From: Oscillospiraceae bacterium
Lineage (GTDB): Bacteria > Bacillota > Clostridia > Oscillospirales > Ruminococcaceae
Assembly (NCBI GenBank): GCA_017472735.1
Contig: JAFUOD010000002.1
Location: 1 to 64,000, forward strand
DNA length: 64,000 nucleotides
Direction: 5' to 3'
The notes under the pieces are model-generated. The model did not search any database, was not told the DNA's origin, and worked only from the letters and a program-made list of their open reading frames with translations. This document shows, in pieces, positions 1 through 64,000 of the stretch (within the stretch, counting starts at the first letter, position 1; every line of letters starts with the position of its first letter). Position numbers and translations under genes: made by a program.

Positions 1-2727
1 GCTGCTGGCACACATACCTACACCGTAACAGAAGTAAACGGCGGCGAGACTATCGACGGCATAACCTACGATGACAGCGAAATCACTGTAACCGTAAATG
101 TTGTTGACAACGGCGACGGAACCTTGACCGCTTCTGTGGACGCTAACTCTCCTGCAATTGCATTCCAGAACGAGTACAACGTTGGCAAGACTTCGATTAC
201 CCTCGAAGGCGCCAAGACCCTCACAGGCAAGACCTTGACTGACAATCAGTTCAGTTTTGTGGTGATGGAAGGAACAGCCAAGGTCGCCGAAGGCACCAAC
301 GCCGCTGACGGCACTATCACATTCGAGGCTATTGAGTACACCAAGGCAGGCACTCACACTTATGTAATCTCCGAGGTCAACGGCGGCGAGATAATCGATG
401 GCATAACCTACGATGACAGCGAAATCACAATCACCGTAAACGTAGTAGATAACGGCGACGGTACATTGACCGCTTCTGTAGACGCTAACTCTCCTGCAAT
501 TGCATTCCAGAACGAATACAACGTTGGTAAGACTTCGATTACCTTAAAGGGTACGAAGGCCTTGACAGGCAAGACCTTGACTGACAATCAGTTCAGTTTT
601 GTGGTGATGGAAGGAACAACCAAGGTTTCTGAAGGCACCAATGCTGCTGACGGAACAATCACCTTTGACGAGATTGAATACACTAAGGCTGGCACTCACA
701 CTTATGTAATCTCCGAAGTAAATGGCGGCGAGACAATCGATGGCATAACCTACGACGCTGACACCATCACCGTAACCGTAAATGTCGTAGACAACGGCGA
801 CGGTACATTGACCGCTTCTGTAGATGCCACCTCACCCGAAATCAAGTTCGAGAACGAGTACAACGTTGGCAAGACCTCTATTACCTTAAAGGGTACCAAG
901 ACCTTGACAGGCAAGACCTTAACCGACGGTGCGTTTACCTTTACTGTTTACGAGGGCGAAGATGAGGTTTCCGAAGGCACCAATGCTGCTGACGGCACTA
1001 TCACATTCGAGGCTATCGAGTATACAAAGGCAGGCACTCACACTTATGTAATCTCCGAGGTAAATGGCGGCGAGACTATCGACGGTATCACCTACGACGC
1101 TGACACCATCACCGTAACCGTAAATGTTGTTGACAACGGCGACGGCACTTTGACGGCTTCTGTAGATGCCAATTCTCCTGCAATTGCATTCCAGAACGAA
1201 TACAACGTTGGCAAAACTTCGATTACCCTCGAGGGCACAAAGACCTTGACAGGCAAGACCTTGACTGGCGGTGCATTTACCTTCACCGTTTACGAAGGCA
1301 CAACCAAGGTCGCCGAAGGCACCAATGCCGCAGATGGCACAATTACCTTTGACGAGATTGAATACACCGCTGCTGGCACACATACTTACACCATAACAGA
1401 AGTAAACGGCGGCGAGACCATCGACGGCATAACCTACGATGACAGCGAAATTACTGTAACCGTAAACGTAGTAGATAACGGCGACGGAATCTTGACCGCT
1501 TCTGTAGACGCTAACTCTCCTGCAATTGCATTTGTGAACACCTATGCAGTAAGCGGCGAAGCAAGCATAACTCTTAACGGTACAAAGATTCTTGACGGTC
1601 GAGCAATGGTAGACGGTGAATTCGAGTTTGAAGTTAAGGAAGGCGACGATGTTGTTGCAAGAGGCACCAACAACGCGAACGGCGAAATCCTCTTTGAAAC
1701 CATTACCTATACCGCCGCAGGTACACACACCTATACAGTAACCGAGGTTAAGGGCACTGATAAGGAAATAACTTATGACGAAGCCTCTTACACAGTTGTT
1801 GTTAATGTTACCGACAACGGCGACGGCACTTTGACCGCATCGTTTGAAGGCGAAGCTCCTGTTATCGAGTTTGCAAACACCTATACCTACATTGATGACA
1901 ACGCTTACCTTACCCTTAAGGCGACCAAGGCTTATAACAAGGGTACCTTAAAGGGTGATGACTTCAGCTTTGAGCTTAAGGATGAAAGCGGAAATGTTTT
2001 GCAGACCGTAACAAACGATGTACAGGGCAACATTACCTTTGAAACCATTACCTATACTGCACAGGGAACTTACCTTTACACAATTAACGAGGTGATCGGC
2101 AGCGACAGCGACATCAAGTATGACAAGTCGGTTTATACCGTAACAGTTAACGTTACCGCACAGGCTGACGGCAAGCTTGTTGCAGACATTGCTATTACCG
2201 TGAATGAAACTGAGACCGAGGAAATCATCTTTATCAACACTTATGATAAGCCCGCACCGCAGACACCTATTGACGGACATATAAAGATAAATGTAAAGAA
2301 GCAGATCGTTGACGAAACAGGCGATGGCTATAAGCTTGACGGATTCGTATTCATTCTTGAGAATCTTACAACAGGTCAGATTTACAATGCTACATCTGAC
2401 GTAAACGGTGACGCAGTATTCGATGTTGGATTTACAGTTGCAGAGGTTGGCAATATTTATGAATATGAGCTTACCGAAGCTGATACAAGAATTGAGGGCA
2501 TGGAGTATGATACCTCGGCTCACAGATTCAATATTAAGGTAACCTATATTCCTCCTATTGCAAAGGTTGATGCTTACATCTACCGTGACGGTAAGACCTT
2601 AACGGGCGTTATAGCAACATTTGTTAACACCTACAAGGGTATTCCTAAAATCGATCCTCCGGATGAACCGGACATTGACCCTGTAGAGCCTATTTGCTTC
2701 GAGGAAGAAGACGTTATTGGCTGCTAA
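1..2727 (+). CDS. Secreted repeat protein with tandem FctA/Spy0128-like isopeptide domains (5' partial)
   Basis: The reading frame is open from base 1, so the start lies outside the window. The visible part is an array of about 114-residue pilin-type domains. Four near-identical 342-bp units run from about 175, 517, 859 and 1201. Diverged units start near 1543 and 1882, and a last distinct domain spans about 2242-2640. Each unit has a Lys strand (SITLKGTK), a Thr-rich strand with Glu (HTYVISEV) and a closing FxNxY motif (QNEY or VNTY). These are the expected Lys, Glu and Asn of Spy0128/FctA intramolecular isopeptide bonds (family knowledge). It is probably a long extracellular stalk or adhesin. 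The C-terminus is a Pro/Asp/Glu-rich tail ending in CFEEEDVIGC, with no LPxTG motif and no membrane helix, so the anchoring is unclear. A Rho-independent hairpin follows. Confidence 0.85.
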   Translation, partial: AAGTHTYTVTEVNGGETIDGITYDDSEITVTVNVVDNGDGTLTASVDANSPAIAFQNEYNVGKTSITLEGAKTLTGKTLTDNQFSFVVMEGTAKVAEGTNAADGTITFEAIEYTKAGTHTYVISEVNGGEIIDGITYDDSEITITVNVVDNGDGTLTASVDANSPAIAFQNEYNVGKTSITLKGTKALTGKTLTDNQFSFVVMEGTTKVSEGTNAADGTITFDEIEYTKAGTHTYVISEVNGGETIDGITYDADTITVTVNVVDNGDGTLTASVDATSPEIKFENEYNVGKTSITLKGTKTLTGKTLTDGAFTFTVYEGEDEVSEGTNAADGTITFEAIEYTKAGTHTYVISEVNGGETIDGITYDADTITVTVNVVDNGDGTLTASVDANSPAIAFQNEYNVGKTSITLEGTKTLTGKTLTGGAFTFTVYEGTTKVAEGTNAADGTITFDEIEYTAAGTHTYTITEVNGGETIDGITYDDSEITVTVNVVDNGDGILTASVDANSPAIAFVNTYAVSGEASITLNGTKILDGRAMVDGEFEFEVKEGDDVVARGTNNANGEILFETITYTAAGTHTYTVTEVKGTDKEITYDEASYTVVVNVTDNGDGTLTASFEGEAPVIEFANTYTYIDDNAYLTLKATKAYNKGTLKGDDFSFELKDESGNVLQTVTNDVQGNITFETITYTAQGTYLYTINEVIGSDSDIKYDKSVYTVTVNVTAQADGKLVADIAITVNETETEEIIFINTYDKPAPQTPIDGHIKINVKKQIVDETGDGYKLDGFVFILENLTTGQIYNATSDVNGDAVFDVGFTVAEVGNIYEYELTEADTRIEGMEYDTSAHRFNIKVTYIPPIAKVDAYIYRDGKTLTGVIATFVNTYKGIPKIDPPDEPDIDPVEPICFEEEDVIGC
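175..1542 (+). repeat. Four tandem 342-bp near-identical coding repeats
   Basis: The codon pair for Tyr-Asn or Tyr-Ala at the domain boundary recurs at 175, 517, 859, 1201 and 1543, exactly 342 bp apart, and long stretches between are nearly identical. Units differ in blocks: DNQFSFVVMEG in the first two, DGAFTFTVYEG in the third, GGAFTFTVYEG in the fourth. This mosaic pattern suggests recombination or gene conversion between units. Bases 1-174 are the end of a further copy. Confidence 0.9.
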
Positions 2728-2734
2728 CCAAAAT

Positions 2735-2768
2735 TGAGGCAACTGCTTAATGCGGTTGCCTCACCTTT
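2735..2768 (+). terminator. Rho-independent terminator of the repeat protein gene
   Basis: A TGAGGCAAC arm pairs with GTTGCCTCA around a short A/T-containing loop and is followed by CCTTTTT. It begins 7 bases after the stop codon. Confidence 0.85.
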
Positions 2769-2795
2769 TTAAAAGATAAATCGTATTAACGGTCG

Positions 2796-2824
2796 TTGAC
2801 AAAATGCGACATTTTGGGTATGAT
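2796..2824 (+). promoter_or_regulatory. Promoter of the MarR gene with internal operator palindrome
   Basis: TTGACA (2796-2801), a 17-bp spacer and TATGAT (2819-2824) form a near-consensus sigma-A promoter. The spacer holds a perfect palindrome, CAAAATG-CGA-CATTTTG at 2800-2816. A dimeric regulator bound there would block RNA polymerase, so this is a likely autoregulatory site of the MarR protein just downstream (inference). Confidence 0.8.
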
Positions 2825-2863
2825 TGATTATAACGAACATTGCGGTAAAAGGGGTAAAAAACA

Positions 2864-3298
2864 ATGCTTGAGCGTTTTGAAAAATTTACACAAAGCATCG
2901 GCACGGCATATAAATATATCGGCAAAATAAAATCGAATCATATGTCATCATTTGACCTTAAAGGCTCGCATGTTATGTGCATTTTCTTTTTAGGCAGAAA
3001 CCCCGAAGGCTTAAAAGCCAATCAGCTATGCGAGCTTTGCCAAGAGGACAAGGGCGCAGTATCGAAAACCCTAAACACCCTTAAAAAGCGGGGCTTGGTT
3101 GAATCGAGCGCAGGCAGGCTGAGAAAATACCGTGCTGTATATAAAATCACGCAAGAGGGTATGAACGTTTTTAACAAGGTTACTGTTATAATTGAAGATG
3201 CCGTTAAAAAATGCAGCGATGATTTAACCGAAGAAGAGCGCAGCACATTTTATTCGGTGCTTGATAAGATTATTGCAAACCTGAGTAAGATAATGTAG
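2864..3298 (+). CDS. MarR-family transcriptional regulator
   Basis: A 144-aa winged-helix protein of typical MarR length. The central region (about residues 30-105) has the order expected for the family: a helix containing SSFDLKGSHVMCIFFLG, a recognition part with DKGAVSKTLNTLKKRGLVE, and a basic wing with RKYRAVYKITQEG. The C-terminal helices would form the dimer interface. AAAGGGG lies about 12 bases before the ATG. It is monocistronic, with its own strong promoter containing a perfect palindrome. MarR proteins usually repress their own gene and a neighbouring efflux or stress gene and respond to small phenolic or redox ligands. No obvious second target lies beside this one, so ligand and regulon are unknown. 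Confidence 0.85.
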   Translation: MLERFEKFTQSIGTAYKYIGKIKSNHMSSFDLKGSHVMCIFFLGRNPEGLKANQLCELCQEDKGAVSKTLNTLKKRGLVESSAGRLRKYRAVYKITQEGMNVFNKVTVIIEDAVKKCSDDLTEEERSTFYSVLDKIIANLSKIM

Positions 3299-3345
3299 CG
3301 GCGGCCACCGCTCGCTCGCTGCCGCCCCCGCTCGCGACGGCCTTA
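3299..3345. repeat. GC-rich intergenic island A
   Basis: A short stretch of GCGGCGGCC and CGCTCGCTCG-like sequence lies directly after the marR stop codon, in strong contrast to the AT-rich flanks. It is one of ten such islands seen in intergenic gaps of this window. No open reading frame or RNA family is recognised in it. Confidence 0.55.
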
Positions 3346-3354
3346 AAACAACAA

Positions 3355-3389
3355 AAATCCGTGAATGTTAAAGTAACGTTCACGGATTT
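3355..3389. terminator. Bidirectional terminator between marR and the XRE pair
   Basis: The arms AAATCCGTGAATGTTA and TAACGTTCACGGATTT pair over 16 positions with one G-U. The A-run and T-run on the two sides let it work for both converging transcripts. Confidence 0.8.
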
Positions 3390-3390
3390 G

Positions 3391-3591
3391 TTATTTGTTA
3401 TATTCAATTAGTTCTGAAATATCACACTCAAGCGCATCACAAATTTTGTTTAAAACATAGCTGTCATAGCGCACAACTTTGTTTTTATAGTAATTGTCGA
3501 TGATATGAAAGCGTATACCTGTGCGTTTTGCCAGCTCATATCGGGTAATGCCATGGCTGTCAAGATATTTGTCAATGGTTAGTCTAATCAT
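3391..3591 (-). CDS. Small XRE/Cro-type HTH regulator (HTH_26-like)
   Basis: A 66-aa protein that is almost entirely one Cro/C1-type helix-turn-helix: LDSHGITRYELAKRTGIRFHI followed by a recognition helix and a KICDALECDISELIEY tail. This organisation is typical of the short HTH_26 group. It lies 11 bases downstream of the other small XRE gene on the same strand. It has no clear ribosome site of its own, so translation may be coupled. The two probably form an operon divergent from the SLOG-fold gene. Size and context fit a phage- or mobile-element-type switch, but no other mobile gene is visible. Confidence 0.75.
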   Translation of the reverse strand: MIRLTIDKYLDSHGITRYELAKRTGIRFHIIDNYYKNKVVRYDSYVLNKICDALECDISELIEYNK

Positions 3592-3602
3592 ACTTGTTAA
3601 TG

Positions 3603-3839
3603 TCAGTCATCTATATCGGTCAATTTCGATACAGTGGTGTTGAGGACTTCCACAATTTTAAACAGAGTTTTTAAAGAAGGACAAAAGTAACTTCCGGGTC
3701 CTTCAAGTTGAGACACATAACCGGCAGATAAATCGCATGCTTCTGCAAGCTCTTCCTGTGTCATGCCCTGAAGCTTACGGTAGTAAGCAATTTTCAAGCC
3801 TATTTTTATCAAATTCATTTTATATTGACTTTCAAGCAT
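3603..3839 (-). CDS. Small XRE-family HTH regulator
   Basis: A 78-aa protein with one Cro/C1-type HTH at about residues 12-70: YYRKLQGMTQEELAEACDLSAGYVSQLE, then SLKTLFKIVEVLNTTVSKL. The ATG at 3839 is preceded by GGGAG with a 7-base spacer, which supports this start over the internal Met. Upstream lie repeated GTTTACAAA words that may be its binding sites. It is the first gene of a two-gene XRE unit transcribed away from the SLOG-fold gene. The target is unknown. Confidence 0.8.
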   Translation of the reverse strand: MLESQYKMNLIKIGLKIAYYRKLQGMTQEELAEACDLSAGYVSQLEGPGSYFCPSLKTLFKIVEVLNTTVSKLTDIDD

Positions 3840-3858
3840 ATAAAATCTCCCAAACTTT

Positions 3859-3919
3859 GTTTACAAAATTATTATATCCCGTTTACAAAGAAAAGGTTAT
3901 ATGATAAAATATAGTAAAC
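3859..3919. promoter_or_regulatory. Divergent control region with GTTTACAAA repeats
   Basis: GTTTACAAA occurs at 3859-3867 and again at 3881-3889, 22 bp (two helical turns) apart. An inverted GTAAAC lies at 3914-3919. The second copy overlaps a plus-strand promoter, TTTACA (3882-3887)-17 bp-TAAAAT (3905-3910), for the SLOG gene. A minus-strand TATAAT lies at 3871-3876 between the two copies. The repeats are candidate operators for the neighbouring XRE proteins (inference). Confidence 0.6.
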
Positions 3920-3970
3920 CTTATATGTAATATAGGAATATATAGTTTTTAAATAAAAGGGGAAATTGCC

Positions 3971-4303
3971 TTGAAACTATTAATTGCAGGTTCACGGAGT
4001 ATTGAGGACTACGATTTATCAAAACACATACCGCCCGAAACCGAGCTTATTATAAGCGGCGGCGCAAAGGGGATAGACACCGTTGCCGAAAACTATGCTG
4101 ACAAGCACAAAATCTCGAAGCTGATATTACGCCCAAGGTATGATATATACGGCAGGTCTGCGCCTCTTAAACGAAATGAAACAATGGTTGATTTAGCTGA
4201 CGCTGTTTTGGTTGTATGGGACGGAACCTCGCACGGAACAAGATATACGATCGAGTATGCTCAAAAGAACAACAAAGAAGTTAAGCTGATAGTAAAGCTG
4301 TAA
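3971..4303 (+). CDS. SLOG-fold protein (DUF2493/YspA-like)
   Basis: A 110-aa single-domain protein. It starts MKLLIAGSRSI with the Rossmann-like first strand, carries the glycine motif ISGGAKGIDTVAENYA, and has a late segment DAVLVVWDGTSHGTRYTIEYA. These match the DUF2493/cpYpsA-related SLOG superfamily, which binds nucleotides or nucleotide-derived ligands and is common in phage and defence neighbourhoods (family knowledge). The start is TTG at 3971, set by AAAAGGGGAA just upstream. It is divergent from two small XRE genes that share the control region, so it may be their regulated effector. The actual substrate is not evident. Confidence 0.75.
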   Translation: MKLLIAGSRSIEDYDLSKHIPPETELIISGGAKGIDTVAENYADKHKISKLILRPRYDIYGRSAPLKRNETMVDLADAVLVVWDGTSHGTRYTIEYAQKNNKEVKLIVKL

Positions 4304-4306
4304 AAG

Positions 4307-4342
4307 AAAAGCACCTGCGGTTTTTAAGCCGCAAGTGCTTTT
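4307..4342. terminator. Bidirectional terminator between SLOG gene and galM
   Basis: AAAAGCACCTGCGG pairs with CCGCAAGTGCTTTT with a single mismatch. It serves the SLOG transcript and the converging galM transcript. Confidence 0.8.
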
Positions 4343-4366
4343 GTGCTTTTTATAAGGTCTTATGTA

Positions 4367-5416
4367 TTACTTCTCAACAGTAAATCTGTAAACAGTAACG
4401 TGGTGATATCTGTCGCCTGCTCTTAAAATAGGCTTTTCAAAGTTGTCAAATCTCATCGAGTTGGGGTAAGCCTGGGTTTCCAAGCACAAGCCGTCGCGTT
4501 TTTCAACAGGCTTGCCGCCCTTGCCGTAAGGCTTTGTGCCGTCTAAGAAGTTACCCGAATAGAACTGGATTCCGGGAAGATCGGAGTAAACATCCATTAC
4601 TCTGCCCGAGCTTGCAGCCTTAAGGGTTGCCATGTGGCGATAGCCCTTGCCGTCAGGACACCAGTTGTGGTCGTAACCGCCTGCAAACACGATCTGTTCG
4701 TGGCTTGAGCCGATTCTTTCGCCGATAACATGGAAGTCGGTGAAGTCAAGGGGAGTACCCTCTACTTTAGCAACATAACCTGTGGGCAAACATTCGGAGT
4801 TGCCAACGGTGAAGTGAGTAGCGTTAAGCTTGATAGAGTGGTTCTCGATAGAGCCTGTGCCTTCGCCGTCAAGGTTGAAGTAGCAGTGGTTTGTGAGGTT
4901 GCAAACGGTGTCAGCGTCGGTAACAGCGCTGTAGTCGATCATAAGCGCGTTGTTTTCGTCAAAGGTATATCTTACGGTCACATCAAGGTTGCCGGGATAG
5001 CCTTCTTCACCGTCGGGCGAGGTGTACTTAAGCACCAAAGCTTCGCCCTCAACACAAGCTGCCCACATTTTCTTATCAAAGCCAATGTTGCCGCCGTGAA
5101 GGTTGTTTCTGCCATCGTTCTTGTTTAAAACATAGTTCTTGCCGTTAAGCTCGAACTGAGCGTCTTCAATTCTGTTGCCGTGGCGGCCGATGAGTGCGCC
5201 GATGAACTTGCCCTGAGTTTCATAACCGTTAACGTCGTCATAGCCCAAGGCTACGTCGCCCAAAACGCCGTTCTTATCGGGAACGTAAATACTTCTGATC
5301 GCGCCGCCAAGCTCGATGATCTCAACATAAGCGCCGGTCGAGTTTTTAAGCTCGTAAAGATAAACTTCCTCGCCCGAAGAGAGCTTGCCGAAAAGCTTTT
5401 TTGTAATTGTTGTCAT
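4367..5416 (-). CDS. galM: Galactose mutarotase (aldose 1-epimerase)
   Basis: A 349-aa enzyme interconverting alpha and beta anomers of galactose or glucose. Family motifs are present in order: RHGNRI, NNLHGG near residue 100, TNHCYFNL (usual form TNHSYFNL), GGYDHNW and LCLETQ with the catalytic Glu. The catalytic His residues lie in LHGG and TNHCY. A TTG in frame at 5425 overlaps the AAAGGA ribosome site, so the ATG at 5416 is the better start. No other Leloir pathway gene is adjacent. A GH27 alpha-galactosidase elsewhere in the window (about 39.2 kb) would supply galactose. It is cytoplasmic and has no signal peptide. Confidence 0.93.
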   Translation of the reverse strand: MTTITKKLFGKLSSGEEVYLYELKNSTGAYVEIIELGGAIRSIYVPDKNGVLGDVALGYDDVNGYETQGKFIGALIGRHGNRIEDAQFELNGKNYVLNKNDGRNNLHGGNIGFDKKMWAACVEGEALVLKYTSPDGEEGYPGNLDVTVRYTFDENNALMIDYSAVTDADTVCNLTNHCYFNLDGEGTGSIENHSIKLNATHFTVGNSECLPTGYVAKVEGTPLDFTDFHVIGERIGSSHEQIVFAGGYDHNWCPDGKGYRHMATLKAASSGRVMDVYSDLPGIQFYSGNFLDGTKPYGKGGKPVEKRDGLCLETQAYPNSMRFDNFEKPILRAGDRYHHVTVYRFTVEK

Positions 5417-5578
5417 AATAATCAAATCCTTTCAATTATTTTTAGCAATTAGCACAAATCGTAAAAAACCGTGCAATTTTTTGCATCAGCAGGTTGTATT
5501 ATAAGTGTACCACCTTTGTGACAAAATTTCAACATGGTTTTTGGAATTATTAAGATTAATTAATTTATTAAAATCATA

Positions 5579-5607
5579 TTTACAAATGGTGCAAAACATG
5601 GTATAAT
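5579..5607 (+). promoter_or_regulatory. Sigma-A-type promoter of the FN3-repeat protein gene
   Basis: TTTACA (5579-5584), a 17-bp spacer and TATAAT (5602-5607), followed by AAAAGGAG and the ATG at 5642. Confidence 0.8.
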
Positions 5608-5641
5608 ACAAATAACTTTAAGAAAAGGAGTGTCACAAAAA

Positions 5642-8167
5642 ATGACAAAAAGAATTTTTGCAATTGTACTTGCTCTTGTAATGAGCTTGTCGTTGTTCAC
5701 CATCGAAGCTTTTGCAGCTATTTCTGTAAATGCTACTGCGACAGGCACTAACGTTTCTGTTTCTTGGTCGAAGCAGACCGGAGCATCAAAATATTCGGTT
5801 GAGTTAACCAACGCTTCCGGAACAGTTCGCAAAACCGAAACTGCTGGACTGACCGCAACCTTTAACGAACTTGCTGCAGGTCAGTACAACGTTATTGTAA
5901 CAGCATTGAGCTCTACTAATTCTACTTTAGCAGCAAACTCTACCAGTGTAACTGTTGCAAGCACAACTAACACACCTTCAACTTCGGGCGGCGTTTTCAA
6001 CAACGGAACAAACCTTTCTTGGGCACCTGTTGAGGGAGCTACCGGATATAACCTTGTTTTCTACAAGGGAACATCTGTCAGCGGTACATCTACCACTACT
6101 GAACAGGGTATTTACATCAGCAGTTTGCCTACAGGCGTTACTAAGGTCGATGTTTATGCTCAGACAGCCACTGGCTCCACTCTTGTAGGCTCTGCAACTC
6201 TTGCAACAACCGGCACAACAGGTACTGGTACTGTTTATGTAAACGGTCAGTATATCGTTTGGACTGATACGGTTTCCACGACCTACAATATTACCTTCTA
6301 TGGTGTTTCAAACAATGTTTTGGCTACATATAAGGGTATCAGCACCAAGAGCATTACCGTTACTGCAGCTCCTACCGGCACCTCTTACGTTGTTGTAACA
6401 AGAGCTAACGGTACTTCCGTAGGTTCCTGCTCGCTTACAGGTACCGGTTCTACCGGAAGCATAACCAGCGGTAATGTTTACATCACTGCTAAGTCTGATA
6501 CGACCGTAACCATTGGTTGGTCGAACATGGGCGCAAGCTTGTACTACGTTAAGTATACAAACAAGATCACCGGCGAAACTTCTACAGTTCCTGCTGTTAC
6601 CGCAGGTGCAACACTTCCTTTGCCTGCTTATACATCTATCGATGTTGAGATTACTATTGCTGATGGATTATATAAGGGACAGAAGATTACTGCTACAGTT
6701 TCCGGCACCGGCGTTTCCAACATCACCGGCGGTTTGACCGGCACCGGCACAACTACAGGCAACCTTTACATCAACAAGGGCACAACCAGCTCTACAGTTA
6801 CATGGGCACCTGTAACAGGCGCTACTTTCTATCAGGTATCTTACAAGAAGTATTCTGACACCAATGCAACAACATTGCCTGTTTTGACTACTACTTCTGC
6901 AACCATTCCTTTAGGCTCAAAGGATACATGGACTGTAACCGTAACTGCTTTGCTTAACGGCACATTCCAGATCGTTGGTACTGCTACTGTAGCTCCTACA
7001 TCCAGCTCTACAGTTACAGGCACAACTACTACAACAGGTCAGAATTGCACAGTTGTTTCTAACGCTACAACCTCTACCGTTACTTGGGTAGGCGGAATTG
7101 GCACATACACTGTAGTTTACACTCCTGACGGAAAGACTGCAAGCACCTTGACTACTTACACCAACACCATTCAGATTCCTGTTGGACACTCCACCAACTT
7201 CTCTGTTTATGTAATTGCAAACAACCAGATCGTTGCAACTGCAAATGTTAAGAAGGCTACAACCGGCAGCACCACAACTGTTACCAAGACTGAAATTCAG
7301 AACCTTACACTTGACTCTACTGCTTTCAAGACAAAGGTTTCTTGGAACAAGGTAACCGGCGCTGATTACTACTATATTGAATATTCTTACCTTGGTGCAG
7401 GTGCAGGTGAAAACACCGTTACCACAGCTGCCTCTGTAGAAATCCCCTTCGGCAAGAACACTAACTTCAACGTAACTGTTTACGCTATCGACGGCAGCAA
7501 GACCACCAAGATCGGTTATGCTAACCATGTTGCCGGCTCGAGCGCTGATGACGATGATATTGTTGCTGACAATGACACAGATGTTACTGTAACAGAAGAT
7601 ACTGTTACCGGATTCTGGGCTGAAACCTTGGGCGACGGCGTTGTTAAGCTTACATGGAATGCAGTTGAAGACGCTGATAACTATAAGGTTTACTACCGTA
7701 AGGTCGGCGCTACCAAGTGGAGCGGCGGTCACACAAGAACCAAGACTTACCTTAGCATTGACTTCGGTTCTAAGACCTCAACTTACGAATTCAAGATCGT
7801 AGCAGGCGATGAAGAATCTACAGTTCTTACCCTTAAGCCCAGCGCTGCTAAGGGCACCGTTGCTTGGGCAGCAGATCCTGATTCTGACGCTGCATTTGAA
7901 ACCAACCTTGCAGGTGTTGTTAAGGATGCTGACGAAGGCAAGATCACCCTTACTTGGGATGAAGTTGCTAACGCTAAGTATACCGTTTACTACCGCAAGG
8001 CAGGCACCACCACATGGAAGGGTGCTTATGAAAGAAGCGGCGAATCCATCACCATTACCTTTAAGTCTGCTAACATTGATAACACTTACGAAATCATGAT
8101 TAAGGCAGGCAGCAAGGCATCTGATGTATTCACACTTAAGCCTGCTGTATGGGCAAACGCTGACTAA
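5642..8167 (+). CDS. Secreted protein of tandem fibronectin type III-like repeats
   Basis: An 841-aa exported protein. Its signal peptide (MTKRIFAIVLALVMSLSLF, cleavage probably after EAFA) is followed by about eight 80-90-residue beta-sandwich repeats. Each shows the FN3-like pattern VTWxxVxGAxxYxVxY, then IPLG or a related turn, and VTVxAxxNG. Thr/Ser/Gly-rich linkers join them. The last two repeats share TWxxV, YTVYYRK and FKI/IMIKAG and are closer to each other than to the rest. There is no LPxTG, S-layer or membrane anchor, so it may be released or bound non-covalently. A GTG at 5630 overlaps the AAGGAG site, so the ATG at 5642 is preferred. The function is unknown; a surface or matrix role is only inference. 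Confidence 0.8.
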   Translation: MTKRIFAIVLALVMSLSLFTIEAFAAISVNATATGTNVSVSWSKQTGASKYSVELTNASGTVRKTETAGLTATFNELAAGQYNVIVTALSSTNSTLAANSTSVTVASTTNTPSTSGGVFNNGTNLSWAPVEGATGYNLVFYKGTSVSGTSTTTEQGIYISSLPTGVTKVDVYAQTATGSTLVGSATLATTGTTGTGTVYVNGQYIVWTDTVSTTYNITFYGVSNNVLATYKGISTKSITVTAAPTGTSYVVVTRANGTSVGSCSLTGTGSTGSITSGNVYITAKSDTTVTIGWSNMGASLYYVKYTNKITGETSTVPAVTAGATLPLPAYTSIDVEITIADGLYKGQKITATVSGTGVSNITGGLTGTGTTTGNLYINKGTTSSTVTWAPVTGATFYQVSYKKYSDTNATTLPVLTTTSATIPLGSKDTWTVTVTALLNGTFQIVGTATVAPTSSSTVTGTTTTTGQNCTVVSNATTSTVTWVGGIGTYTVVYTPDGKTASTLTTYTNTIQIPVGHSTNFSVYVIANNQIVATANVKKATTGSTTTVTKTEIQNLTLDSTAFKTKVSWNKVTGADYYYIEYSYLGAGAGENTVTTAASVEIPFGKNTNFNVTVYAIDGSKTTKIGYANHVAGSSADDDDIVADNDTDVTVTEDTVTGFWAETLGDGVVKLTWNAVEDADNYKVYYRKVGATKWSGGHTRTKTYLSIDFGSKTSTYEFKIVAGDEESTVLTLKPSAAKGTVAWAADPDSDAAFETNLAGVVKDADEGKITLTWDEVANAKYTVYYRKAGTTTWKGAYERSGESITITFKSANIDNTYEIMIKAGSKASDVFTLKPAVWANAD

Positions 8168-8187
8168 TTTAAAGGATTAGCTAAAAC

Positions 8188-8222
8188 AAAGGCTCTCTCG
8201 TGTAACCGAGGGAGCCTTTTTG
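8188..8222 (+). terminator. Terminator after the FN3-repeat gene
   Basis: AAAGGCTCTCTCG pairs with CGAGGGAGCCTTT around TGTAAC, followed by a T-run. Confidence 0.85.
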
Positions 8223-8228
8223 TTATGC

Positions 8229-8376
8229 AGTAAGGTAAGGGGGCGCCGTGCCGTAAGCGCGCCGCGTCAGCGGCGGTTGGTTACGAGCGTGGCGCCATGC
8301 AGTTTGGCGGCGCCACCGGTTTTTACAGGCTCGCACAGCTCGCCGCAAAACCGACTCGCGCCGCTTCAAATTCCGC
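8229..8376. repeat. GC-rich intergenic island B
   Basis: This fills most of the gap between the FN3-repeat gene and the aminopeptidase promoter. It is made of GGCGCC- and GCGCGCCGC-type palindromic words and a GGCGGCGCC hairpin. It is sharply more GC-rich than both flanks. The short open frames across it have no ribosome sites or recognisable sequence. Confidence 0.55.
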
Positions 8377-8394
8377 AGAAAAAGAGAAATATGC

Positions 8395-8423
8395 TATACA
8401 AGTCCGTAAAAATGTGGTATAAT
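8395..8423 (+). promoter_or_regulatory. Promoter of the XRE-aminopeptidase gene
   Basis: TATACA (8395-8400), a 17-bp spacer and TATAAT (8418-8423) lie 54 bases before the ATG. The -35 matches only four of six consensus bases, so activation by a regulator is possible. Confidence 0.6.
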
Positions 8424-8476
8424 AAGCTTGATGCAGTAAGAAAGCTGCTGAAAATTCTTAAAAGGTGGGATATTTA

Positions 8477-10051
8477 ATGCTTAGCTTTGGCGAAAGATTA
8501 AGAAAAGCAAGAAAGAGAAAAGGGCTTTCTCAGGTTGATGTTTTTAAAGCATTGGGACTTAACAACAAATCGCTTTCACGTTATGAAAACGGCGAGACCA
8601 CACCAAACCCCGAAACCTTGCAGAGATTGATTCGTCTTTATGATGTTTCGAGTGAGTATGTTTTAGGCCTTACTGATGTTATGGGCCATTCGTCTGATAG
8701 CGCCTTTGATGGCGACGGCGCAGGCGAAAATCTGGTTGAAATGATTGATAACAAGTCGTCTGCAAAAAAGCTTTTGTCATTTATATCTGCCAGCCCGTCA
8801 CGCTTTCATGCAATTGCAAACATTGCATTGCGACTTAACAACGAAGGTTTTACCGAGCTTAAAGAGGCGCAGAACTGGGAGATTAAACCCGGTGGGAAGT
8901 ATTATGTTACCCGTAATCTTTCGTCAATTATCGCATTTAAGGTGGGCGAGGGTGATGTTAAAGGCTTTAACATTGTGGCTTCGCACAGCGATTCACCCTC
9001 GTTTAAAATTAAGCCTAATGCCGAAATGGAGACTTTGGCGCACTATATACGCCTTAACACCGAAAAGTATGGCGGAATGTTATGCTCGACATGGCTCGAC
9101 AGACCCTTGTCGGTTGCGGGCAGGGTAGTTGTATCCTCGGGTAATAAGCTAAAGAGCGTTTTGGTGAATGTAGATGAGGACCTTTTAATGATTCCAAATG
9201 TTGCTATTCACATGAACCGAAATGCAAACGATGGGCTTTCTTATAACGCACAAACCGACATGATTCCTTTAATTGGTGACGAGCGTGCAAAGGGCAAGCT
9301 TTTGCGTGCAGTTGCCTCTGCAGCAGGAGTGAAAGAGAGCGACATTATCGGAACTGACCTTTACTTATATAACCGCATGGCAGGCACTGTTTGGGGTGCC
9401 GACGGAGAATTTGTTTCGAGCCCTCAGCTTGATGATTTGCAGTGTGCTTACGCTTCTCTGCAGGGCTTTTTGGCAGGAGGGAATGCTGAGACCGTCTCTA
9501 CCCTTTGTGTTTTCGATAACGAAGAGGTTGGCTCATCTACTCAGCAGGGTGCAAACTCAGATTTCTTCATAACAACAATTGAACGTATTTGCGACGGTTT
9601 GGGCAAAAACAAGGCACAGATGTTGCCGTCCTCGTTTATGGTTTCGGCAGACAACGCACACGCTGTTCACCCCAACCACCCCGAATATGCTGACCCCACC
9701 AACCGCCCGTTCATGAACGGTGGCATAGTGATCAAGTTTAACGGCAACCAGCGTTATGCAACCGATGCGGTTTCTGAAACCATATTCAAAAGGATCTGTG
9801 CATCTATAGGTGTGCCTGTGCAGACCTATGCCAATCGATCTGACATACCCGGCGGCTCGACCTTGGGCAATATTTCAACCACAAAGGTATCGCTTAACAC
9901 TGTTGATATAGGTTTGGCACAGCTTGCCATGCATTCAAGTTATGAGACAGCAGGCAGCATGGATACGCTTTATTTGGAACGCGCATGCGCTGAATTTTAC
10001 CGAACAGCGATTATAAGAGAAGCTGACGGAGAATATGAACTGAAGGCTTGA
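8477..10051 (+). CDS. M18 aspartyl aminopeptidase with N-terminal XRE DNA-binding domain
   Basis: A 524-aa fusion. Residues 1-66 are a Cro/C1-type HTH (FGERLRKARKRKGLSQVDVF, then LSRYENGETTPNPETL and LYDVSSEYVLGL). Residues 85-524 are a complete M18 metalloaminopeptidase, which removes N-terminal, often acidic, residues from peptides. Likely metal and catalytic residues are all there: H170 and D172 in SHSD, D319/D320 in SPQLDD, E349-E350 in DNEEVGSS, D392 in SADNAH and H486 in AMHSSYE. Plain M18 enzymes are about 430-460 aa without the HTH. The ATG at 8477 is chosen because a GTG at 8465 overlaps the AAAGGTGGGA ribosome site. The HTH may tether the enzyme to DNA or turn it into a peptide-sensing regulator (inference). 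Confidence 0.88.
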   Translation: MLSFGERLRKARKRKGLSQVDVFKALGLNNKSLSRYENGETTPNPETLQRLIRLYDVSSEYVLGLTDVMGHSSDSAFDGDGAGENLVEMIDNKSSAKKLLSFISASPSRFHAIANIALRLNNEGFTELKEAQNWEIKPGGKYYVTRNLSSIIAFKVGEGDVKGFNIVASHSDSPSFKIKPNAEMETLAHYIRLNTEKYGGMLCSTWLDRPLSVAGRVVVSSGNKLKSVLVNVDEDLLMIPNVAIHMNRNANDGLSYNAQTDMIPLIGDERAKGKLLRAVASAAGVKESDIIGTDLYLYNRMAGTVWGADGEFVSSPQLDDLQCAYASLQGFLAGGNAETVSTLCVFDNEEVGSSTQQGANSDFFITTIERICDGLGKNKAQMLPSSFMVSADNAHAVHPNHPEYADPTNRPFMNGGIVIKFNGNQRYATDAVSETIFKRICASIGVPVQTYANRSDIPGGSTLGNISTTKVSLNTVDIGLAQLAMHSSYETAGSMDTLYLERACAEFYRTAIIREADGEYELKA

Positions 10052-10074
10052 TAAAAACCGCAAATTGATGTTAA

Positions 10075-10103
10075 CCGCCCCGCTTAAAAAGCGGGGCGGT
10101 TTT
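10075..10103 (+). terminator. Strong terminator after the aminopeptidase gene
   Basis: CCGCCCCGC (10075-10083) pairs perfectly with GCGGGGCGG (10091-10099) and is followed by TTTT. Confidence 0.88.
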
Positions 10104-10335
10104 CGCCGACACCGCCTCCGCCCTGCCCCGCATTCGCGGGGCGCGCTCCGGCGACAGTCGGCGCCCCACCCCCTGCGCGCGACGCGCGCAGCCCCCCTCC
10201 CCGCAGGGGAGGGGGGCACCGCCGACCCTATGGGTCGGCGGTGGGGGTGGGGAGCCGAGGCGTGGTTTTTCTTAAGAGAAAAACAAGTGCCGAGGCTAAT
10301 ATGCGCCGCAGGCGCGTCGGCGGAGCCGACACCTC
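10104..10335. repeat. GC-rich intergenic island C with nested inverted repeats
   Basis: About 230 bases of very GC-rich sequence containing several back-to-back hairpins: CCGCATTCGCGG, CTGCGCGCGACGCGCGCAG, CCCCTCCCCGCAGGGGAGGGG and CCGACCCTATGGGTCGG. Open frames on both strands across it encode only low-complexity Arg/Pro/Ala sequence without ribosome sites and are not taken as genes. It is the longest of the GC islands in the window. Confidence 0.6.
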
Positions 10336-10378
10336 TTTGATAACAAAAAATCCACCGCAAAAGGTGGATTTTTAATCT

Positions 10379-10642
10379 TTATACTCCGTGTTTAACCCTT
10401 TCATCAACCTCGGCGCGCTTGGCATTGTTAAAGCGGTCTAAGGTTCCCACAAGATATCCCGTGATTCGCCTTATTCTGTCAAAGTTTTTTGGGGCGAACT
10501 TATACTCAATGTCAACAAAATCGCCATCAACAGTCAAAGTCATTTCTTCAATTGTTTTGTTAGGATAGACCTGATATGCTCGGCTAACATATGCGTCAAT
10601 CTCCCTTTTGTCCATTTCAGCGCCGATTACATTTACTTTCAT
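10379..10642 (-). CDS. Small protein resembling the C-terminal part of anaerobic ribonucleotide reductase (NrdD-like tail)
   Basis: An 87-aa protein. The ATG at 10642 is fixed by GGAGGT seven bases upstream; the frame extends further but has no better start. The second half (DRIRRITGYLVGTLDRFN, then NAKRAEVDERVKHG) resembles the end of NrdD, where a GYL segment and a WN/FN-K-AE-DR segment lie beside the glycyl radical region. The radical Gly context and the CxxC zinc site of a real NrdD C-terminus are not present, and no nrdD or nrdG is adjacent. It could be a stand-alone accessory or regulatory protein or a relic. The family assignment is tentative. Confidence 0.5.
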   Translation of the reverse strand: MKVNVIGAEMDKREIDAYVSRAYQVYPNKTIEEMTLTVDGDFVDIEYKFAPKNFDRIRRITGYLVGTLDRFNNAKRAEVDERVKHGV

Positions 10643-10680
10643 ATTGATACCTCCGTTAAAAATATTGTGTTCTGTAACAA

Positions 10681-10709
10681 ATAATATCACAATATATGGT
10701 GGTTGTCAA
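10681..10709 (-). promoter_or_regulatory. Promoter of the NrdD-tail-like gene
   Basis: On the minus strand, TTGACA (10704-10709), a 17-bp spacer and TATTAT (10681-10686). Confidence 0.75.
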
Positions 10710-10734
10710 TAGCTTTTAGGAATAATTCTTAAAA

Positions 10735-11829
10735 TTATTCCTTATCGAGGTTACTATAGTCCTTCCAGCTTATGTTAAGGTCCACGTTGCCCTTAATGCC
10801 GGGCACATTTCCTTTCGAGGAATACTGCCACATTGCAAAATCGTAAAAGTAAGTGGGTGTGTCCGAATATTCGGCAAACCAAATGTCAATATGCTGCATA
10901 CGGCTAAGGTCATATTTCCAAACAGCAGTTTTTTTGTTGGCATAAACCATTGGTGTATATCCCTCAAGCGCAATACGTTCGCAAAAAACAAGGGCGTTGT
11001 TTGTTAACTGGTCAGGGGCTATGTACTTTGTGCGTGCGGTGTCGCCGTCTTCATCAATTACAACTTCCCAGTCGTAAACAACAGGGTAGGTAACATCGTA
11101 ATCCTCAATCAAGTCCAATACAAATTCGGCTTCTTCAAGTGCCTCGTCAACGTCAAGCGCCTGAGAGAATACATAAACACCAACCTTTAAGCCTGCGTCC
11201 AAAGCGCCCTCAATGTTTGCTTCAAAGCGTTCATCGGCATTCAGTACACCCGAAACATATCCTCGGTAAGCACAGCGGATTATAACAAATTCAAATCCTG
11301 CGTCCTTAACCTCGTCCCAATCAATGTCGCCCTGATATTTCGAGATATCAATGCCTGCAAAGGTCTTGCTTTCACCGTCGTCATAGGTAAGATATCCTGT
11401 TTCTTCATCTTTAATAAAGTGTTCTGGCAGATATTCATTCTTTGCAACTCCGGCAAGCGCAGGCATCCAAATGGGGCCGTAATTGGTGTCGCTTAAAAGG
11501 TAACTGTCGTCAGAAAGCTCGTGCGAATATTCGTTGCCCGGGTCGATAACAGTAAAAGCAGGTACTTCAACTATCTTTTCAACCTCGACCAATTCAACTT
11601 GATGCCGCACTGTTCCTTGCTCGCTGTTCCAGCCAACGGCAAGCACAACGATCGCGACCGCCAACAGGGCAATTACCCCAAGCATGGCAAACATCACACT
11701 GCGATAGCTTTTGGCTAAAATCCCTTCACGGCTGATTTCTGTTTTTTGTGATAAGGCCTTGATCTCGTCATATTCCTTTTCAAAGGAGGTTTGAGCTGTG
11801 GTGGATACATTATTTTCGGTGTCAATCAT
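10735..11829 (-). CDS. Membrane-anchored GH25 lysozyme (muramidase)
   Basis: A 364-aa type II membrane protein. A cytoplasmic N-terminus of about 45 residues is followed by one transmembrane helix (SVMFAMLGVIALLAVAIVVL), a linker, and a GH25 domain from about residue 155 to the end. The domain starts FAGIDISKYQGDIDW and includes the acidic pair in YDWE, YANKKTA and the closing MWQYSS and GNVDLNIS motifs. GH25 enzymes cleave the beta-1,4 bond between MurNAc and GlcNAc in peptidoglycan. AAAGGA before the ATG at 11829 fixes the start; the longer frame begins at a TTG without a site. A role in wall turnover is likely. It is monocistronic. Confidence 0.9.
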   Translation of the reverse strand: MIDTENNVSTTAQTSFEKEYDEIKALSQKTEISREGILAKSYRSVMFAMLGVIALLAVAIVVLAVGWNSEQGTVRHQVELVEVEKIVEVPAFTVIDPGNEYSHELSDDSYLLSDTNYGPIWMPALAGVAKNEYLPEHFIKDEETGYLTYDDGESKTFAGIDISKYQGDIDWDEVKDAGFEFVIIRCAYRGYVSGVLNADERFEANIEGALDAGLKVGVYVFSQALDVDEALEEAEFVLDLIEDYDVTYPVVYDWEVVIDEDGDTARTKYIAPDQLTNNALVFCERIALEGYTPMVYANKKTAVWKYDLSRMQHIDIWFAEYSDTPTYFYDFAMWQYSSKGNVPGIKGNVDLNISWKDYSNLDKE

Positions 11830-12037
11830 GGTGTAGTCCTTTCGTATATCGCCAAAATCCGACAAAAAGTGTTAATAACAGTTTACCATAAGTGTTTAAA
11901 TAAGTAAAGAACCATAGTTTTCCTTTAAAGCAGTATAGTTTTTGCATGATTCATCGTGCAAAATAGTTATAATTATGCGATTTTATGCCGAAAAATAGTG
12001 CAAATCAAAAGAATTTTGCAAGATTTAATAAAATGAC

Positions 12038-12066
12038 TTGCATTTTATGCGCGTTGCGAATATAAT
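12038..12066 (+). promoter_or_regulatory. Promoter of the aminotransferase gene
   Basis: TTGCAT (12038-12043), a 17-bp spacer and TATAAT (12061-12066). The AT-rich gap upstream (11830-12037) also holds scattered TGCAAAAT and ATTTTGCA words. No RNA or ORF is seen there. Confidence 0.75.
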
Positions 12067-12104
12067 AATAAATAACAGAAATTTTACCGTGTCGGAGGAA
12101 AACC

Positions 12105-13382
12105 ATGACGATTTTTGAATATTCACGCCAACAGCTTGAAAAATTTTATAACGAGCAGGTAAGTCTTCTTGCCGAATATAAAGCAAAGGGTTTAAAGTTA
12201 GATATGTCCAGAGGCAAGCCTGCCCCCGAGCAGTTAGACCTTACCAATGAAATGCTTACCCACTGCTTAGACGGCGACCATATTTCGGAGCGCGGTGTTG
12301 ACTGCAGAAATTATGGCGTGTTAGACGGCATTTTTGAAGCTAAGCGTTTGCTTATGCCCATGCTTGGCATTGGCAGATATGAAATCATCATCGGCGGTAA
12401 CTCGAGCTTGCAGCTTATGTATGACACCATTGCCCGCGCCATGCTTTTAGGCGTTAAGGGCAGCCCCAAGCCCTGGTGCAAGTGCGACCGTGTAAAGTGG
12501 CTTTGCCCCTCCCCGGGTTACGACAGACACTTTGCAATGTGCGAAGCCTTTGGCATTGAAATGATTACTGTGCCCATGAACGCTGACGGACCCGACATGG
12601 ACATGGTTGAAAAGCTTGTTTCCGAGGATGAGGAAATAAAAGGAATTTGGTGCGTGCCGAAATATGCAAACCCCACGGGTGTAACATATTCGGATGAGGT
12701 TGTTAAGCGCTTTGCCAACCTTAAGCCCAAGGCACCCGATTTTAGAATCTTTTGGGATAACGCTTATTGTGTGCATGACCTTTATGACGAGCCTGAAAAC
12801 CTCTTGAATATTTTAGAGGAATGCAAAAAGACAGGCAAGCAGGATATGGTGTTCATCTTTGGCTCTACTTCTAAAATCTCATTCCCCGGCGGAGGTATTG
12901 CTGCAATCGGTGCAAGTGAAGAAAACATCAGCTTTATGAAAGAGCAGATGTCTTATCAGACGATCGGTTACGACAAGCTTAACCAGTTAAGACACGCTAA
13001 GTTCTTTAAGGACTTTGACGGACTGATGGAGCACATGAAGAAACACCGCAGCATTATTAAGCCAAAATTCGAAATTGTTTTAAATGCTTTAGATGAGCAG
13101 ATAAAGCCTCTTGGAATAGGCAAATGGAGTAATCCCAAGGGCGGCTACTTCGTCTCGTTCAACGGCGAGGAGGGTACTGCCAAGCGCATTGTTGCCCTTT
13201 GTGCCGAAACAGGCGTTGTGTTAACCAAAGCAGGCGCCGCATTTCCTTACGGCAAAGACCCCGAGGACAAGAACATTCGAATTGCACCGACATACCCCAC
13301 CTGCGACGAGCTTAAAGCCGCAATGGAGGTGTTCTGTGTGGCAGTAAAACTTGCAACCGCCGAAGCTTTGCTTAATAAATAA
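12105..13382 (+). CDS. PLP-dependent aminotransferase, subgroup Ic aspartate-aminotransferase type
   Basis: A 425-aa fold-type I aminotransferase. SRGKPAPEQLDLTNEML near residue 35, IIGGNSSLQLMYDTIARAM, and PSPGYDRHFAMCEAFG are typical of the Ic (PF12897-like) group. NPTG is followed by the cofactor lysine in FGSTSKISFPGGGIA. An Arg near the end (NIRIAPTYP) would bind the substrate carboxylate. Characterised members transaminate aspartate and related amino acids with 2-oxoglutarate. GGAGG lies 8 bases before the ATG. It stands alone with its own promoter and terminator, and has no signal peptide. Confidence 0.85.
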   Translation: MTIFEYSRQQLEKFYNEQVSLLAEYKAKGLKLDMSRGKPAPEQLDLTNEMLTHCLDGDHISERGVDCRNYGVLDGIFEAKRLLMPMLGIGRYEIIIGGNSSLQLMYDTIARAMLLGVKGSPKPWCKCDRVKWLCPSPGYDRHFAMCEAFGIEMITVPMNADGPDMDMVEKLVSEDEEIKGIWCVPKYANPTGVTYSDEVVKRFANLKPKAPDFRIFWDNAYCVHDLYDEPENLLNILEECKKTGKQDMVFIFGSTSKISFPGGGIAAIGASEENISFMKEQMSYQTIGYDKLNQLRHAKFFKDFDGLMEHMKKHRSIIKPKFEIVLNALDEQIKPLGIGKWSNPKGGYFVSFNGEEGTAKRIVALCAETGVVLTKAGAAFPYGKDPEDKNIRIAPTYPTCDELKAAMEVFCVAVKLATAEALLNK

Positions 13383-13390
13383 AAAAACAG

Positions 13391-13427
13391 ATAACCGCCC
13401 TTTGGCTTTGTGCAAGAGGGCGGTTAT
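13391..13427 (+). terminator. Terminator after the aminotransferase gene
   Basis: ATAACCGCCCT pairs with AGGGCGGTTAT. Stem and loop sequences resemble the terminator at 14061-14097 closely, so the two may be copies. Confidence 0.75.
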
Positions 13428-13436
13428 TAATATACC

Positions 13437-13485
13437 GTTAAGAAATCCTTAATATTTCTTAAGGAATTCTTAAGTTTCGTTAAGA
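13437..13485 (+). promoter_or_regulatory. Five helically phased TTAAxx boxes
   Basis: TTAAGA, TTAATA, TTAAGG, TTAAGT and TTAAGA begin at 13438, 13449, 13459, 13470 and 13480. The steps of 11, 10, 11 and 10 bp put all copies on one face of the helix. Direct hexamers separated by 4-5 bp are the classic site layout of OmpR/PhoB-type response regulators (for example TTAACA Pho boxes in Firmicutes). The array ends 5 bases before the -35 of the next gene, a position suited to activation. Confidence 0.65.
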
Positions 13486-13489
13486 ATTA

Positions 13490-13517
13490 TTGCAGGCGAA
13501 ATTGCAAGCGGTATAAT
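13490..13517 (+). promoter_or_regulatory. Promoter downstream of the TTAA box array
   Basis: TTGCAG (13490-13495), a 16-bp spacer and TATAAT (13512-13517). Confidence 0.7.
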
Positions 13518-13547
13518 ATATGTATCAACTAAAAAGGGGATATTTAT

Positions 13548-14039
13548 ATGAAGAAATTAGACACCGCATCGCTTATTGGAATTATTGTTTTGGTGATTTT
13601 AGCGTTGGCAATCGGAACAATAATTGTAACAAGCACAGACCTTTTAAGCGGCGGCAAAAGCGACCTTACATACGCTACCTTTGTTTCAGAGCATAGAAAC
13701 GGCACGAGCGAAACAATAATTGTTGGATATAAAGACGATATCGTTCACGAATATAGTGGGAAAGTAATATATCCTAAAGACGTTTGGTCTCAAGAAGAGC
13801 TTGAGGAGTTTAAGGAGTATTTTAAAGAACATGGCGAAGAATACAAGAGCCTTAAATGTTATAAGATGAAGATAAAAGAAACCGGTACAGAGTTGATTAT
13901 GAGTGAAATATACACAGGCTTAGACAAAGAGGAAAATCTCGAATCACTTTTAGAGGGAGGCTGGCTGGAAGAAGCCGAGCCTATGATGTATTCACAGCTT
14001 GAAAGCGACCTTTTATCAAGCGGATTTGTTAAAAAGTAA
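13548..14039 (+). CDS. Small membrane-anchored protein, weakly DUF1307-like
   Basis: A 163-aa protein with one N-terminal hydrophobic segment (IGIIVLVILALAIGTIIV) and no lipobox Cys. The outside part has SETIIVGYKDDIVHEYSGK, an acidic middle, YKMKIKETGTEL and a C-terminal SDLLSSGFVKK. The overall order loosely recalls the YehR/DUF1307 lipoprotein family (short beta strands, a Lys/Tyr segment, and a final helix ending in GF), but the match is weak. AAAGGGG lies ahead of the ATG. It is monocistronic, with an unusual phased operator array upstream. The function is unknown. Confidence 0.65.
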   Translation: MKKLDTASLIGIIVLVILALAIGTIIVTSTDLLSGGKSDLTYATFVSEHRNGTSETIIVGYKDDIVHEYSGKVIYPKDVWSQEELEEFKEYFKEHGEEYKSLKCYKMKIKETGTELIMSEIYTGLDKEENLESLLEGGWLEEAEPMMYSQLESDLLSSGFVKK

Positions 14040-14060
14040 AAACAGTGTTTAATAACTAAG

Positions 14061-14097
14061 ACCGCCCTCTTGCTTTGGTGCAAGAGGGCGGTTTTTG
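14061..14097 (+). terminator. Terminator after the DUF1307-like gene
   Basis: ACCGCCCTCTTGC (14061-14073) pairs perfectly with GCAAGAGGGCGGT (14080-14092), followed by TTTT. Confidence 0.88.
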
Positions 14098-14161
14098 TTG
14101 AAATGATTGAGATTTTGTGATATTATAAAATAATCGAAACTACATATAGGAGGCAAGCGCC

Positions 14162-14842
14162 GTGAAGTTGAAAAGATTTGGTTTTAAAAAGCTCGTGTTA
14201 TCCCTTGTTTGTCTTGCGGTGCTTTGCGCCTGTGTTGTAATGATTATTAACTGCTTTGTCGTTTTTAAAACAAAAGATAGAATTATCACCACCCGTGAAG
14301 CTTTGGACCTGACCGACGTTGACTGCATTCTTGTTTTGGGCGCAGGGGTAAGAAACGGCGCACCGAGCGCTATGCTTAGGGACAGAATTGACGGGGGAGT
14401 GGAGCTTTATCTGGCAGGCGCCTCGCCAAAAATTATAATGAGCGGAGACCATGGCAGAAAAGACTATGATGAAGTGAACGTAATGAAGGACGAAGCGCTT
14501 GAAGCAGGCGTTCCGTCGGAAGATGTTTTTATGGATCACGCAGGTTTTTCTACTTATGAAAGTATGTACAGAGCAAAAGAGATTTTCGGTGCGGACAAAA
14601 TTATTATTGTAACGCAGAAATATCATCTTTTCAGGGCGCTTTATATTGCCGAGCAACTGGGTATCGAGGCTTACGGAGTATCGGCTGACCCGCGAAGCTA
14701 CCGCGGTGCGGTTTACCGTGAAGTGCGTGAGGTTTTGGCACGAAACAAAGATTTTGTAAAATGCATCTTTAAACCCGAGCCAACATATTTGGGTGAAGCA
14801 ATACCTGTTTTTGGAGACGGCAACCAAACAAACGATAAATGA
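14162..14842 (+). CDS. SanA/YdcF-family (DUF218) membrane protein
   Basis: A 226-aa protein with an N-terminal membrane helix (LVLSLVCLAVLCACVVMII) and a DUF218/YdcF domain from about residue 55. Family landmarks are CILVLGAGVRNG, AMLRDRIDGGVELY, KIIMSGDHG, the STYESMYRAKEIF segment and VTQKYHLFRALYIAEQLG. E. coli SanA and ElyC are implicated in envelope barrier function and lipid-carrier or wall metabolism (family knowledge); the reaction is not settled. GTG at 14162 follows GGAGG and is taken as the start. It is monocistronic and convergent with the aldolase gene. Confidence 0.82.
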   Translation: MKLKRFGFKKLVLSLVCLAVLCACVVMIINCFVVFKTKDRIITTREALDLTDVDCILVLGAGVRNGAPSAMLRDRIDGGVELYLAGASPKIIMSGDHGRKDYDEVNVMKDEALEAGVPSEDVFMDHAGFSTYESMYRAKEIFGADKIIIVTQKYHLFRALYIAEQLGIEAYGVSADPRSYRGAVYREVREVLARNKDFVKCIFKPEPTYLGEAIPVFGDGNQTNDK

Positions 14843-14852
14843 TTATAAAAAA

Positions 14853-14881
14853 GGGAGGCACTTTTAAGTGAAGTGCCTCCC
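14853..14881. terminator. Bidirectional terminator between the SanA-like gene and fba
   Basis: GGGAGGCACTT (14853-14863) pairs perfectly with AAGTGCCTCCC (14871-14881). There is an A-run before and an AT-rich tract after. Confidence 0.82.
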
Positions 14882-14902
14882 TTAAATTATGTTGCGGATC
14901 AA

Positions 14903-15766
14903 TTAAGCCTTGCCGATGCAGCCGAAGATCTCCATCTTTTCCTTAACTGTTGCCTTAATAGCTTCGCAGCCGGGAGCGAGGATCTTTCTGGGGTCGAAGC
15001 CCTTGCCAACAAGGTCTTTGCCTTCTTCAATATACTGTCTTACAGCAGCCTGGAAAGCAAGCTGGCATTCGGTGTTAACGTTGATCTTAGCAACGCCCAA
15101 AGAGATTGCCTTCTTGATCATATCCTCGGGGATACCTGTGCCGCCGTGAAGTACCAAAGGCATTTCGCCGACTTCCTTGTTGATAGCTTCCAAAGTATCG
15201 AACGAGAGGCCTGCCCAGTTTTCGGGGTATTTGCCGTGAATGTTGCCGATGCCTGCAGCAAGCATGGTTACGCCAAGGTCAGCGATCATCTTGCATTCCT
15301 TGGGGTCTGCACATTCGCCTGCGCCAACAACGCCGTCTTCTTCGCCGCCGATAGCGCCAACCTCTGCTTCAAGGGAGATTCCCAAAACGTCGCAGGTGTT
15401 AACCAAAGCGGTGGTGAGTTTAATGTTTTCTTCAATGGGGTAGTGAGAACCGTCGAACATGATGGAGCTGAAGCCTGCATTGATGCAAGCCTTTGCACCT
15501 TCAAAGGTGCCGTGGTCGAGGTGCAAAGCAACAGGAACGGTAATACCGAGTTCCTTGATCATGCCTTCAACCATGCCTACGATGGTGGTGTAACCGCACA
15601 TATATTTGCCTGCGCCCTCGGATACGCCGAGGATAACGGGAGCCTGAAGCTCCTGAGCGGTCTGAAGAATGCACTTGGTCCATTCTAAGTTGTTGATGTT
15701 GAACTGGCCGACAGCATAATGTCCGGCACGTGCTTTGTTGAGCATTTCCTTTGCTGAAACGAGCAT
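14903..15766 (-). CDS. fba: Fructose-1,6-bisphosphate aldolase, class II
   Basis: A 287-aa zinc-dependent aldolase that cleaves fructose-1,6-bisphosphate to DHAP and glyceraldehyde-3-phosphate in glycolysis. HLDHG at residues 82-86 carries the catalytic Asp84 and a zinc His. SIMFDGSHYP, EAEVGAIGGEEDG, GNIHGKYP and VLHGGTGIP follow in family order, with INVNTE near the phosphate site. GGAGG is 8 bases before the ATG. It stands alone under a good promoter, as expected for a highly expressed glycolytic gene. Confidence 0.95.
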   Translation of the reverse strand: MLVSAKEMLNKARAGHYAVGQFNINNLEWTKCILQTAQELQAPVILGVSEGAGKYMCGYTTIVGMVEGMIKELGITVPVALHLDHGTFEGAKACINAGFSSIMFDGSHYPIEENIKLTTALVNTCDVLGISLEAEVGAIGGEEDGVVGAGECADPKECKMIADLGVTMLAAGIGNIHGKYPENWAGLSFDTLEAINKEVGEMPLVLHGGTGIPEDMIKKAISLGVAKINVNTECQLAFQAAVRQYIEEGKDLVGKGFDPRKILAPGCEAIKATVKEKMEIFGCIGKA

Positions 15767-15818
15767 TGTAAATTCCTCCGATGTTGTAAATTCGTCGCCT
15801 AAAAAAGCCTACATTGTC

Positions 15819-15847
15819 ATTATAACCTCTTTTAATAAAAAATGCAA
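15819..15847 (-). promoter_or_regulatory. Promoter of fba
   Basis: On the minus strand, TTGCAT (15842-15847), a 17-bp spacer and TATAAT (15819-15824). Confidence 0.78.
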
Positions 15848-15961
15848 ACATTATTAAGACGAAAATGTAAAAAAATCTTAAGCATTTTTGGTACATTTTA
15901 TATATGAGTAATCGCAAAATTGTAAGAAATAATATTAGAAAACATTAAAAGGAGTTAAATT

Positions 15962-17293
15962 ATGCTTTTTGAGATTTCTCGCCGTGGGCTTGTAAGAGTC
16001 ATTTCTTTTTCGCTTGCCTTAATTTTTGTTTTGGCGGCGGCAAACTTTGTTTATATGAACAAGATTGAAAAAATGGGTTATGTTATCGAATCGGGTTACC
16101 GTGAGGCTGTTGAGGAGCTTGCCGCAAGCGCCGACAAGATATCCTCGGCTTTAACAAAGGGCAAATACTCGAATGATGCCGCAATGATGGCGCGCCTTTC
16201 AAGCGAGCTTATAACTTCGGCAGACACAGCCAAAGAGGCGCTTTTAAAACTGCCTGTTTCGTCTATCGACTTAGAGGGCACAAACAAATTTCTTTCGCAG
16301 GTGGGTAACTATGCTTACTCTCTCAGCGAAAAGGCCGCAAGAGGGGACGCTCATGAAATTTCAGATACCGACAACTTAAACGCATTAAGCGATGCGGCAA
16401 CCGAGTTCAGCAAGGCGCTGTGGGAGCTTAAGGGCAAGATACTCTCGCAGGACGAGGATCTATCAGAAATCTTTGACGACCTTGAGGACTTTAAGTTCTT
16501 AGAGGATCTGACTAACCTTGAAAGCGGCTTTGACGAAATGCCAAAGCTTATTTATGACGGCCCTTATTCCGACCATATTCTTGAAAAGACTCCCAAAATG
16601 ACCGAAGGCGCCAAAGAGATAAGCGCAGAAGATGCCGCCGAAAAAGCGGCAAAGCTTTTGAACCTTGAAGCGTGGGAGCTTAAGGCGAGCGAAACGGGCG
16701 AGGAGGGCAAAATGCCGTCGTACTGTTTTTGGTCGGAAAACGGCTATGCCGCAGTTACCAAGCAGGGCGGTTATTTGAACTATATGATAAAATCGCGAAA
16801 TGTGCTTGATGACGAAATAGAAAACAAAGAAGCTTTGCGCCTTGCAAGACTTTACCTTGAATCGCTGGGCATTGAGAATATGCAATCGACCTATTACGAG
16901 GAATATAACAACGTTTTGTGCGTTAACTTTGCTTATACTGACGGCGATGTTATCTGCTATACCGACCTTATTAAGGTCTCGGTCGCACTTGATAACGGCG
17001 AGATTCTGGGCTTTGACGCAAGAGGCTTTATTGTAAACCATTATGACCGTGACCTTCCCGAGCCGACAATTTCTCAGGTAGAGGCACAGCAAAAGCTCTC
17101 ACCTTTCCTCAGTGTCACCTCAACACAGCTTGCGCTTATCCCCTCTGACTCTGTAGAAGAAAAGCTTTGCTGGGAGTTTAAGTGTCAATCGGACGATGAC
17201 GAAGCGATTTTGGTTTATATAAACGCGCAAACAGGTGAAGAGGAAGATATTCTTATTCTGTTGATTTCGGATGACGGTACGCTTACCGTTTAA
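15962..17293 (+). CDS. ypeB: Germination protein YpeB
   Basis: A 443-aa protein with an N-terminal membrane anchor (VISFSLALIFVLAAANFVYM). A helical region is followed by the diagnostic PKLIYDGPYSDHIL segment near residue 200, and then two to three PepSY-like repeats, for example ISAEDAAEKAAKLL and KEALRLARLYLESLGIENM. In Bacillus YpeB stabilises the spore cortex-lytic enzyme SleB and the PepSY part may inhibit it. Here no sleB lies next to it within the window, which differs from the usual sleB-ypeB pair. AAAAGGAG precedes the ATG. The gene is strong evidence that the organism forms endospores. Confidence 0.9.
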   Translation: MLFEISRRGLVRVISFSLALIFVLAAANFVYMNKIEKMGYVIESGYREAVEELAASADKISSALTKGKYSNDAAMMARLSSELITSADTAKEALLKLPVSSIDLEGTNKFLSQVGNYAYSLSEKAARGDAHEISDTDNLNALSDAATEFSKALWELKGKILSQDEDLSEIFDDLEDFKFLEDLTNLESGFDEMPKLIYDGPYSDHILEKTPKMTEGAKEISAEDAAEKAAKLLNLEAWELKASETGEEGKMPSYCFWSENGYAAVTKQGGYLNYMIKSRNVLDDEIENKEALRLARLYLESLGIENMQSTYYEEYNNVLCVNFAYTDGDVICYTDLIKVSVALDNGEILGFDARGFIVNHYDRDLPEPTISQVEAQQKLSPFLSVTSTQLALIPSDSVEEKLCWEFKCQSDDDEAILVYINAQTGEEEDILILLISDDGTLTV

Positions 17294-17395
17294 AATAAGC
17301 GGCTGCGAAAGAGCCTCCCTTATGTTAAGGGAGGTGTCAGCGCAGCTGACGGAGGGATAAGCCGCCTAAGCGGGTTATTAAGCTTGCAGTTTTGC
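17294..17395. repeat. Palindromic intergenic repeat, copy D
   Basis: After ypeB come the hairpin CCTCCCTTATGTTAAGGGAGG (17313-17333), the mini-palindrome TCAGCGCAGCTGA (17337-17349), and GGAGGGAT. The outer words AAGCGGCT and AGCCGCCTAAGCGG enclose it. The same CTCCCTTxTGTAAAGGGAG theme returns near 19826 and 43851. I recall similar palindromes as abundant in other gut Clostridia but could not check this here. Confidence 0.6.
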
Positions 17396-17422
17396 AAAAC
17401 CACCTGTATATCGGGTGGTTTT
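17396..17422 (+). terminator. Terminator downstream of ypeB
   Basis: AAAACCACC pairs with GGTGGTTTT around an 8-base loop. Confidence 0.75.
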
Positions 17423-17502
17423 CTTGTCCTTTTTGCAAGTTTTTAAGACAAAAGGGCGAAGTTTTTGTGCAATATATACAACTAACCGTCAATTTTTTTG
17501 GA

Positions 17503-17531
17503 TTGCCATTTATGATAAAATGTTATATAAT
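17503..17531 (+). promoter_or_regulatory. Promoter of the EF-G-like gene
   Basis: TTGCCA (17503-17508), a 17-bp spacer and TATAAT (17526-17531). The remaining AT-rich leader of about 100 bases before the TTG start shows no recognised RNA element. Confidence 0.72.
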
Positions 17532-17629
17532 TTAATGGTAACGTTGATATTTATTGTGTAAAACTTATAAATTCAGTTTGTAATTCTTTTAAATATCCAC
17601 GCAAATGTAACCCGATTGGAGAGATTAAC

Positions 17630-19699
17630 TTGAAAAACTATGACAGCGCACACATTAAAAACATAACCCTTGCGGGCCACTCCGCTTCAGGTAAGACTTC
17701 TCTTTGCGAAGCACTGCTTTTTAAAGCAGGCGCTACCGACCGTTTAGGAAAGACTTTGGACGGAAATACCGTTTCTGACTATACACCTATTGAAGTTGCA
17801 AAAAAGTGTTCAATTTATACCGCACTTGCTTCTTACGAGAAGGACGGCAATAAGGTGAACATTCTTGATACTCCCGGCTTGTTCGACTATGCTTCGGGCA
17901 TGATCGAAGGCGTTTACGGCTCGGACTGTGTTATGATCACGGTTTCGGCTAAGTCGGGTATTCACGTTGGCACTAAGAAGGCTTATGACTGTGCTGTTCA
18001 GTACAAAAAGCCTCATATGTTTGTTGTAACAAAGATCGACGACGAAAATGCAAACTTCTCTAACGTTTTAACAAACCTTAAGACCGAATTCGGTTCGACC
18101 GTTTGTCCCTTGGTGGTTCCGCTTATTAAAGATAATAAGATCGTTTCTTATTATGACCTCTTGCACGAAAAGAACTATAAGTACGGCGCAAAGGGCGAAA
18201 GAATCGACGCCGGCGAACCCGATCCTACATACCGTATAGACGGCTTGCTTGAAGCTATTGCTGAAGCAGTTGCCGAGACTGACGAAGACCTTATGATGAA
18301 GTTCTTAGAGGGTGAAAAGCTTACTCTTGACGAGCTTGCTTCGGGCGTTAAGAACGGTCTTGCAAACGGCATGATCACCCCTGTTGTTCCTGTTTCCTCA
18401 ACCAATTTGGACGGCGCAGACATTCTTTTGGAACTCATCTCTAAGCTTGTTCCTACCGCTGCCGAAACCGGCGCTGTTAAGGCTGTTGACGCTGACGGCA
18501 ACGAGGTTAAGGTGGAATATGACGTTAATGCTCCTTTGTCTGCATTCGTATTTAAAACTGTTGCCGACCCGTTTGTCGGCAAGATGTCCTTTATCAAGGT
18601 TATCAGCGGTAAGCTTGAAAGCGGTAAGGAAGTTGTTAATGCAACAACCGGCTCGACCGAAAAGGTTGGTAAGCTTATTACTCTTGTTGGCAAAAAGCAG
18701 ATAGATTTGGGCGTGGCAGTTGCAGGCGATATTGTTGTAGCCACCAAGATGAACATTAACACCAACGATACTATTTGTGATTCGTCCCGTGTTGTTTCGT
18801 TTGAAAAGCTTACATTCCCCAGACCTTGCTACTCGCTTGCAGTAAAGGCAAAGAGCCAGGGCGACGAATCCAAGATCTCTACCGCTATGCAGAGACTTTT
18901 GGAAGAAGACCTTTCTATCTCTTACAAGCAGGATGAAACCACCTTCGAGCAGATCCTTTCAGGTTTGGGCGAACAGCACATCGAATCGACTCTCTCGAAG
19001 CTTAAAACAGGCTTTGGCGTTGAGGTTAACACTTCTGTTCCCAAGGTTTCTTATAAAGAAACCATCCGTAAAAAGGTTAAGGTTCAGGGCAGACACAAGA
19101 AACAGTCGGGCGGTCACGGACAGTTCGGTGACGTTTGGATCGAATTCGAGCCTTGCGACAGCGATGACCTCGTATTTGAAGAAAACGTATTCGGCGGCGC
19201 AGTTCCCCGTAACTTCTTCCCTGCAGTTGAAAAGGGCTTGCAGGATTGCATGAAGAAGGGCGTGCTGGCAGGCTTCCCTGTTGTTGGCTTAAAGGCTACG
19301 TTGGTTGACGGCTCTTACCACCCTGTTGACTCCTCGGAAATGTCCTTCAAGCTTGCTGCTTCTATTGCTTTTAAAGAGGGTATGAAGCAGGCTAACCCTG
19401 TTCTCTTGGAACCCATTGATATGCTTTCTGTAACTGTTCCCGATGAAAACACCGGTGACATGATGGGCGAGCTTAACAAGAGAAGAGGCCGCGTTTTGGG
19501 CATGGCTCCTGCTAACAAGAAGGGCAACACCACTATCGAAGCAGAAGTTCCCGAAAGTGAAGTTCACGACTTTGCAATGCTCGTTCGTCAGATGACCAGA
19601 GGCAGAGGCGAATTCACACTTGAAAAGCTCCGTTACGACCAGCTCCCTGCTATGCTTGTTGATGATGTTATCACCAAGTTCAAGGTTGAGGAAGATTAA
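17630..19699 (+). CDS. Elongation factor G-like GTPase (EF-G paralogue)
   Basis: A 689-aa translational GTPase with the five-domain EF-G layout. G1 is GHSASGKT near residue 20, G3 is DTPG near 82, and G4 is TKID rather than the usual NKxD. Domain II follows at about 290-375. Domain IV holds KKQSGGHGQFGDVWIEFEP, and domain V ends GRGEFTLEKLRYDQLP. The Ser-rich P-loop and TKID place it with EF-G-like paralogues found beside a true fusA, whose role in translation is uncertain. The gene is isolated, not in a ribosomal protein operon, which also speaks against the housekeeping fusA. The start is TTG, with GGAGAG six bases upstream. Confidence 0.85.
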   Translation: MKNYDSAHIKNITLAGHSASGKTSLCEALLFKAGATDRLGKTLDGNTVSDYTPIEVAKKCSIYTALASYEKDGNKVNILDTPGLFDYASGMIEGVYGSDCVMITVSAKSGIHVGTKKAYDCAVQYKKPHMFVVTKIDDENANFSNVLTNLKTEFGSTVCPLVVPLIKDNKIVSYYDLLHEKNYKYGAKGERIDAGEPDPTYRIDGLLEAIAEAVAETDEDLMMKFLEGEKLTLDELASGVKNGLANGMITPVVPVSSTNLDGADILLELISKLVPTAAETGAVKAVDADGNEVKVEYDVNAPLSAFVFKTVADPFVGKMSFIKVISGKLESGKEVVNATTGSTEKVGKLITLVGKKQIDLGVAVAGDIVVATKMNINTNDTICDSSRVVSFEKLTFPRPCYSLAVKAKSQGDESKISTAMQRLLEEDLSISYKQDETTFEQILSGLGEQHIESTLSKLKTGFGVEVNTSVPKVSYKETIRKKVKVQGRHKKQSGGHGQFGDVWIEFEPCDSDDLVFEENVFGGAVPRNFFPAVEKGLQDCMKKGVLAGFPVVGLKATLVDGSYHPVDSSEMSFKLAASIAFKEGMKQANPVLLEPIDMLSVTVPDENTGDMMGELNKRRGRVLGMAPANKKGNTTIEAEVPESEVHDFAMLVRQMTRGRGEFTLEKLRYDQLPAMLVDDVITKFKVEED

Positions 19700-19710
19700 T
19701 AAACAGAACT

Positions 19711-19738
19711 ACCTCCCGCTATTATAGCGGGAGGTTTT
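19711..19738 (+). terminator. Terminator after the EF-G-like gene
   Basis: ACCTCCCGCT (19711-19720) pairs with AGCGGGAGGT (19726-19735), followed by TTT. Confidence 0.88.
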
Positions 19739-19749
19739 GCGTTCTACCT

Positions 19750-19815
19750 CATTCATTATATCAGCAATGGGTATTCATGTACTTTGGCCGGATAGTTAAC
19801 GAAAACACAGGTGAT
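19750..19815 (-). pseudogene. Very degenerate spoIVB 3'-end-like remnant (outer copy)
   Basis: Read on the minus strand this gives VFVNYPAKVHEYPLLI then a stop. It shares GTTAACGAAAAC (plus strand) with the better-preserved remnant near 19990. Only the VFVN core is convincing, so homology to SpoIVB is suggested mainly by its position and by the shared core. Confidence 0.35.
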
Positions 19816-19825
19816 GTGATAATAC

Positions 19826-19936
19826 CCACCAAAGGCTCCTCTTGTGTAAAGAGGGTTGCTGAGCGTAGCGTGGCTGGTGGATTGACAACCCCTCCGCCCC
19901 TGCGGGGCACCTCCCCTTACACAGGGGAGGATTTAA
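19826..19936. mobile_element. MITE-like palindromic repeat, copy E
   Basis: The ends GCTCCTCTTGTGTAAAGAGG and CCTCCCCTTACACAGGGGAGG are imperfect inverted repeats of each other. They enclose about 65 bases containing GCTGAGCGTAGCGTGGC, CCCCTCCGCCCCTGCGGGG and no open frame. Size, terminal inverted repeats and related copies at 17313 and 43851 fit a small non-autonomous element or REP-type sequence. No transposase is seen in the window. Confidence 0.5.
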
Positions 19937-19941
19937 GCCGC

Positions 19942-20030
19942 AGCTTCCAGCATATTCTCAATAAAAATCCCATATCCCATTGTAGGGTCGTTAACGAAAA
20001 CGTGGATATAATAATGATGCCGACGAGCGC
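19942..20030 (-). pseudogene. Frameshifted remnant of the 3' end of spoIVB
   Basis: On the minus strand this encodes HVFVNDPTMGYGIFIENMLEA. The intact SpoIVB further on ends HVLVGDPARGYGIFIENMLDA. Over 63 gap-free bases (19944-20006 against the matching part of 21324-21386) I count 44 identities. Upstream of the His the frame is shifted (LVGIII in another frame), so this is not a working gene end. It lies just outside the 3' end of the XRE gene, on the far side from intact spoIVB. Confidence 0.65.
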
Positions 20031-20042
20031 AACTGCAAAATT

Positions 20043-21149
20043 TTATTCTTTTGTCTTATCCTCCACGGCATACGGGCGGTACTTGTTAAGAATCGCGTGA
20101 AACCGCGCATTCTCACGATAGCAGTCAAACGTAAAGCGCGGCTCAGAAAGCCTTTCAAGGACCCAGTAAACACCGTTGCATTTACAACCATCCCAGATTG
20201 TGCGCATATCAAAGGTATGACCACGCAGTAAAACAGAGGTATGTTCCACAACGGAATCATCCGTTTCATCCAGCACTTTTTCGTGCTTAAAGCAAAGCTC
20301 CAGTGCATCAAGCGCGGTAGATACCTGTCCCTCCTCCGAGTGATACCGATACAGCGACAAATATATATCCGCCATGACACTGTGACAGCCACAATGGTCA
20401 AAGCCGGGATAGATCGCTTCCGCCGCTGTGCACATCCGCTCCAAAATTTCGATGCGCTCGGTATTGGTAAGCTCCGTTCTCTGTACTGCAATCTGACAGG
20501 AAAACCACAGAAGATTTTCCATTGCACGGTCAATAAATGCAGCCATTGCGTGAAAATCGCGTTCGTCACCGTCCGGATAGATACAGCAGCTCATGAACTG
20601 TCTGCAATCATTGAGATCGGGCAGGCGGGATACCATTTCCGTTGCTTTTTCATATTCTCCACAATTAGCGTATAAGACCACAAGCCATGTGATGGCATCA
20701 TAGCGGCGTGCATCCTCCGTACATTCGCTGAGAATGTACTGGCACAGTGACTCGACCTCGTCTTTCACTCGATGCACATCATCTGTATCCATCAACGCAG
20801 TGATATACCAGCAGATTATTCGGAAATCGTACGGAAACGCGCCGTATGCTTCTCTGGCAAGTGTATTTTTCGATGCATGATCACCGATATGCCGATAATG
20901 CTCCAGACGCGCAATGATCTCCTGAATTTTCTGCTCCTGTACTTCGGCATTACGTCCCATCAATGTGTCCAGTGACACATCGAAAAACTCTGCAAGTGGA
21001 ATAAGAAATGTAATATCCGGATAGCCTTCGCACCGTTCCCATTTTGATACAGATTGCGGTGCAACACCTAAATACTCTGCAAGTTTCTCTTGTGACAGAC
21101 CACGTTTCAAGCGCAGATCTTTGATTATTTTTCCAAACGATAATGTCAT
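20043..21149 (-). CDS. XRE-family regulator with helical-repeat C-terminal domain
   Basis: A 368-aa protein. Residues 1-65 are a Cro/C1 HTH (IIKDLRLKRGLSQEKLAEYL, then VAPQSVSKWERCEGYPDI and FFDVSLDTLMG). The rest is all-helical with TPR-like helix pairs (CWYITALMDTDD, ITWLVVLYANCGEYEKA, MADIYLSLYRYHSEEG), as in peptide- or stress-responsive XRE regulators. Several Cys and His residues cluster there (SCCIYPDGD, FDHCGCHS). The ATG at 21149 is preferred because the ATG at 21170 sits before the AAAGGAG site. Its base use (many CCG, CAT and TCC words) seems different from its neighbours. It lies between spoIVB and degenerate spoIVB 3' ends, so it was probably acquired. The target is unknown. Confidence 0.8.
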   Translation of the reverse strand: MTLSFGKIIKDLRLKRGLSQEKLAEYLGVAPQSVSKWERCEGYPDITFLIPLAEFFDVSLDTLMGRNAEVQEQKIQEIIARLEHYRHIGDHASKNTLAREAYGAFPYDFRIICWYITALMDTDDVHRVKDEVESLCQYILSECTEDARRYDAITWLVVLYANCGEYEKATEMVSRLPDLNDCRQFMSCCIYPDGDERDFHAMAAFIDRAMENLLWFSCQIAVQRTELTNTERIEILERMCTAAEAIYPGFDHCGCHSVMADIYLSLYRYHSEEGQVSTALDALELCFKHEKVLDETDDSVVEHTSVLLRGHTFDMRTIWDGCKCNGVYWVLERLSEPRFTFDCYRENARFHAILNKYRPYAVEDKTKE

Positions 21150-21287
21150 TCTATTTTTCTCCTTTAACATTATTGATTTAGACTCCGGAATCTGTTTAAA
21201 TTATAACGCATAATTCTTTGCTTATCAATAACCGCTGTTTGGAATTACCTCAACGCAAAAGCGAAATTTCTATTCAGGATAGAAAAT

Positions 21288-21308
21288 GGCGGGAGACAAG
21301 CTCCCGCC
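21288..21308 (-). terminator. Terminator of spoIVB
   Basis: GGCGGGAG and CTCCCGCC pair around ACAAG. On the minus strand it is followed by ATTTTCT. It sits directly behind the spoIVB stop. Confidence 0.75.
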
Positions 21309-21314
21309 CTATGG

Positions 21315-22496
21315 TTACGATGCTGCGTCCAGCATATTCTCGATGAAGATCCCGTACCCGCGGGCGGGATCCCCGACGAGGACGTGGGTCACAGCGCCCA
21401 CAAGCTTGCCGTCTTGAATGATAGGCGAGCCTGACATTCCCTGCAAAATTCCGCCTGTTTGTGCCAAAAGCTCGGGGTCGGTTACCTTAATTACAAGGTT
21501 TTTGGTTTTAAGGGTGGTGCTGTGCGAAACCCTCTCGATCTCAATATCGTAGCACCGGGGTTGGTTGCCGTCGATGGTTGTATAAATCTGCGCCTCGCCC
21601 TCTTTAACGTCTGACTTAAAAGCAATAGGTATGCCGCTGCCGTAGTTTTGCCAATAATTAATTGTGCCAAAAATTCCGCAGTCACAGTTTTTTGAGATTT
21701 TGCCTGCCGCAAGACCCGAAACAAACCTGCCCAAAAGCTCGCCGGGGGCACCTGCAATTCCTTTTTCAAAGCCCGTTATGGTGCAGTCAACAATCTCTCC
21801 CGAGCCAAGAGGCATTGTTTTTGCGGTATCAAAGTCTGAAATAGGATGACCGAGTGCCCCGAAAGCACCTGTTTCGGGGTCGATAAAGGTAAGTGTGCCA
21901 ATGCCTGCCGAGCTGTCACGAATTAAAAGCCCTGCTTTATAAGTTCCCTCTGCTGAAGAAAAGACGGGAGTGAGCGTAGATTTGATCTCTTTTCCGTTGC
22001 GAACAAGGGTTATTTTAATGTCGGTGCCCTTGCTTTCCATAATTAGGTTTGCAAACTGCTGTGATGACGTTATCTTTTCGCCGTTTGCATATATAATATT
22101 GTCTCCTGCCTGAATACCTGCATTTTTTGCCGGGTCACAGCCGTTTTCAACTTCACAGGTCGAAACGACCATAATTCCGTCGGTTAAAAGCTTAATGCCC
22201 ACAGGCGTGCCGCCGGGAATCAGCACAGGGGCGTCGGCTTTTGTTATGCTTGCATTTTTTATAGGTATAAGCCCATAGAGCTTAAGGGTTACAATCTCGG
22301 CTTGAGTGCTTTCAGAGGCTAAAGCCGTGCCGCTTGCCGGCTGAGCCGTTATATTTAAACCGCAGGCAAATTCACTTTTCTCGCCCGAGACATAGTAGCT
22401 GTCGGGCAGAACCGAGCCGTAATAGCCTACGAATAGCATTAAAGCGAGCGACATAACACCCAAAACTGTCGCCGCACGTTTTATAAATTTATTCAT
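21315..22496 (-). CDS. spoIVB: SpoIVB serine peptidase (sporulation checkpoint protease)
   Basis: A 393-aa protein with a membrane/signal segment (AATVLGVMSLALMLFVGYYG), a PDZ domain at about residues 120-185 (NAGIQAGDNIIYANGEKI), and an S55 peptidase domain. The catalytic His is in FGALGHPISD and the catalytic Ser in GILQGMSGSPIIQDGK. In Bacillus, SpoIVB is made in the forespore, crosses the inner membrane and cleaves SpoIVFA, releasing pro-sigma-K processing. No spoIVF or spo0A gene is seen beside it. The intact 3' end (GYGIFIENMLDAAS) is duplicated in decayed form about 1.4 kb away, beyond the XRE gene. Confidence 0.93.
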   Translation of the reverse strand: MNKFIKRAATVLGVMSLALMLFVGYYGSVLPDSYYVSGEKSEFACGLNITAQPASGTALASESTQAEIVTLKLYGLIPIKNASITKADAPVLIPGGTPVGIKLLTDGIMVVSTCEVENGCDPAKNAGIQAGDNIIYANGEKITSSQQFANLIMESKGTDIKITLVRNGKEIKSTLTPVFSSAEGTYKAGLLIRDSSAGIGTLTFIDPETGAFGALGHPISDFDTAKTMPLGSGEIVDCTITGFEKGIAGAPGELLGRFVSGLAAGKISKNCDCGIFGTINYWQNYGSGIPIAFKSDVKEGEAQIYTTIDGNQPRCYDIEIERVSHSTTLKTKNLVIKVTDPELLAQTGGILQGMSGSPIIQDGKLVGAVTHVLVGDPARGYGIFIENMLDAAS

Positions 22497-22611
22497 TCTT
22501 CCTCCGTTGTGTGTTTGATTTACTTTGATATTTTAAGCAACACGGGGGCAAATAATCGCTTTAAAAAGCAAGTATTATTTTCATTGTCAGTTTTGTAATT
22601 AAAAATTAGGG

Positions 22612-22641
22612 TTGAATGTTTTGACCTTGTTGTGCTATAAT
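22612..22641 (+). promoter_or_regulatory. Promoter of the small membrane protein and murI genes
   Basis: TTGAAT (22612-22617), an 18-bp spacer and TATAAT (22636-22641). It is probably shared by the following cluster, as no terminator separates these genes. Confidence 0.55.
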
Positions 22642-22682
22642 TAATATGTATTGACAAATCTCAGTTTTGAAAGGACAATATC

Positions 22683-23171
22683 ATGGCAAAGGGCAAAACC
22701 AAGTCGGTTAAAAACCGTGAGAAAGAGCCGTTTTTAATTCTTTTGGCAAAATCGGCAATGACGATTTTGTTTTTGTGGTCGGGCTTTTTCTGGAGCGGAG
22801 TTTCTATAATTAATTTTTACGGATATTCTCCCGAATATTCATACCGTGCAACTGGATTTTTGGCAGGCTCGCTTTTAATGCTTACGGCGCTTATTCTGTG
22901 CTATGCACGACTTTACATAATTCAGCTTCCGTTTACGGTTGCAGGACTTATACCGTTTTTGAAAATGGCAGGAGAGCTGATCGATGAGGTTGTTGAACAT
23001 CCCGAGCTGACATACAGACCTCCCTCTTATGAGCTTAGATATATGCCTATGATTGCATTTGCGGTGTTAAGCGTTGCTTTGGCAATGGAGGCTGTTTGGA
23101 AGATGATTTCTAAGCGAATGGAAGCGAAAAACGAGTTTAACAACCGCCCCTCAAAGAGTATTCTTGACTAA
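22683..23171 (+). CDS. Uncharacterised integral membrane protein
   Basis: A 162-aa protein with a basic N-terminus and about four hydrophobic segments: LAKSAMTILFLWSGFFWSGV, RATGFLAGSLLMLTALILCY, IIQLPFTVAGLIPFL and MPMIAFAVLSVALAMEAVW. A polar Pro/Tyr-rich segment (ELTYRPPSYELRYMP) lies between the last two. AAAGGA precedes the ATG. The gap to murI is 49 bases and there is no terminator, so co-transcription is likely. I do not recognise a family. Confidence 0.7.
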   Translation: MAKGKTKSVKNREKEPFLILLAKSAMTILFLWSGFFWSGVSIINFYGYSPEYSYRATGFLAGSLLMLTALILCYARLYIIQLPFTVAGLIPFLKMAGELIDEVVEHPELTYRPPSYELRYMPMIAFAVLSVALAMEAVWKMISKRMEAKNEFNNRPSKSILD

Positions 23172-23220
23172 AACGAGCATATAATTTATATAATTAAAAA
23201 ATCTTTGTTTAGGAGAACAT

Positions 23221-24033
23221 ATGACAGACAGAAACAGCGCCATCGGAGTTTTCGATTCGGGCATAGGAGGTTTAACTGCCGTTAAAGAGCTTGCAAAGCT
23301 TTTACCGAATGAGAATATCATTTATCTGGGTGATACAGCCCGTGTGCCTTACGGTTCGAAAAGCCGTGACACCATTTATAAATATGCGGCACAGGATGTT
23401 AAATTTTTGCAAAGTTACAATGTTAAAATGTTCATTGCCGCCTGCGGCACGGTTTCGAGCGTTTTGGCAGATGATAACGACTTTTGCGATGGGCTTTACA
23501 CAGGAGTTATAAGACCTACTGTTGATGCCGCTTGCAATTTGACAAAAAACAAAAAAATCGGCGTTATCGGCACAGCGGCAACAATTAGAAGTCGAAGCTA
23601 TGAGCGCTTTATAAAAGAGATCATCCCCGAGTGCGAGGTATATTCAAAAGCGTGCCCCATGTTTGTGCCGCTTGTTGAAAACGGTTACATTGAAAAAGGC
23701 TGTATCCCGACTGAAGAAATCGCGCGCGAATACTTGATGCCGTTAAAAGAGGCAGGTGTTGACACTCTCATTCTGGGCTGCACACACTATCCTTTGCTTT
23801 GTGATATTATATCGGGCATTATGGGTGAGGGCGTTGCGCTTATATCCTCGGGCGGAGAAGCAGGCAAATTTGCAATGAAGGTTTTAAAAGAGAAAAAACT
23901 TTTATCGGACAGAAAAGACAAAGGCAGAATTGAGCTTTATTGCACCGACAGTGCCGAGCTTTTTGAGGAAAACGCACAGCACTTTTTAAACGGGCTTGAT
24001 AATGTGACAATTAGAAGCTGTTCGCTTGACTGA
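23221..24033 (+). CDS. murI: Glutamate racemase
   Basis: A 270-aa enzyme that makes D-glutamate for peptidoglycan. IGVFDSGIGGLTAVKEL opens the protein, and LGDTARVPYGSKS follows. The two catalytic cysteines are C75 in AACGTVSS and C187 in LGCTHYPLL. AACGTVSS replaces the more common ACNTAS form, a variant that keeps the Cys. TAGGAG is 7 bases before the ATG. It is followed almost directly by a DUF1934 gene, a pairing I recall from other Firmicutes. Confidence 0.93.
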   Translation: MTDRNSAIGVFDSGIGGLTAVKELAKLLPNENIIYLGDTARVPYGSKSRDTIYKYAAQDVKFLQSYNVKMFIAACGTVSSVLADDNDFCDGLYTGVIRPTVDAACNLTKNKKIGVIGTAATIRSRSYERFIKEIIPECEVYSKACPMFVPLVENGYIEKGCIPTEEIAREYLMPLKEAGVDTLILGCTHYPLLCDIISGIMGEGVALISSGGEAGKFAMKVLKEKKLLSDRKDKGRIELYCTDSAELFEENAQHFLNGLDNVTIRSCSLD

Positions 24034-24036
24034 TTT

Positions 24037-24468
24037 TTGGGAGTGATTAAAATTAAAGACGTAATGATTACAATAAAGGGGATTCAGCGTGTTGATGATG
24101 AGGTTAACGAAACCGAAATCATAACCGAGGGCACGTTTGAAGTAACCTCGGACGGCTATGAGATTAAATATAACGAATCGGACGCCACGGGCTATGACGG
24201 CTCGGCCTCGCTTTTAAGAATTAACGGCTCAAGATTTCAGCTTGAACGAACAGGCGCTGTTACAAGCGAGTTGGTTATTGAGCTTGGTAAAAAGAATTTC
24301 TGCCATTACGGCACGCCATATGGAGACATGGTGGTGGGAGTTCAGGCGAAGTTTGTAAAATCTCATTTAACCGACATGGGCGGAAGTGCCGAGGTCGGCT
24401 ATGTTTTAGATGTTAACGCTGTTTTAATGGGCGAATATGAACTTTGGCTTGAGGTCAAGCCGAAATAA
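24037..24468 (+). CDS. DUF1934 (YwiB-like) beta-barrel protein
   Basis: A small protein of about 143 aa of the lipocalin-like DUF1934 family: VMITIKGIQRVDDEVNETEI, YEIKYNES, LLRINGSRFQLERTG and a final YELWLEVKPK. The function of the family is unknown. The start is uncertain. TTG at 24037 overlaps no site, GTG at 24043 overlaps GGGAG, an ATT at 24052 would be well spaced from GGGAG, and the first ATG is at 24064. The reading frame begins 3 bases after the murI stop, so the two genes are surely co-transcribed. A terminator follows. Confidence 0.75.
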   Translation: MGVIKIKDVMITIKGIQRVDDEVNETEIITEGTFEVTSDGYEIKYNESDATGYDGSASLLRINGSRFQLERTGAVTSELVIELGKKNFCHYGTPYGDMVVGVQAKFVKSHLTDMGGSAEVGYVLDVNAVLMGEYELWLEVKPK

Positions 24469-24478
24469 CAAAAAATTA

Positions 24479-24514
24479 AGCGACGGGATTCCTTGATTAT
24501 CCTGTCGCTTTTTT
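24479..24514 (+). terminator. Terminator after the murI operon
   Basis: AGCGACGGGAT pairs with ATCCTGTCGCT with one mismatch, then TTTTTT. Confidence 0.85.
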
Positions 24515-24596
24515 GCATATATTTTTATTTAAAAGAAATAATAAGTGCGAGAACAAAACTCACTCAAAAATATTTAAATATTGAAAGGAAAGCAAA

Positions 24597-24911
24597 ATGA
24601 AAAGATTAGCGTTAATCTTGCTTGCAATTGCCTGCACCCTTTGCTTTGCAGGCTGCGGAGATAATAACAATAACAACAATCCCTCGCCCGGCACATCTAA
24701 TACTGTCGGCACAACCAATGCAACCACTCCCATGGTAACAACCACCACCGAACGTACAAACACCTTAGAAAGCGATCTTAGCGATATCGGCAGCGATATT
24801 GAAAACGGCATAAGCGATATCGGCGATGACCTTGGCATGGACGGTAACAATAACAATGCCAATAACGGCGGTGTAAACGGCGGGAATGCTAACGGCAACG
24901 GTGCAAGATAA
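24597..24911 (+). CDS. Small Asn/Gly-rich lipoprotein
   Basis: A 104-aa protein. The lipoprotein signal (LILLAIACTLCFAGC) has the lipobox Cys at residue 20. The mature part is low complexity: an Asn run, Thr-rich SNTVGTTNATTP, and an amphipathic middle with the motif SDIGSDIENGISDIGDDLG. It ends NGGVNGGNANGNG. AAAGGA precedes the ATG. It lies between two terminators, so it is monocistronic. No family recognised. Confidence 0.7.
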   Translation: MKRLALILLAIACTLCFAGCGDNNNNNNPSPGTSNTVGTTNATTPMVTTTTERTNTLESDLSDIGSDIENGISDIGDDLGMDGNNNNANNGGVNGGNANGNGAR

Positions 24912-24922
24912 TTTGAACTGAA

Positions 24923-24949
24923 AAAAGAGAGGCTTTAAACCTCTCTTTT
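24923..24949. terminator. Bidirectional terminator between the lipoprotein gene and coaX
   Basis: AAAAGAGAGG pairs with CCTCTCTTTT. Confidence 0.85.
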
Positions 24950-24953
24950 AATT

Positions 24954-25724
24954 TTATCTGTTCTTTTTATAAATAGCATAAAGTCCATCAAGCAAAAGGT
25001 CGTCATCAAGAGTGATGTTTGGCGTTTTGCAGTGCTTAACAATTGTGCCTGCCAAGCCGCCTGTTGCAATAACGCTTGCGTCGTGCCCAAGCTTTTCGCG
25101 ATATCTTTCGACCATGCCGTCAACCATCGAAGCGTTGCCCAAAATTATGCCCGAGCGCATTGAGTCGGGGGTGTTTGTGCCGATAACTTCGGGCGCGGCG
25201 GTATCTGCACCGATATCCTGCAAAAGGGCGGCAGACGAGCTTAGCGCCTTAAGCGAAACGTTAACGCCGGGGATTATTGAGCCTCCCAAAAAGGCACCGT
25301 TTTTATCAATTGCCGAGATGGTGGTTGCAGTGCCGAAATCGAAAATTATAAGCGGAGCTTTATATTTTGCGAGTGCACCAACAGCACCGCAAACAAGGTC
25401 GGCACCCAAAATGGCAGGGTTTTCAAGTCTAATGTTAAGACCGGTTTTAATGCCGGGGCCAACAACAAGCGCATTTAATCCCATAAGCTTTTTGACGGCA
25501 TTTCTCAGAACAGGTATCTGCGAGGGAACAACGCTTGAGATTATAGCACCGCTGAAATTAAAAGGGTCGCATCCGTAAAGGCGGATAATATCGGCAAAAG
25601 TGATGGCATATTGATCCTCGGTATAATATGAATTTGTTGCAATGCGAGAGGTGAAAACGAGCTTATCGTTTTTAAACGCACCTAAAACAATGTTTGTATT
25701 TCCAACATCAATTGTAAAAACCAC
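24954..25724 (-). CDS. coaX: Type III pantothenate kinase
   Basis: A 256-aa enzyme phosphorylating pantothenate in the first step of coenzyme A synthesis. The ASKHA-fold motifs are clear: TIDVGNTNIVLG at the N-terminus, VGPGIKTGLNIR, NPAILGADLVCGAVGA, IFDFGTATTISAID and GGSIIPGV. GTG at 25724 follows AAGGAG with an 8-base spacer, and the next residues (VFTIDVGNTN) fit the family start exactly. No other CoA genes adjoin it. Confidence 0.93.
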   Translation of the reverse strand: MVFTIDVGNTNIVLGAFKNDKLVFTSRIATNSYYTEDQYAITFADIIRLYGCDPFNFSGAIISSVVPSQIPVLRNAVKKLMGLNALVVGPGIKTGLNIRLENPAILGADLVCGAVGALAKYKAPLIIFDFGTATTISAIDKNGAFLGGSIIPGVNVSLKALSSSAALLQDIGADTAAPEVIGTNTPDSMRSGIILGNASMVDGMVERYREKLGHDASVIATGGLAGTIVKHCKTPNITLDDDLLLDGLYAIYKKNR

Positions 25725-25788
25725 GGTTAACGCTCCTTAAAGTTGATAGTTTAATTTTACGGCTTTTACGCTTCTAAGTCAAGTGGGG

Positions 25789-25817
25789 TTGCGAATGAGT
25801 GAGGTTTTTAGTATAAT
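25789..25817 (+). promoter_or_regulatory. Promoter of the FkbM methyltransferase gene
   Basis: TTGCGA (25789-25794), a 17-bp spacer and TATAAT (25812-25817). The start codon is about 195 bases downstream, so GC island F would lie in the 5' untranslated RNA. Confidence 0.65.
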
Positions 25818-25831
25818 TAGGTAAGTAAGTG

Positions 25832-25983
25832 ATGCTTCAGCGCCGGAGTCGGCAAGCGTGCCCGAGCGAAGCGAGGGCTGTGCTGCCGGTGCGGCGCGTT
25901 CCGAAGGAGCGGGCTCGCCACGCCTTCGCACTCGCCCCTCGCTTCGCTCGGGGCGGCGCTCGTCACGGCTTGCCTGCTGTTTA
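25832..25983. repeat. GC-rich island F in the FkbM leader
   Basis: Contains CGAGCGAAGCGAGGG and its inverted partner CCCCTCGCTTCGCTCGG about 80 bases apart, plus GCTCGCCACGCCTTCGCACTCG, which recalls islands G and J. The frame of the methyltransferase is open through it, but the encoded Arg/Pro/Ala sequence has no ribosome site and does not belong to the FkbM family. Confidence 0.6.
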
Positions 25984-26011
25984 CCACAAAAACACAACAA
26001 GGAGAACACAT

Positions 26012-27091
26012 ATGCCCCTTGATAAAAGCTATTTTTCAAATCTAACTTCATACATAACCCGTTTGCAAAAAACAAAAAAGCCTGTTTTTATTTACGGCAT
26101 GGGCGACGGTTGCTTAAAGGTTCTTAAAATTTTTGAGGAATACAAAATTGCGTGTGCAGGCATTTTTGCAAGCGATGAATTCGTGCGTGATAAGGTTTTC
26201 TGCGGCCACAAAATCCACAGGCTTTCAGAGATCGAGGCGGCGGTAGATGATTTCATCATCGTCCTCGCATTCGGTGCAGGCTATAAAGAATTGATTGAAA
26301 AAATCGAAAGTTTAAGCTATCATCACGAGCTTATTGTGCCCGATATGCCTGTTATAGGCGAGGGGCTTTTTACAAAAGAGTATATGCTTGAAAACTTTGA
26401 TAAGCTTGAAAAAGTTTATTTCTTGCTTGCCGATGAAATCTCGAAACAGGTTTACAAGGCTGTTATCGAATTTAAAATAACAGGCGATATTGAATGCTTA
26501 AAGCGTGTTCATACCGCGCCGAGCGAAGCTTATGAGAATGTTATTAAACCCTCACAAAACGAGATCTTTGTTGACCTTGGCGCTTACACCGGTGATACTG
26601 TAGCCGAGTTTTTATCCCATACCAATGGCAAATATACTCGCATTTATGCTTGTGAGCCTAACAAGCGCAACTTTAGAAAGCTGAGCGAAAGCACTGCCTC
26701 GCTTGAAAACATTACATTAATTAACGCGGCGGCATGGGATTGCGACACGACCCTTATATTCTCAAAGGGTGGGGGCAGAATGCCTCACCTTGCAAGCGAG
26801 GGGATCGAGACTAAAGCCGTCAGCGTTGACAGCTTGCTTGACGGCAAGGGGTGCACATATATAAAATATGATGTTGAAGGTGCCGAGCTTAAAGCGCTCG
26901 AAGGCTCGAAACAAACTATTGTAAATTTTGCGCCAAAGCTTAATGTCGCGCTTTACCACAGGGTCGGCGATATTTTTGAGCTGCCATTGCTTGTTAATTC
27001 ATTATGCCCTGATTACAAGCTTTATATAAGGCATTTCCCTTATTATCCCGCATGGGACACCAACTTATATGCCAAGCGTAACGGTTTGTAA
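26012..27091 (+). CDS. FkbM-family SAM-dependent methyltransferase
   Basis: A 359-aa protein. The first 130 residues have a Rossmann-like pattern (KPVFIYGMGDGCLKVLKIF, IIVLAFGAGYKELI) often found N-terminal to FkbM domains of glycan-modifying enzymes. From about residue 185 the methyltransferase domain shows EIFVDLGAYTGDTVAEFL (SAM motif I), IYACEPNKRNF, INAAAW, and YIKYDVEGAELKALEG, ending WDTNLYAKR. It probably O-methylates a sugar or lipid-linked glycan (inference). The ATG at 26012 has GGAGAA just upstream. The frame runs open further upstream only through the GC island. It is monocistronic. Confidence 0.85.
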   Translation: MPLDKSYFSNLTSYITRLQKTKKPVFIYGMGDGCLKVLKIFEEYKIACAGIFASDEFVRDKVFCGHKIHRLSEIEAAVDDFIIVLAFGAGYKELIEKIESLSYHHELIVPDMPVIGEGLFTKEYMLENFDKLEKVYFLLADEISKQVYKAVIEFKITGDIECLKRVHTAPSEAYENVIKPSQNEIFVDLGAYTGDTVAEFLSHTNGKYTRIYACEPNKRNFRKLSESTASLENITLINAAAWDCDTTLIFSKGGGRMPHLASEGIETKAVSVDSLLDGKGCTYIKYDVEGAELKALEGSKQTIVNFAPKLNVALYHRVGDIFELPLLVNSLCPDYKLYIRHFPYYPAWDTNLYAKRNGL

Positions 27092-27142
27092 TAATTGTGT
27101 AATTAATTTATTAGTCTCTGTAAATAAACTGTCATCATTTGT

Positions 27143-27174
27143 AACGGCGTTGTTCTTGAATCAACGCCGTTTTG
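27143..27174 (+). terminator. Terminator after the FkbM gene
   Basis: AACGGCGTTG (27143-27152) pairs with CAACGCCGTT (27162-27171), followed by TTTG. Confidence 0.8.
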
Positions 27175-27217
27175 TGTTAAAATATAATTGTAAACTGACA
27201 ACAAAGAAGGTGACGGG

Positions 27218-27949
27218 ATGAAAAAGCAAAACAGCCGCAGAATTATGATTGACGCAATTGCAAAAGTTACCGCAGTTGCCATAGTTGTTGCATTGGTCGC
27301 AGGCGTTGGGTTTATTATAAAATCGTGGGACAAAGTGATGCCGATGGATAATCCGTTTGAAGCAGAACAGGAATACCGCACAGAAGTAATTCCCGAAACC
27401 GAGGAGCCCAAGCCAAGCGAGCCGCCTGTCGAAAACACCTCGAACACCGAAAATACTGAAACGCCGACGGTTGACGAAACACAGCCGGAAGTTCCTCAGA
27501 GAAACGAAGAAACAAACGAAACACAAGTAACAAACGACGAAGATTCAGCATATAATAAAGAAACGGCACAGCTTATTGTAACAATAGCAACCGAACAGCT
27601 TGGCACGCCTTATAAGTCGGGCGGTGACAGCCCCGACGAAGGATTCGATTCAACAGGCTTTACATATTACTGTGTTAACGAAGCGGGCGTTAAATTCCCA
27701 CGAAACCTTAAGGACCAGCTTAAGAGTGGAGAATGGGTAGCATTTAACGAGCTTGCAGCGGGTGACATTGTTTACTTCTCGCAAGAGGTTGGCGGTGGCG
27801 CCACATTTTGCGGAGTTTATGTGGGCGGGGGACTTATAATCTACTCGCCCGTGCCAGACGATTTTGTTAAAACAGCAAACATAACTACCAATTACTGGAC
27901 GACTCATTTCGTAACGGGACTGCGATTGACCTCGCAGACGAGTGAGTGA
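27218..27949 (+). CDS. Membrane-anchored NlpC/P60-like protein lacking the catalytic triad
   Basis: A 243-aa protein with a membrane helix at residues 16-35, a long Glu/Thr/Pro-rich linker (residues 48-108), and an NlpC/P60-type domain from about residue 115. The fold landmarks are there: GTPYKSGG, GFDSTGFTYYCVNEAG, LAAGDIVYFS and GVYVGGGLIIYS. The active residues are not. The Cys of FDCSG is Ser145, the His of HVGIYIG aligns with Phe197, and the third polar residue is Tyr209. Active members hydrolyse peptidoglycan peptides; this one should only bind or act as a scaffold or inhibitor (inference). AAGGTG precedes the ATG. Confidence 0.78.
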   Translation: MKKQNSRRIMIDAIAKVTAVAIVVALVAGVGFIIKSWDKVMPMDNPFEAEQEYRTEVIPETEEPKPSEPPVENTSNTENTETPTVDETQPEVPQRNEETNETQVTNDEDSAYNKETAQLIVTIATEQLGTPYKSGGDSPDEGFDSTGFTYYCVNEAGVKFPRNLKDQLKSGEWVAFNELAAGDIVYFSQEVGGGATFCGVYVGGGLIIYSPVPDDFVKTANITTNYWTTHFVTGLRLTSQTSE

Positions 27950-28014
27950 TCCATCAATATAAAAATGGCTAAACCAATTATTTTTCCTCCTTCAAAGAAT
28001 ATATAGTTAGCCCA

Positions 28015-28052
28015 AAAACCACAGCCCGCCTTTGTGCGGGCTGTGGTTTTTT
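28015..28052 (+). terminator. Terminator after the NlpC/P60-like gene
   Basis: AAAACCACAGCCCGC pairs perfectly with GCGGGCTGTGGTTTT, followed by more T. Confidence 0.9.
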
Positions 28053-28053
28053 G

Positions 28054-28112
28054 CCGGTCTTTGCCCGCAGCGCCCACGCTCGGCACGGCTTGCGCCACGC
28101 CTCGCACTCGGC
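28054..28112. repeat. GC-rich intergenic island G
   Basis: Carries CCACGCTCGGCACGGCT (28074-28090) and CGCCACGCCTCGCACTC (28093-28109). Both 17-mers occur exactly, in reverse complement and with the same 2-bp gap, in island J at 43616-43651. This shows that at least two of the islands are copies of one repeat. Confidence 0.75.
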
Positions 28113-28130
28113 GCCGCTTTTAAATAGCAA

Positions 28131-28159
28131 TTGCCAAAAAAGAAGCATTATGTTATAAT
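28131..28159 (+). promoter_or_regulatory. Promoter of the DUF3592-like gene
   Basis: TTGCCA (28131-28136), a 17-bp spacer and TATAAT (28154-28159), 28 bases before the ATG. Confidence 0.72.
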
Positions 28160-28186
28160 AAGATTATAAAATTCGGGAGGTTTATT

Positions 28187-28741
28187 ATGAAGATATATTT
28201 TACCTGCGCGTTGCTTGTTTTCTATGGATTCAACTGTATATCAAGAGGCTTAAGTGAAAAGAAAGGTCCTGCCAAGGTGATCATGGGTCTTCTTCTGATG
28301 GCAACGGGCGGCTCGGTTATAGCTTTAACGGCTTTAAAATATGAAACAATCGCCGCAATTGTAATGATGTTCGGTGTGGGATTTACAATATTGACTATTG
28401 CATTAAGCGGTATTTTCAATGCGCTGGGGTGCAGCGAATGTGTAGTCGGCACATTCAAGGGTTACATAACCGAGAAAAATTACTCCTACCCGATTTTTGA
28501 ATATGAATACGGCGGTGAAAGATATGAGCAGGAGTCGATTCAATATATCTGGCGAACCGATTCGGTGGGCTCTTTTCAGGAAGATTTTCAGTATGATATT
28601 TATATTTCGCCAAGAATGCCAAGAAAAGTCTTGTTTGTAAAAAAAGTCAGAGGAATAGACCTGTTTCTTTTGTTGGTTGGCACTGTATTTATCGGGGTCG
28701 GCGTTTGGCTCCTTTTAAAAGACGTTTTCAGTGTTTTATAG
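28187..28741 (+). CDS. Membrane protein with DUF3592-like external domain
   Basis: A 184-aa protein. Hydrophobic segments lie at about residues 4-22, 31-50, 57-80 and 160-178. Between the third and fourth is a small beta-rich domain, TEKNYSYPIFEYEYGGERYEQES, with the YxPxFxYxYxGxxY pattern of DUF3592 proteins, followed by DIYISPRMPRKVLF. The function of that family is unknown. GGAGG precedes the ATG, with a good promoter. It is monocistronic. Confidence 0.7.
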   Translation: MKIYFTCALLVFYGFNCISRGLSEKKGPAKVIMGLLLMATGGSVIALTALKYETIAAIVMMFGVGFTILTIALSGIFNALGCSECVVGTFKGYITEKNYSYPIFEYEYGGERYEQESIQYIWRTDSVGSFQEDFQYDIYISPRMPRKVLFVKKVRGIDLFLLLVGTVFIGVGVWLLLKDVFSVL

Positions 28742-28764
28742 TTATTTTTATATTTATTAATATT

Positions 28765-28793
28765 AAAAGACGGGCTAAAAAGCTCGTCTTTTT
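28765..28793. terminator. Bidirectional terminator before the lipid kinase gene
   Basis: AAAAGACGGGCT pairs with AGCTCGTCTTTT with one mismatch. It serves both converging genes. Confidence 0.8.
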
Positions 28794-28799
28794 GTTTTG

Positions 28800-29795
28800 T
28801 TATACTGTCTGTTCAGCTTTTTCGGTTGCTGCATCAAACGCTTCGTTTTTAAAGCAGGCAAGGCGCAAACCACCCTTGACGATCTTAAAATCGAACACCT
28901 GCGAGGGAATGGGGTTGCCGTCACAGTTGCAGTCAAGCGGTACGGCTTCGCTTAAAGAATATATCCTGCCGCTTATAACACGGCGCATGGTTACAATATC
29001 GGGGTGAGTTAAGTGCGCTATGCCTTTAGAGTATTTTCCGATAATGCCGGGAATTTGCCAAAGACTGAGCTTGCTCGCTATGCACATGTCAATAATTCCA
29101 TCGTTAATTTTCGATTCTCTTGCAGGGCAGAAGCCGCCGCCGTAATAGCTTCCGTTGCCGAATGCCGCAAGCGTAAAGTCTTTTTCAAATATAACGGTTT
29201 CGGTGCTTCCGTCGTTGTTGATAACATCAAGCTCAAACTTGGCTTTTGTGCCAAGCTCGCCGAAAATTCCCAAAACAATTGCAAGCTTATAAGCGAACGC
29301 ACCCAAAAACGGGAACTTTGTTGTAAGTTTGTTAGCAATTTTTAAGATTTTCGTGTCAAGTCCTAAGCTCATCACATTAACACAGCATTTGCCGTTTGCC
29401 ATAATGCAGTCGATATCTGTGACGGGTGCGTTTATATCGCCGCTTAAAAAGCCGAAGCCTTCGGCGATCTCCTCGATACTTAAGCTGCCGTAAATCTTTC
29501 TTGCAAAGTCGTTGCCCGAGCCCATCGGCAAAAGAGCCAATGCTGTTTTTGTTCCTATAATGCCGCTTGCTATCTCGCCCAAGGTGCCGTCTCCTCCGCA
29601 AGCGACAATTACAGCATCATCGCCGTGGTTAAAAGAAACCTCTTTTGCAATTTCGGTCGCGTGACCGGGATATTCGGTGTTTATAAACGTCACACTTTTG
29701 TTATTTGTAAGCGAACTTTTAATTTTTGACATTATATTATGTATTTTTTTAGAGCCTGATTCGGGATTTTCAATAAAGAAGTATTTCATTAACAT
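28800..29795 (-). CDS. Diacylglycerol kinase-family lipid kinase (DgkB/YegS type)
   Basis: An enzyme of about 331 aa of the DAGK catalytic family. FFIENPESGSKK opens the nucleotide-binding domain, ACGGDGTLGEIASGI is the GGDG motif near residue 63, and LLPMGSGNDFARKI is the GSGND motif. FGNGSYYGGGFCPARESKINDGIID belongs to the second, beta-sandwich domain. Such enzymes phosphorylate diacylglycerol and recycle it into phospholipid synthesis, or use a related lipid. The start is ATG at 29795 or ATG at 29789; the ribosome site (AGAAAGACGG) is weak for both. It is transcribed divergently from the thiT leader. Confidence 0.88.
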   Translation of the reverse strand: MLMKYFFIENPESGSKKIHNIMSKIKSSLTNNKSVTFINTEYPGHATEIAKEVSFNHGDDAVIVACGGDGTLGEIASGIIGTKTALALLPMGSGNDFARKIYGSLSIEEIAEGFGFLSGDINAPVTDIDCIMANGKCCVNVMSLGLDTKILKIANKLTTKFPFLGAFAYKLAIVLGIFGELGTKAKFELDVINNDGSTETVIFEKDFTLAAFGNGSYYGGGFCPARESKINDGIIDMCIASKLSLWQIPGIIGKYSKGIAHLTHPDIVTMRRVISGRIYSLSEAVPLDCNCDGNPIPSQVFDFKIVKGGLRLACFKNEAFDAATEKAEQTV

Positions 29796-29829
29796 TCCGT
29801 CTTTCTGAATTATAATGGTCAACATATTA

Positions 29830-29858
29830 ACTATACAATGCTCGACATTATGTGTCAA
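29830..29858 (-). promoter_or_regulatory. Promoter of the lipid kinase gene
   Basis: On the minus strand, TTGACA (29853-29858), a 17-bp spacer and TATAGT (29830-29835). The two divergent -35 boxes are only 7 bases apart, so the promoters may influence each other. Confidence 0.78.
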
Positions 29859-29865
29859 GTTTTAC

Positions 29866-29894
29866 TTGACAAATGCAAGCTTTGGTGGTATCAT
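29866..29894 (+). promoter_or_regulatory. Promoter of the TPP riboswitch-thiT unit
   Basis: TTGACA (29866-29871), a 17-bp spacer and TATCAT (29889-29894), about 15 bases before the riboswitch begins. Confidence 0.8.
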
Positions 29895-29908
29895 CATGTA
29901 CGATAAAA

Positions 29909-29992
29909 CAGGGGAGCTCGTAAGGCGGGCTGAGAGGAAGCGGAATCAAGCTTCGACCCATAACCTGATTCGGATAATGCCGACGTAGGGCG
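29909..29992 (+). promoter_or_regulatory. TPP (THI-box) riboswitch
   Basis: The aptamer consensus is clear: GGGGAGC (29911), GGCTGAGAGG (29928-29937), CGACCCATAACCTGATTCGG (29954-29973) and ATGCCGACGTAGGG (29977-29990). The CTGAGA and ACCTGAT elements are the invariant TPP-binding core. A terminator hairpin follows at 30035, so thiamine pyrophosphate should stop transcription before thiT. Confidence 0.96.
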
Positions 29993-30034
29993 ACCTGAAA
30001 GGTGCACATTTCAGGTGAAAAAAGCTTAAACGAT

Positions 30035-30072
30035 AAATCCTCGGGTTAAAACATTTGACCCGAGGATTTTTG
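30035..30072 (+). terminator. Riboswitch-controlled terminator upstream of thiT
   Basis: AAATCCTCGGGT pairs perfectly with ACCCGAGGATTT, then T-run. A short CCTGAAA/TTTCAGG hairpin at 29994-30015 lies between aptamer and terminator and may take part in antitermination. Confidence 0.88.
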
Positions 30073-30116
30073 GTTATCCCTGCTTTATTAAAAATTTTAG
30101 TAAAGGATTGATTTGA

Positions 30117-30683
30117 ATGAATCACAAAAAGCTTCTTGCACTTACCGAAAGTGCAGTAATGCTTGCGCTTGCGTTTGTTTTAAACCTTGTCGTTATTTGG
30201 CAGGCACCGCTGGGAGGAAAAGTAACTCTTGTAAGTATGCTTCCCGTTATGCTTGTGGGTTTGCGCCACGGCGTTAAGTGGGGCTTTGCAACAACTTGCG
30301 CTTATGCCGTTTTGCAAACTGCATTAAGCTTTGCAAAGGTGCTGGGCTGGGGTCTGACTCCCGCAATATTTATAATTTGCATACTTTTTGATTACTTTTT
30401 GCCTTATGCTTTGCTTGGCATACCCTCATTCTTCAGGCGAGGCGGAAAGGTATCTGTGCTTATAGGTATCGGCTTGGCATTGGTTGCAAGATTTGCCTGC
30501 CACTTTATCACAGGTGTTACCATTTGGGCAAACTGGGCCGAGGACGCACCCGGCGCAATTTTCTCATATTCGCTTTTATACAACGGTCAATATATGCTCC
30601 CCGAGCTGGTGTTTACCATTATTGCTGCAGTTGTTTTAATGAACGTGCCTCATGCAAAAAAGCTGTTTGCACCTGTTGACTGA
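30117..30683 (+). CDS. thiT: Thiamine ECF-transporter substrate-binding subunit ThiT
   Basis: A 188-aa membrane protein with six hydrophobic segments and the ThiT hallmarks: an LTESAVMLALAFVLNL start, GGKVTLVSMLPVMLVGLRHG, and late WANWAED and the aromatic SYSLLYNGQYMLPELV. ThiT binds thiamine and works with the shared EcfAA'T module, which is not in this window. It sits behind a TPP riboswitch, so it should be made when thiamine pyrophosphate is low. AAAGGA is 9 bases before the ATG. Confidence 0.95.
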   Translation: MNHKKLLALTESAVMLALAFVLNLVVIWQAPLGGKVTLVSMLPVMLVGLRHGVKWGFATTCAYAVLQTALSFAKVLGWGLTPAIFIICILFDYFLPYALLGIPSFFRRGGKVSVLIGIGLALVARFACHFITGVTIWANWAEDAPGAIFSYSLLYNGQYMLPELVFTIIAAVVLMNVPHAKKLFAPVD

Positions 30684-30836
30684 CATTTTGTTTTAAAACA
30701 ATTTTCTTTTGCGGTATTTTGTGACAAGTTTTGAGATTTGTAATCAAATATTAACCGAATATGGCTTTTATTTGGTTGCAAAATCTGCTATACTGTATAT
30801 AACACACCAATCTGTAAAAGAAAGGATTTGTCCCAC

Positions 30837-32198
30837 ATGCGAAAACTCAGCTTGTTAGTCTCGGTGGTTATGGTTGTTGTTATGGCGGCTGGGCTTATGC
30901 CCGTTAAGGCAAACGCCGAGCTGACCTTTTCACCCGATTTTGACATATATTCCGAGGCGGCATTTTTGGTTAACCTCGATACAGGCGAGGTTATTTACGA
31001 AAAGAATGCGGATAAGCAGCTTGTACCTGCTTCGTTGACGAAAATAATGACAGCGGTTATTCTGCTTGAAAAGTATGAAAACGATATTGCCGCACTTTCA
31101 ACTACATATGTTTCGGGCACCTCTGCCTGCTTCGACGAGCTTTATTTAACAGGCGCTTCTACTGCCGATATAAGAATCGGCGAGAAGGTTTCTTATAAAG
31201 ACCTTTTATATGCCTTAATGCTTCGCTCGGCGTGCGAGGCGGCAAACATTATTGCTTATAACGTGGCAGGCAGCCTTGAGGGTTTTGTTGAAATGATGAA
31301 TGTTAAAGCCGAAGAGCTTGGCTGTAACGATACCCACTTTACAAACTCTCACGGTTTGTTCTGGGAGGACCATTATACTACTGCCCGCGATATGGCAAAA
31401 ATCATTGAATATGCAATGAGTCTGCCCATGTTCACCGAGATATCCTGCTCGGAAAGCTATACGATGGAAGCCACATCGTTCCACAAAGACCCAAGAGTAA
31501 TACATCACACCAATTACATGATGTCGAAGGTGAACGGCGGCGATTATTATTATGAATATGTAAAGGGCATTAAAACAGGCACATTGGATGAAGCAGGCAG
31601 ATGCTTAGCAACGCTTGCATATAAAGACGGTTACAGCTATATGCTTATCACCCTTAACGCACCTCAGAAGGATTCGAACGGCAACAATGTTTTTTATAAC
31701 TTTATTGACCACAAGAACATTTATGAATGGGCGTTTGCTAACTTTGAATATACAACGCTTTTAACCTCGACCGAGGAAAAAGCCGAAGTGCCCGTGGCAT
31801 ATGGCGACGGTGTTGACTATGTTATTGTTAAGCCTGATGAAGAGTTTGCACGGATCTGGAACACAAGAATACCCGTAAGCTCGATTCACGAGATCATTAA
31901 CGTTGAGGAAAATGTTGTTGCACCCGTTAGAGCAGGCGACAAGCTGGGAACAATTGAACTGCAATACGGCGGCGAGACTTTGACTGTTGTTGACCTGATT
32001 GCAACCACCGATGTTGAAAGAAGCCAGAGAACCTCGCTTATAACAATAGCAAAAAGCTTTATCGGTTCTCAAAGATTTTATGATGCCGCTAAATATTCGC
32101 TTGGTTTTTTCGTTGCATATACGGTGCTTATAATAATTCTTAAGATAGTTGTTGCAAAAAGCAATAAAAAGCGTTCAAAAATGTATGGAAGAAGATAA
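30837..32198 (+). CDS. D-alanyl-D-alanine carboxypeptidase (S11, DacF-like)
   Basis: A 453-aa penicillin-binding protein. The signal peptide ends near KANA. The S11 domain has SLTK at residues 66-69 with the nucleophile Ser66, and KTG at 246-248. The middle motif, normally SxN, reads SAC (131-133) in RSACEAAN, so Cys replaces Asn. A C-terminal beta domain and a membrane helix (FFVAYTVLIIILKIVV) with a basic tail follow, as in low-molecular-weight PBPs. These enzymes trim the terminal D-Ala of peptidoglycan peptides. The ATG at 30837 is chosen over a TTG at 30828 that lies too near AAAGGA. Monocistronic. Confidence 0.9.
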   Translation: MRKLSLLVSVVMVVVMAAGLMPVKANAELTFSPDFDIYSEAAFLVNLDTGEVIYEKNADKQLVPASLTKIMTAVILLEKYENDIAALSTTYVSGTSACFDELYLTGASTADIRIGEKVSYKDLLYALMLRSACEAANIIAYNVAGSLEGFVEMMNVKAEELGCNDTHFTNSHGLFWEDHYTTARDMAKIIEYAMSLPMFTEISCSESYTMEATSFHKDPRVIHHTNYMMSKVNGGDYYYEYVKGIKTGTLDEAGRCLATLAYKDGYSYMLITLNAPQKDSNGNNVFYNFIDHKNIYEWAFANFEYTTLLTSTEEKAEVPVAYGDGVDYVIVKPDEEFARIWNTRIPVSSIHEIINVEENVVAPVRAGDKLGTIELQYGGETLTVVDLIATTDVERSQRTSLITIAKSFIGSQRFYDAAKYSLGFFVAYTVLIIILKIVVAKSNKKRSKMYGRR

Positions 32199-32207
32199 TT
32201 AAAAAGC

Positions 32208-32245
32208 AATCAGCTCTGCATTTGGTTTGCAGGGCTGATTTTTTT
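32208..32245 (+). terminator. Terminator after the carboxypeptidase gene
   Basis: AATCAGCTCTGCA pairs with TGCAGGGCTGATT with one G-U, followed by T5. Confidence 0.85.
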
Positions 32246-32304
32246 GTTGTTAAATTAACTAAATTCGTGGCTGTTTTTTCTAATGCATAGGCCTCATTAT
32301 TTGC

Positions 32305-32334
32305 TTGACGAATAAGCATTAGCTTTGTTATATT
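32305..32334 (+). promoter_or_regulatory. Promoter of the CE15-like lipoprotein gene
   Basis: TTGACG (32305-32310), an 18-bp spacer and TATATT (32329-32334). Confidence 0.55.
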
Positions 32335-32398
32335 CATAATAGAAACACTCGGTAATATAACTTTTTTCATTAATACTAAAACAAATAGGAGGGGAAGT

Positions 32399-34507
32399 AT
32401 GAAAAGAATTATTTCTTTATTGCTTACTTTGGCAATGTGTCTTACAGTTCCGGCAGGCTGCGGAAGCTACACGGAAAAAGGCGGCGGGATGGAGCCACCC
32501 TTGGCCGCCATGAACGAATTGGGACAGCTTGAGGCTTCCACTATGAGGCCCGAGGAAACCGTTACCGTTGACGGCACGGTTGAAGATGCATGGAGCGTGA
32601 TTGATGCCACTCAGCTTAATGCTTCAAGCAGTTATTATGTGCCCGCAAGCGCAACGGTTAAAGCACTGTGGGACGATGCGTACCTTTACCTTTTGGTTGA
32701 GGTTGAGGACGCCGAGGTCAACCCCGAGCTTGACAGCGCCGAATTCTTTATCGACACTCTTTGGGATAAAGCCAAGGCTTATGAAGATGACGACTATAAT
32801 TTCAGCGTTCTTGCAAACGGCACCTCAAGTATGATGTCGGGTGACGGAAGCTTTTTATGTGGCGTGAGCAATACAGAAGCAGGCTATACCGTCGAAGTGG
32901 GGATCAAGCTTGACGGCCTTCTTACCGATGGCTGGGTGATGGGCTTCGATGTGAGGGTCAATGACTATGACTCCTCGGGCGGATTAAAGGGGGCAATAAA
33001 CCTGTTTGACAGAACCGATTCCTGCAAGGCGTCTCCCTCGGCACTTGGTGAGCTTTATTTCAACGGTTTCACTACCTGCTCTGCCAGCACCGAAGGCGTT
33101 AAAAAGCTCATTGAAAGGCTTGAAGCCGAAGACCTGACCGTTTACGGCGGATATGAAACGATGTATTCACGAATTTCAAATTTGAAATCACTTTTAGAAA
33201 AAACAGATCTACACGCAATGGAGGTAACTGAGGCCATGAGTGACACACATAAAGCATATGAAAAGCTTGTAGATGCATCGGGATTCCCCGAGGTTAAGGA
33301 TATTGAGCAGAATGCTGAGTATCCCGACCCGTTTGTTATGCTTGACGGAACCGAAATGGAGACTGCCGATGATTGGGTAGCAAGAAGAAAAGAGATCAGC
33401 GACATGTATCAGTATTATATGTACGGCGTGTGGCGTGACGGCTCGGATGAAATTGTAACTTACGATTATAAAGATGGCACACTTACCGTTTACATTGAAA
33501 GAATTTCAACAGGTGCAAAAGCGCAGTTTGCCGCAACAGTTAAACTGCCCGATTCATCTGTTAATGCGCCCTCTAAAGCAGGTTACCCCGTTGTTGTTGG
33601 TATGCACGGCGGCATAAGCGAGGACGTTGCAAACAAAAACGGCTTTGCAACTATCACCATTAATTCCGATTGGTTCTCGCCTCACCCCATTGCCTCTGAC
33701 GACACAAGGCACACAGGTGCTTTTTACGACCTTTATCCTTACGGCAACACATGGCAGGAGCAGACAGGAGTTTTGATGGCATGGAGCTGGGGCTGCTCGA
33801 AGATTTTGGACGCACTTGAGGCAGGCCTTGGCGAGGAACTTAATATCGACAGCACCAACTCGATAGTAACGGGCGTTTCGCGTTATGGCAAGGCGGCGGC
33901 AGTGTGCGGCGCATTCGAGCCGAGATTTAAAATGGTTGCACCTTCCTGCTCGGGTGCAGGCGGATTGGCACTTTACCGCTATGTTTCAAAGGGCAAGACC
34001 TATGACTTTAGCTCTAAGGGCGCAGCCGCCGCTTATACTTATGGCGATAACGAGCCTTTGGGCAGCTTGCAGTCCTCGGGCGAGGTTGGCTGGTTCAACA
34101 ACAATTTCAAGCAGTTTAAAAATGCAAATCATTTGCCCGTTGACCAGTATATGCTTGCAAGCCTTGCTGCCGACGAAGACAGATATATGTTTATCATCGG
34201 CTCGTGCATTTATGAGGATTGGGTAAACGCCCCTGCAATGTGGTATACATATTTGGCATCCAAGCAGATTTATGATTATTTGGGCGTTGGCGACAATATT
34301 AAGATAAACATTCATAAAGAGGGCCACGCTGTTATTGAAGAGGATATGCAGTATATGACCGAATACTTTAAAAAGATGGTTTACGGCATTGAACCCGAAA
34401 GCGATTTAAGCGTTTTGGATACCTCGGTATTTGCACTTGAAGAAAACGTTGACCACGCAATGGATGACTTTACAGGCGATTGGATCATTAACTTTATGCT
34501 TGACTGA
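32399..34507 (+). CDS. CE15 glucuronoyl-esterase-like lipoprotein with CBM9-like domain
   Basis: A 702-aa exported protein. The lipobox is VPAGC (Cys21). Residues about 55-220 look like a family 9 carbohydrate-binding or DOMON-type domain (VDGTVEDAW, VKALWDDAYLYLLVEVED, AEFFIDTLW, YTVEVGIKL). Residues about 320-690 are an alpha/beta hydrolase of CE15 type. The nucleophile is Ser494 in TGVSRYGKAA, the oxyanion partner follows in RYGK, and the catalytic His is in IHKEGHAV near residue 640. CE15 enzymes split the ester between lignin alcohols and glucuronic acid on xylan (family knowledge). It is probably bound to the outer face of the membrane. GGAGGGG precedes the ATG. Confidence 0.85.
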   Translation: MKRIISLLLTLAMCLTVPAGCGSYTEKGGGMEPPLAAMNELGQLEASTMRPEETVTVDGTVEDAWSVIDATQLNASSSYYVPASATVKALWDDAYLYLLVEVEDAEVNPELDSAEFFIDTLWDKAKAYEDDDYNFSVLANGTSSMMSGDGSFLCGVSNTEAGYTVEVGIKLDGLLTDGWVMGFDVRVNDYDSSGGLKGAINLFDRTDSCKASPSALGELYFNGFTTCSASTEGVKKLIERLEAEDLTVYGGYETMYSRISNLKSLLEKTDLHAMEVTEAMSDTHKAYEKLVDASGFPEVKDIEQNAEYPDPFVMLDGTEMETADDWVARRKEISDMYQYYMYGVWRDGSDEIVTYDYKDGTLTVYIERISTGAKAQFAATVKLPDSSVNAPSKAGYPVVVGMHGGISEDVANKNGFATITINSDWFSPHPIASDDTRHTGAFYDLYPYGNTWQEQTGVLMAWSWGCSKILDALEAGLGEELNIDSTNSIVTGVSRYGKAAAVCGAFEPRFKMVAPSCSGAGGLALYRYVSKGKTYDFSSKGAAAAYTYGDNEPLGSLQSSGEVGWFNNNFKQFKNANHLPVDQYMLASLAADEDRYMFIIGSCIYEDWVNAPAMWYTYLASKQIYDYLGVGDNIKINIHKEGHAVIEEDMQYMTEYFKKMVYGIEPESDLSVLDTSVFALEENVDHAMDDFTGDWIINFMLD

Positions 34508-34540
34508 TTTTAAAAAGCATTGCAGATAACTAAGCTATGG

Positions 34541-34996
34541 TTAGTTAAGCACGGCAACGCCAATGTTTAAATAAAGTGCAAACAAAAGCCAAATCAGATA
34601 GGGCACCAAAAGCCATGCGGCGGTTTTGCTTGCTTTTTTAAATTCGCAAATGGTTGCAATTGTCAACAAAATCAGAATTGCTAAAACAACCACTGCTGTG
34701 GCATACATTTCAAAGCGGAAGAAAACTATCGGCCAGATAAAGTTAACGACAAGCTGATAGAAGAAATATTTAATTCCGTCGTTGATTTTATAATCATTGC
34801 TTTTTAAAACAAGATATGCCGCAATGCCCATTAGCAAATAAAGAACCGTCCACACCGCGGGGAATACCCAGTCGGGAGGGGTAAGAGGCGGCTTAACCGT
34901 GCCGTCTGCCATATTTCCCGACAGAAACGAGCTAAGTCCTCCCACCAAAATCGGCAAAGGGATAATTAAAAATGATAGCTTCTTTTTGTTGTTCAA
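34541..34996 (-). CDS. tspO: TspO/MBR-family membrane protein
   Basis: A 151-aa protein with five membrane helices, the normal TspO topology. KPPLTPPDWVFPAVWTVLYL and NFIWPIVFF are the characteristic WxPPxxxFxxxW- and NxxW-type motifs. TspO proteins bind porphyrins, haem or sterols and are linked to stress responses and tetrapyrrole handling; the exact role in bacteria is debated. The start is TTG at 34996, nine bases after AAAGGA; the nearby ATG is out of frame. It is convergent with the CE15-like gene. Confidence 0.92.
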   Translation of the reverse strand: MNNKKKLSFLIIPLPILVGGLSSFLSGNMADGTVKPPLTPPDWVFPAVWTVLYLLMGIAAYLVLKSNDYKINDGIKYFFYQLVVNFIWPIVFFRFEMYATAVVVLAILILLTIATICEFKKASKTAAWLLVPYLIWLLFALYLNIGVAVLN

Positions 34997-35115
34997 AAAA
35001 TCATGTCCTTTCGTTTTTTGGTAGTATATGAAATTATGTAGACAAAAATTCAGCTTGATGATATACTTTACTTTAAGTTTTTAAAAAAGATTTACAAAAA
35101 CGAGGAGATTTAATA

Positions 35116-35649
35116 ATGAACACGCTTTTGCATATATGCTGTGCACCCTGCTCGGTAATGTGCATTGAAACTTTAAGGGCAGAGGGAATAGACGTTTCGG
35201 GGCTTTGGTATAACCCGAATATTCACCCGTTTACCGAATATCGCTCGAGAAAAACCACGTTGATTGAATATGCCAAAAAGATAGAACTACCGCTGACTGT
35301 TATTGATAATTATGGATTGCGAGAGTTTGTTTCTCTTGTTCACCCCGATTATGATAACCGCTGCCGAAAGTGTTATGAAATGAGACTTGATAAAGCCGCA
35401 AGCCTTGCCAAAGAAAACGGATTCGACAGCTTTACCTCGACATTGTTTGTAAGCCCTTATCAGAACCACGAAATGATGATCGAGGTGGCACAGCAGGCGG
35501 CAGAAAGACACGGTGTTGAGTTTTTATACCGTGATTTCAGACCCTATTTCCGTGAAGGGCAGGCTAAAGCTCGTGAGATGGAGCTTTACATGCAAAAATA
35601 CTGCGGCTGTATCTTCTCGGAGGAAGACAGGTACCGCAAGAAAAAATAG
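35116..35649 (+). CDS. queH: Epoxyqueuosine reductase QueH
   Basis: A 177-aa protein of the QueH (DUF208) family, which reduces epoxyqueuosine to queuosine in tRNA, replacing the cobalamin-dependent QueG. The iron-binding cysteines are visible: HICCAPC (Cys8, Cys9), NRCRKCYEMRL and YCGCIFSEED. RKTTLIEYAKK and TLFVSPYQNHE are also typical. GGAG precedes the ATG. No other queuosine genes adjoin it. Confidence 0.95.
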   Translation: MNTLLHICCAPCSVMCIETLRAEGIDVSGLWYNPNIHPFTEYRSRKTTLIEYAKKIELPLTVIDNYGLREFVSLVHPDYDNRCRKCYEMRLDKAASLAKENGFDSFTSTLFVSPYQNHEMMIEVAQQAAERHGVEFLYRDFRPYFREGQAKAREMELYMQKYCGCIFSEEDRYRKKK

Positions 35650-35715
35650 TCTGCGGCGCCCCACCTCGCGCCCAGTTTGCCAAGCCAAACGCGCGCTCGA
35701 CTCGGGCGCCGACAC
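35650..35715. repeat. GC-rich intergenic island H
   Basis: A short stretch with GCGGCGCCCC, GCGCGCTCG and GGGCGCCG words after queH. It is less similar to islands G and J, but of the same character and placement. Confidence 0.45.
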
Positions 35716-35751
35716 AAAAAATCGCCCACCAAGTTAGGTGAGCGATTTTTT
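35716..35751. terminator. Bidirectional terminator between queH and the RHH gene
   Basis: AAAAAATCGCCCACC pairs with GGTGAGCGATTTTTT with one mismatch. Confidence 0.85.
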
Positions 35752-35752
35752 A

Positions 35753-35908
35753 TCAGGATTCTTCGTTTTCCTTTTTCTTAAGGTGTTCTTTTAATACCAA
35801 ATTGATATACTGCGACAGCGACCTGTCATCGTCCTCTGCTTCGGCTTTTATTCTTTCAAGGATATCCCCGTCAATAGTTATGCTTATTTTTTCTTTTAAC
35901 GGCTTCAT
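35753..35908 (-). CDS. Ribbon-helix-helix DNA-binding protein (CopG/Arc-like)
   Basis: A 51-aa protein. The segment KISITIDGDILERIKAEAEDDDRSLSQYINLVLKEHL has one beta strand followed by two helices, the RHH fold seen in antitoxins and small repressors. GAGGT precedes the ATG at 35908; the longer open frame upstream runs across the promoter and the divergent gene and is not real. It is divergent from a 96-aa unknown gene, with shared repeats between. It may be an antitoxin or a plasmid/phage-type repressor without an obvious toxin. Confidence 0.75.
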   Translation of the reverse strand: MKPLKEKISITIDGDILERIKAEAEDDDRSLSQYINLVLKEHLKKKENEES

Positions 35909-35944
35909 GTAATTCACCTCGATAGAATTATACACTAAAATACG

Positions 35945-35982
35945 ATAAACTATTGACAAATAGCATAAAGTAGGATAAAGTA
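35945..35982. promoter_or_regulatory. Operator repeats in the RHH divergent promoter region
   Basis: ATAAACTA at 35945, ATAAAGTA at 35965 and ATAAAGTA at 35975 are 20 and 10 bp apart, on one helix face. They surround a plus-strand promoter, TTGACA (35953-35958)-17 bp-TAAAGT (35976-35981), and lie just upstream of a minus-strand TATAAT (35927-35932). This layout suits a cooperatively binding RHH repressor (inference). Confidence 0.65.
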
Positions 35983-36016
35983 GTATTAAAATCAAGACAT
36001 AAAAAGAGGTGAAAGC

Positions 36017-36307
36017 ATGAGCGCAAAGTCTGATGAAATCAGCGAAGAAAAGGTCAGACAGTTGCTTTTTGAAGCTGACGAGTTTGCAATTATTCTTAAA
36101 AGAGGCAGAAGATACGTAACCTATATAAACCCCGAGTATAAGAAAATGCCGATTGAGATAACCGATGAATGTGTAGCAAAGCTTGTAGTTGAGCGTTGCA
36201 GACAAAGGTTTGAATTTGATACGACAGGAAATCTTGTCTGCGAATATAAGCTTATGCAGGACATTAAAATGCTTGTTCAAAGGGGAATGTTTTTATATAC
36301 CGTGTAG
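36017..36307 (+). CDS. Unknown 96-aa protein divergent from the RHH gene
   Basis: Mostly charged, with a likely beta-strand segment EFAIILKRGRRYVTYINPEYKKMPIEI, then CVAKLVVERCRQRFEFDTTGNLVCEY and a helical end. No signal peptide, membrane segment or known motif is seen. GAGGTGA precedes the ATG. Shared control with an RHH regulator suggests a small two-gene module, perhaps toxin-antitoxin-like, but there is no recognised toxin motif. The gene ends before a plain hairpin (AAAGCCCGAC with GTCGGGCTTT). Confidence 0.6.
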   Translation: MSAKSDEISEEKVRQLLFEADEFAIILKRGRRYVTYINPEYKKMPIEITDECVAKLVVERCRQRFEFDTTGNLVCEYKLMQDIKMLVQRGMFLYTV

Positions 36308-36359
36308 TTGTTTTTATATTCAGCAAAGCCCGACTGTTTTAAAACGGTCGGGCTTTGTA

Positions 36360-38090
36360 TTATACATTCACGGCTTCTTTTTTGGCTTCAAGCTTTGCAA
36401 GCTCTTCTTCCTCTAAAACTCTGTAAGCTACCTTGCCCACAAGCGTTTTGGGCAAGCTTTCACGGAACTCGATATCATAAGGCAAAGCATATTTTGCAAT
36501 GTTTTTGCGGCAATGAGCCATAATTGCAGCCTTGGTTTCCTCGTTAGGCTCATAACCCGGCTTAAGCATTACAAACGCTTTAACCTTTTGAATCTTTATC
36601 TCATCGGGCAAGCCGATAACACAGCTCATCTGAACCGATTCAAAACCGTCCAAAATGTTTTCAAGCTGAGAGGGATAAACATTGTAGCCGCTGGTTACGA
36701 TCATTCTCTTGATTCTCTGCTTAAAGTAAATAAAGCCTTCATCGTCCATCTTTCCAAGGTCACCTGTGTGAAGCCATGTTCTGCCGTCACCGTGGATTCG
36801 CAGAGTGTTTGCTGTTTCCTCGGGTTGGTCTAAATAGCCGATCATAACCGAGGGACCCGAAATGCAGATCTCGCCCTCTTCGCCATAGGGAACTTCGATG
36901 TTAGTGCCGACTTCGACGATTTTATAGTATGTATCGGGGAAAGGCTGACCGATCGAACCCTCTTTATAAAGGTGGAGGGGCGTTAAGCAGCTTGCGGTTA
37001 CACATTCGGTGGTGCCATATCCCTCGCGCACTTTAATATTTGCATTGTGGTCTGCCAAAAACTTATCAAGCTTCTTTTTAAGCTCGACCGACAGTGAATC
37101 GCCGCCCGAGAATACACCCTTAAGCGAGCTTAGGTCGGCGCCGTCCATCGAGGGCTGACGCAAAAGCGCTTCGTAAAGTGTGGGAACGCCTGCAATAAAG
37201 TTGCACTTGTGTTTAACAATATCCTTAGCATAGGTTTCGGCAGTAAATCTTGGCACAAGAATGCATCTGCCGCCGTTTGCAAGCATCGAGTGAATCGTTA
37301 CACCCAAGCCAAAACCATGGAAAACAGGCATTACGGCAAGCATTTTATCACCGGGAGTAAAAATCGGGTTGGTGGCAATAACCTGTGCAGCAAGTGCGTT
37401 AAAGTTATAATCAGATAAAAGAATACCCTTGTTTGTTCCGGTGGTTCCTCCGCTGTAAAGAATGATCGCAGGCTCATAGCAGTTCTTTTGGGCAGCATAT
37501 TTACCCTCGAACTTTGTGCCCTTTGCCATTAAATCGTTCCACATTATCACATCGGCACCTGCAGGGAGCTTATACTTTCTGCCCTGCGTTAAAGCGTAAC
37601 CTATGTTAAGCGGAACAGGCAATGCATCCTGAATTCGGGCAATAACAAGGTATTTAAGGCTAACCTTGTTTCTTATTGCCTCGAATTTAGAATAAAACTG
37701 GTCTAAGGTTATTGCCATAACGCTTTTTGAAACGTTAAGATAGAATTCTATCTCGTTCTCGCTTGAAAGCGGATGAACCATGTTAGCAACTGCACCCACA
37801 AGGTTAATAGCATAAAGCATTATAACTGCCTGAGGGCAGTTGGGCATGCAAATGGTAATTCGGTCGTTTTCTTTAATTCCCAAAGCTTTTAAAGCCTTGG
37901 CACACTGGCGCACCTGTGCTTCAAAGGTCTTATATTTTGTCTTTTTGCCCATAAAATCAAAGGCAATGTAATCGGGATATTTCTTTGCTATTTCTTCAAC
38001 GGCATTCCACATCGAATATTCGGGATAGTTAAGCGAACGGGGAATATCGCCGTAGTTATTAAACCAAGGAGTTTTAACTTCGTTTGCCAT
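36360..38090 (-). CDS. AMP-forming acyl-CoA synthetase (long-chain fatty acid-CoA ligase type)
   Basis: A 576-aa ANL-superfamily ligase. The A3 motif YSGGTTGTNKG, A5 REGYGTTEC, A7 LHTGDLGKMDDEGFIYFKQRIKR and the A10 lysine in LPKTLVGKVAYR are all present. The length is typical for FadD-like ligases. It activates a carboxylic acid through an acyl-adenylate and transfers it to CoA; the substrate length cannot be read from the sequence. The ATG at 38090 is preferred because a TTG at 38111 overlaps AAAGGA. It lies 30 bases downstream of an E2-like acyltransferase gene, so the pair is probably an operon acting on one acyl group. Confidence 0.9.
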   Translation of the reverse strand: MANEVKTPWFNNYGDIPRSLNYPEYSMWNAVEEIAKKYPDYIAFDFMGKKTKYKTFEAQVRQCAKALKALGIKENDRITICMPNCPQAVIMLYAINLVGAVANMVHPLSSENEIEFYLNVSKSVMAITLDQFYSKFEAIRNKVSLKYLVIARIQDALPVPLNIGYALTQGRKYKLPAGADVIMWNDLMAKGTKFEGKYAAQKNCYEPAIILYSGGTTGTNKGILLSDYNFNALAAQVIATNPIFTPGDKMLAVMPVFHGFGLGVTIHSMLANGGRCILVPRFTAETYAKDIVKHKCNFIAGVPTLYEALLRQPSMDGADLSSLKGVFSGGDSLSVELKKKLDKFLADHNANIKVREGYGTTECVTASCLTPLHLYKEGSIGQPFPDTYYKIVEVGTNIEVPYGEEGEICISGPSVMIGYLDQPEETANTLRIHGDGRTWLHTGDLGKMDDEGFIYFKQRIKRMIVTSGYNVYPSQLENILDGFESVQMSCVIGLPDEIKIQKVKAFVMLKPGYEPNEETKAAIMAHCRKNIAKYALPYDIEFRESLPKTLVGKVAYRVLEEEELAKLEAKKEAVNV

Positions 38091-38120
38091 AATGGTTTTC
38101 TTTCCTTTCAATTGGTTACT

Positions 38121-39011
38121 TTATAACTCCACGGGAGTTTCGATGGGCTGGTCCAAAAGCTCAGGATTGTTAAGCAAATGCTGCAAAATCTTAATCGACT
38201 TTGCAAAATAAACGCCGTCTGCAATTCTCTCGTCAACGGTAATGCCAAGATCCAAAGCCTCTCTTAGTTCGTAAGAACCGTCCTCATTAAAATAAGGTGT
38301 CAGCTTTTTCTCTCCGATTATTGCGAACAAAGAGTTTGTGCCCCAGTCTGCAAGATGATGATATTGTGCGTGCATTTTAATACTGCCGAGGTTTGAAACA
38401 AAGCAGGTCGAATAATAAGGGTCTTCTTTCATCAATGCCTTGGGGTAAACTCCAAAGTATTCCAAAACGCCCAAAAGCCAGAACAAAAACCTTAACATAC
38501 AGCGAGGAAGATATTTTAACACATCCATAATGTCGGTGGTGCCGCCTTTTTTATCCTCTTTTCTAACGCTGTATACAAACTTTTTTACCTTGCCGTAAAT
38601 ATCTTCAACAGGAGAAACACCCTCTTGCTCGCATTTTATAATTGCCAAAGCCTCGTGTGCATCGTCGGTGAATTTCTTTTTAACTACAAACGACATTGAA
38701 ATGTCCTTGCGCTGATAAAGCTTTCTGCCCGAATAAAAGCGATTCATATAGGGCCGCAAAACAATCGTTTTTGCCATTGCCGCTAAAATCACATGGAAGA
38801 AGGTGTATTTGAATTCGGGGTTGTCGGCGTTCTTAACCTCTAAATATTTTTTTATAGCTGTAAGGTCAACCTTTTCAACAATAACAGCTTCGTTTGCTGT
38901 TCTTTTGGGCATGTTATGAGGCATGATAACATGCATCGAATCAAGCCCTCTTACAAGATAAGCGTCTTTGCGGTCGCCAAAGCGCCTTTTTTCTTTCTTA
39001 ACTTCGCTCAT
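38121..39011 (-). CDS. E2-type (2-oxoacid dehydrogenase/CAT-fold) acyltransferase homologue lacking the active-site His
   Basis: A 296-aa protein with only the catalytic-domain fold of dihydrolipoamide acyltransferases: TFFHVILAAMAKTIVLRPYMNRF, ISMSFVVKKKF, YYSTCFVSNLGSI and DLGITVDERIADGVYFAKS. There is no lipoyl or E1/E3-binding domain. The usual DHRxxDG motif reads DERIADG, so the catalytic His is Glu. It may use another base, bind acyl-CoA without catalysis, or act with the adjacent acyl-CoA ligase. AAAGGG precedes the ATG. First gene of the operon, with a strong promoter upstream. Confidence 0.8.
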   Translation of the reverse strand: MSEVKKEKRRFGDRKDAYLVRGLDSMHVIMPHNMPKRTANEAVIVEKVDLTAIKKYLEVKNADNPEFKYTFFHVILAAMAKTIVLRPYMNRFYSGRKLYQRKDISMSFVVKKKFTDDAHEALAIIKCEQEGVSPVEDIYGKVKKFVYSVRKEDKKGGTTDIMDVLKYLPRCMLRFLFWLLGVLEYFGVYPKALMKEDPYYSTCFVSNLGSIKMHAQYHHLADWGTNSLFAIIGEKKLTPYFNEDGSYELREALDLGITVDERIADGVYFAKSIKILQHLLNNPELLDQPIETPVEL

Positions 39012-39073
39012 TTATTTTCCCTTTGCCCTTTCGTAATCGGTTTTTGTCGAATTTTGCGTAAAGGTACTTTTAA

Positions 39074-39102
39074 AGTATAGAATAAATATGTTGAAATGTC
39101 AA
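39074..39102 (-). promoter_or_regulatory. Promoter of the acyltransferase-ligase operon
   Basis: On the minus strand, TTGACA (39097-39102), a 17-bp spacer and TATACT (39074-39079). Confidence 0.8.
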
Positions 39103-39151
39103 CAAAATAGAAAAATTAATAATTCAGCATTTTAAATTGTGCAGGTTTTTG

Positions 39152-39179
39152 TTGACTGTAAAATGTTATATGGTATAAT
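39152..39179 (+). promoter_or_regulatory. Promoter of the alpha-galactosidase gene
   Basis: TTGACT (39152-39157), a 16-bp spacer and TATAAT (39174-39179). Confidence 0.72.
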
Positions 39180-39213
39180 TATATTACATTTTACTTTAAA
39201 GGAGACGAACACT

Positions 39214-40470
39214 ATGGTTGCAAAAAATCCGCCTTTGGGTTGGAATAGCTGGGATTGCTACGGCGCTGCCGTTGATGAAAAAACCGTAAGAGCAAATGCC
39301 GACTATATGGCAAAGCACTTAAAAAAGTTTGGCTGGGAGTATATCGTAGTTGATATTCAGTGGTATCAACCCTCGGCACAAACACATATGTATGAACCCT
39401 TTGCAGACCTTGTAATGGATGAATATTCTCGTCTTTTACCTGCCGAAAACAGATTTCCCTCGGCAGCGGGAGGAAAGGGCTTTGCACCTTTGGCTGAATA
39501 TGTTCATTCGCTCGGTCTTAAGTTCGGTATACATATAATGAGAGGTATACCCAGACAGGCAGCTGCCAAAAACACAAAAATCAAGGGCAGCGAATATACA
39601 GCCCGTCAGGTGGCACACCCCAACAACATTTGCATGTGGAATCCTGATATGTACGGCACGGTTACCGACTGCCCGGGTGCTGCGGATTATTACAACAGCC
39701 TGTTTGAACTTTATGCCGAATGGGGAGTTGACTTTGTTAAGGTTGATGACATTTGCCGCAACTGGAACAACGAAGCCGAGATATTGCTTATTCGCAATGC
39801 AATTGATAACTGCGGCAGAGATATGGTTTTAAGTCTTTCACCCGGTCCTGCAAACATTAAGCAGGCAGAATTTTTGAAAGAAAACGCAAATATGTGGCGA
39901 ATCACCGACGACTTCTGGGATAGATGGGATCTGCTTTACAACATGTTTGAGCGTGCCGAGGTTTGGTGCAACCATGCAGGCACAGGTCACTGGCCCGACG
40001 CTGACATGCTTCCCATTGGCCCTATCAATCAGGTGTATTCAAAAGATAACCGTACAAGATTTACCCACGATGAGCAGAAAACAATGATGTCGCTTTGGTG
40101 TTTAATGCGTTCGCCTCTTATTATCGGCGGCGACATGACGGGCTTTGATGAATTTACAATGTCTTTGGTAACAAACGAAGAGCTTTTAAAGATCGAAGCC
40201 GACACCCACTGCGCACACATGGTAACACGTAAGGTGGTTGACGGTGCAGAGCAGATAGTTTGGTTTGCGCCCTCGAAGGACGGCAGCTGCAGCTATGTGG
40301 GCTTGTTTAACGCAGGCGAGAGCGATACCGATATAAGCGTTTCGTTTGAAAAGCTGGGTGTCAATGCCAAGGTGGCATATGATATTTGGGAAAACACTAC
40401 CGAGGTGGTTAACGGAAGCATCAGCGCAACTGTTGCACCTCATGGAGTTAAGCTGGTTAAATTGATATAG
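39214..40470 (+). CDS. GH27 alpha-galactosidase-like enzyme
   Basis: A 418-aa GH27 protein. It starts PPLGWNSWDCYG and includes YIVVDIQWYQ, the nucleophile Asp in DFVKVDDICRNW and the acid/base Asp in MWRITDDFWDRW. HWPDADMLPIG follows, and SLWCLMRSPLIIGGDM leads into a C-terminal beta domain. It releases terminal alpha-linked galactose, or a close analogue, from oligosaccharides. There is no signal peptide, so it works in the cytoplasm on imported sugars. GGAGACG precedes the ATG at 39214; the extra N-terminal frame covers the promoter. It is a natural partner of galM at 4.4 kb. Confidence 0.9.
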   Translation: MVAKNPPLGWNSWDCYGAAVDEKTVRANADYMAKHLKKFGWEYIVVDIQWYQPSAQTHMYEPFADLVMDEYSRLLPAENRFPSAAGGKGFAPLAEYVHSLGLKFGIHIMRGIPRQAAAKNTKIKGSEYTARQVAHPNNICMWNPDMYGTVTDCPGAADYYNSLFELYAEWGVDFVKVDDICRNWNNEAEILLIRNAIDNCGRDMVLSLSPGPANIKQAEFLKENANMWRITDDFWDRWDLLYNMFERAEVWCNHAGTGHWPDADMLPIGPINQVYSKDNRTRFTHDEQKTMMSLWCLMRSPLIIGGDMTGFDEFTMSLVTNEELLKIEADTHCAHMVTRKVVDGAEQIVWFAPSKDGSCSYVGLFNAGESDTDISVSFEKLGVNAKVAYDIWENTTEVVNGSISATVAPHGVKLVKLI

Positions 40471-40612
40471 CGCCAAAGCGTGTGCGTGGGGCGAAGCCCC
40501 GCCCCCTCTGCGAGGGGGGCGCCGCCCGGCGGCCTACGCCGCCGGGTGCCCAAAGCAAGCCCCGCAGGGCTTGCTTTGGGCAGGCTTCGCCCGCACCGCA
40601 GCGCCTGAGCAT
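40471..40612. repeat. GC-rich intergenic island I with perfect hairpins
   Basis: Holds GGGGCGAAGCCCC, CCCCCTCTGCGAGGGGG, CCCGGCGGCCTACGCCGCCGGG and CCCAAAGCAAGCCCC with its partner GGGGCTTGCTTTGGG, that is, several neat stem-loops in a row. The rest of the gap to 40786 has a GCGCCGAGCT/AGCTCAGCGC hairpin near 40631-40662 and AT-rich sequence with no gene. Confidence 0.6.
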
Positions 40613-40786
40613 TTTTATAGCAAAAAGCAAAGCGCCGAGCTCATTCAAAAAGCTCAGCGCTAACTTTCTTACAATATAGTGTTCCAAATAAATGCCTTTT
40701 CCTTGGCTTTATTATACTACCAACCGCACAAAAAATCAATGACGGATAATAATAACTGATTGACTTATTCTAATGGAAGTGGTTTT

Positions 40787-41782
40787 ATGGATTCAAAGCT
40801 TTTCTGCCCCGAATACTATCAAAAATTCTCATGCATTGCAGGCAAATGCCCCGAAAGCTGCTGCAAGGCAGGCTGGGAGATACCGATTGATGACGATACC
40901 TTTGGTGTATACTCTTGTTTAGAGGGTGACATAGGCAAGAAGTTCAAAGCTTCAACAGCAACAGGCACCGATGGCGACATTATCTTTAAGCTTGATGAAA
41001 ACGGAGACTGCCCGTTTTTGAACAGCGATGGGCTTTGCGATCTGTATATTGCAACAAACGGCAGACTTTGCGAGATATGCACAAATTACCCCAGATTTTT
41101 CGAGGAATTTGAAGGCTTTGCCGAAACAGGTGTTTCAATTTCCTGCCCCGAGGCGCAAAGACTTATCTTAAACGCCAAGCAGAAGGATTATGACATCTTT
41201 GGCGAAGAAACCGACGACGATGTTCTTGAAATCTTGGTAAAAGCGCGGCAAACAGCATTCGATATTGTTTTTAATAATCCCCCAAAAAAGGCGATATCGC
41301 TGCTTATTGACTATGCCGAATATGTGCAGGACGTTATCGACTTCGGTGCGATACATGAGCTTGATGACTATGTGCCCGAGCTAAAAAAGCATCCTAAAAG
41401 AAAGGCAATAGAATCTCTTGAGAAAATATGCGACGCTTACCTTAACAATGCAGATATAATGTATGACGAGTTTAAAAATGCTCTTGCAGACTGCAAGCCT
41501 GCGTTTAAGCGAATTGCCGACCGTGAAAAACGTGCTTATTTGGGCTACCTTGTCTTTAGATATTTTTTAAAAGCAATCAACACCGAGGATGTTTTATCGG
41601 TGTGCAAGCTAATTGCTTGTGCATATATTGTGGCAGTCGTTTTAAAAGGCGATTCAAAAAAGCTTGCCCGATTGCACGCAAAAGAGATAGAACACGACGC
41701 CGAAAACCTCGAAGCTTTAATTGACGTTATGCAGGATATTGAACCCGCGGAAATACTGTCAACTATTAAGCTTATGCTTTAA
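40787..41782 (+). CDS. fliB: FliB-like flagellin lysine-N-methylase family protein
   Basis: A 331-aa protein with the cysteine-rich N-terminus of the FliB family: FCPEYYQKFSCIAGKCPESCCKAGW, then GDCPFLNSDGLCDLYIATN and CEICTNYPRFF, likely metal or Fe-S ligands. The rest is helical. FliB methylates lysines of flagellin in Salmonella (family knowledge). Many Clostridia carry several distant homologues whose substrates are unknown, and no flagellar gene is in this window. GGAAG is 7 bases before the ATG at 40787. Confidence 0.8.
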   Translation: MDSKLFCPEYYQKFSCIAGKCPESCCKAGWEIPIDDDTFGVYSCLEGDIGKKFKASTATGTDGDIIFKLDENGDCPFLNSDGLCDLYIATNGRLCEICTNYPRFFEEFEGFAETGVSISCPEAQRLILNAKQKDYDIFGEETDDDVLEILVKARQTAFDIVFNNPPKKAISLLIDYAEYVQDVIDFGAIHELDDYVPELKKHPKRKAIESLEKICDAYLNNADIMYDEFKNALADCKPAFKRIADREKRAYLGYLVFRYFLKAINTEDVLSVCKLIACAYIVAVVLKGDSKKLARLHAKEIEHDAENLEALIDVMQDIEPAEILSTIKLML

Positions 41783-41865
41783 TATTGCAAAAAATGTATT
41801 TTTGCATAGTATGCACAAAACCGTATCGTGGAATTGTTCAACCCTACAAATCGTATGCAAACCAC

Positions 41866-41894
41866 TTGACAGGTGACACGCAATATGGTAATAT
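41866..41894 (+). promoter_or_regulatory. Promoter of the flotillin leader
   Basis: TTGACA (41866-41871), a 17-bp spacer and TAATAT (41889-41894), a few bases before the structured leader. Confidence 0.8.
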
Positions 41895-41902
41895 GAGTCA
41901 CG

Positions 41903-42011
41903 TCGAAAGGGAGTAGTTCATTGCCCCGGCAATGTGTACGTATCGTCATGACAGCAACTGCAGGTGCTCGGTTCGTACGAAAATCTATTCAATGATTGTA
42001 ACGAGACTTTC
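41903..42011 (+). promoter_or_regulatory. Putative yybP-ykoY (manganese) riboswitch upstream of flotillin
   Basis: The leader has the yybP-ykoY layout. GAAAGGGAGTAG (41905-41916) is closed at the far end by AACGAGACTTTC (42000-42011), forming P1. A CATTGC/GCAATG hairpin (41919-41934) is P2. A GTACG/CGTAC-closed arm (41936-41978) begins with the conserved CGTCA loop (41944-41948). The family senses Mn2+ and usually controls Mn exporters. The P1 3' strand overlaps a terminator (42004-42042), so ligand binding would favour readthrough. The identification is from memory of the consensus. Confidence 0.62.
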
Positions 42012-42042
42012 AGTGTAATTTATTACGCTGGGGGTCTTTTTT
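42004..42042 (+). terminator. Leader terminator overlapping riboswitch P1
   Basis: AGAC plus CAGTGTAA pair with TTACGCTG plus GTCT, followed by TTTTTT. Bases 42004-42011 are also needed for P1, giving an on/off switch. Confidence 0.72.
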
Positions 42043-42134
42043 GTATAGATTCCCGTACAACTTACGAACTTCTAACTTTCGGTACCGGGGAGAAAGTAAA
42101 TTCACCAATTATATTTTATTAAGGAGGTTTTCCT

Positions 42135-43595
42135 ATGGGTATGGAAACTATTTTAATCATTGTTGGTATCATTATCGCTTTAATAGTGCTTATCTTTGCA
42201 CTGGGCTATTTAAAAGCACCGCCGGATACCGCTTACATAATCTCGGGCTTAAGCTCTAAAAAGCGTATCTTAATCGGTAAAGCCGGCTTCAGGGTTCCTT
42301 TCTTCGAACGTGTTGACCGCCTTTCTTTAGGCGTTATGCAGGTCGATGTAAAGACCAGCGAGGCTGTACCTACTAACGAATTTATCAACGTTAACGTTGA
42401 CGGTGTTGCCAACATTAAAATTTCCTCTGACCCCGAGCTTTTAAAGCGCGCAGCCGAGGCTCTTTTAGGCAAGACACGCCAGGAGCTTGTAACATTGGTT
42501 ACCCAGGTTTTAGAGGGTAATATGCGTGAGATCGTTGGCTCGGTAGGCCTTAAGGAAATGGTTCAGGACCGTCAGGGCGTTGCCAAAAAGATCACCGAAA
42601 ACGTTGTGCCCGATATGGAAAAGCTGGGCATTGAGGTCGTAAACTTCAACATTCAGAACTTTAAGGATGAAGCAGGCACCATTGAAAACATGGGTATCGA
42701 CAACGTTGAGCAGATCAGAAAGAATGCTCAGATCGCTAAGGCAAACGCTCAGCGCGACATCGCAATCGCTACATCCAAAGCTCAGCAGGAAGCTAACGCT
42801 GTTAAGGTAGACTCGGAAAAGATGATTGCCGAACAAAACGCAGCGCTTGCTATCCAACAGGCTGAAATGAAGGTTAAGGCAGACGCTAAGCGTGCAGAAG
42901 CAGACGCTGCTTACTCCATTCAGCACGAAAATCAGCGTAAGGTTATTGAAATTGCCAAGACCAACGCCGATATTGCTCGCCGCGAAAAGGAAGCAGAGCT
43001 TGCCGAAAAGGACATTGCAATTAAGGAACGCGAGCTTGACGCTGAAATTAAAAAGCAGGCTGATGCTATGAAGTACCAGTCTGAGCAGGAAGCAGAGGCC
43101 GAGCTTATCAGACGTCAGCGTGAGGCAGATGCAAGACAGTACGAAGCTATTAAGGCTGCAGAAGCCAAAAAGGCAGAAGCTGAAGCTTTAAGATATGCTA
43201 TGGAGCAGGAGGCAGAAGGTATCCGCGCTAAGGGTCTTGCCGAGGCAGAGGCTATTGAAAAGAAGGCAGAAGCTCAGAAGAAGATGGGTGAGGCATCCGT
43301 TTTGGAAATGTACCTTACCGCATTGCCCGAGGTCGTCAAGAACGCCGCAACTCCTTTGGCTCAGACCGACAAGATCGTTATGTATGGCGACGGCAACTCG
43401 ACAAAGCTTGTGCGTGACGTTATGAACAGTGCTGACCAGATCATGGAGGGCATGAAGCAGTCCACAGGCATTGACATTGCAAGCTTGCTTGCAGGCTTTG
43501 CAGGCGGAAGCGCCGCAAAGACTGAGCCCGCACCTATCGTTATTCACAACCACCCCGCAGAGGCTGTTGAAGCTGAGCCAACTGTAACTGAGTAA
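42135..43595 (+). CDS. Flotillin (SPFH-domain membrane scaffold protein)
   Basis: A 486-aa flotillin. An N-terminal membrane hairpin (TILIIVGIIIALIVLIFALGYL) leads into an SPFH/PHB domain at about 30-200 (GFRVPFFERVDRLSLGVMQVDVKT, MGIDNVEQIRKNAQIAKANAQRD). A long coiled coil rich in Ala/Glu/Lys follows at about 205-390, with YLTALPEVVKNAATPLAQ after it. Flotillins form large cages in fluid membrane domains and influence secretion, signalling and wall synthesis. The usual partner NfeD/YuaF is not adjacent. AAGGAGG precedes the ATG. Expression is probably set by the leader RNA described above. Confidence 0.93.
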   Translation: MGMETILIIVGIIIALIVLIFALGYLKAPPDTAYIISGLSSKKRILIGKAGFRVPFFERVDRLSLGVMQVDVKTSEAVPTNEFINVNVDGVANIKISSDPELLKRAAEALLGKTRQELVTLVTQVLEGNMREIVGSVGLKEMVQDRQGVAKKITENVVPDMEKLGIEVVNFNIQNFKDEAGTIENMGIDNVEQIRKNAQIAKANAQRDIAIATSKAQQEANAVKVDSEKMIAEQNAALAIQQAEMKVKADAKRAEADAAYSIQHENQRKVIEIAKTNADIARREKEAELAEKDIAIKERELDAEIKKQADAMKYQSEQEAEAELIRRQREADARQYEAIKAAEAKKAEAEALRYAMEQEAEGIRAKGLAEAEAIEKKAEAQKKMGEASVLEMYLTALPEVVKNAATPLAQTDKIVMYGDGNSTKLVRDVMNSADQIMEGMKQSTGIDIASLLAGFAGGSAAKTEPAPIVIHNHPAEAVEAEPTVTE

Positions 43596-43601
43596 TTGTT
43601 T

Positions 43602-43742
43602 AGCAAAAGCGGCGCGAGTGCGAGGCGTGGCGGCAGCCGTGCCGAGCGTGGCGCCGCCCCCAAAAACTCGCGAAGCCGGGGCAGGGCGCCCACGGCTCGC
43701 CACGCCCCCCTGCGTGGGCACGGCTCGCCACTCGGCGCCATA
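43602..43742. repeat. GC-rich intergenic island J
   Basis: Starts 7 bases after the flotillin stop. It contains GAGTGCGAGGCGTGGCG (43616-43632) and AGCCGTGCCGAGCGTGG (43635-43651), the exact inverse complement of parts of island G. A second, inverted half follows with GGCTCGCCACGCCC and GGCTCGCCACTCGGCGCC, so the whole is an imperfect palindrome. Confidence 0.75.
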
Positions 43743-43792
43743 TAACCCTAAAACAAAAGCCCGTAGTTTAGACAGGGCTTCGTAAAACAGTT

Positions 43793-43829
43793 AATCCGAC
43801 CTATGGTTACAATCATAGGTCGGATTTTT
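43793..43829. terminator. Hairpin terminator between flotillin and the methyltransferase
   Basis: AATCCGACCTATG pairs perfectly with CATAGGTCGGATT, then TTT. A second stem, AAGCCC/GGGCTT, lies at 43757-43780. Confidence 0.8.
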
Positions 43830-43850
43830 ATGTTATGTATCGGTTTTGGA

Positions 43851-43873
43851 AAAGCTCCCTTGTGTAAAGGGAG
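43851..43873. repeat. Palindromic intergenic repeat, short copy
   Basis: AAGCTCCCTTGTGTAAAGGGAGCC-like hairpin. It shares its core with copies D (17313) and E (19826). The rest of this gap up to 43982 has only an ACACCGAAAGGTGT stem and no gene. Confidence 0.6.
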
Positions 43874-43982
43874 CCTTGGGTGCGGTGCAAAACCCACAAA
43901 TAATGCACTACACCGAAAGGTGTATAGAAGTGCGCTCTTAAATTATGAGAATCTCCATCGATTTTAAGTATGGTCCTATAAT

Positions 43983-44753
43983 TTACAATTTTCTTGCTTT
44001 AAATAAAACGGAGATTGGCAACATTTTGGCTTTTTTAGCTTTATCGCTGATGTCTCCTTCGGCGCGCATTGTCTCCTCGTCGGTCTGCTCAACCATTTTC
44101 TCAATCACGAATCCCGCTTTAGCCAAAGCATTGACGTAGGTGGATATTTTTCGGTTACACAGCAGAATTTCACTGCCATCCACCGGCATTCTGAAATAAG
44201 ACTCATCAAAATAGCTTTTATTCATCACCAAGGTGTTATTTTCTATCACATCTTTTCGTTCATCACAAGACCAGGCAATACAGTAATGGAGTGTATGATG
44301 CCAGCTAAAAATAAAGATACCGTCTTTTTTCAGATATGATGCAATCTTTCGGAAAGTACCATCCAAGTCCGTCGTCCATCCAATGCCGTATATCGAATAT
44401 ACAAAATCGAAATAATCTTTAGGAATATCCATATCGGCTTCCATCGGAGAGCAGATAAGATTAGCCGTATACCCGCTTTCGCTCAAATACCTCTTAGCAT
44501 TTTCAAGCTGTTTATGAGAAAGATCCACGCCCCATAATTCACCAGCATTTCTATCTGCGTGATACTTCAAAGAATGACCACTTCCACAGCAAATTTCAAG
44601 CATTTTCTTTCCTGAAACATCACCGAACAAGTGTAATTCATTCTCGGTTACAAAGTGTACGCCATATGTAGGAAGTGCCGTTGTGCCAAACCACAGATCG
44701 GCGTATGTATCCCAGTAGTGCTTATTTGTTTCAATTATTTCATTTCTGATCAT
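43983..44753 (-). CDS. Class I SAM-dependent methyltransferase
   Basis: A 256-aa Rossmann-fold methyltransferase. Motif I is KKMLEICCGSGHSLKYH near residue 60. ELWGVDLSHKQLENAKRYL is motif II, and DFVYSIYGIGWTTDLDGTFRKIASYLKKDGIFIFSWHH covers motifs III and IV. The N-terminal TNKHYWDTYADLWFGTTALP resembles small-molecule methyltransferases of the type 11 group. The ATG at 44753 follows AAGGAG with an 8-base spacer. The substrate is unknown. Codon choice looks somewhat unlike its neighbours, and a palindromic repeat lies behind its 3' end, so it may be acquired. Confidence 0.85.
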   Translation of the reverse strand: MIRNEIIETNKHYWDTYADLWFGTTALPTYGVHFVTENELHLFGDVSGKKMLEICCGSGHSLKYHADRNAGELWGVDLSHKQLENAKRYLSESGYTANLICSPMEADMDIPKDYFDFVYSIYGIGWTTDLDGTFRKIASYLKKDGIFIFSWHHTLHYCIAWSCDERKDVIENNTLVMNKSYFDESYFRMPVDGSEILLCNRKISTYVNALAKAGFVIEKMVEQTDEETMRAEGDISDKAKKAKMLPISVLFKARKL

Positions 44754-44807
44754 CAATTTATCTCCTTCATAATGTTCCAAAACTGTTTTACGAGCACCCG
44801 CCATTTT

Positions 44808-45257
44808 CTACGGGTTTTCTTTTTTTGTATTTCTTTTAAATATAACCGTTTTCTGAACGATGAAATTAGCAGCAAACATAACAACCTCGGCAACAGGTTT
44901 TGCAATTGCAAGAGGGATAGTAAGCACTCTTACCATCAGCTCTAACAAAACAAAGGTTTTTACCGAGAAGCTTGCAGCCGCCAAAGCGTAATATCCGCCA
45001 AGCTCGGGCATGAACGATTTTTGAGATCTGAACACCCAAATGCGGTTTATCCAGAAATTCACCTGCGAGCTGATCATCCACGCCGCAATGGCAGCAGCCT
45101 CGAGAGCTAAAACAAAACCGCCGAAAAGTCTTTCGAACAAAAGAATTAAAGCATAGTCGATAATAAATGCTATTCCCGAGGATACTATATATCTTAATGC
45201 TTGCATTTTATACAATTTAACAATAAGCGTTTTAATGCTGTTCAATACAGATTTCAT
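44808..45257 (-). CDS. GtrA-like family membrane protein
   Basis: A 149-aa protein with four membrane helices. It opens MQALRYIVSSGIAFIIDYALILLFERL and has VNFWINRIWVFRSQK, both typical of the GtrA family. GtrA proteins are thought to help flip polyprenyl-linked sugars or act with glycosyltransferases in cell-surface glycan synthesis. AAAGGT is rather far from the ATG at 45257, and a start at an internal Met (about residue 18) is possible. It lies 54 bases upstream of the methyltransferase gene, so the two may be co-transcribed. Confidence 0.88.
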   Translation of the reverse strand: MKSVLNSIKTLIVKLYKMQALRYIVSSGIAFIIDYALILLFERLFGGFVLALEAAAIAAWMISSQVNFWINRIWVFRSQKSFMPELGGYYALAAASFSVKTFVLLELMVRVLTIPLAIAKPVAEVVMFAANFIVQKTVIFKRNTKKENP

Positions 45258-45529
45258 TTTAAAGCAAAATTACCTTTCGTTAATTTCTACAACAAATATT
45301 TTGCCACATTTCATTAAAAATTACAATAGAAAAATCAAAAGCTTTTGCAGCAAGACATTTTTTAAAAAGATAAAGCAGCATATATTAAAATATGAAACTG
45401 TTGAAAATCCGCATTTCAAATCGCAATTTTGCACAATCAATGTTTTAGCCTTTTAAAGCAAAAGCCGATAAAATAATGCGTGATTTGTCGTTTAAGGCTT
45501 CACTTTGTGCTAAAAGAGCTAAAAATCAC
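45258..45529. other. AT-rich gap between gtrA and the peptide transporter
   Basis: About 270 bases of AT-rich sequence between divergent genes. The word TTTTAAAGCAAAA appears at both ends (near 45254 and 45451), but I see no RNA family, ORF with ribosome site, or clear repeat array. Confidence 0.5.
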
Positions 45530-45558
45530 TTGACAAAGAAGAGCGTAATCGCTATAAT
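45530..45558 (+). promoter_or_regulatory. Perfect-consensus promoter of the peptide ABC transporter operon
   Basis: TTGACA (45530-45535), exactly 17 bp, TATAAT (45553-45558). This is the strongest promoter match in the window and fits an abundant lipoprotein. Confidence 0.9.
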
Positions 45559-45672
45559 TTAGATGATATTATTATGGCAAGAAGTCAGTGCGGGCTGCCG
45601 ACCTGCACGGTAATTGTCTTTTAATATTTGCGCGTTAAATGCGTGAAAGATTTATATAATGGAGGATTTTTT
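45559..45672 (+). promoter_or_regulatory. Leader of the transporter operon with a stem-loop
   Basis: A 114-base untranslated leader. GTGCGGG (45588-45594) pairs with CCTGCAC (45602-45608) with one G-U. GGCAAGAAGTCA precedes it and GGTAATTGTC follows. I cannot assign it to a riboswitch family. Confidence 0.4.
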
Positions 45673-48222
45673 ATGTCAAACACATTAAGAAAAGTATTGT
45701 CTTTGCTTTTGGCAGTTGCAATGCTTATGTCTTGTGCTGTTGTATTTGCAGGTTGTGACAACACCGATAACGACAACCCTGTTGTTAGCGGCGATCAGAA
45801 CGTTGACGACGTTCCGGACGAAGGCGATAAGGAAGTTGATCCTAACGCTACCTACACCTACAACACATCCGCATCCGTATTCCCCACTTTGTGGAACCCC
45901 CACACCTATCAGACTGCTACAGACGCTGTTCCCCTTGATTACACATCTGTAGGTTTCTACACCTTCGATTACAACGAAACCCTTGACGGTTATAAGATCG
46001 TTCCCGAAATGGCTGTCGCTGAACCTGAAGATGTAACTGCTGACTATGTTGGTGAAGAATGGGGCATCGCTGAAGGTGACACCGCTAAGGCTTGGAAGAT
46101 CACCTTGAGAGACGACCTCAAGTGGAATGACGGCACTCCCATCACCGCTAACGATTTCGTTAAGTCTGCAGAGCTCTTGCTCAATCCTGCTGCTCAGAAC
46201 TACAGAGCTGACTCTCTCTACTCCGGTTCTATGGTTGTTCACAATGCTAAGAACTACCTTTATGCAGGTCAGTACGCTTACTCTCCTATGATCGACTACG
46301 GCTATGCTGCAGTTGCTGATTTGACAGTTGGCGAAGACGGCGCTTATGACACTGCTGACGGCGACCTTTGGTTCAACTTGTATGACGGCGTTTCATGGAG
46401 CTCTAACAGCTTGACCGACTATTACAATGCTGGTTACACTGCTGAAATGACTAAGGACGGCGTTGACCTTTATGCAACTGTTCTTGCAGCTAACGCTGAT
46501 GAAGACGGCTATGTTGCTGTTACTGCTGAAGTTGCTGATGCTCTTATGTTCATCGTTGCTAACCTTCACGGCTATGCTGATGCTGATGCTTACGCTGTTG
46601 ACGCTGGTGACTATGCTTACACCGAATGGAACGAATTCATTCAGATCGGTTCTACTTATCCCGAAATGACATTCGATGCTGTTGGCGTTAAGGCACTTAA
46701 CGATACTGAGCTCGTTCTTATCATTGACAAGCCCCTCGAAGGCTTCTACCTCCTTTACAGCCTTACCGGTACTTGGCTCGTAAAGAACGATCTTTATGAA
46801 TCTCTCATCACCATTACCGACGGCGTTTACAACAACACCTACGGTACTTCTGCTGAGACCACTCCTTCTTACGGTCCCTTCGTTCTCGAATCCTTCCAGG
46901 CTGACAAGCAGATGGTATTCACCAAGAACGACAACTGGTATGGCTACACTGCATATCCCGGTTGCTACCAGACAACCAGCGTAGTAGTTGACTACGTTGA
47001 AACTGCTGCTACCAGACTCGAACTCTTCTTGCAGGGTAAACTCGACACCTACGGTCTCGATGCTGCTGACATGCAGGACTACTCTAAGTCTGAGCACACC
47101 TACTACACCACCGGTGACTCCACCTTCTTCATCGCTTTGAACCCTGATCTTGATGCTCTTAAGTCTGAACAGGAAAAGCTTGGTGCTAACAAGAACAAGA
47201 CCATCCTTACCATTCCCGAATTCAGAATGGCTCTTAGCTTCGCACTTAACAGAGCTGAGTTCTGCTTGGCTACTTCTCCTGTAAACAACGCTGCATTCGG
47301 CGTATTCTCCAGCATCATCATCTCCGACCCTGACAACGGTGTAGCTTACAGAACCACCGAACAGGCTAAGGACGTTTTGGTTGACTTCTGGGCACTTACC
47401 GATGAAATCGGCGAAGGCAAGCTTTATGCTGATAAGGACGAAGCTATCGCTTCCATCACAGGCTACAACCTCGAAATGGGCAAGCAGTACTTCGACCTCG
47501 CTTATGACAAGGCTATCGAAGCCGGTCTTATGGACGAAGACGACGTAATCGAAATCAAGATTGGTCAGCCTAACGGCACATCCAACTTCTACAACAACGG
47601 TTACGACTTCTTGGTTAACAACTATACCGAAGCTGTTAAGGGCACCAAGCTTGAAGGCAAGCTTACCTTCACCAAGGATGATACTTTGGGCAACGCATTC
47701 TCTGATGCTCTTAAGACCAACAAGGTTGACATGCTCTTCGGCGTGGGATGGACCGGTTCCGCTCTCGATCCTTACGGATTGATGGAAGCTTACACTGCTC
47801 CCAACTATCAGTACGACCCCTCTTGGGATACCACTACTGATATGCTTACTGTAAACATCGATGGTACTGATTACACTGCTTCTGTTATTGATTGGACATA
47901 CTGCATCGTTGGTACTCCTTGCACCGTAACTGCAGCAGACGGCACCACAATGGAATATTCCTGCGGTACTGCTGACGGCGATCCCGAGACCAGACTTGCT
48001 ATCTTGGCTGCTCTCGAAGGCGCAGTTCTCAGAACCTACGACATGATCCCGATCATGGACGACTCTTCTGCAGCTCTTAAGGGTATGCAGATCCAGTACT
48101 ACACCGAAGATTACATCTACGGTGTTGGCCGTGGCGGCATCAAGTACATGACTTACAACTACACTGATACCGAATGGGATGCATACGTTGCTGAAAACGA
48201 CGGTATCCTTAACTACAAATAA
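45673..48222 (+). CDS. Peptide ABC transporter substrate-binding lipoprotein (SBP family 5), enlarged
   Basis: An 849-aa lipoprotein. The signal ends at VVFAGC (Cys27). An acidic linker follows, then an OppA/DppA-type fold: NPHTYQTATDAVP, KAWKITLRDDLKWNDGTPITANDFVKSAE, the central LNDTELVLIIDKP, ALNRAEF, and a C-terminal YTAPNYQYDPSW and GGIKYMTYNY. Ordinary family members are about 520-600 aa. Much of the extra length is an Asp/Ala/Tyr-rich stretch around residues 190-320 (YDTADGDLWFNLYDGV, YADADAYAVDAGDYAY). Codon use is strongly biased, consistent with high expression. The ATG at 45673 follows GGAGG. It binds peptides outside the cell for the permease below (inference from family and operon). 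Confidence 0.9.
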   Translation: MSNTLRKVLSLLLAVAMLMSCAVVFAGCDNTDNDNPVVSGDQNVDDVPDEGDKEVDPNATYTYNTSASVFPTLWNPHTYQTATDAVPLDYTSVGFYTFDYNETLDGYKIVPEMAVAEPEDVTADYVGEEWGIAEGDTAKAWKITLRDDLKWNDGTPITANDFVKSAELLLNPAAQNYRADSLYSGSMVVHNAKNYLYAGQYAYSPMIDYGYAAVADLTVGEDGAYDTADGDLWFNLYDGVSWSSNSLTDYYNAGYTAEMTKDGVDLYATVLAANADEDGYVAVTAEVADALMFIVANLHGYADADAYAVDAGDYAYTEWNEFIQIGSTYPEMTFDAVGVKALNDTELVLIIDKPLEGFYLLYSLTGTWLVKNDLYESLITITDGVYNNTYGTSAETTPSYGPFVLESFQADKQMVFTKNDNWYGYTAYPGCYQTTSVVVDYVETAATRLELFLQGKLDTYGLDAADMQDYSKSEHTYYTTGDSTFFIALNPDLDALKSEQEKLGANKNKTILTIPEFRMALSFALNRAEFCLATSPVNNAAFGVFSSIIISDPDNGVAYRTTEQAKDVLVDFWALTDEIGEGKLYADKDEAIASITGYNLEMGKQYFDLAYDKAIEAGLMDEDDVIEIKIGQPNGTSNFYNNGYDFLVNNYTEAVKGTKLEGKLTFTKDDTLGNAFSDALKTNKVDMLFGVGWTGSALDPYGLMEAYTAPNYQYDPSWDTTTDMLTVNIDGTDYTASVIDWTYCIVGTPCTVTAADGTTMEYSCGTADGDPETRLAILAALEGAVLRTYDMIPIMDDSSAALKGMQIQYYTEDYIYGVGRGGIKYMTYNYTDTEWDAYVAENDGILNYK

Positions 48223-48265
48223 TAAGTATTTGTTTCTGAGTTTATCAGTATAGAGTAGCATGATT

Positions 48266-48314
48266 AAGCCCTCGGAGGAGGAGAAAATCTTCTCCGAACC
48301 CGAGGGCTTTATTT
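48266..48314 (+). terminator. Partial terminator between binding protein and permease genes
   Basis: AAGCCCTCGG pairs with CCGAGGGCTT around an inner GGAGAA/TTCTCC stem, then TATTTTCTT. It would allow more binding protein than permease to be made. Confidence 0.75.
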
Positions 48315-48340
48315 TCTTGATAGCCATATTTCGCGATTTC

Positions 48341-48396
48341 GCGATTGCATATGTATGCGCTTGAATCTCAAGAATGTACAAATGCAATCGCATACG
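48341..48396 (+). other. Nested inverted repeats between binding protein and permease genes
   Basis: GCGATTGCA (48341-48349) pairs with TGCAATCGC (48383-48391). CTTGA/TCAAG (48360-48372) sits inside, and GTATGCG (48353-48359) could alternatively pair with CGCATAC (48389-48395). The two pairings exclude each other, as in a switching RNA or an mRNA stabiliser. No known family is recognised. Confidence 0.4.
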
Positions 48397-48486
48397 CTAT
48401 ATTAGTTTAGCTCTTTAAAGTGAAACTGTTAAAAGCTTGAGTTTAGCAGTACACTTAAAACAGCAAATAAATAACAGGGGGTTATT

Positions 48487-49437
48487 ATGTTTAAGTACGT
48501 TTTAAAACGAATTGCTTTGATGTTAATGGTATTTTTAATTATCATTTCAATTTGCTTTGTTCTCGTAAAACTCTTGCCAAACACTCCTGCAACACAGTTT
48601 GGCAAGGATATGCAATTGATTGAAATGAGACGAGAAGCATTGGGCTATAATAAGCCGCTTATCGTTCAGTACGGTATTTTCCTTCAGAAGTCGCTTTTGG
48701 GCGGTAACTGGGGTGCTTCCGAATCATTATATGTTGGTCAGGATGTTTGGGATATCTTTATCAGCAAGCTTCCTGCAACCATGCTTGTAAACGTATATGC
48801 AATGCTCTTCAGCGTTCCTATCGGTCTTCTTTTGGGCATTTATGCTGCTCTTAAAAAGAACCGTTGGCAGGACCACCTTATTTCAACCGGTATCATGGTC
48901 TTCGTATCTGTTCCCGGATTTGTAACAGCGTTCTTCGTTCAGTATTTCCTCTGCCATAAGCTGCAGTGGTTCCCGATGCAGATGCTCCCGGGTGATGATT
49001 ATTTCACATGGGCAATGTTCATGTCTTTGGTTCCTGCAATCCTTTCGTTGGGATTCGGTACGATTGCAGGCCTTGCACGTTACACCCGTGCCGAGCTTTG
49101 CGAAGTTTTGACCAGTGACTTTATGCTTTTGGCAAGAACCAAGGGCTTAACAAGAGGACAGGCTACTGTTCGCCATGCTTTAAGAAACTCAATGGTTCCT
49201 ATTTTCCCAATGATCATCGGTGAATTTATCGGTATCATCGGCGGTTCTCTCATTATCGAGCAGATCTTCGGTATCCCCGGTGTAGGCCCGTTGTATATCA
49301 AGTCTATCACATCAAGAGACTATAACTTCTATATGCTGCTCTCGTCCTTCTACACCTTCATCGGTCTTTCGGCAAACATTCTGGTCGACCTCAGCTATGG
49401 ATTTATTGATCCTCGTATAAGAATGGGGGAAAGATAA
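48487..49437 (+). CDS. oppB: Peptide ABC transporter permease, OppB/DppB type
   Basis: A 316-aa permease of normal length with six membrane helices. It starts FKYVLKRIALMLMVFLIIISICF and has LPNTPATQF, ALGYNKPLIVQYG and GGNWGAS. The cytoplasmic EAA loop is LARYTRAELCEVLTSDFMLLARTKGLT, followed by RHALRNSMVPIFPMI, GGSLIIEQIFGIPGVG and DPRIRMGER. It pairs with the OppC-type permease and is translated just before it (3-base gap). GGGGG precedes the ATG. Confidence 0.93.
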   Translation: MFKYVLKRIALMLMVFLIIISICFVLVKLLPNTPATQFGKDMQLIEMRREALGYNKPLIVQYGIFLQKSLLGGNWGASESLYVGQDVWDIFISKLPATMLVNVYAMLFSVPIGLLLGIYAALKKNRWQDHLISTGIMVFVSVPGFVTAFFVQYFLCHKLQWFPMQMLPGDDYFTWAMFMSLVPAILSLGFGTIAGLARYTRAELCEVLTSDFMLLARTKGLTRGQATVRHALRNSMVPIFPMIIGEFIGIIGGSLIIEQIFGIPGVGPLYIKSITSRDYNFYMLLSSFYTFIGLSANILVDLSYGFIDPRIRMGER

Positions 49438-49440
49438 GCT

Positions 49441-50979
49441 ATGGATATTAAGAATATACCTGTTGAAAAACTGCGCTTTGTTGACAGAAACGAATTCATA
49501 TCTGACAAGAAGTTTGAAACCAAGCCCGTTAGTTATGCTAAAGACGTTTGGAGACGTTTTTGCAAAAACAAATCGTCTGTTGTTGCAGCTGTTATCGTTT
49601 TGCTTTTAATTTTGTTTGCGATCTTTGTACCTTTTTTGTGCGCTAACAAATATACCGAAAGCCTTACTGACACCACATATTTGCAGTATACAAAGCTTTT
49701 GCCCAAAAACGATCTTTGTGTAAAGCTTGGTATCGATTTCTGGAACGGTACCAAAAAGAGAACCGTAAATAAAAATGAGTTCCTTTATTTCGGCGGTATC
49801 GAGGCTGAAACCGGTTACACCGTTTATACAGATATTTACAAAGAGAATTATGCTGACAATTCGGGCTCCACGAATACAACATATTACGATGTTCGCGAGG
49901 ACGTTTATACCAAGAACGGTATGATCTATCTTACCCTTACCGAAGCAGAATTCAAGGCTATTCAGGAATGGCAGAATGAAACCGGCGTTCAGGTTATTTT
50001 CCCTGCTGTTAACACCTCATCATTCAAGCTTAAGTCCTTAGAATCTGACGCTAACATCTGGTATCAGTGCGACCAAAAGGGCACACCTCAGCTCGACAAG
50101 GACGGCAACTATCAGGCGCTTTACAAAAAGAGCGGAACCGATGACGGTTATAATTCGTTAAGAATTGAAGGCGACGACGGAAGCTATCGTTATGCTCAGG
50201 TAGGCGGTACTTCCGAAGCCAAGTCTTACAAGGTAAGAGTGTTTACCTACACTTACTTCCAGTATCGCTACGGCTTTGAGCCCAGCTTCTTGTTCGGTAC
50301 AAATGCCAAGGGACAGGATATTTTAACAAGACTTGCATCCGGTGCAAGATTCTCGCTTTTGCTTGCAATCGGTATTTCTGTTATCAACCTCTTCATCGGT
50401 GCTATCTACGGTGCTATTGAAGGTTACTACGGCGGCGTTATCGACCTCGTTTTGGAACGTGTTTCCGACGTATTATCGGGCGTTCCCAGCATGGTTTTGC
50501 ACTCACTGTTCCAATTGCATCTGGCAAACAAGGTAGGACCTGTTTGGTCGTTGCTGTTTGCTTTCGTGCTGACGGGATGGATAGGCATGGCGTCAAGAAC
50601 AAGAATGCAGTTCTACAGATTTAAGCATCAGGAATATGTACTCTCGGCAAGAACCTTGGGTGCCAAGGACGGAAGACTTATGTTTAAGCATATCTTCCCA
50701 AATGCTATGGGTACAATCATTACAGGCTCGGTACTTTCGATTCCCGGCGTTATCTTTGGTGAAACCAACCTCACTTACCTGGGCATTGTTAATCTCGAGT
50801 CGTCTACCATGACCAGCGTAGGTACGCTTCTTTCCGGTGGTAATGCGTTTGTTTCGACTTACCCTCACATCATCTTGTTCCCCGCTATTTTCATTTCACT
50901 TCTCATGATCTCGTTCAACCTCTTCGGTAACGGCCTCAGAGATGCATTTAACCCTTCTCTCAAGGGCGTGGAGGACTAA
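49441..50979 (+). CDS. oppC: Peptide ABC transporter permease, OppC/DppC type, with a large extracytoplasmic insertion
   Basis: A 512-aa permease; ordinary OppC proteins are about 280-340 aa. Residues 30-67 hold the basic start and first helix (SSVVAAVIVLLLILFAIFVPFL). From about residue 75 to 283 comes an insertion rich in Tyr, Asp, Asn and Thr, between helix 1 and the conserved FLFGTNAKGQDILTRLASGARFSL. It includes TGYTVYTDIYKENYADNSG and DGYNSLRIEGDDGSYRYAQVGG and is probably beta-rich and outside the membrane. The rest is normal: ASRTRMQFYRFKHQEYVLSARTLG, IFPNAMGTIITGSVL and a final NLFGNGLRDAFNP. It could form a docking site for the enlarged binding protein (inference). Confidence 0.92.
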   Translation: MDIKNIPVEKLRFVDRNEFISDKKFETKPVSYAKDVWRRFCKNKSSVVAAVIVLLLILFAIFVPFLCANKYTESLTDTTYLQYTKLLPKNDLCVKLGIDFWNGTKKRTVNKNEFLYFGGIEAETGYTVYTDIYKENYADNSGSTNTTYYDVREDVYTKNGMIYLTLTEAEFKAIQEWQNETGVQVIFPAVNTSSFKLKSLESDANIWYQCDQKGTPQLDKDGNYQALYKKSGTDDGYNSLRIEGDDGSYRYAQVGGTSEAKSYKVRVFTYTYFQYRYGFEPSFLFGTNAKGQDILTRLASGARFSLLLAIGISVINLFIGAIYGAIEGYYGGVIDLVLERVSDVLSGVPSMVLHSLFQLHLANKVGPVWSLLFAFVLTGWIGMASRTRMQFYRFKHQEYVLSARTLGAKDGRLMFKHIFPNAMGTIITGSVLSIPGVIFGETNLTYLGIVNLESSTMTSVGTLLSGGNAFVSTYPHIILFPAIFISLLMISFNLFGNGLRDAFNPSLKGVED

Positions 50980-50982
50980 ATT

Positions 50983-53124
50983 ATGGAAAAGAAACTTGAA
51001 GTTAAAAATCTGCGTGTATCATTTAAGACTGCCAACGGCAAGGTGCAGGCAGTAAGAGATGTAACCTTTGACTTGAACAAGGGTGAAACTATTGCCATTG
51101 TTGGCGAATCCGGCTCGGGTAAGTCTGTAACATCAAAGTCTATCTTGGGCATTTTGGCAGCAAATGCAATGGTCGAGGGCGGCGAGATCATATATGACGG
51201 CAGAGACCTTTTGAAGATCACCGAGGATGAATTCTACAAAATCCGCGGCGACCGTATTGCAATGATCTTCCAAGATCCTCTTTCCAGCTTGAACCCTATT
51301 ATGAGAATCGGTAAGCAGCTTACCGAAGCTATGATTTTAAAAGGCAAAGCAAGACAGCGTGCAGCCAAGCACGAATTTAACACAACTCTTAAGCTTTTGA
51401 ACAAGTGGATGATTGAAGCAAATCCCGATATTCCTGCTGCTGAAATCAATCAAAAGTGCAAAGATTTTGATGCATTTGAATTTAAGCATATCGAAATCGA
51501 ACAGTCTTATAACGAAGCTGTTGAGGCCGCAAACGAAGCCTTGTCTTCAATTGATGACGGATTGTTCCTTATTGAAAAGAATGCGTTGACAAACTATAAA
51601 GAAAAAGCCAATGACGTTGCGAACCTTGCTTCAAAGACTTATGACAAATATGTTGTAACAGGTGACAGCGAAACTAAACTTAAAACCCTTGTGGGCGAGC
51701 TTAAAGCTGTTAAGAAGACCGAGCTTGACAAAATGGCTGACATTTTGAGCAGTATTAAAGCACTTTTGACAACTGCTCTTGAAAGAAAAGTTCCCAACTT
51801 CTTTAGAATGGGTTATTATCTTAAGTTTGCAAATCAGCCCTTGCCCGACCTTTCGGTTGACCGGCTTGATGAATATCTTTTGAAGTATCTTAACGATAAC
51901 TTCATGAATGATTTCTTGGCAACAGCCCAAAATGCATTAAAACATTCAGCAAGTGTTCACAATTCCCGAAAGGAAGAAGTTATTAAGCTTTTAAACGATA
52001 GTCTGCCTGTATTCTCAAAGCCTCTTCTTATCGAAAAAGAGTGCCGAGAGTGCGAAAAGACCTTGATCAATGCGGTTGAAGATTCAATCGACAGACTTGA
52101 GATCAACAAGGACAGTGTGGCATATACATTTGCTTCCGGTCTTAAGTCGGCAATTGATTCCTACTTCGAGGGAATCAAGCGCAACAAGGCTTCTCAGAAA
52201 GCTCACGACAAGCAGCAGGCTAAGTATGACAGACTTTGTGCACGCGGTAAAAAGCCTGACTGGAAGGTTATTCCCGCAGCGCTTGTTGACCTTGAAGCTT
52301 CGGCTGAGGATATCAGACGTGTTATTTTAAGACTTAAAGAAAGATATGAAGCGGTATTGGCAGCAAGCGGCGAGCGCGATTTCGCTAAGGAAACCATTGC
52401 ACTTGTAGACTTCTTTAAGGCTAATGCCTCCGACTCGGTTTATAAGGTAACAAAGGGCATGGCAAAGCACAAGGCTTTGCGCCTTATGGAGGAAGTAGGT
52501 ATCCCCGAACCCAGAAAGCGTTACCGCCAGTATCCGTTCGAGTTCTCGGGCGGTATGAGACAGAGAATCGTAATTGCGATTGCACTTGCAGCAAACCCCG
52601 ATATTCTTATCTGTGACGAGCCTACCACTGCGCTTGACGTTACCATTCAGGCCCAGATCTTGGAGCTTATCAACAAGATCAAGGCAGAGCGTCAGCTTTC
52701 CATCATCTTCATAACCCATGACCTTGGCGTTGTTGCCAACATGGCAGATAAGATTGCTGTTATGTATGCCGGCAAGATCGTTGAATACGGCACCTCCGAG
52801 GATATATTCTACAGTCCTGCTCATCCTTACACATGGGCGCTCTTGTCCTCAATGCCCGACCTTGACACCAACGAAAAGTTAGAGGCTATTCCCGGCACAC
52901 CTCCCAACATGATTTATCCCCCTGTCGGTGACGCATTTGCTGACAGAAACAAATATGCGCTTGAAATTGACTTCGAGCTTCAGCCTCCGATGTTCAAGAT
53001 AAGCGAAACACACAGCGCCGCAACCTGGCTGTTACATCCCGATGCTCCGAAGGTTGAGCCTCCGAAGATTATTTTAGACAGAGTTGCAAGAATGAAGCAG
53101 AGAGGAGAAGAAAACAATGGCTAA
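50983..53124 (+). CDS. oppD: Peptide ABC transporter ATPase, OppD/DppD type, with a ~365-residue insertion in the helical domain
   Basis: A 713-aa ATPase; usual OppD/DppD proteins are about 320-360 aa. Walker A is GESGSGKS (41-48) and the Q-loop is FQDP (Gln97). About residues 125-490 are an extra, mainly alpha-helical and charged segment ([40 protein letters not shown]) with coiled-coil character. The signature SGGMRQR (522-528), Walker B ILICDE (541-546), D-loop TALD and H-loop His579 follow intact, and then the C-terminal Opp-specific region. There the expected Cys-rich CxxxxP[YF]C cluster is absent. The active site is complete, so it should hydrolyse ATP. GGAGG at the oppC end precedes the ATG. 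Confidence 0.92.
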
Positions 53125-54346
53125 TAACGCTAACAATAACGAAGTTCTCCTTAAGGTTGAAAATCTCTGCCAGTATTTTAAAATTAACAAGGCTGTTGAT
53201 GATGTAAGCTTCGATATCAAAAAGGGCGAGGTTTTTGGCCTTGTTGGCGAATCGGGCTGCGGTAAAACTACGACCGGCCGTTCCATCATCAAGCTTTACG
53301 ACATCACCTCGGGTAACATTTACTTTAAGGGAAAGAGAATCTGCGCCGGCACACTTTCTTATAAGCGCGCGATCGCTGACGCTAAGAAAAAGCTTAAACA
53401 GGCAATTGAGGACGCCAAGAATGACCCTGCTGCAGCTGCAAGACTTCCCGAAATTAAGGCTGAGACCGCAAAGTTCATTACCGAACAGAAGGCTGAAATG
53501 GCAAAGGCTATTCACGACCACAAAAACTGTGACAAGGAATATGCGGCAGAGGCAACCAAGGAAGTTGACAACAAGTACCTGCCTTTGATTAATTCCGCTA
53601 CCGGAGAAGAAAAGGCAAGGCTTGTGGAAGAATACAAGCGCGAGCGTAACGTTGCTAAAAAGCAGAGATTCATCACCCAGATCCAGATGATCTTCCAGGA
53701 TCCTATTGCTTCGCTGGACCCCCGTATGACGGTAAGAGACATCATTGCAGAAGGTCTTGTTATAAGAGGAGAAACTGACAAGAAAAAGATTGATGAACAG
53801 GTATTTAAGGTGTTAGAGCTTGTAGGCTTGGTAAAAGAGCATGCATCTCGTTATCCTCACGAATTTTCGGGCGGTCAGCGCCAAAGAATCGGCGTTGCTC
53901 GTGCTGTTATTATGAAGCCTGAGCTTATCATTGCCGACGAACCTGTTTCTGCGCTTGACGTTTCAATTCAGGCGCAGGTTATTAACCTTTTGAATGATTT
54001 AAGACATGATCTTGGACTTACCATTTTGTTCATCGCACACGACCTTTCGGTTGTTAAATACTTCTCCGACAGAATCGGTGTTATGTATTTTGGTAAGCTT
54101 GTAGAGCTGGCAGATTCTGATGAACTTTTCAAGAACCCCTTGCACCCCTACACCAAGAGCTTGCTTTCGGCAATTCCTTTGCCCGACCCTGCTTATGAAA
54201 AACAGCGCACAAGAATTGTTTACAATCCTTTGGCAGAGCATGACTATTCCAAGGAAGGTCCTACTTTGCGTGAGGTTAAGCCCGGTCACTTTGTTTACTG
54301 CAACACAGAAGAATTCAACAAATACGTTTCCGAGCTTAAGGATTAA
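53117..54346 (+). CDS. oppF: Peptide ABC transporter ATPase, OppF/DppF type, with a ~110-residue helical insertion
   Basis: A 409-aa ATPase; usual OppF proteins are about 310-330 aa. Walker A is GESGCGKT (44-51). Instead of passing directly to the Q-loop there is a Lys/Glu/Ala-rich helical insertion at about residues 76-185 ([37 protein letters not shown]). The Q-loop QDP begins at Gln194. The signature is SGGQRQR (251-257), Walker B LIIADEP (270-276), and H-loop His308. The C-terminus ([19 protein letters not shown]) is typical. The ATG overlaps the end of oppD by 8 bases, so translation is coupled. It should form a heterodimer with the OppD-type subunit. Confidence 0.93.
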
Positions 54347-54366
54347 TAGAATTAAGGTTTAACAAT

Positions 54367-54807
54367 ATGACTGAAAACTCCAATTCTAAGCTTAAAGGCT
54401 TTGTTTATACCCTTGTTTCGGCGCTGCTTCTTTGTGCGGTTCTCGCCGTGATCCGTGGACTGTTAGAGGCTTCGGATATATCACACGTCTTTATGATATT
54501 AAGTGATTCCTGCTTTGTCTGTTCGGTGTTATACATCGGATTAGGCGCACTTGTCTGGATATCCCTCAGCGGAATTTTTGACATTTTGGGTTTTGGAATC
54601 AAATCGCTTAAATATCTGTTTACCCCTATTAAAAAAGACCCTGCTGAAGGCGGATATTATGAATATGTTTTAGAAAAGCGTGAAAAGCGCAAAGGCAAAA
54701 CTCCGCCTTACCTTGTTTTGATAATCGGTCTTATCATTTTGGTTTTGGCAGTTATATTCTTAGTTTTATGGAGCGTTACAGGAGCCTATGAAGCTCCCGC
54801 AGTTTAA
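54367..54807 (+). CDS. DUF3899-like small membrane protein
   Basis: A 146-aa protein with three to four membrane helices. The middle segment LSDSCFVCSVLYIGLGALVWISLSGIFDILGFGIK, followed by YVLEKREKRKGKTPPYLVLIIGLIILV, has the SD-F and G-FD pattern I associate with DUF3899. The function is unknown. It begins 20 bases after oppF with only a modest AAGG site and no promoter between, so it may be the last gene of the transporter operon. A terminator follows. Confidence 0.7.
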   Translation: MTENSNSKLKGFVYTLVSALLLCAVLAVIRGLLEASDISHVFMILSDSCFVCSVLYIGLGALVWISLSGIFDILGFGIKSLKYLFTPIKKDPAEGGYYEYVLEKREKRKGKTPPYLVLIIGLIILVLAVIFLVLWSVTGAYEAPAV

Positions 54808-54817
54808 AAGCAAAATA

Positions 54818-54853
54818 CCCACCGTGAATCACTTCTCGGTGGGTTGTTTTTTT
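54818..54853. terminator. Terminator at the end of the transporter operon
   Basis: CCCACCG (54818-54824) pairs with CGGTGGG (54837-54843), followed by TTGTTTTTTT. It may also serve the converging exonuclease gene. Confidence 0.82.
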
Positions 54854-55445
54854 ATTCACACAAAGGTGTTTTTATCTTTTTGGGCAAGGTCTCTTTTTTA
54901 ATGGTTCTGGCCCGAGTTATATCATAGGGCCTTGCGTGCTTTCCGGGATCGAACCCGTGGTCGATATAATAAATCAAAAGCTCGGCGCAAGCGTGGCTGT
55001 CGCTGCCCGCATTGTGGTGGTCTAAGGTCAAGCCAAGTGCGTCGCACATGGTGTTAAGGCGGTGGTTTTCAAGGTTAGGCAAGCATTTTTTGCCCATCTG
55101 ACAGGTGCAGGCATAACGTGTGGTTTGATGCCAGTCAATGTCGTAATCTTTTAAGCATTTTGACAAAACGCTCATATCAAACACCGCATTGTGTGCAACA
55201 AGTAAGCCGCTCGTCATTATCGGCTCGATCTGCTGCCATAATTCACTGAAATTCGGTTTATCCTCAACCATTTCAGGCGTTATGTGAGTAAGCGCAACGT
55301 TAAAGTAATCAAACGGGGCTTCGGGGTCAACAAGGGTGTAAAACTCGTCAATTATCCTGCCATCCTCAACAACGGTTATGCCAATAGCGCTTATTCGGTT
55401 GTTATAATGGTTCGGCGTTTCCACGTCGAAGGCTATGTATCGCAT
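54852..55445 (-). CDS. DEDDh 3'-5' exonuclease (DnaQ/PolC epsilon-like)
   Basis: A 197-aa protein. ExoI is AFDVETPNHYNNRISAIG with the Asp/Glu pair, ExoII is LLVAHNAVFDMSVL, and ExoIII is HHNAGSDSHACAELLIYY with His and Asp, all as in DNA polymerase III epsilon-type exonucleases. It is too short to hold a polymerase and has no BRCT or helicase domain. Stand-alone enzymes of this kind act in DNA repair or RNA trimming. GAGGT is 8 bases before the ATG at 55445; the upstream open frame has no site. Confidence 0.9.
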   Translation of the reverse strand: MRYIAFDVETPNHYNNRISAIGITVVEDGRIIDEFYTLVDPEAPFDYFNVALTHITPEMVEDKPNFSELWQQIEPIMTSGLLVAHNAVFDMSVLSKCLKDYDIDWHQTTRYACTCQMGKKCLPNLENHRLNTMCDALGLTLDHHNAGSDSHACAELLIYYIDHGFDPGKHARPYDITRARTIKKETLPKKIKTPLCE

Positions 55446-55482
55446 TGTAATTACCTCAAAAAAATATGTATTATTGCGCTGA

Positions 55483-56379
55483 TTAAAGCTCCTTTTGTGC
55501 CATAAAGTAATAAACGCAGATTTTATAACCGGCGGCACCGTACATTTTATCCAGCCCCGAGTAGGTATAGCTTAAAAATGCACGTTTAAGTTCTTTTTCT
55601 TTAATGTATGATGTTGCGGCAATGCTCATTCGTGTGCCAACCTTTTTCCCTCTTGCCTTGGGAGAAACGGTAACACAGCCGATCGTTCCCGGCTCGCCGT
55701 AGGTGCTTATCAAAAGATTTCCTACAATTTCGCCATTTAAATCAGCCACTAAAACACGCTCGTTGCCTTGGTTATAAAGCTCATCGTTTTTGTAAAAGCT
55801 TGCAAAATAGTCTGCGCCTGCGTTACAGCAGGCAATAACCCTTTCTTTGTCCGAGGGGGAAGCAAGGCGGTAGTTAACACCGTCCACGGTGTCGCCAACA
55901 GCAATGTCAAATCGTGTGTCATCTTCAATTATCATGTCCATATCAAAAATGTTCGCATTGTTTTTGTGAACATATCCTCGCTTAGCCAAAAACTCGCAGG
56001 CATAGTTATCAAGCCCCTGCCACAAACAGTCGGGGGTCAATTCCTGCTCAACAGGCTTAATACATGTGGGCACACCGGGTGCCAGATAGTCGCTTGCTCC
56101 AACACCAAACACGACCCCTGTGCCACCGCTGTTTTTAATGAAACGTTCACTTAGATCGAGCAAAGCCGAACCGATGCCGTGCCCACGGTAAGACTTATCG
56201 ACCGCAAGCATAACAATAACGTTTTTATAAATTACCGATGCCCCAATGATTTGCCCTTCGCGGTCATAGCGAGCAAAAATTTTGTTATCGGTGTTGCCGA
56301 GAAGCGTTTTGGCTGTGCCCTCGTCAACATTTAAATAAGGAAAATTCCTCTTAAAAAGGTCAACTAACTGCTGTGTCAT
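55483..56379 (-). CDS. Double-domain GNAT acetyltransferase
   Basis: A 298-aa protein with two GNAT folds. The first carries MLAVDKSYRGHGIGSALL (acetyl-CoA loop RGHGIG) near residue 70. The second has GTIGCVTVSPKARGKKVGTRM (loop ARGKKVG) near residue 250, ending YKICVYYFMAQKEL. Between them is an Asp-rich linker. Acetyl-CoA-dependent acylation of an amine is expected; the substrate is unknown. The ATG at 56379 is chosen because the ATG at 56388 is only one base from GGAG. The gap to the exonuclease gene is 37 bases, so the two are probably co-transcribed. Confidence 0.85.
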   Translation of the reverse strand: MTQQLVDLFKRNFPYLNVDEGTAKTLLGNTDNKIFARYDREGQIIGASVIYKNVIVMLAVDKSYRGHGIGSALLDLSERFIKNSGGTGVVFGVGASDYLAPGVPTCIKPVEQELTPDCLWQGLDNYACEFLAKRGYVHKNNANIFDMDMIIEDDTRFDIAVGDTVDGVNYRLASPSDKERVIACCNAGADYFASFYKNDELYNQGNERVLVADLNGEIVGNLLISTYGEPGTIGCVTVSPKARGKKVGTRMSIAATSYIKEKELKRAFLSYTYSGLDKMYGAAGYKICVYYFMAQKEL

Positions 56380-56466
56380 TTTATTCATTCTCCGTAATAA
56401 AGTCAAAAAGTCGTCTGCATCAAGTATAGCACAAAGTAATAAAGATTTAAAGAGGAAAATGATTTC

Positions 56467-56495
56467 TTGACTAAGCGCCTGTGCCGTGTTATACT
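56467..56495 (+). promoter_or_regulatory. Promoter of the cytidylate-kinase-like gene
   Basis: TTGACT (56467-56472), a 17-bp spacer and TATACT (56490-56495). Confidence 0.72.
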
Positions 56496-56534
56496 TTAAA
56501 TGATAAAAGCGATTTGTTTTTAGGAGGGTTGGTT

Positions 56535-57146
56535 ATGAGAATAATTACCATCAGCCGTGAATTTGGTAGCGGAGGACGCGAGCTTGGTAAGCGCCTTGCC
56601 GATGAGCTTGGCTTTGCTTATTACGACCGTGAGATTGTAACCGAAATTGCAAAACGCGCAAGCTTAGACGAAAATTATGTTGATTCGGTGCTTGAAAAAG
56701 GCGCTATGAATATCTCGATAACATATTCAAGCACAATGTCACACGTAACGGCAATTAACCATGCCGCCGCAAGTATATTAAGAGAACAGCAGAAAATCAT
56801 TTCCGAGCTTGCTGCAAAGGGCGACTGCGTGATCGTCGGACGAAATGCCGATATTATTTTAGAGCAGGAAAGTCCTCTTAAAATATTCGTTCATGCAGAT
56901 ATGGAATCTAAAATTAAAAGATGCTATGAGCGTGCGGCCTCGGGCGAGGCTCTTACCGAGCGCCAAATGAAATCGAAGATAAAAAAGATTGACAAGGGCA
57001 GATATAACCGTCATGCACTTTTATCGGCTATTCCTTGGGGAGATAAGCGAGGATATAACATGTGCGTTAACACTACAAACATGGAGATAAAATCGCTTGT
57101 GCCCGCAGTTGCCGAGTTTGCAAAAGCGTGGTTTGGAAAGGAATAA
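56535..57146 (+). CDS. Cytidylate kinase-like family protein
   Basis: A 203-aa P-loop protein. It starts MRIITISREFGSGGRELGKRLADELGFAYYDREI, with the GSGG(R) loop that replaces the usual GxxGxGK of nucleoside monophosphate kinases. GDCVIVGRNADIIL follows, and then the lid Arg cluster in MKSKIKKIDKGRYNRHALLSA. This is the cytidylate-kinase-like group found in many Clostridia beside a true cmk. The substrate is unproven. GGAGG precedes the ATG at 56535; the longer frame covers the promoter. It is followed 4 bases later by a small membrane protein gene. Confidence 0.87.
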   Translation: MRIITISREFGSGGRELGKRLADELGFAYYDREIVTEIAKRASLDENYVDSVLEKGAMNISITYSSTMSHVTAINHAAASILREQQKIISELAAKGDCVIVGRNADIILEQESPLKIFVHADMESKIKRCYERAASGEALTERQMKSKIKKIDKGRYNRHALLSAIPWGDKRGYNMCVNTTNMEIKSLVPAVAEFAKAWFGKE

Positions 57147-57150
57147 TAAC

Positions 57151-57585
57151 ATGACCGAATTAACAAGTTTTGAAAAGGAACAAGCACTTGACGAGCATAA
57201 TATTAAACAGCAAAAGCTTTACAAGCGCGGAAAAATTATTGTGTCGATAATAACTCTTTTACAGGTTTGGCAGGCAGTTTTGTCTTTGTTTACAAACGGT
57301 GGTGTTTTAGGCTTGATAGTTAATCTTGCTTTGGCGGCGGCACTGTTTTTCGGAGTGCGCTGGGTAAGATATTTAATTGCGGCAGTAAATGTAATCGGCA
57401 TTTTTACAGGGCTGTATACGCTTCTTGGAGGAGTAATTGATTATTCTGCTGCCGAAGATATATCAACAGTTCATGTAATCGTTGCAGGAGGAATATTGGG
57501 CATTCTTATATGCATTTTTATAAGCTGCACACTGTTGTTCAGCAAGGCTGTTTCAGAGTTCTTATATCATCAAAAGTATATGTAA
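57151..57585 (+). CDS. Unknown small membrane protein
   Basis: A 144-aa protein. A charged N-terminus (SFEKEQALDEHNIKQQKLYKRG) is followed by four hydrophobic segments: IIVSIITLLQVWQAVLSLF, GLIVNLALAAALFFGVRWV, YLIAAVNVIGIFTGLYTLL and HVIVAGGILGILICIFISC. AAAGGA is 8 bases before the ATG, and the gene is 4 bases after the kinase-like gene, so the two are co-transcribed. I recognise no family. Confidence 0.68.
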   Translation: MTELTSFEKEQALDEHNIKQQKLYKRGKIIVSIITLLQVWQAVLSLFTNGGVLGLIVNLALAAALFFGVRWVRYLIAAVNVIGIFTGLYTLLGGVIDYSAAEDISTVHVIVAGGILGILICIFISCTLLFSKAVSEFLYHQKYM

Positions 57586-57590
57586 ACTAA

Positions 57591-57620
57591 AAGGGTACCT
57601 TAGTTAGGTACCCTTAATTT
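57591..57620. terminator. Bidirectional terminator before the MATE gene
   Basis: AAGGGTACCT (57591-57600) pairs with AGGTACCCTT (57606-57615), followed by AATTT. Confidence 0.82.
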
Positions 57621-58999
57621 TATTCCTCGTCTTTTGAAATAACCGTTGTCTTTTTCCATGCTCCGCTGAAATAGTATACAACACCGATAAAGAACGGTGT
57701 TAAGCCTGCAAGACCGTCGCCCAGCCAAAAGCCCATATAGCCCATATCGAACACCAAGCCAAACAAAACCGACAGCCCTATTCGTAAAATAATGCCGTCC
57801 AGAATTGCGGTTGCAAAATTCACCTTGTGGTTGCCGCTGCCGTTGATAAGCGCATTAGAGGGCGCGCGCAGCGCACTGCCCAAAAACCACAGCGCCAGAA
57901 CAGGCAGGAATTCAATAGCTACCTTCATAACTTCGGCGTCATCGGTGAACAGGCTGTAAATCTGCTCGGGGAAGATGAACATTATTACTGTAAGCACAGC
58001 GCAGATGGCAAAAGTGACGCCAAACACGGTGAGAACGATTTTAAGCACACGTTCGTGCTTTTTAGCACCGATATTCTGCCCCACAAGCGATGAGCCTGCT
58101 GTGTTAAGCGAGTTTGAAATGAGGTTTGCAATAGAGGCAATTTTTGCGGCAATGCCCGAAAATGCCGAAACAGCAACGCCGTAAGAGTTTATCCACGAGT
58201 TTACAAACAAACGAGAGAAGCTGATTGCCGCACTTTTTATCGCCATTGGAATGCCTAAGTTGATAAGACTTTTAAGCATTGAAAAGTCGATATGTATAAG
58301 GTCTTTCAGGTCAATTTCAAAACCTAAGTGTTCTCGGCGAATATATAAATAAATAACGCACAAAACAAAGCTAAAGCCCTGCGAGATAACAGTCGCCAAA
58401 GCCGCGCCGCCTGCACCCATGTTGTCATATAAAACGAATCTGATGTCTAAAACGATGTTTAAAACAGCGGCAATGCTTATGAATATAAACGGACGGATCG
58501 AGTCGCCGATTCCTCTTAAAACAGCGCTTACGGCGTTATAGCCCGAAACAAAGAGAAGACCGATGATGCTAACGCAGGAATATGCCAGAGCCTCATCATA
58601 AGCTTCGGTGGGGGTGTTCATAATCCTAAGTATGGGATGCCGTAATGCAATGCAGACTATGCTTAATACAACTGAGCAAACGGCTAAAAAGCTGAACATT
58701 GTGCAAATAAACTTGCCAAGCTCGTCTTTTCGCTTTGCACCGACATATTGCGAGATGATAACCGAGCCTGCGTTGGAAAAGCCCATGATGAAAAAGGTTA
58801 AAAAGTGGCTTACGTCGCCGCCAATGGCAACGGCAGAAAGGCCGACCTTTCCCAAGGCTTCCTCTACAACTATCATATCTACCATGTTGTAAACTACCTG
58901 CAAAAGGCTTGAGAAAAACAAAGGTAAGGCGAAAATTAAAAGCTGCTTGGGAATTGAGCCCTGCGTAAAGTCAGATATCATTGTTTTGGTGCGTGCCAT
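57620..58999 (-). CDS. MATE-family efflux transporter
   Basis: A 459-aa protein with about twelve membrane helices in two related halves. Landmarks are ALPLFFSSLLQVVYNMVDMIVV, FIMGFSNAGSVIISQYVGAKRKDELGKF, the matching second-half SNSLNTAGSSLVGQNIGAKKHERV, and RAPSNALINGSGNHKVNF. It is closest to the DinF/NorM-type MATE branch common in Clostridia and exports cationic drugs or metabolites with Na+ or H+. The ATG at 58999 follows GGGGGA; longer frames cross the promoter. Confidence 0.93.
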   Translation of the reverse strand: MARTKTMISDFTQGSIPKQLLIFALPLFFSSLLQVVYNMVDMIVVEEALGKVGLSAVAIGGDVSHFLTFFIMGFSNAGSVIISQYVGAKRKDELGKFICTMFSFLAVCSVVLSIVCIALRHPILRIMNTPTEAYDEALAYSCVSIIGLLFVSGYNAVSAVLRGIGDSIRPFIFISIAAVLNIVLDIRFVLYDNMGAGGAALATVISQGFSFVLCVIYLYIRREHLGFEIDLKDLIHIDFSMLKSLINLGIPMAIKSAAISFSRLFVNSWINSYGVAVSAFSGIAAKIASIANLISNSLNTAGSSLVGQNIGAKKHERVLKIVLTVFGVTFAICAVLTVIMFIFPEQIYSLFTDDAEVMKVAIEFLPVLALWFLGSALRAPSNALINGSGNHKVNFATAILDGIILRIGLSVLFGLVFDMGYMGFWLGDGLAGLTPFFIGVVYYFSGAWKKTTVISKDEE

Positions 59000-59036
59000 G
59001 TTTGTCCCCCGGTTCAAAAAGTCAATATACATTTTT

Positions 59037-59065
59037 ATTATACACCAAACAACATAAATCTTCAA
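59037..59065 (-). promoter_or_regulatory. Promoter of the MATE gene
   Basis: On the minus strand, TTGAAG (59060-59065), a 17-bp spacer and TATAAT (59037-59042). It is back to back with the serine dehydratase promoter. Confidence 0.72.
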
Positions 59066-59088
59066 GCAAATAATACTAATTATTCCTA

Positions 59089-59117
59089 TTGAATTTTAAT
59101 TCTAATAATGGTAGAAT
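59089..59117 (+). promoter_or_regulatory. Promoter of the XRE-serine dehydratase gene
   Basis: TTGAAT (59089-59094), a 17-bp spacer and TAGAAT (59112-59117), 25 bases before the GTG. An AT-rich imperfect palindrome (AATTATTCCTATTGAATTTTAATTCTAATAAT) overlaps the -35 and might bind the encoded HTH. Confidence 0.6.
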
Positions 59118-59142
59118 ATTTATTGAAAGGGGAGGATATTTA

Positions 59143-60570
59143 GTGCAATTCTCCGAAAAAATAAGAACTTTAAGACAATCGCATAAGCTTTCGCAGGCAG
59201 AGTTCGGCGAAAGGGTTAATGTATCAAACCGCGCAGTTTCGAAGTGGGAATCGGGCGCAGCCATGCCCTCTACCGAAACGCTTTTAACAATTGCCGAGGA
59301 GTTTGAAATCCCTCTTGACTATTTTTTGAGGACTGAGCCTGCTGTGACCGAGAAAAAGCCCAAAGAGCCGGGCATGGAAAGCTTGCGTGAGCTTTATAAA
59401 ATAGGCAAGGGACCTTCCAGCTCGCACACAATGGGACCCGAAAAGGCGGCAAGGCTGTTTATGCAGGAGTATCAGAATGCCACACGCTTTAAGGCTGTTT
59501 TAATGGGCTCGCTTGCCAAAACAGGCAGAGGACACCGAACCGACTTTATTATTGAAGAAACTTTTTTGCCCAAACCGTGCGAAATTGTTTTTGATATGAA
59601 AACTGCCACACCTTATCATCCTAACACAATGCAGCTTTTTGCTTATCAGGGCGACACCGAGCTTGGCATGTGGGAGGTTTACAGTGTTGGCGGCGGAAGC
59701 ATTGAAATTAAAGGGCAGGAGGTATATATCCCTAAAAAGGTATACCCTTTAAACTCGTTTGCCGAGATTGCAGATTATTGCCGCAAGCACGATATGCGAC
59801 TTTGGCAGTATGTTGAGCTTTATGAGGGCGTTGAGATATGGGATTATCTTTCACAGATTTGGAATGCCATGCTTAATGCCATTCAAGAAGGGCTTTCAAA
59901 TGAAGGAGTTTTGTTCGGAGGGCTGAATGTTCACAGAAAAGCAAAGCACCTTTTAAGCCAACGACATATTGATGAAAATGCTGAAACTAAAGAAAACCGA
60001 CTTGTGTGCGCCTATGCTTTTGCGGTTAGTGAGCAAAATGCCGCAAGCGGAACCATCGTAACTGCTCCCACCTGCGGTGCCTGCGGAATTTTACCTGCCG
60101 TTTTAAAATATGTTAAGGATAAGCGAGGCTTTACCGAAATAGAGATACTACACGGCATTGCCACCGCAGGGCTTATTGGCAACCTAATTAAAACAAACGC
60201 TTCAATTAGCGGTGCCGAGTGCGGCTGTCAGGCCGAGGTTGGCTCAGCCTGTGCAATGGCAGCAGCGGCAATCGGTGAGATATATGAAATGAGCATAAAC
60301 CAGATTGAATATGCCGCAGAAATTGCTATCGAGCACCACTTAGGTCTTACCTGCGACCCGATAAGGGGTCTTGTGCAGATACCATGCATTGAGCGCAATG
60401 CTGTTGCGGCGATGAGAGCGATAAATGCTATCAATCTCGCAAATTTCTTAACCGACACAAGAAAGATCTCGTTTGACGTTGTTGTGCAGACGATGTATGA
60501 AACAGGCAAAGACTTATCGCACCGCTACCGTGAAACAAGCGAGGGCGGTTTGGCAAAGCTTTATGAGTAA
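59143..60570 (+). CDS. Fe-S L-serine dehydratase with N-terminal XRE DNA-binding domain
   Basis: A 475-aa fusion. Residues 1-62 are a Cro/C1 HTH (FSEKIRTLRQSHKLSQAEFG, then SNRAVSKWESGAAMPSTETL and EEFEIPLDYFL). After a Lys/Pro linker, residues 77-475 are a complete single-chain L-serine dehydratase. Its beta domain starts IGKGPSSSHTMGPEKAA and its alpha domain has TAPTCGACGILPAVL. The [4Fe-4S] ligands are Cys362 in GCQAE and Cys404 and Cys415 in TCDPIRGLVQIPCIERNA. The enzyme turns serine into pyruvate and ammonia. GTG at 59143 follows AAAGGGGAGG. It is convergent with a cysteine desulfidase gene. The HTH suggests a serine-sensing or autoregulating enzyme (inference). Confidence 0.92.
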   Translation: MQFSEKIRTLRQSHKLSQAEFGERVNVSNRAVSKWESGAAMPSTETLLTIAEEFEIPLDYFLRTEPAVTEKKPKEPGMESLRELYKIGKGPSSSHTMGPEKAARLFMQEYQNATRFKAVLMGSLAKTGRGHRTDFIIEETFLPKPCEIVFDMKTATPYHPNTMQLFAYQGDTELGMWEVYSVGGGSIEIKGQEVYIPKKVYPLNSFAEIADYCRKHDMRLWQYVELYEGVEIWDYLSQIWNAMLNAIQEGLSNEGVLFGGLNVHRKAKHLLSQRHIDENAETKENRLVCAYAFAVSEQNAASGTIVTAPTCGACGILPAVLKYVKDKRGFTEIEILHGIATAGLIGNLIKTNASISGAECGCQAEVGSACAMAAAAIGEIYEMSINQIEYAAEIAIEHHLGLTCDPIRGLVQIPCIERNAVAAMRAINAINLANFLTDTRKISFDVVVQTMYETGKDLSHRYRETSEGGLAKLYE

Positions 60571-60573
60571 GTA

Positions 60574-60648
60574 AAGGCTGTGCGCCTCCACCGCCTTTGC
60601 CCAGACCCTTCGGGTCACGCTTCGGCGACGTCGGCGCTGTGAGCGAAG
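60574..60648. repeat. GC-rich intergenic island K
   Basis: CCAGACCCTTCGGGTC and ACGCTTCGGCGACGTCGGCGCTGTGAGCG-like words lie between the serine dehydratase stop and the shared terminator. Same placement and character as the other islands. Confidence 0.45.
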
Positions 60649-60660
60649 TTGATAAGAAAC

Positions 60661-60698
60661 AATAACCCTCTTACATTTAAGTAAGAGGGTTATTTGTT
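60661..60698. terminator. Bidirectional terminator between serine dehydratase and cysteine desulfidase genes
   Basis: AATAACCCTCTTAC (60661-60674) pairs perfectly with GTAAGAGGGTTATT (60681-60694). Confidence 0.88.
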
Positions 60699-61971
60699 AA
60701 CTTTTGCCGCCCAGCATTATCCTCAAGATCTCTTTATCCGTTTCCTTCATTCCGTCCTTGCCGATTGAACCGACGCAAGAGATAGTTTCGTCCGCCGATT
60801 CCTGCAAAATGCCCGTGAATGCTTTATAGGCTTGATTTTGCATAGCCATTCGATGAGCAAGATAAGCGGCGTCTAAAGCCGAGGATATCTTTGCCGCACA
60901 CGATACCTTTGCACCGTCGCAAATGATTCCCGGAATGTTAGCAAGAGTATTTTCAATGGTGTTTTGAATTTGTGTCATATTTCCGCCGTCTAAATATGTA
61001 AGCGCGGTGCCGGCAGCACATGCGGCAGAAACCGCCCCGCAAAATGCCGAAAGCTTGCCGATATACATTTTTTGAAAAGCTGTAAGCAGGTTTGAAAAAG
61101 CAAGTCCTCGGTAAAGCTTTTCCTCGCTTAATCCTAAATATCTTACATATACAATTACGGGCACCGAGGCCGCAATGCCTTGGTTGCCGCTGCCCGAATT
61201 TACAACAACAGGCAACTCGCATCCGCCCATTCTCGCTTCCGAGGCTGAGGCGGCATATGCTTTCATCTCGGTCAAAACGCCTTTTGAATAAGCAAGCCTT
61301 ATCATCTTGCCGATGCCTACACCGTAGCCGCCCATTAAGCCTTCTTCGGCAATTGCCATGTTGCACTTGATCTGGGTGTCCAAAAGGCCTTTAAGGTCGT
61401 TAATTTCAAAGGTGTTTGCAAATTCAAAAATATCGTCTAAGTTAAGCTTTAAGTAATCAAGGTTTTTCTTATCAGAGGTTATGTTAATATCCCACAAAAC
61501 CTCGCCGTTTTTAATTATTTTGGTTATATTGGTGTGCGAGCTTTTAATTTCAACCTCTGCCCAATCATCCTCTTTAAAGAATTTTAAAACAAAGTGCAGT
61601 GCATGGTGAGAATCTAAAAGCGAGACCTTACACGCTCCCTCGTTTAAAAGCTTTTGGGTCAGTATAACGTCATCTTCTTTAATGCTTGTTAAAACCTCTA
61701 AACTGCGGCTGCAATCGCCGCCGACAGCACCCAAAATAACTGCGGCTTCAATTCCGCAAAGCCCATGCGAGTGAGGAATCGTAACACATCTTACGTTTTT
61801 AATAATGTTACCCGAGCAATGTGCTTCGATCCTTTCGGGCACGGCGCCCAAAACCTCACGGCACTTAGCAGCACCATATGCCAAAGCAATCGGCTCGGTA
61901 CAGCCCATTGCAGGCACCAGCTCGTCTTCTAAAATATTAATGTATTCAAGGTAAGTTTCTTTTGTAAGCAT
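60697..61971 (-). CDS. L-cysteine desulfidase-like protein (CyuA/UPF0597, serine-dehydratase alpha fold)
   Basis: A 424-aa protein of the UPF0597/CdsB group. Fe-S cysteines lie in PAMGCTEPIALAYGAAKC, HSHGLCGIEAAVILG and late CDGAKVSCAAKISSALDAA. VNSGSGNQGIAASVPV and FCGAVSAACAAGTAL are also family motifs. Members split L-cysteine into pyruvate, ammonia and sulfide in anaerobes. GGAGG precedes the ATG. It stands tail to tail with the serine dehydratase, a related fold and chemistry, suggesting a small amino-acid degradation locus feeding pyruvate. Confidence 0.9.
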   Translation of the reverse strand: MLTKETYLEYINILEDELVPAMGCTEPIALAYGAAKCREVLGAVPERIEAHCSGNIIKNVRCVTIPHSHGLCGIEAAVILGAVGGDCSRSLEVLTSIKEDDVILTQKLLNEGACKVSLLDSHHALHFVLKFFKEDDWAEVEIKSSHTNITKIIKNGEVLWDINITSDKKNLDYLKLNLDDIFEFANTFEINDLKGLLDTQIKCNMAIAEEGLMGGYGVGIGKMIRLAYSKGVLTEMKAYAASASEARMGGCELPVVVNSGSGNQGIAASVPVIVYVRYLGLSEEKLYRGLAFSNLLTAFQKMYIGKLSAFCGAVSAACAAGTALTYLDGGNMTQIQNTIENTLANIPGIICDGAKVSCAAKISSALDAAYLAHRMAMQNQAYKAFTGILQESADETISCVGSIGKDGMKETDKEILRIMLGGKS

Positions 61972-62044
61972 ACTTCCTCCAAAATTAAAGATAATTCGAC
62001 GAAATAATTATATACCAATCTTTAAGCTTTTTCAATAGAGGCGC

Positions 62045-62085
62045 AAAAAATCCCTTGGGCAATCTGTAACTGTCCAAGGGATTTG
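62045..62085 (-). terminator. Terminator of the SGNH esterase genes
   Basis: On the minus strand AAATCCCTTGG pairs with CCAAGGGATTT, followed by T6 (plus-strand AAAAAA at 62045). Confidence 0.82.
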
Positions 62086-62093
62086 GTTTTTGT

Positions 62094-62162
62094 GAGGGGC
62101 TTAAGCGCCGTCGCGAGGGCGCGGCGCGAAGCGCTTGTGCCTAAGCGGTGGCGCGGGCAAGT
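62094..62162. repeat. GC-rich intergenic island L
   Basis: AAGCGCCGTCGCGAGGGCGCGGCGCGAAGCGCTTGTGCCTAAGCGG-type sequence lies between the terminator and the stop of the SGNH gene. It would be transcribed as part of the 3' untranslated RNA. Confidence 0.5.
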
Positions 62163-62165
62163 GGA

Positions 62166-63434
62166 TCACTTTTCAGCGTCCCAAATAGCCTTCAAAGCTT
62201 CATAAGCGGTTTCGCCCATCTTCTGATATCCGGCGTTGCCGGGGTGGAGCCAGTCGTTCCAAGCGGAAACATTATATTCGGCGGCCATCTTGGTTTCATC
62301 AGCAGGGTCAGCAAGAGCAGATGCAAAGTCGATGTAACCGTCGAAGCCCGATTTATCAGACATGATAAATTCGTTTACCTTAACTCTTATTTCCTCGTGA
62401 AGGTCGGAGTAGTAACCGCTGCCGTTAAAGGGCGTTATAGTAGCGCCATAAACCTTTATGCCCTTTTCGTGGCACTTTTCAATAATGGTCTTATAAGTGT
62501 CAATAAGGCTCTGAGAAATATCCTCGTTAGCACCGCCAATGTCGTTAACGCCATAAAGAACAATAACATATCTTGCGCCTGCAACGTTTAATACGTCACG
62601 TTCAAGTCTTGCCATGCCTGCGGTGCCCCATTCTCCTCTTAAAACAGTGCCGCCGATGCCCTTACCTACAACAGAAATGTTTGAGTAATCAAGGTCATCT
62701 GCCAACAGGGTTGCCAAGGTGTCAGAATATCTGGGCAAAGAGTTTGTAATACCTGCGGCACCGTCGGTAATAGAGTCACCGAAGCAAATAAGTGTTTTGG
62801 TGCCGGCTTCTGCCCACACGTCAACCTCGGCAAGGTAATACCAGCTTGTCATTTCCTCGCAGCCGGCAGGGAAGCTTTCAGCGCTTACATGGTCGCCTTC
62901 AGCGATCCATGTAGTAGAACGTGAAGCGGTATGGCTTGTGATTGTGCCGCCGACAAACTTGCCGAACTTTGTGGTAATTGCAAGGTTGTCAAGAGCTTCA
63001 AAGCTAAAATCAATTTCGTCCGAAACGATTTCCTGACCTGCAATAAGCTTAACACTTGTTTCGCCGCCGTTAAAGGTAATAACAGTATCGGTGGAAGTAT
63101 CAATTGCCGAGCTGTTGGGGTCGATTAAATGAGCAATATGTGCCGATTCGATCTCTAAAGGAATATCACCGTTGAGGTTAGAGAAGGTGATTCTTATCTT
63201 ATCGCCGCCGATAGCAACCCTTATCTGCTGGCGGCAGGAGTTTTCTTTCAGTGGTGGCTTGGTGGGAGTTTCGTTTGCGCCTGTTGTAAGCTGAGCAGAA
63301 GCCCAAGTTGCAACCCAGCCGTCCTCATCGGGAATTTCAGCTACGGGGGTGGTAGTGTTTCCGCAAGAGCAAAGGGTGGTGCCCAAAAGCATGGCAGCTA
63401 AAGGCAAAACAAAAAGTCTCTTAAAAAGTTTCAT
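62166..63434 (-). CDS. SGNH/GDSL-family esterase lipoprotein
   Basis: A 422-aa exported protein. The lipoprotein signal ends GTTLCSC (Cys24 or neighbour). Residues about 40-210 form a beta-rich N-terminal region (VATWASAQLTTGANE, ITFSNLNGDIPLEIESAHIA). The SGNH hydrolase follows: CFGDSITDGAAG with the Ser nucleophile near residue 220, KGIGGTVL, VLYGVNDIGG with the Asn, and DWLHPGNAGYQKMGE with the Asp and His. Such enzymes deacetylate carbohydrates or cleave other esters. AAAGGA precedes the ATG. It lies 24 bases after the stop of a paralogous gene on the same strand. Confidence 0.9.
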   Translation of the reverse strand: MKLFKRLFVLPLAAMLLGTTLCSCGNTTTPVAEIPDEDGWVATWASAQLTTGANETPTKPPLKENSCRQQIRVAIGGDKIRITFSNLNGDIPLEIESAHIAHLIDPNSSAIDTSTDTVITFNGGETSVKLIAGQEIVSDEIDFSFEALDNLAITTKFGKFVGGTITSHTASRSTTWIAEGDHVSAESFPAGCEEMTSWYYLAEVDVWAEAGTKTLICFGDSITDGAAGITNSLPRYSDTLATLLADDLDYSNISVVGKGIGGTVLRGEWGTAGMARLERDVLNVAGARYVIVLYGVNDIGGANEDISQSLIDTYKTIIEKCHEKGIKVYGATITPFNGSGYYSDLHEEIRVKVNEFIMSDKSGFDGYIDFASALADPADETKMAAEYNVSAWNDWLHPGNAGYQKMGETAYEALKAIWDAEK

Positions 63435-63458
63435 GGTTTTTCGTTCCTTTCAAATCAA

Positions 63459-64000
63459 TTAATCTAACTTGCTTTTAATAGCATCATAAACCGTTTTACC
63501 AACGAATTTATATCCTGTGTCGTTAAAGTGGAGCCAGTCGCCCCATACAGAAACATACTGTTTTTGCATCTGCTTGCTGTCAGAGGGGTTCGCAACCGCA
63601 GAAGCTGTGTCGATATATCCGTCAAATCCCGAATCGGGCGACATTATAAACTCGTTAACCTTAAGTCTTATCTGCTCATGCAGCTCAGAATAGTAATCCT
63701 GAGAGCCGGTAGGTTTATAGAACGGTGTGATCGTACAGCCATAAACCTCAATTCCGTTTGCATGGCACCTATCGATCATATTCTTATACATGTTTATAAT
63801 GTTCTGCGAAATATCACTGCTTGCATAACCAATGTCGTTAACGCCGTAAAGAATAATCAAAGCCTTAACACCGGGTACGTTTAAAACGTCGCGGTTAAAT
63901 CTTGCCTCGCCCGATGAGCCCCATGCGCCCATAAGTGGAGTTGCACCAATGCCCATGTTTACAACCGAGTAGTCGCTAAAGCCTGTTGCGTTAAGCTGTC
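63459..64000 (-). CDS. SGNH/GDSL-family esterase, paralogue (5' partial, cut by window end)
   Basis: The frame is open to the window edge (upstream codons read QLNATGFSDYSVVN), so the N-terminus and the GDS motif are missing. The visible part has LIILYGVNDIGYASSDISQNI, GCTITPFYKPTG, RLKVNEFIMSPDSGFDGYIDTAS and WGDWLHFNDTGYKFVGK with the catalytic Asp and His. Its sequence follows the downstream gene closely, so the two are a tandem duplication with diverged N-terminal parts or substrate loops. Confidence 0.87.
   Translation of the reverse strand, partial: QLNATGFSDYSVVNMGIGATPLMGAWGSSGEARFNRDVLNVPGVKALIILYGVNDIGYASSDISQNIINMYKNMIDRCHANGIEVYGCTITPFYKPTGSQDYYSELHEQIRLKVNEFIMSPDSGFDGYIDTASAVANPSDSKQMQKQYVSVWGDWLHFNDTGYKFVGKTVYDAIKSKLD

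Follow-up and report, generated by a model that had tools for sequence, protein, structure and literature searches.

An Opp-type peptide ABC importer with enlarged subunits and an adjoining DUF3899 gene in an Oscillospiraceae bacterium

We report an operon for a probable Opp-type oligopeptide ABC importer in a 64,000-nucleotide stretch of Oscillospiraceae bacterium DNA (contig JAFUOD010000002.1, hereafter the window). With moderate confidence, we read it as belonging to a branch of these importers whose subunits gained extra domains stepwise, and we infer roles for the additions in docking of the binding protein and bracing of the ATPases, and a role for a sixth product, a DUF3899 protein, alongside. 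Peptide importers are a principal path by which gut Firmicutes acquire nitrogen and signals, and many gut-type Firmicutes carry one with sizeable added domains both outside and inside the cell and a small DUF3899 membrane protein encoded alongside. With its ordinary core and unusual additions, the system seems to represent a branch, so far undescribed, of a familiar importer family; no description of this variant was found among the titles and abstract starts listed from a PubMed Central subset without preprints.

Operon layout and core domains

The preliminary description had placed an oppABCDF operon here, with products of 849, 316, 512, 713 and 409 aa. Reading of the open reading frames recovered all five as intact frames at those coordinates and reproduced the sizes, OppA, OppC, OppD and OppF being enlarged and OppB normal:

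45673..48222, + strand: oppA-type binding lipoprotein, enlarged, 849 aa; PF00496 in two stretches, lipoprotein-like start
48487..49437, + strand: oppB permease, 316 aa, normal size; PF00528 and PF19300, best NCBIfam match Opp3B, below its cut-off
49441..50979, + strand: oppC permease, 512 aa
50983..53124, + strand: oppD ATPase, 713 aa; PF00005 and PF08352, motifs in place
53117..54346, + strand: oppF ATPase, 409 aa; PF00005 and PF08352

In favour of our reading, the expected core domains (SBP_bac_5, BPD_transp_1 with its N-terminal partners, ABC_tran and oligo_HPY) scored above the Pfam cut-offs in all five proteins. The SBP_bac_5 match and both ABC_tran matches were each broken into two stretches, which is the pattern expected from insertions. 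The set amounts to that of an Opp-type ABC importer: two different BPD_transp_1 permeases (OppB and OppC), a family 5 binding protein (PF00496, 113.8 bits against a cut-off of 32.4) and two ATPases with an oligo_HPY tail, in both of which Walker A, Q-loop and signature were all found, a further point in favour. With core domains and ATPase motifs intact, the original view that the extra lengths are insertions, and neither fusions nor decay, holds. Oligopeptides are the presumed substrate, an assignment made from family membership only, and this counts against our reading. Curated NCBIfam cut-offs were not reached by the matches to Opp3B (243.9, cut-off 480), Opp3C (261.4, cut-off 450), NF043079 (463.1, cut-off 740) or NF043078 (406.9, cut-off 800).

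A scan of genome contigs returned 375 relatives of the long OppC; the best 80 of these matched over nearly the whole protein, with 47-69% identity in the best segment. Chance or an assembly error is ruled out, because near-full-length homologues occur in these 80 other genome records. The best 80 are mostly metagenome bins named Lachnospiraceae, Oscillospiraceae, Clostridia or Bacillota, and include as isolates Anaerocaecibacter muris and Pseudoflavonifractor sp. MSJ-30. Among plasmids, 3035 records matched the long OppC, none with a place covering 80% of the query.

The OppA start was set at the ATG at 45673, shortly 5' of which lies a GGAGG (45661-45665); the mechanical frame opens at a TTG at 45628 and would give 864 aa. 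A long frame antisense to oppA had no Pfam match and was taken as a shadow frame.

Extra segments of the enlarged subunits

46225..46662, + strand: largest extra OppA segment, about residues 185-330, placed by alignment, boundaries approximate
49666..50286, + strand: OppC insertion, residues about 76-282, between TM1 and TM2, on the extracellular side by homology
51358..52449, + strand: OppD insertion, residues about 126-489, between Q-loop and signature, 32% charged
53345..53650, + strand: OppF insertion, about residues 77-178, between Walker A and Q-loop, 38% charged

The surplus length of OppA does not form one block: the largest piece lies at about residues 185-330 and the remainder is spread over several segments, as mapped by alignment to two ordinary binding proteins from the same genome, which holds three members of the OppA family (the frames of the other two are 521 and 543 aa). 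The OppC insertion was predicted as a confident folded domain of helices and strands in the TM1-TM2 loop (pLDDT 83-96 per 10-residue block), and has residues conserved among its homologues. The core of the OppC model superposes on E. coli OppC; the fold of the model agrees with those of solved OppC and DppC chains, and a structural search with the whole of it brought up permease cores. Both the confident prediction and the ordinary core favour our reading. In the ATPases, the distance from Q-loop to signature is 425 aa in the window's OppD versus 59 in a normal OppD, and that from Walker A to Q-loop is 149 aa in OppF versus about 50. A resemblance between the two ATPase insertions was not supported (profile probability 0.6).

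The OppC and OppD insertions, two of the three that the preliminary description had singled out for separate searches, gave no convincing known domain in Pfam or by PDB sequence search, where the best match was a designed protein at E 0.036. Such an outcome, and the precedent of Mycoplasma hominis OppA, to which two reports ascribe additional adhesin and ecto-ATPase functions (PMC3179953, PMC2323007), could speak for extra parts that serve a task other than import (adhesion, peptide sensing, cell-wall anchoring), with the importer as their carrier. We regard this as improbable: the ATPase insertions are cytoplasmic and so unfit for adhesion, and the Pfam matches of OppA and OppC included neither an adhesin nor a wall-binding domain.

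Distribution and co-occurrence of the insertions

Among 60 related genomes, the window's own included, 43 had some OppC match, and in 13 the long OppC was matched along essentially its entire length; in a fourteenth, G021, it was cut by a contig end. Within the genus itself the long OppC was found in 12 of 31 genomes, plus the cut copy in G021, so patchy a distribution counting against our reading. In its favour, profiles of the OppC and OppD insertions matched the same five genomes in a class sample of 243, own genome included, and did so side by side. In a phylum sample of 299 genomes, some class members included, either profile matched the own genome alone.

Operons were counted in 80 loci from the relatives and in 16 further regions of the window's own class; two pairs of the latter had identical OppC ends, and the two sets may share species. 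OppA measured at least 700 aa in 66 of the 69 whole frames from the 80 loci and in all 15 from the own-class regions. The three short copies were in L054, L057 and L077, and those of L057 and L077, each consisting of two adjacent OppA pieces, are likely broken frames. OppD was long in 73 of 76 readable cases in the 80 loci (exceptions L084, L092 and L104; three others were cut by contig ends and one locus had no OppD) and in 14 of 15 own-class regions, the exception, L143, lying at a contig end. By the looser motif, OppF was long in 72 of 74 cases and in 14 of 14, respectively; of the two exceptions, only L042 has a genuinely short OppF; L095 was miscounted through that motif, since motif spacing gives 144.

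Co-occurrence of the insertions, which the preliminary description had put forward for testing, is near-complete but not strict. Strict interdependence or co-evolution is not supported, given eight operons: OppC is long and OppD normal in L084, L092, L104 and L143; OppA, OppC and OppF are long but OppD is normal in L189, L197 and L210; and OppF is normal in L042. The insertions are mostly found together, yet they are not obligate partners. The branch offers naturally occurring operons that have or lack each insertion, which would permit a piecewise test of extra domains in an ABC importer.

Phylogeny and covariation of the insertions

A FastTree phylogeny of joined core regions from 109 operons placed 100 long-OppC operons, from two bacterial classes, in one clade with top local support, outside which fell normal-sized operons and a mirror type described below; this speaks for our reading. 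The extension into a second class had not been noted in the preliminary description. The same clade was recovered by IQ-TREE (SH-aLRT 100) from a hand-chosen sample of 46 rows with the mirror type left out. Operons long in OppA, OppC and OppF for which a core tree was possible form one clade, and the distinct subclass suggested in the preliminary description is borne out by both core-domain trees. Within the clade, OppC measured at least 427 aa in 100 of 100 operons, OppF at least 340 aa in 99 of 100, and OppA at least 700 aa in 91 (of 97 found); the nine others comprise three with no OppA in reach and six cut or short frames. Long OppC is not exclusive to the clade, since L213 (479 aa) and L153 (415 aa) fall outside it.

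The three operons L189, L197 and L210, with normal OppD, make up one among several basal branches of the clade. L084 and L092 (normal OppD) and L042 (normal OppF) lie deep inside it, so that these look like losses. Profile comparison related the OppC insertion of the window group over most of its length to those of an intermediate (99.8) and a basal (97.3) group, and over only about 32 residues (87.8) to that of a nine-operon group, the last result counting against our reading; the nine include L198, from a genome best read with code 4. The first part of the OppF insertion relates the window group to each of the three other groups (94.3-97.8), and the basal and nine-operon groups have only 20 residues in common (74). 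The OppD insertion of the window is related to that of the intermediate group (97.8) and unrelated to that of the nine-operon group (0.2). Because the sequence at this site is unrelated in the nine operons, the OppD insertion was gained at least twice at one site, or replaced. That OppD insertions are missing in several lineages and differ in origin between branches counts against our reading as well.

These patterns bear on a rival explanation, in which the insertions are loosely tolerated expansions at permissive loops with no shared role, found together from common descent only. It would account for the single clade, where shared ancestry suffices for co-occurrence, for the repeated absence of the OppD insertion, for OppD insertions that share a site but whose sequences are unrelated from branch to branch, and for the wide variation in length among the operons compared (50-306 from Walker A to Q-loop in OppF, 59-455 from Q-loop to signature in OppD). 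Correlated gain and loss on the tree comes down to three independent pairs, too few to test. It sits badly with the conserved residues and confident predicted fold of the OppC insertion, with the retention of the insertions across a wide range of genomes, and with lengths of the OppD and OppF insertions that shift together along the tree, and we consider it rather unlikely.

After tree correction, the lengths of the OppD and OppF insertions gave a rank correlation of 0.41 (permutation p 0.001), in support of our reading; without six rows that miss one insertion it fell to 0.23 (p 0.033). The OppA-OppC link was not significant (0.21, p 0.065) and the remaining 13 pairs all had p above 0.1. Clear covariation is thus limited to OppD and OppF; that one length pair of 15 passes clearly, and is weaker without the rows missing one insertion, counts against our reading, as does the OppA-OppC result.

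In the reading that we favour, stepwise gain of extra domains, the two ATPase insertions, placed between Q-loop and signature in OppD and ahead of the Q-loop in OppF, would be close together inside the cell, or near a shared partner, and would tune or brace the ATPase dimer. The earlier proposal that helical ATPase insertions may touch each other receives indirect support from the length covariation; the regulatory role suggested there is hypothetical.

A DUF3899 gene at the end of the operon

54367..54807, + strand: DUF3899 membrane protein, 146 aa; PF13038, 50.2 bits against a cut-off of 23.4

This sixth gene was absent from the preliminary description. Its product has three hydrophobic segments by hydropathy, with a partly conserved YYEY stretch between the last two. 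Among operons with a whole oppF, DUF3899 lies directly 3' of it in 72 of 73 and in 14 of 14; the sole exception, L057, has it directly 5' of oppA in the same operon. In L104, cut by a contig end, it is found 3' of a partial oppF on another contig. In the 100-operon clade a script found it adjacent in 99, the remaining one being L057. Each of eight genomes tested had exactly one DUF3899 match. Both the near-constant position and the single copy favour our reading.

Four genomes of a class sample of 196 passed the DUF3899 cut-off, all with long Opp subunits, and three weaker matches stayed below it. A fifth long-Opp genome, G259, is absent from these matches and may lie outside the sample; it has DUF3899 3' of oppF (L149). 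The cut-off was passed by one of 149 genomes in a phylum sample, the own genome, and by 69 of 169 in the class of a bin titled Bacilli. Forty places from the latter class, of which the list's first twenty entries make up half and hand-picked lower entries the remainder, had DUF3899 3' of oppF in 25 cases, 5' of oppA in four, no more than 2.5 kb from an opp gene in six and alone in four; in one the profile found none. It also adjoins opp genes in annotated records of Bacillus badius and Enterococcus faecalis and, by profile, in Listeria.

DUF3899 was ruled out as a marker of insertions only, since it also adjoins opp genes of normal size, and for the same reason it seems older than the insertions, in line with our reading. 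Because it occurs without any insertion, it is not part of an insertion apparatus, which counts against our reading. It would instead be a membrane accessory or assembly factor of the importer lineage that predates the insertions. A bolder and quite tentative proposal is that DUF3899 is an overlooked sixth subunit of many Gram-positive peptide importers, and that in the present branch the OppD and OppF insertions form a shared cytoplasmic structure for coupling, gating or peptide handover, with OppC and OppA forming a clamp on the outer side. The word DUF3899 was not found in the literature searched (PubMed Central subset without preprints), and the operon supplies an initial working context for a DUF3899 protein, that of a conserved Opp companion.

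Comparison with known importers

A parallel to the outer domain comes from the pneumococcal Ami importer, whose AmiC we take to be the OppB-type subunit. According to one report, this five-subunit oligopeptide importer (AmiACDEF) resembles the window's in having one permease with a much larger extracellular part: AmiC has 498 residues against 308 in AmiD, with residues 31-278 extracellular and forming two domains that AlphaFold-Multimer models propose as a clamp for the binding protein, and the coil between TM1 and TM2 of AmiD is proposed to touch lobe 2 of that protein (PMC11192437). Whereas that clamp is proposed on AmiC, the window's outer domain is on the opposite permease, OppC, and its OppB, at 316 aa, lacks an extra extracellular domain. 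That the OppC insertion docks the enlarged binding protein, as had been suggested, is plausible given the predicted folded domain in its TM1-TM2 loop and the AmiC precedent. Together with the enlarged OppA, the domain would make up an enlarged platform where the loaded binding protein docks and is kept on the permease, in a manner like that of the AmiC models but from the other permease subunit.

The E. coli OppBCDF and DppABCDF structures (8z21, 8z1v-8z1z) have normal-sized subunits, unlike the window; there, a scoop motif of DppB meets DppA, and DppD and DppF contain 4Fe-4S clusters (PMC12136057). The window's OppD and OppF do not have four C-terminal cysteines each: OppD has no cysteine past residue 544 and the C-terminal part of OppF has one (395), in contrast with the clusters of E. 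coli DppD and DppF (PMC12136057).

Enlarged ATPases are also found in the best NCBIfam matches of the window's OppD and OppF, NF043079 (561 positions) and NF043078 (649), both matched below their curated cut-offs. Judging by the name MMSYN1, we take these to be Mollicute models. The OppD insertion was rejected as that of NF043079 by its position, because the roughly 220 additional positions of the model precede the Q-loop, whereas the window's insertion follows it. Opp1 and Opp3 systems of Bacilli share the DUF3899 neighbour with the window: 3' of an ATPase gene in Bacillus badius (L222), next to opp1A/opp1B but on the opposite strand in Enterococcus faecalis (L225) and 5' of oppA in Listeria monocytogenes (L224). 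Their permeases are of normal size, as are the ATPases of L224 and L225; L222 has one ATPase gene of 668 aa.

Finally, L150-L152 of the same genus represent another Opp type, the mirror type mentioned above, which also pairs one long permease with a long OppD, but in reverse: OppB is long (525-539 aa) and OppC measures 324-327 aa. Its OppD carries the insertion ahead of the Q-loop and not after it, with 289 aa separating Walker A from the Q-loop, and in its OppF, unlike that of the window, nothing is inserted between these two motifs. A shared origin of the OppB-side and OppC-side insertions was not supported (profile probability 0.2). The combination of a long permease with a long ATPase therefore occurs at least twice in Firmicutes, via different insertions.

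Variant Opp operons in other genomes

The second Opp type encountered in the genus of the window genome (loci L150-L152) is a mirror image of the window's, with OppB being the long permease (525-539 aa), and its OppD has a spacing of 289 aa between Walker A and the Q-loop. At three further opp-type loci (L063, L064, and L068), OppF carries an N-terminal extension of ~400 aa, upstream of Walker A. The Opp operon of L198, a member of the nine-operon group, is best read with code 4, giving frames of 1016 aa for OppC, 647 aa for OppF, and 206 aa for DUF3899. On a Bacillus badius plasmid (L222), separate oppD and oppF are replaced by one ATPase gene (668 aa), with DUF3899 next after it; the length of the ATPase suggests an oppD/oppF fusion.

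Other features of the window

An additional open frame lies opposite oppA:

46393-48393, minus strand, open frame of 666 aa, antisense to oppA

A Pfam search of this frame returned zero matches, and it is probably a shadow of codon use. Pfam revealed domains in three proteins elsewhere in the window, all on the plus strand: one of 867 aa in which FctA, the Spy0128-like isopeptide domain, matches seven times (124-2727), a 528-aa M18 aminopeptidase with a fused HTH_3 DNA-binding head (8465-10051), and a protein combining a glucuronyl-esterase-like domain with a CBM9 domain (32399-34507).
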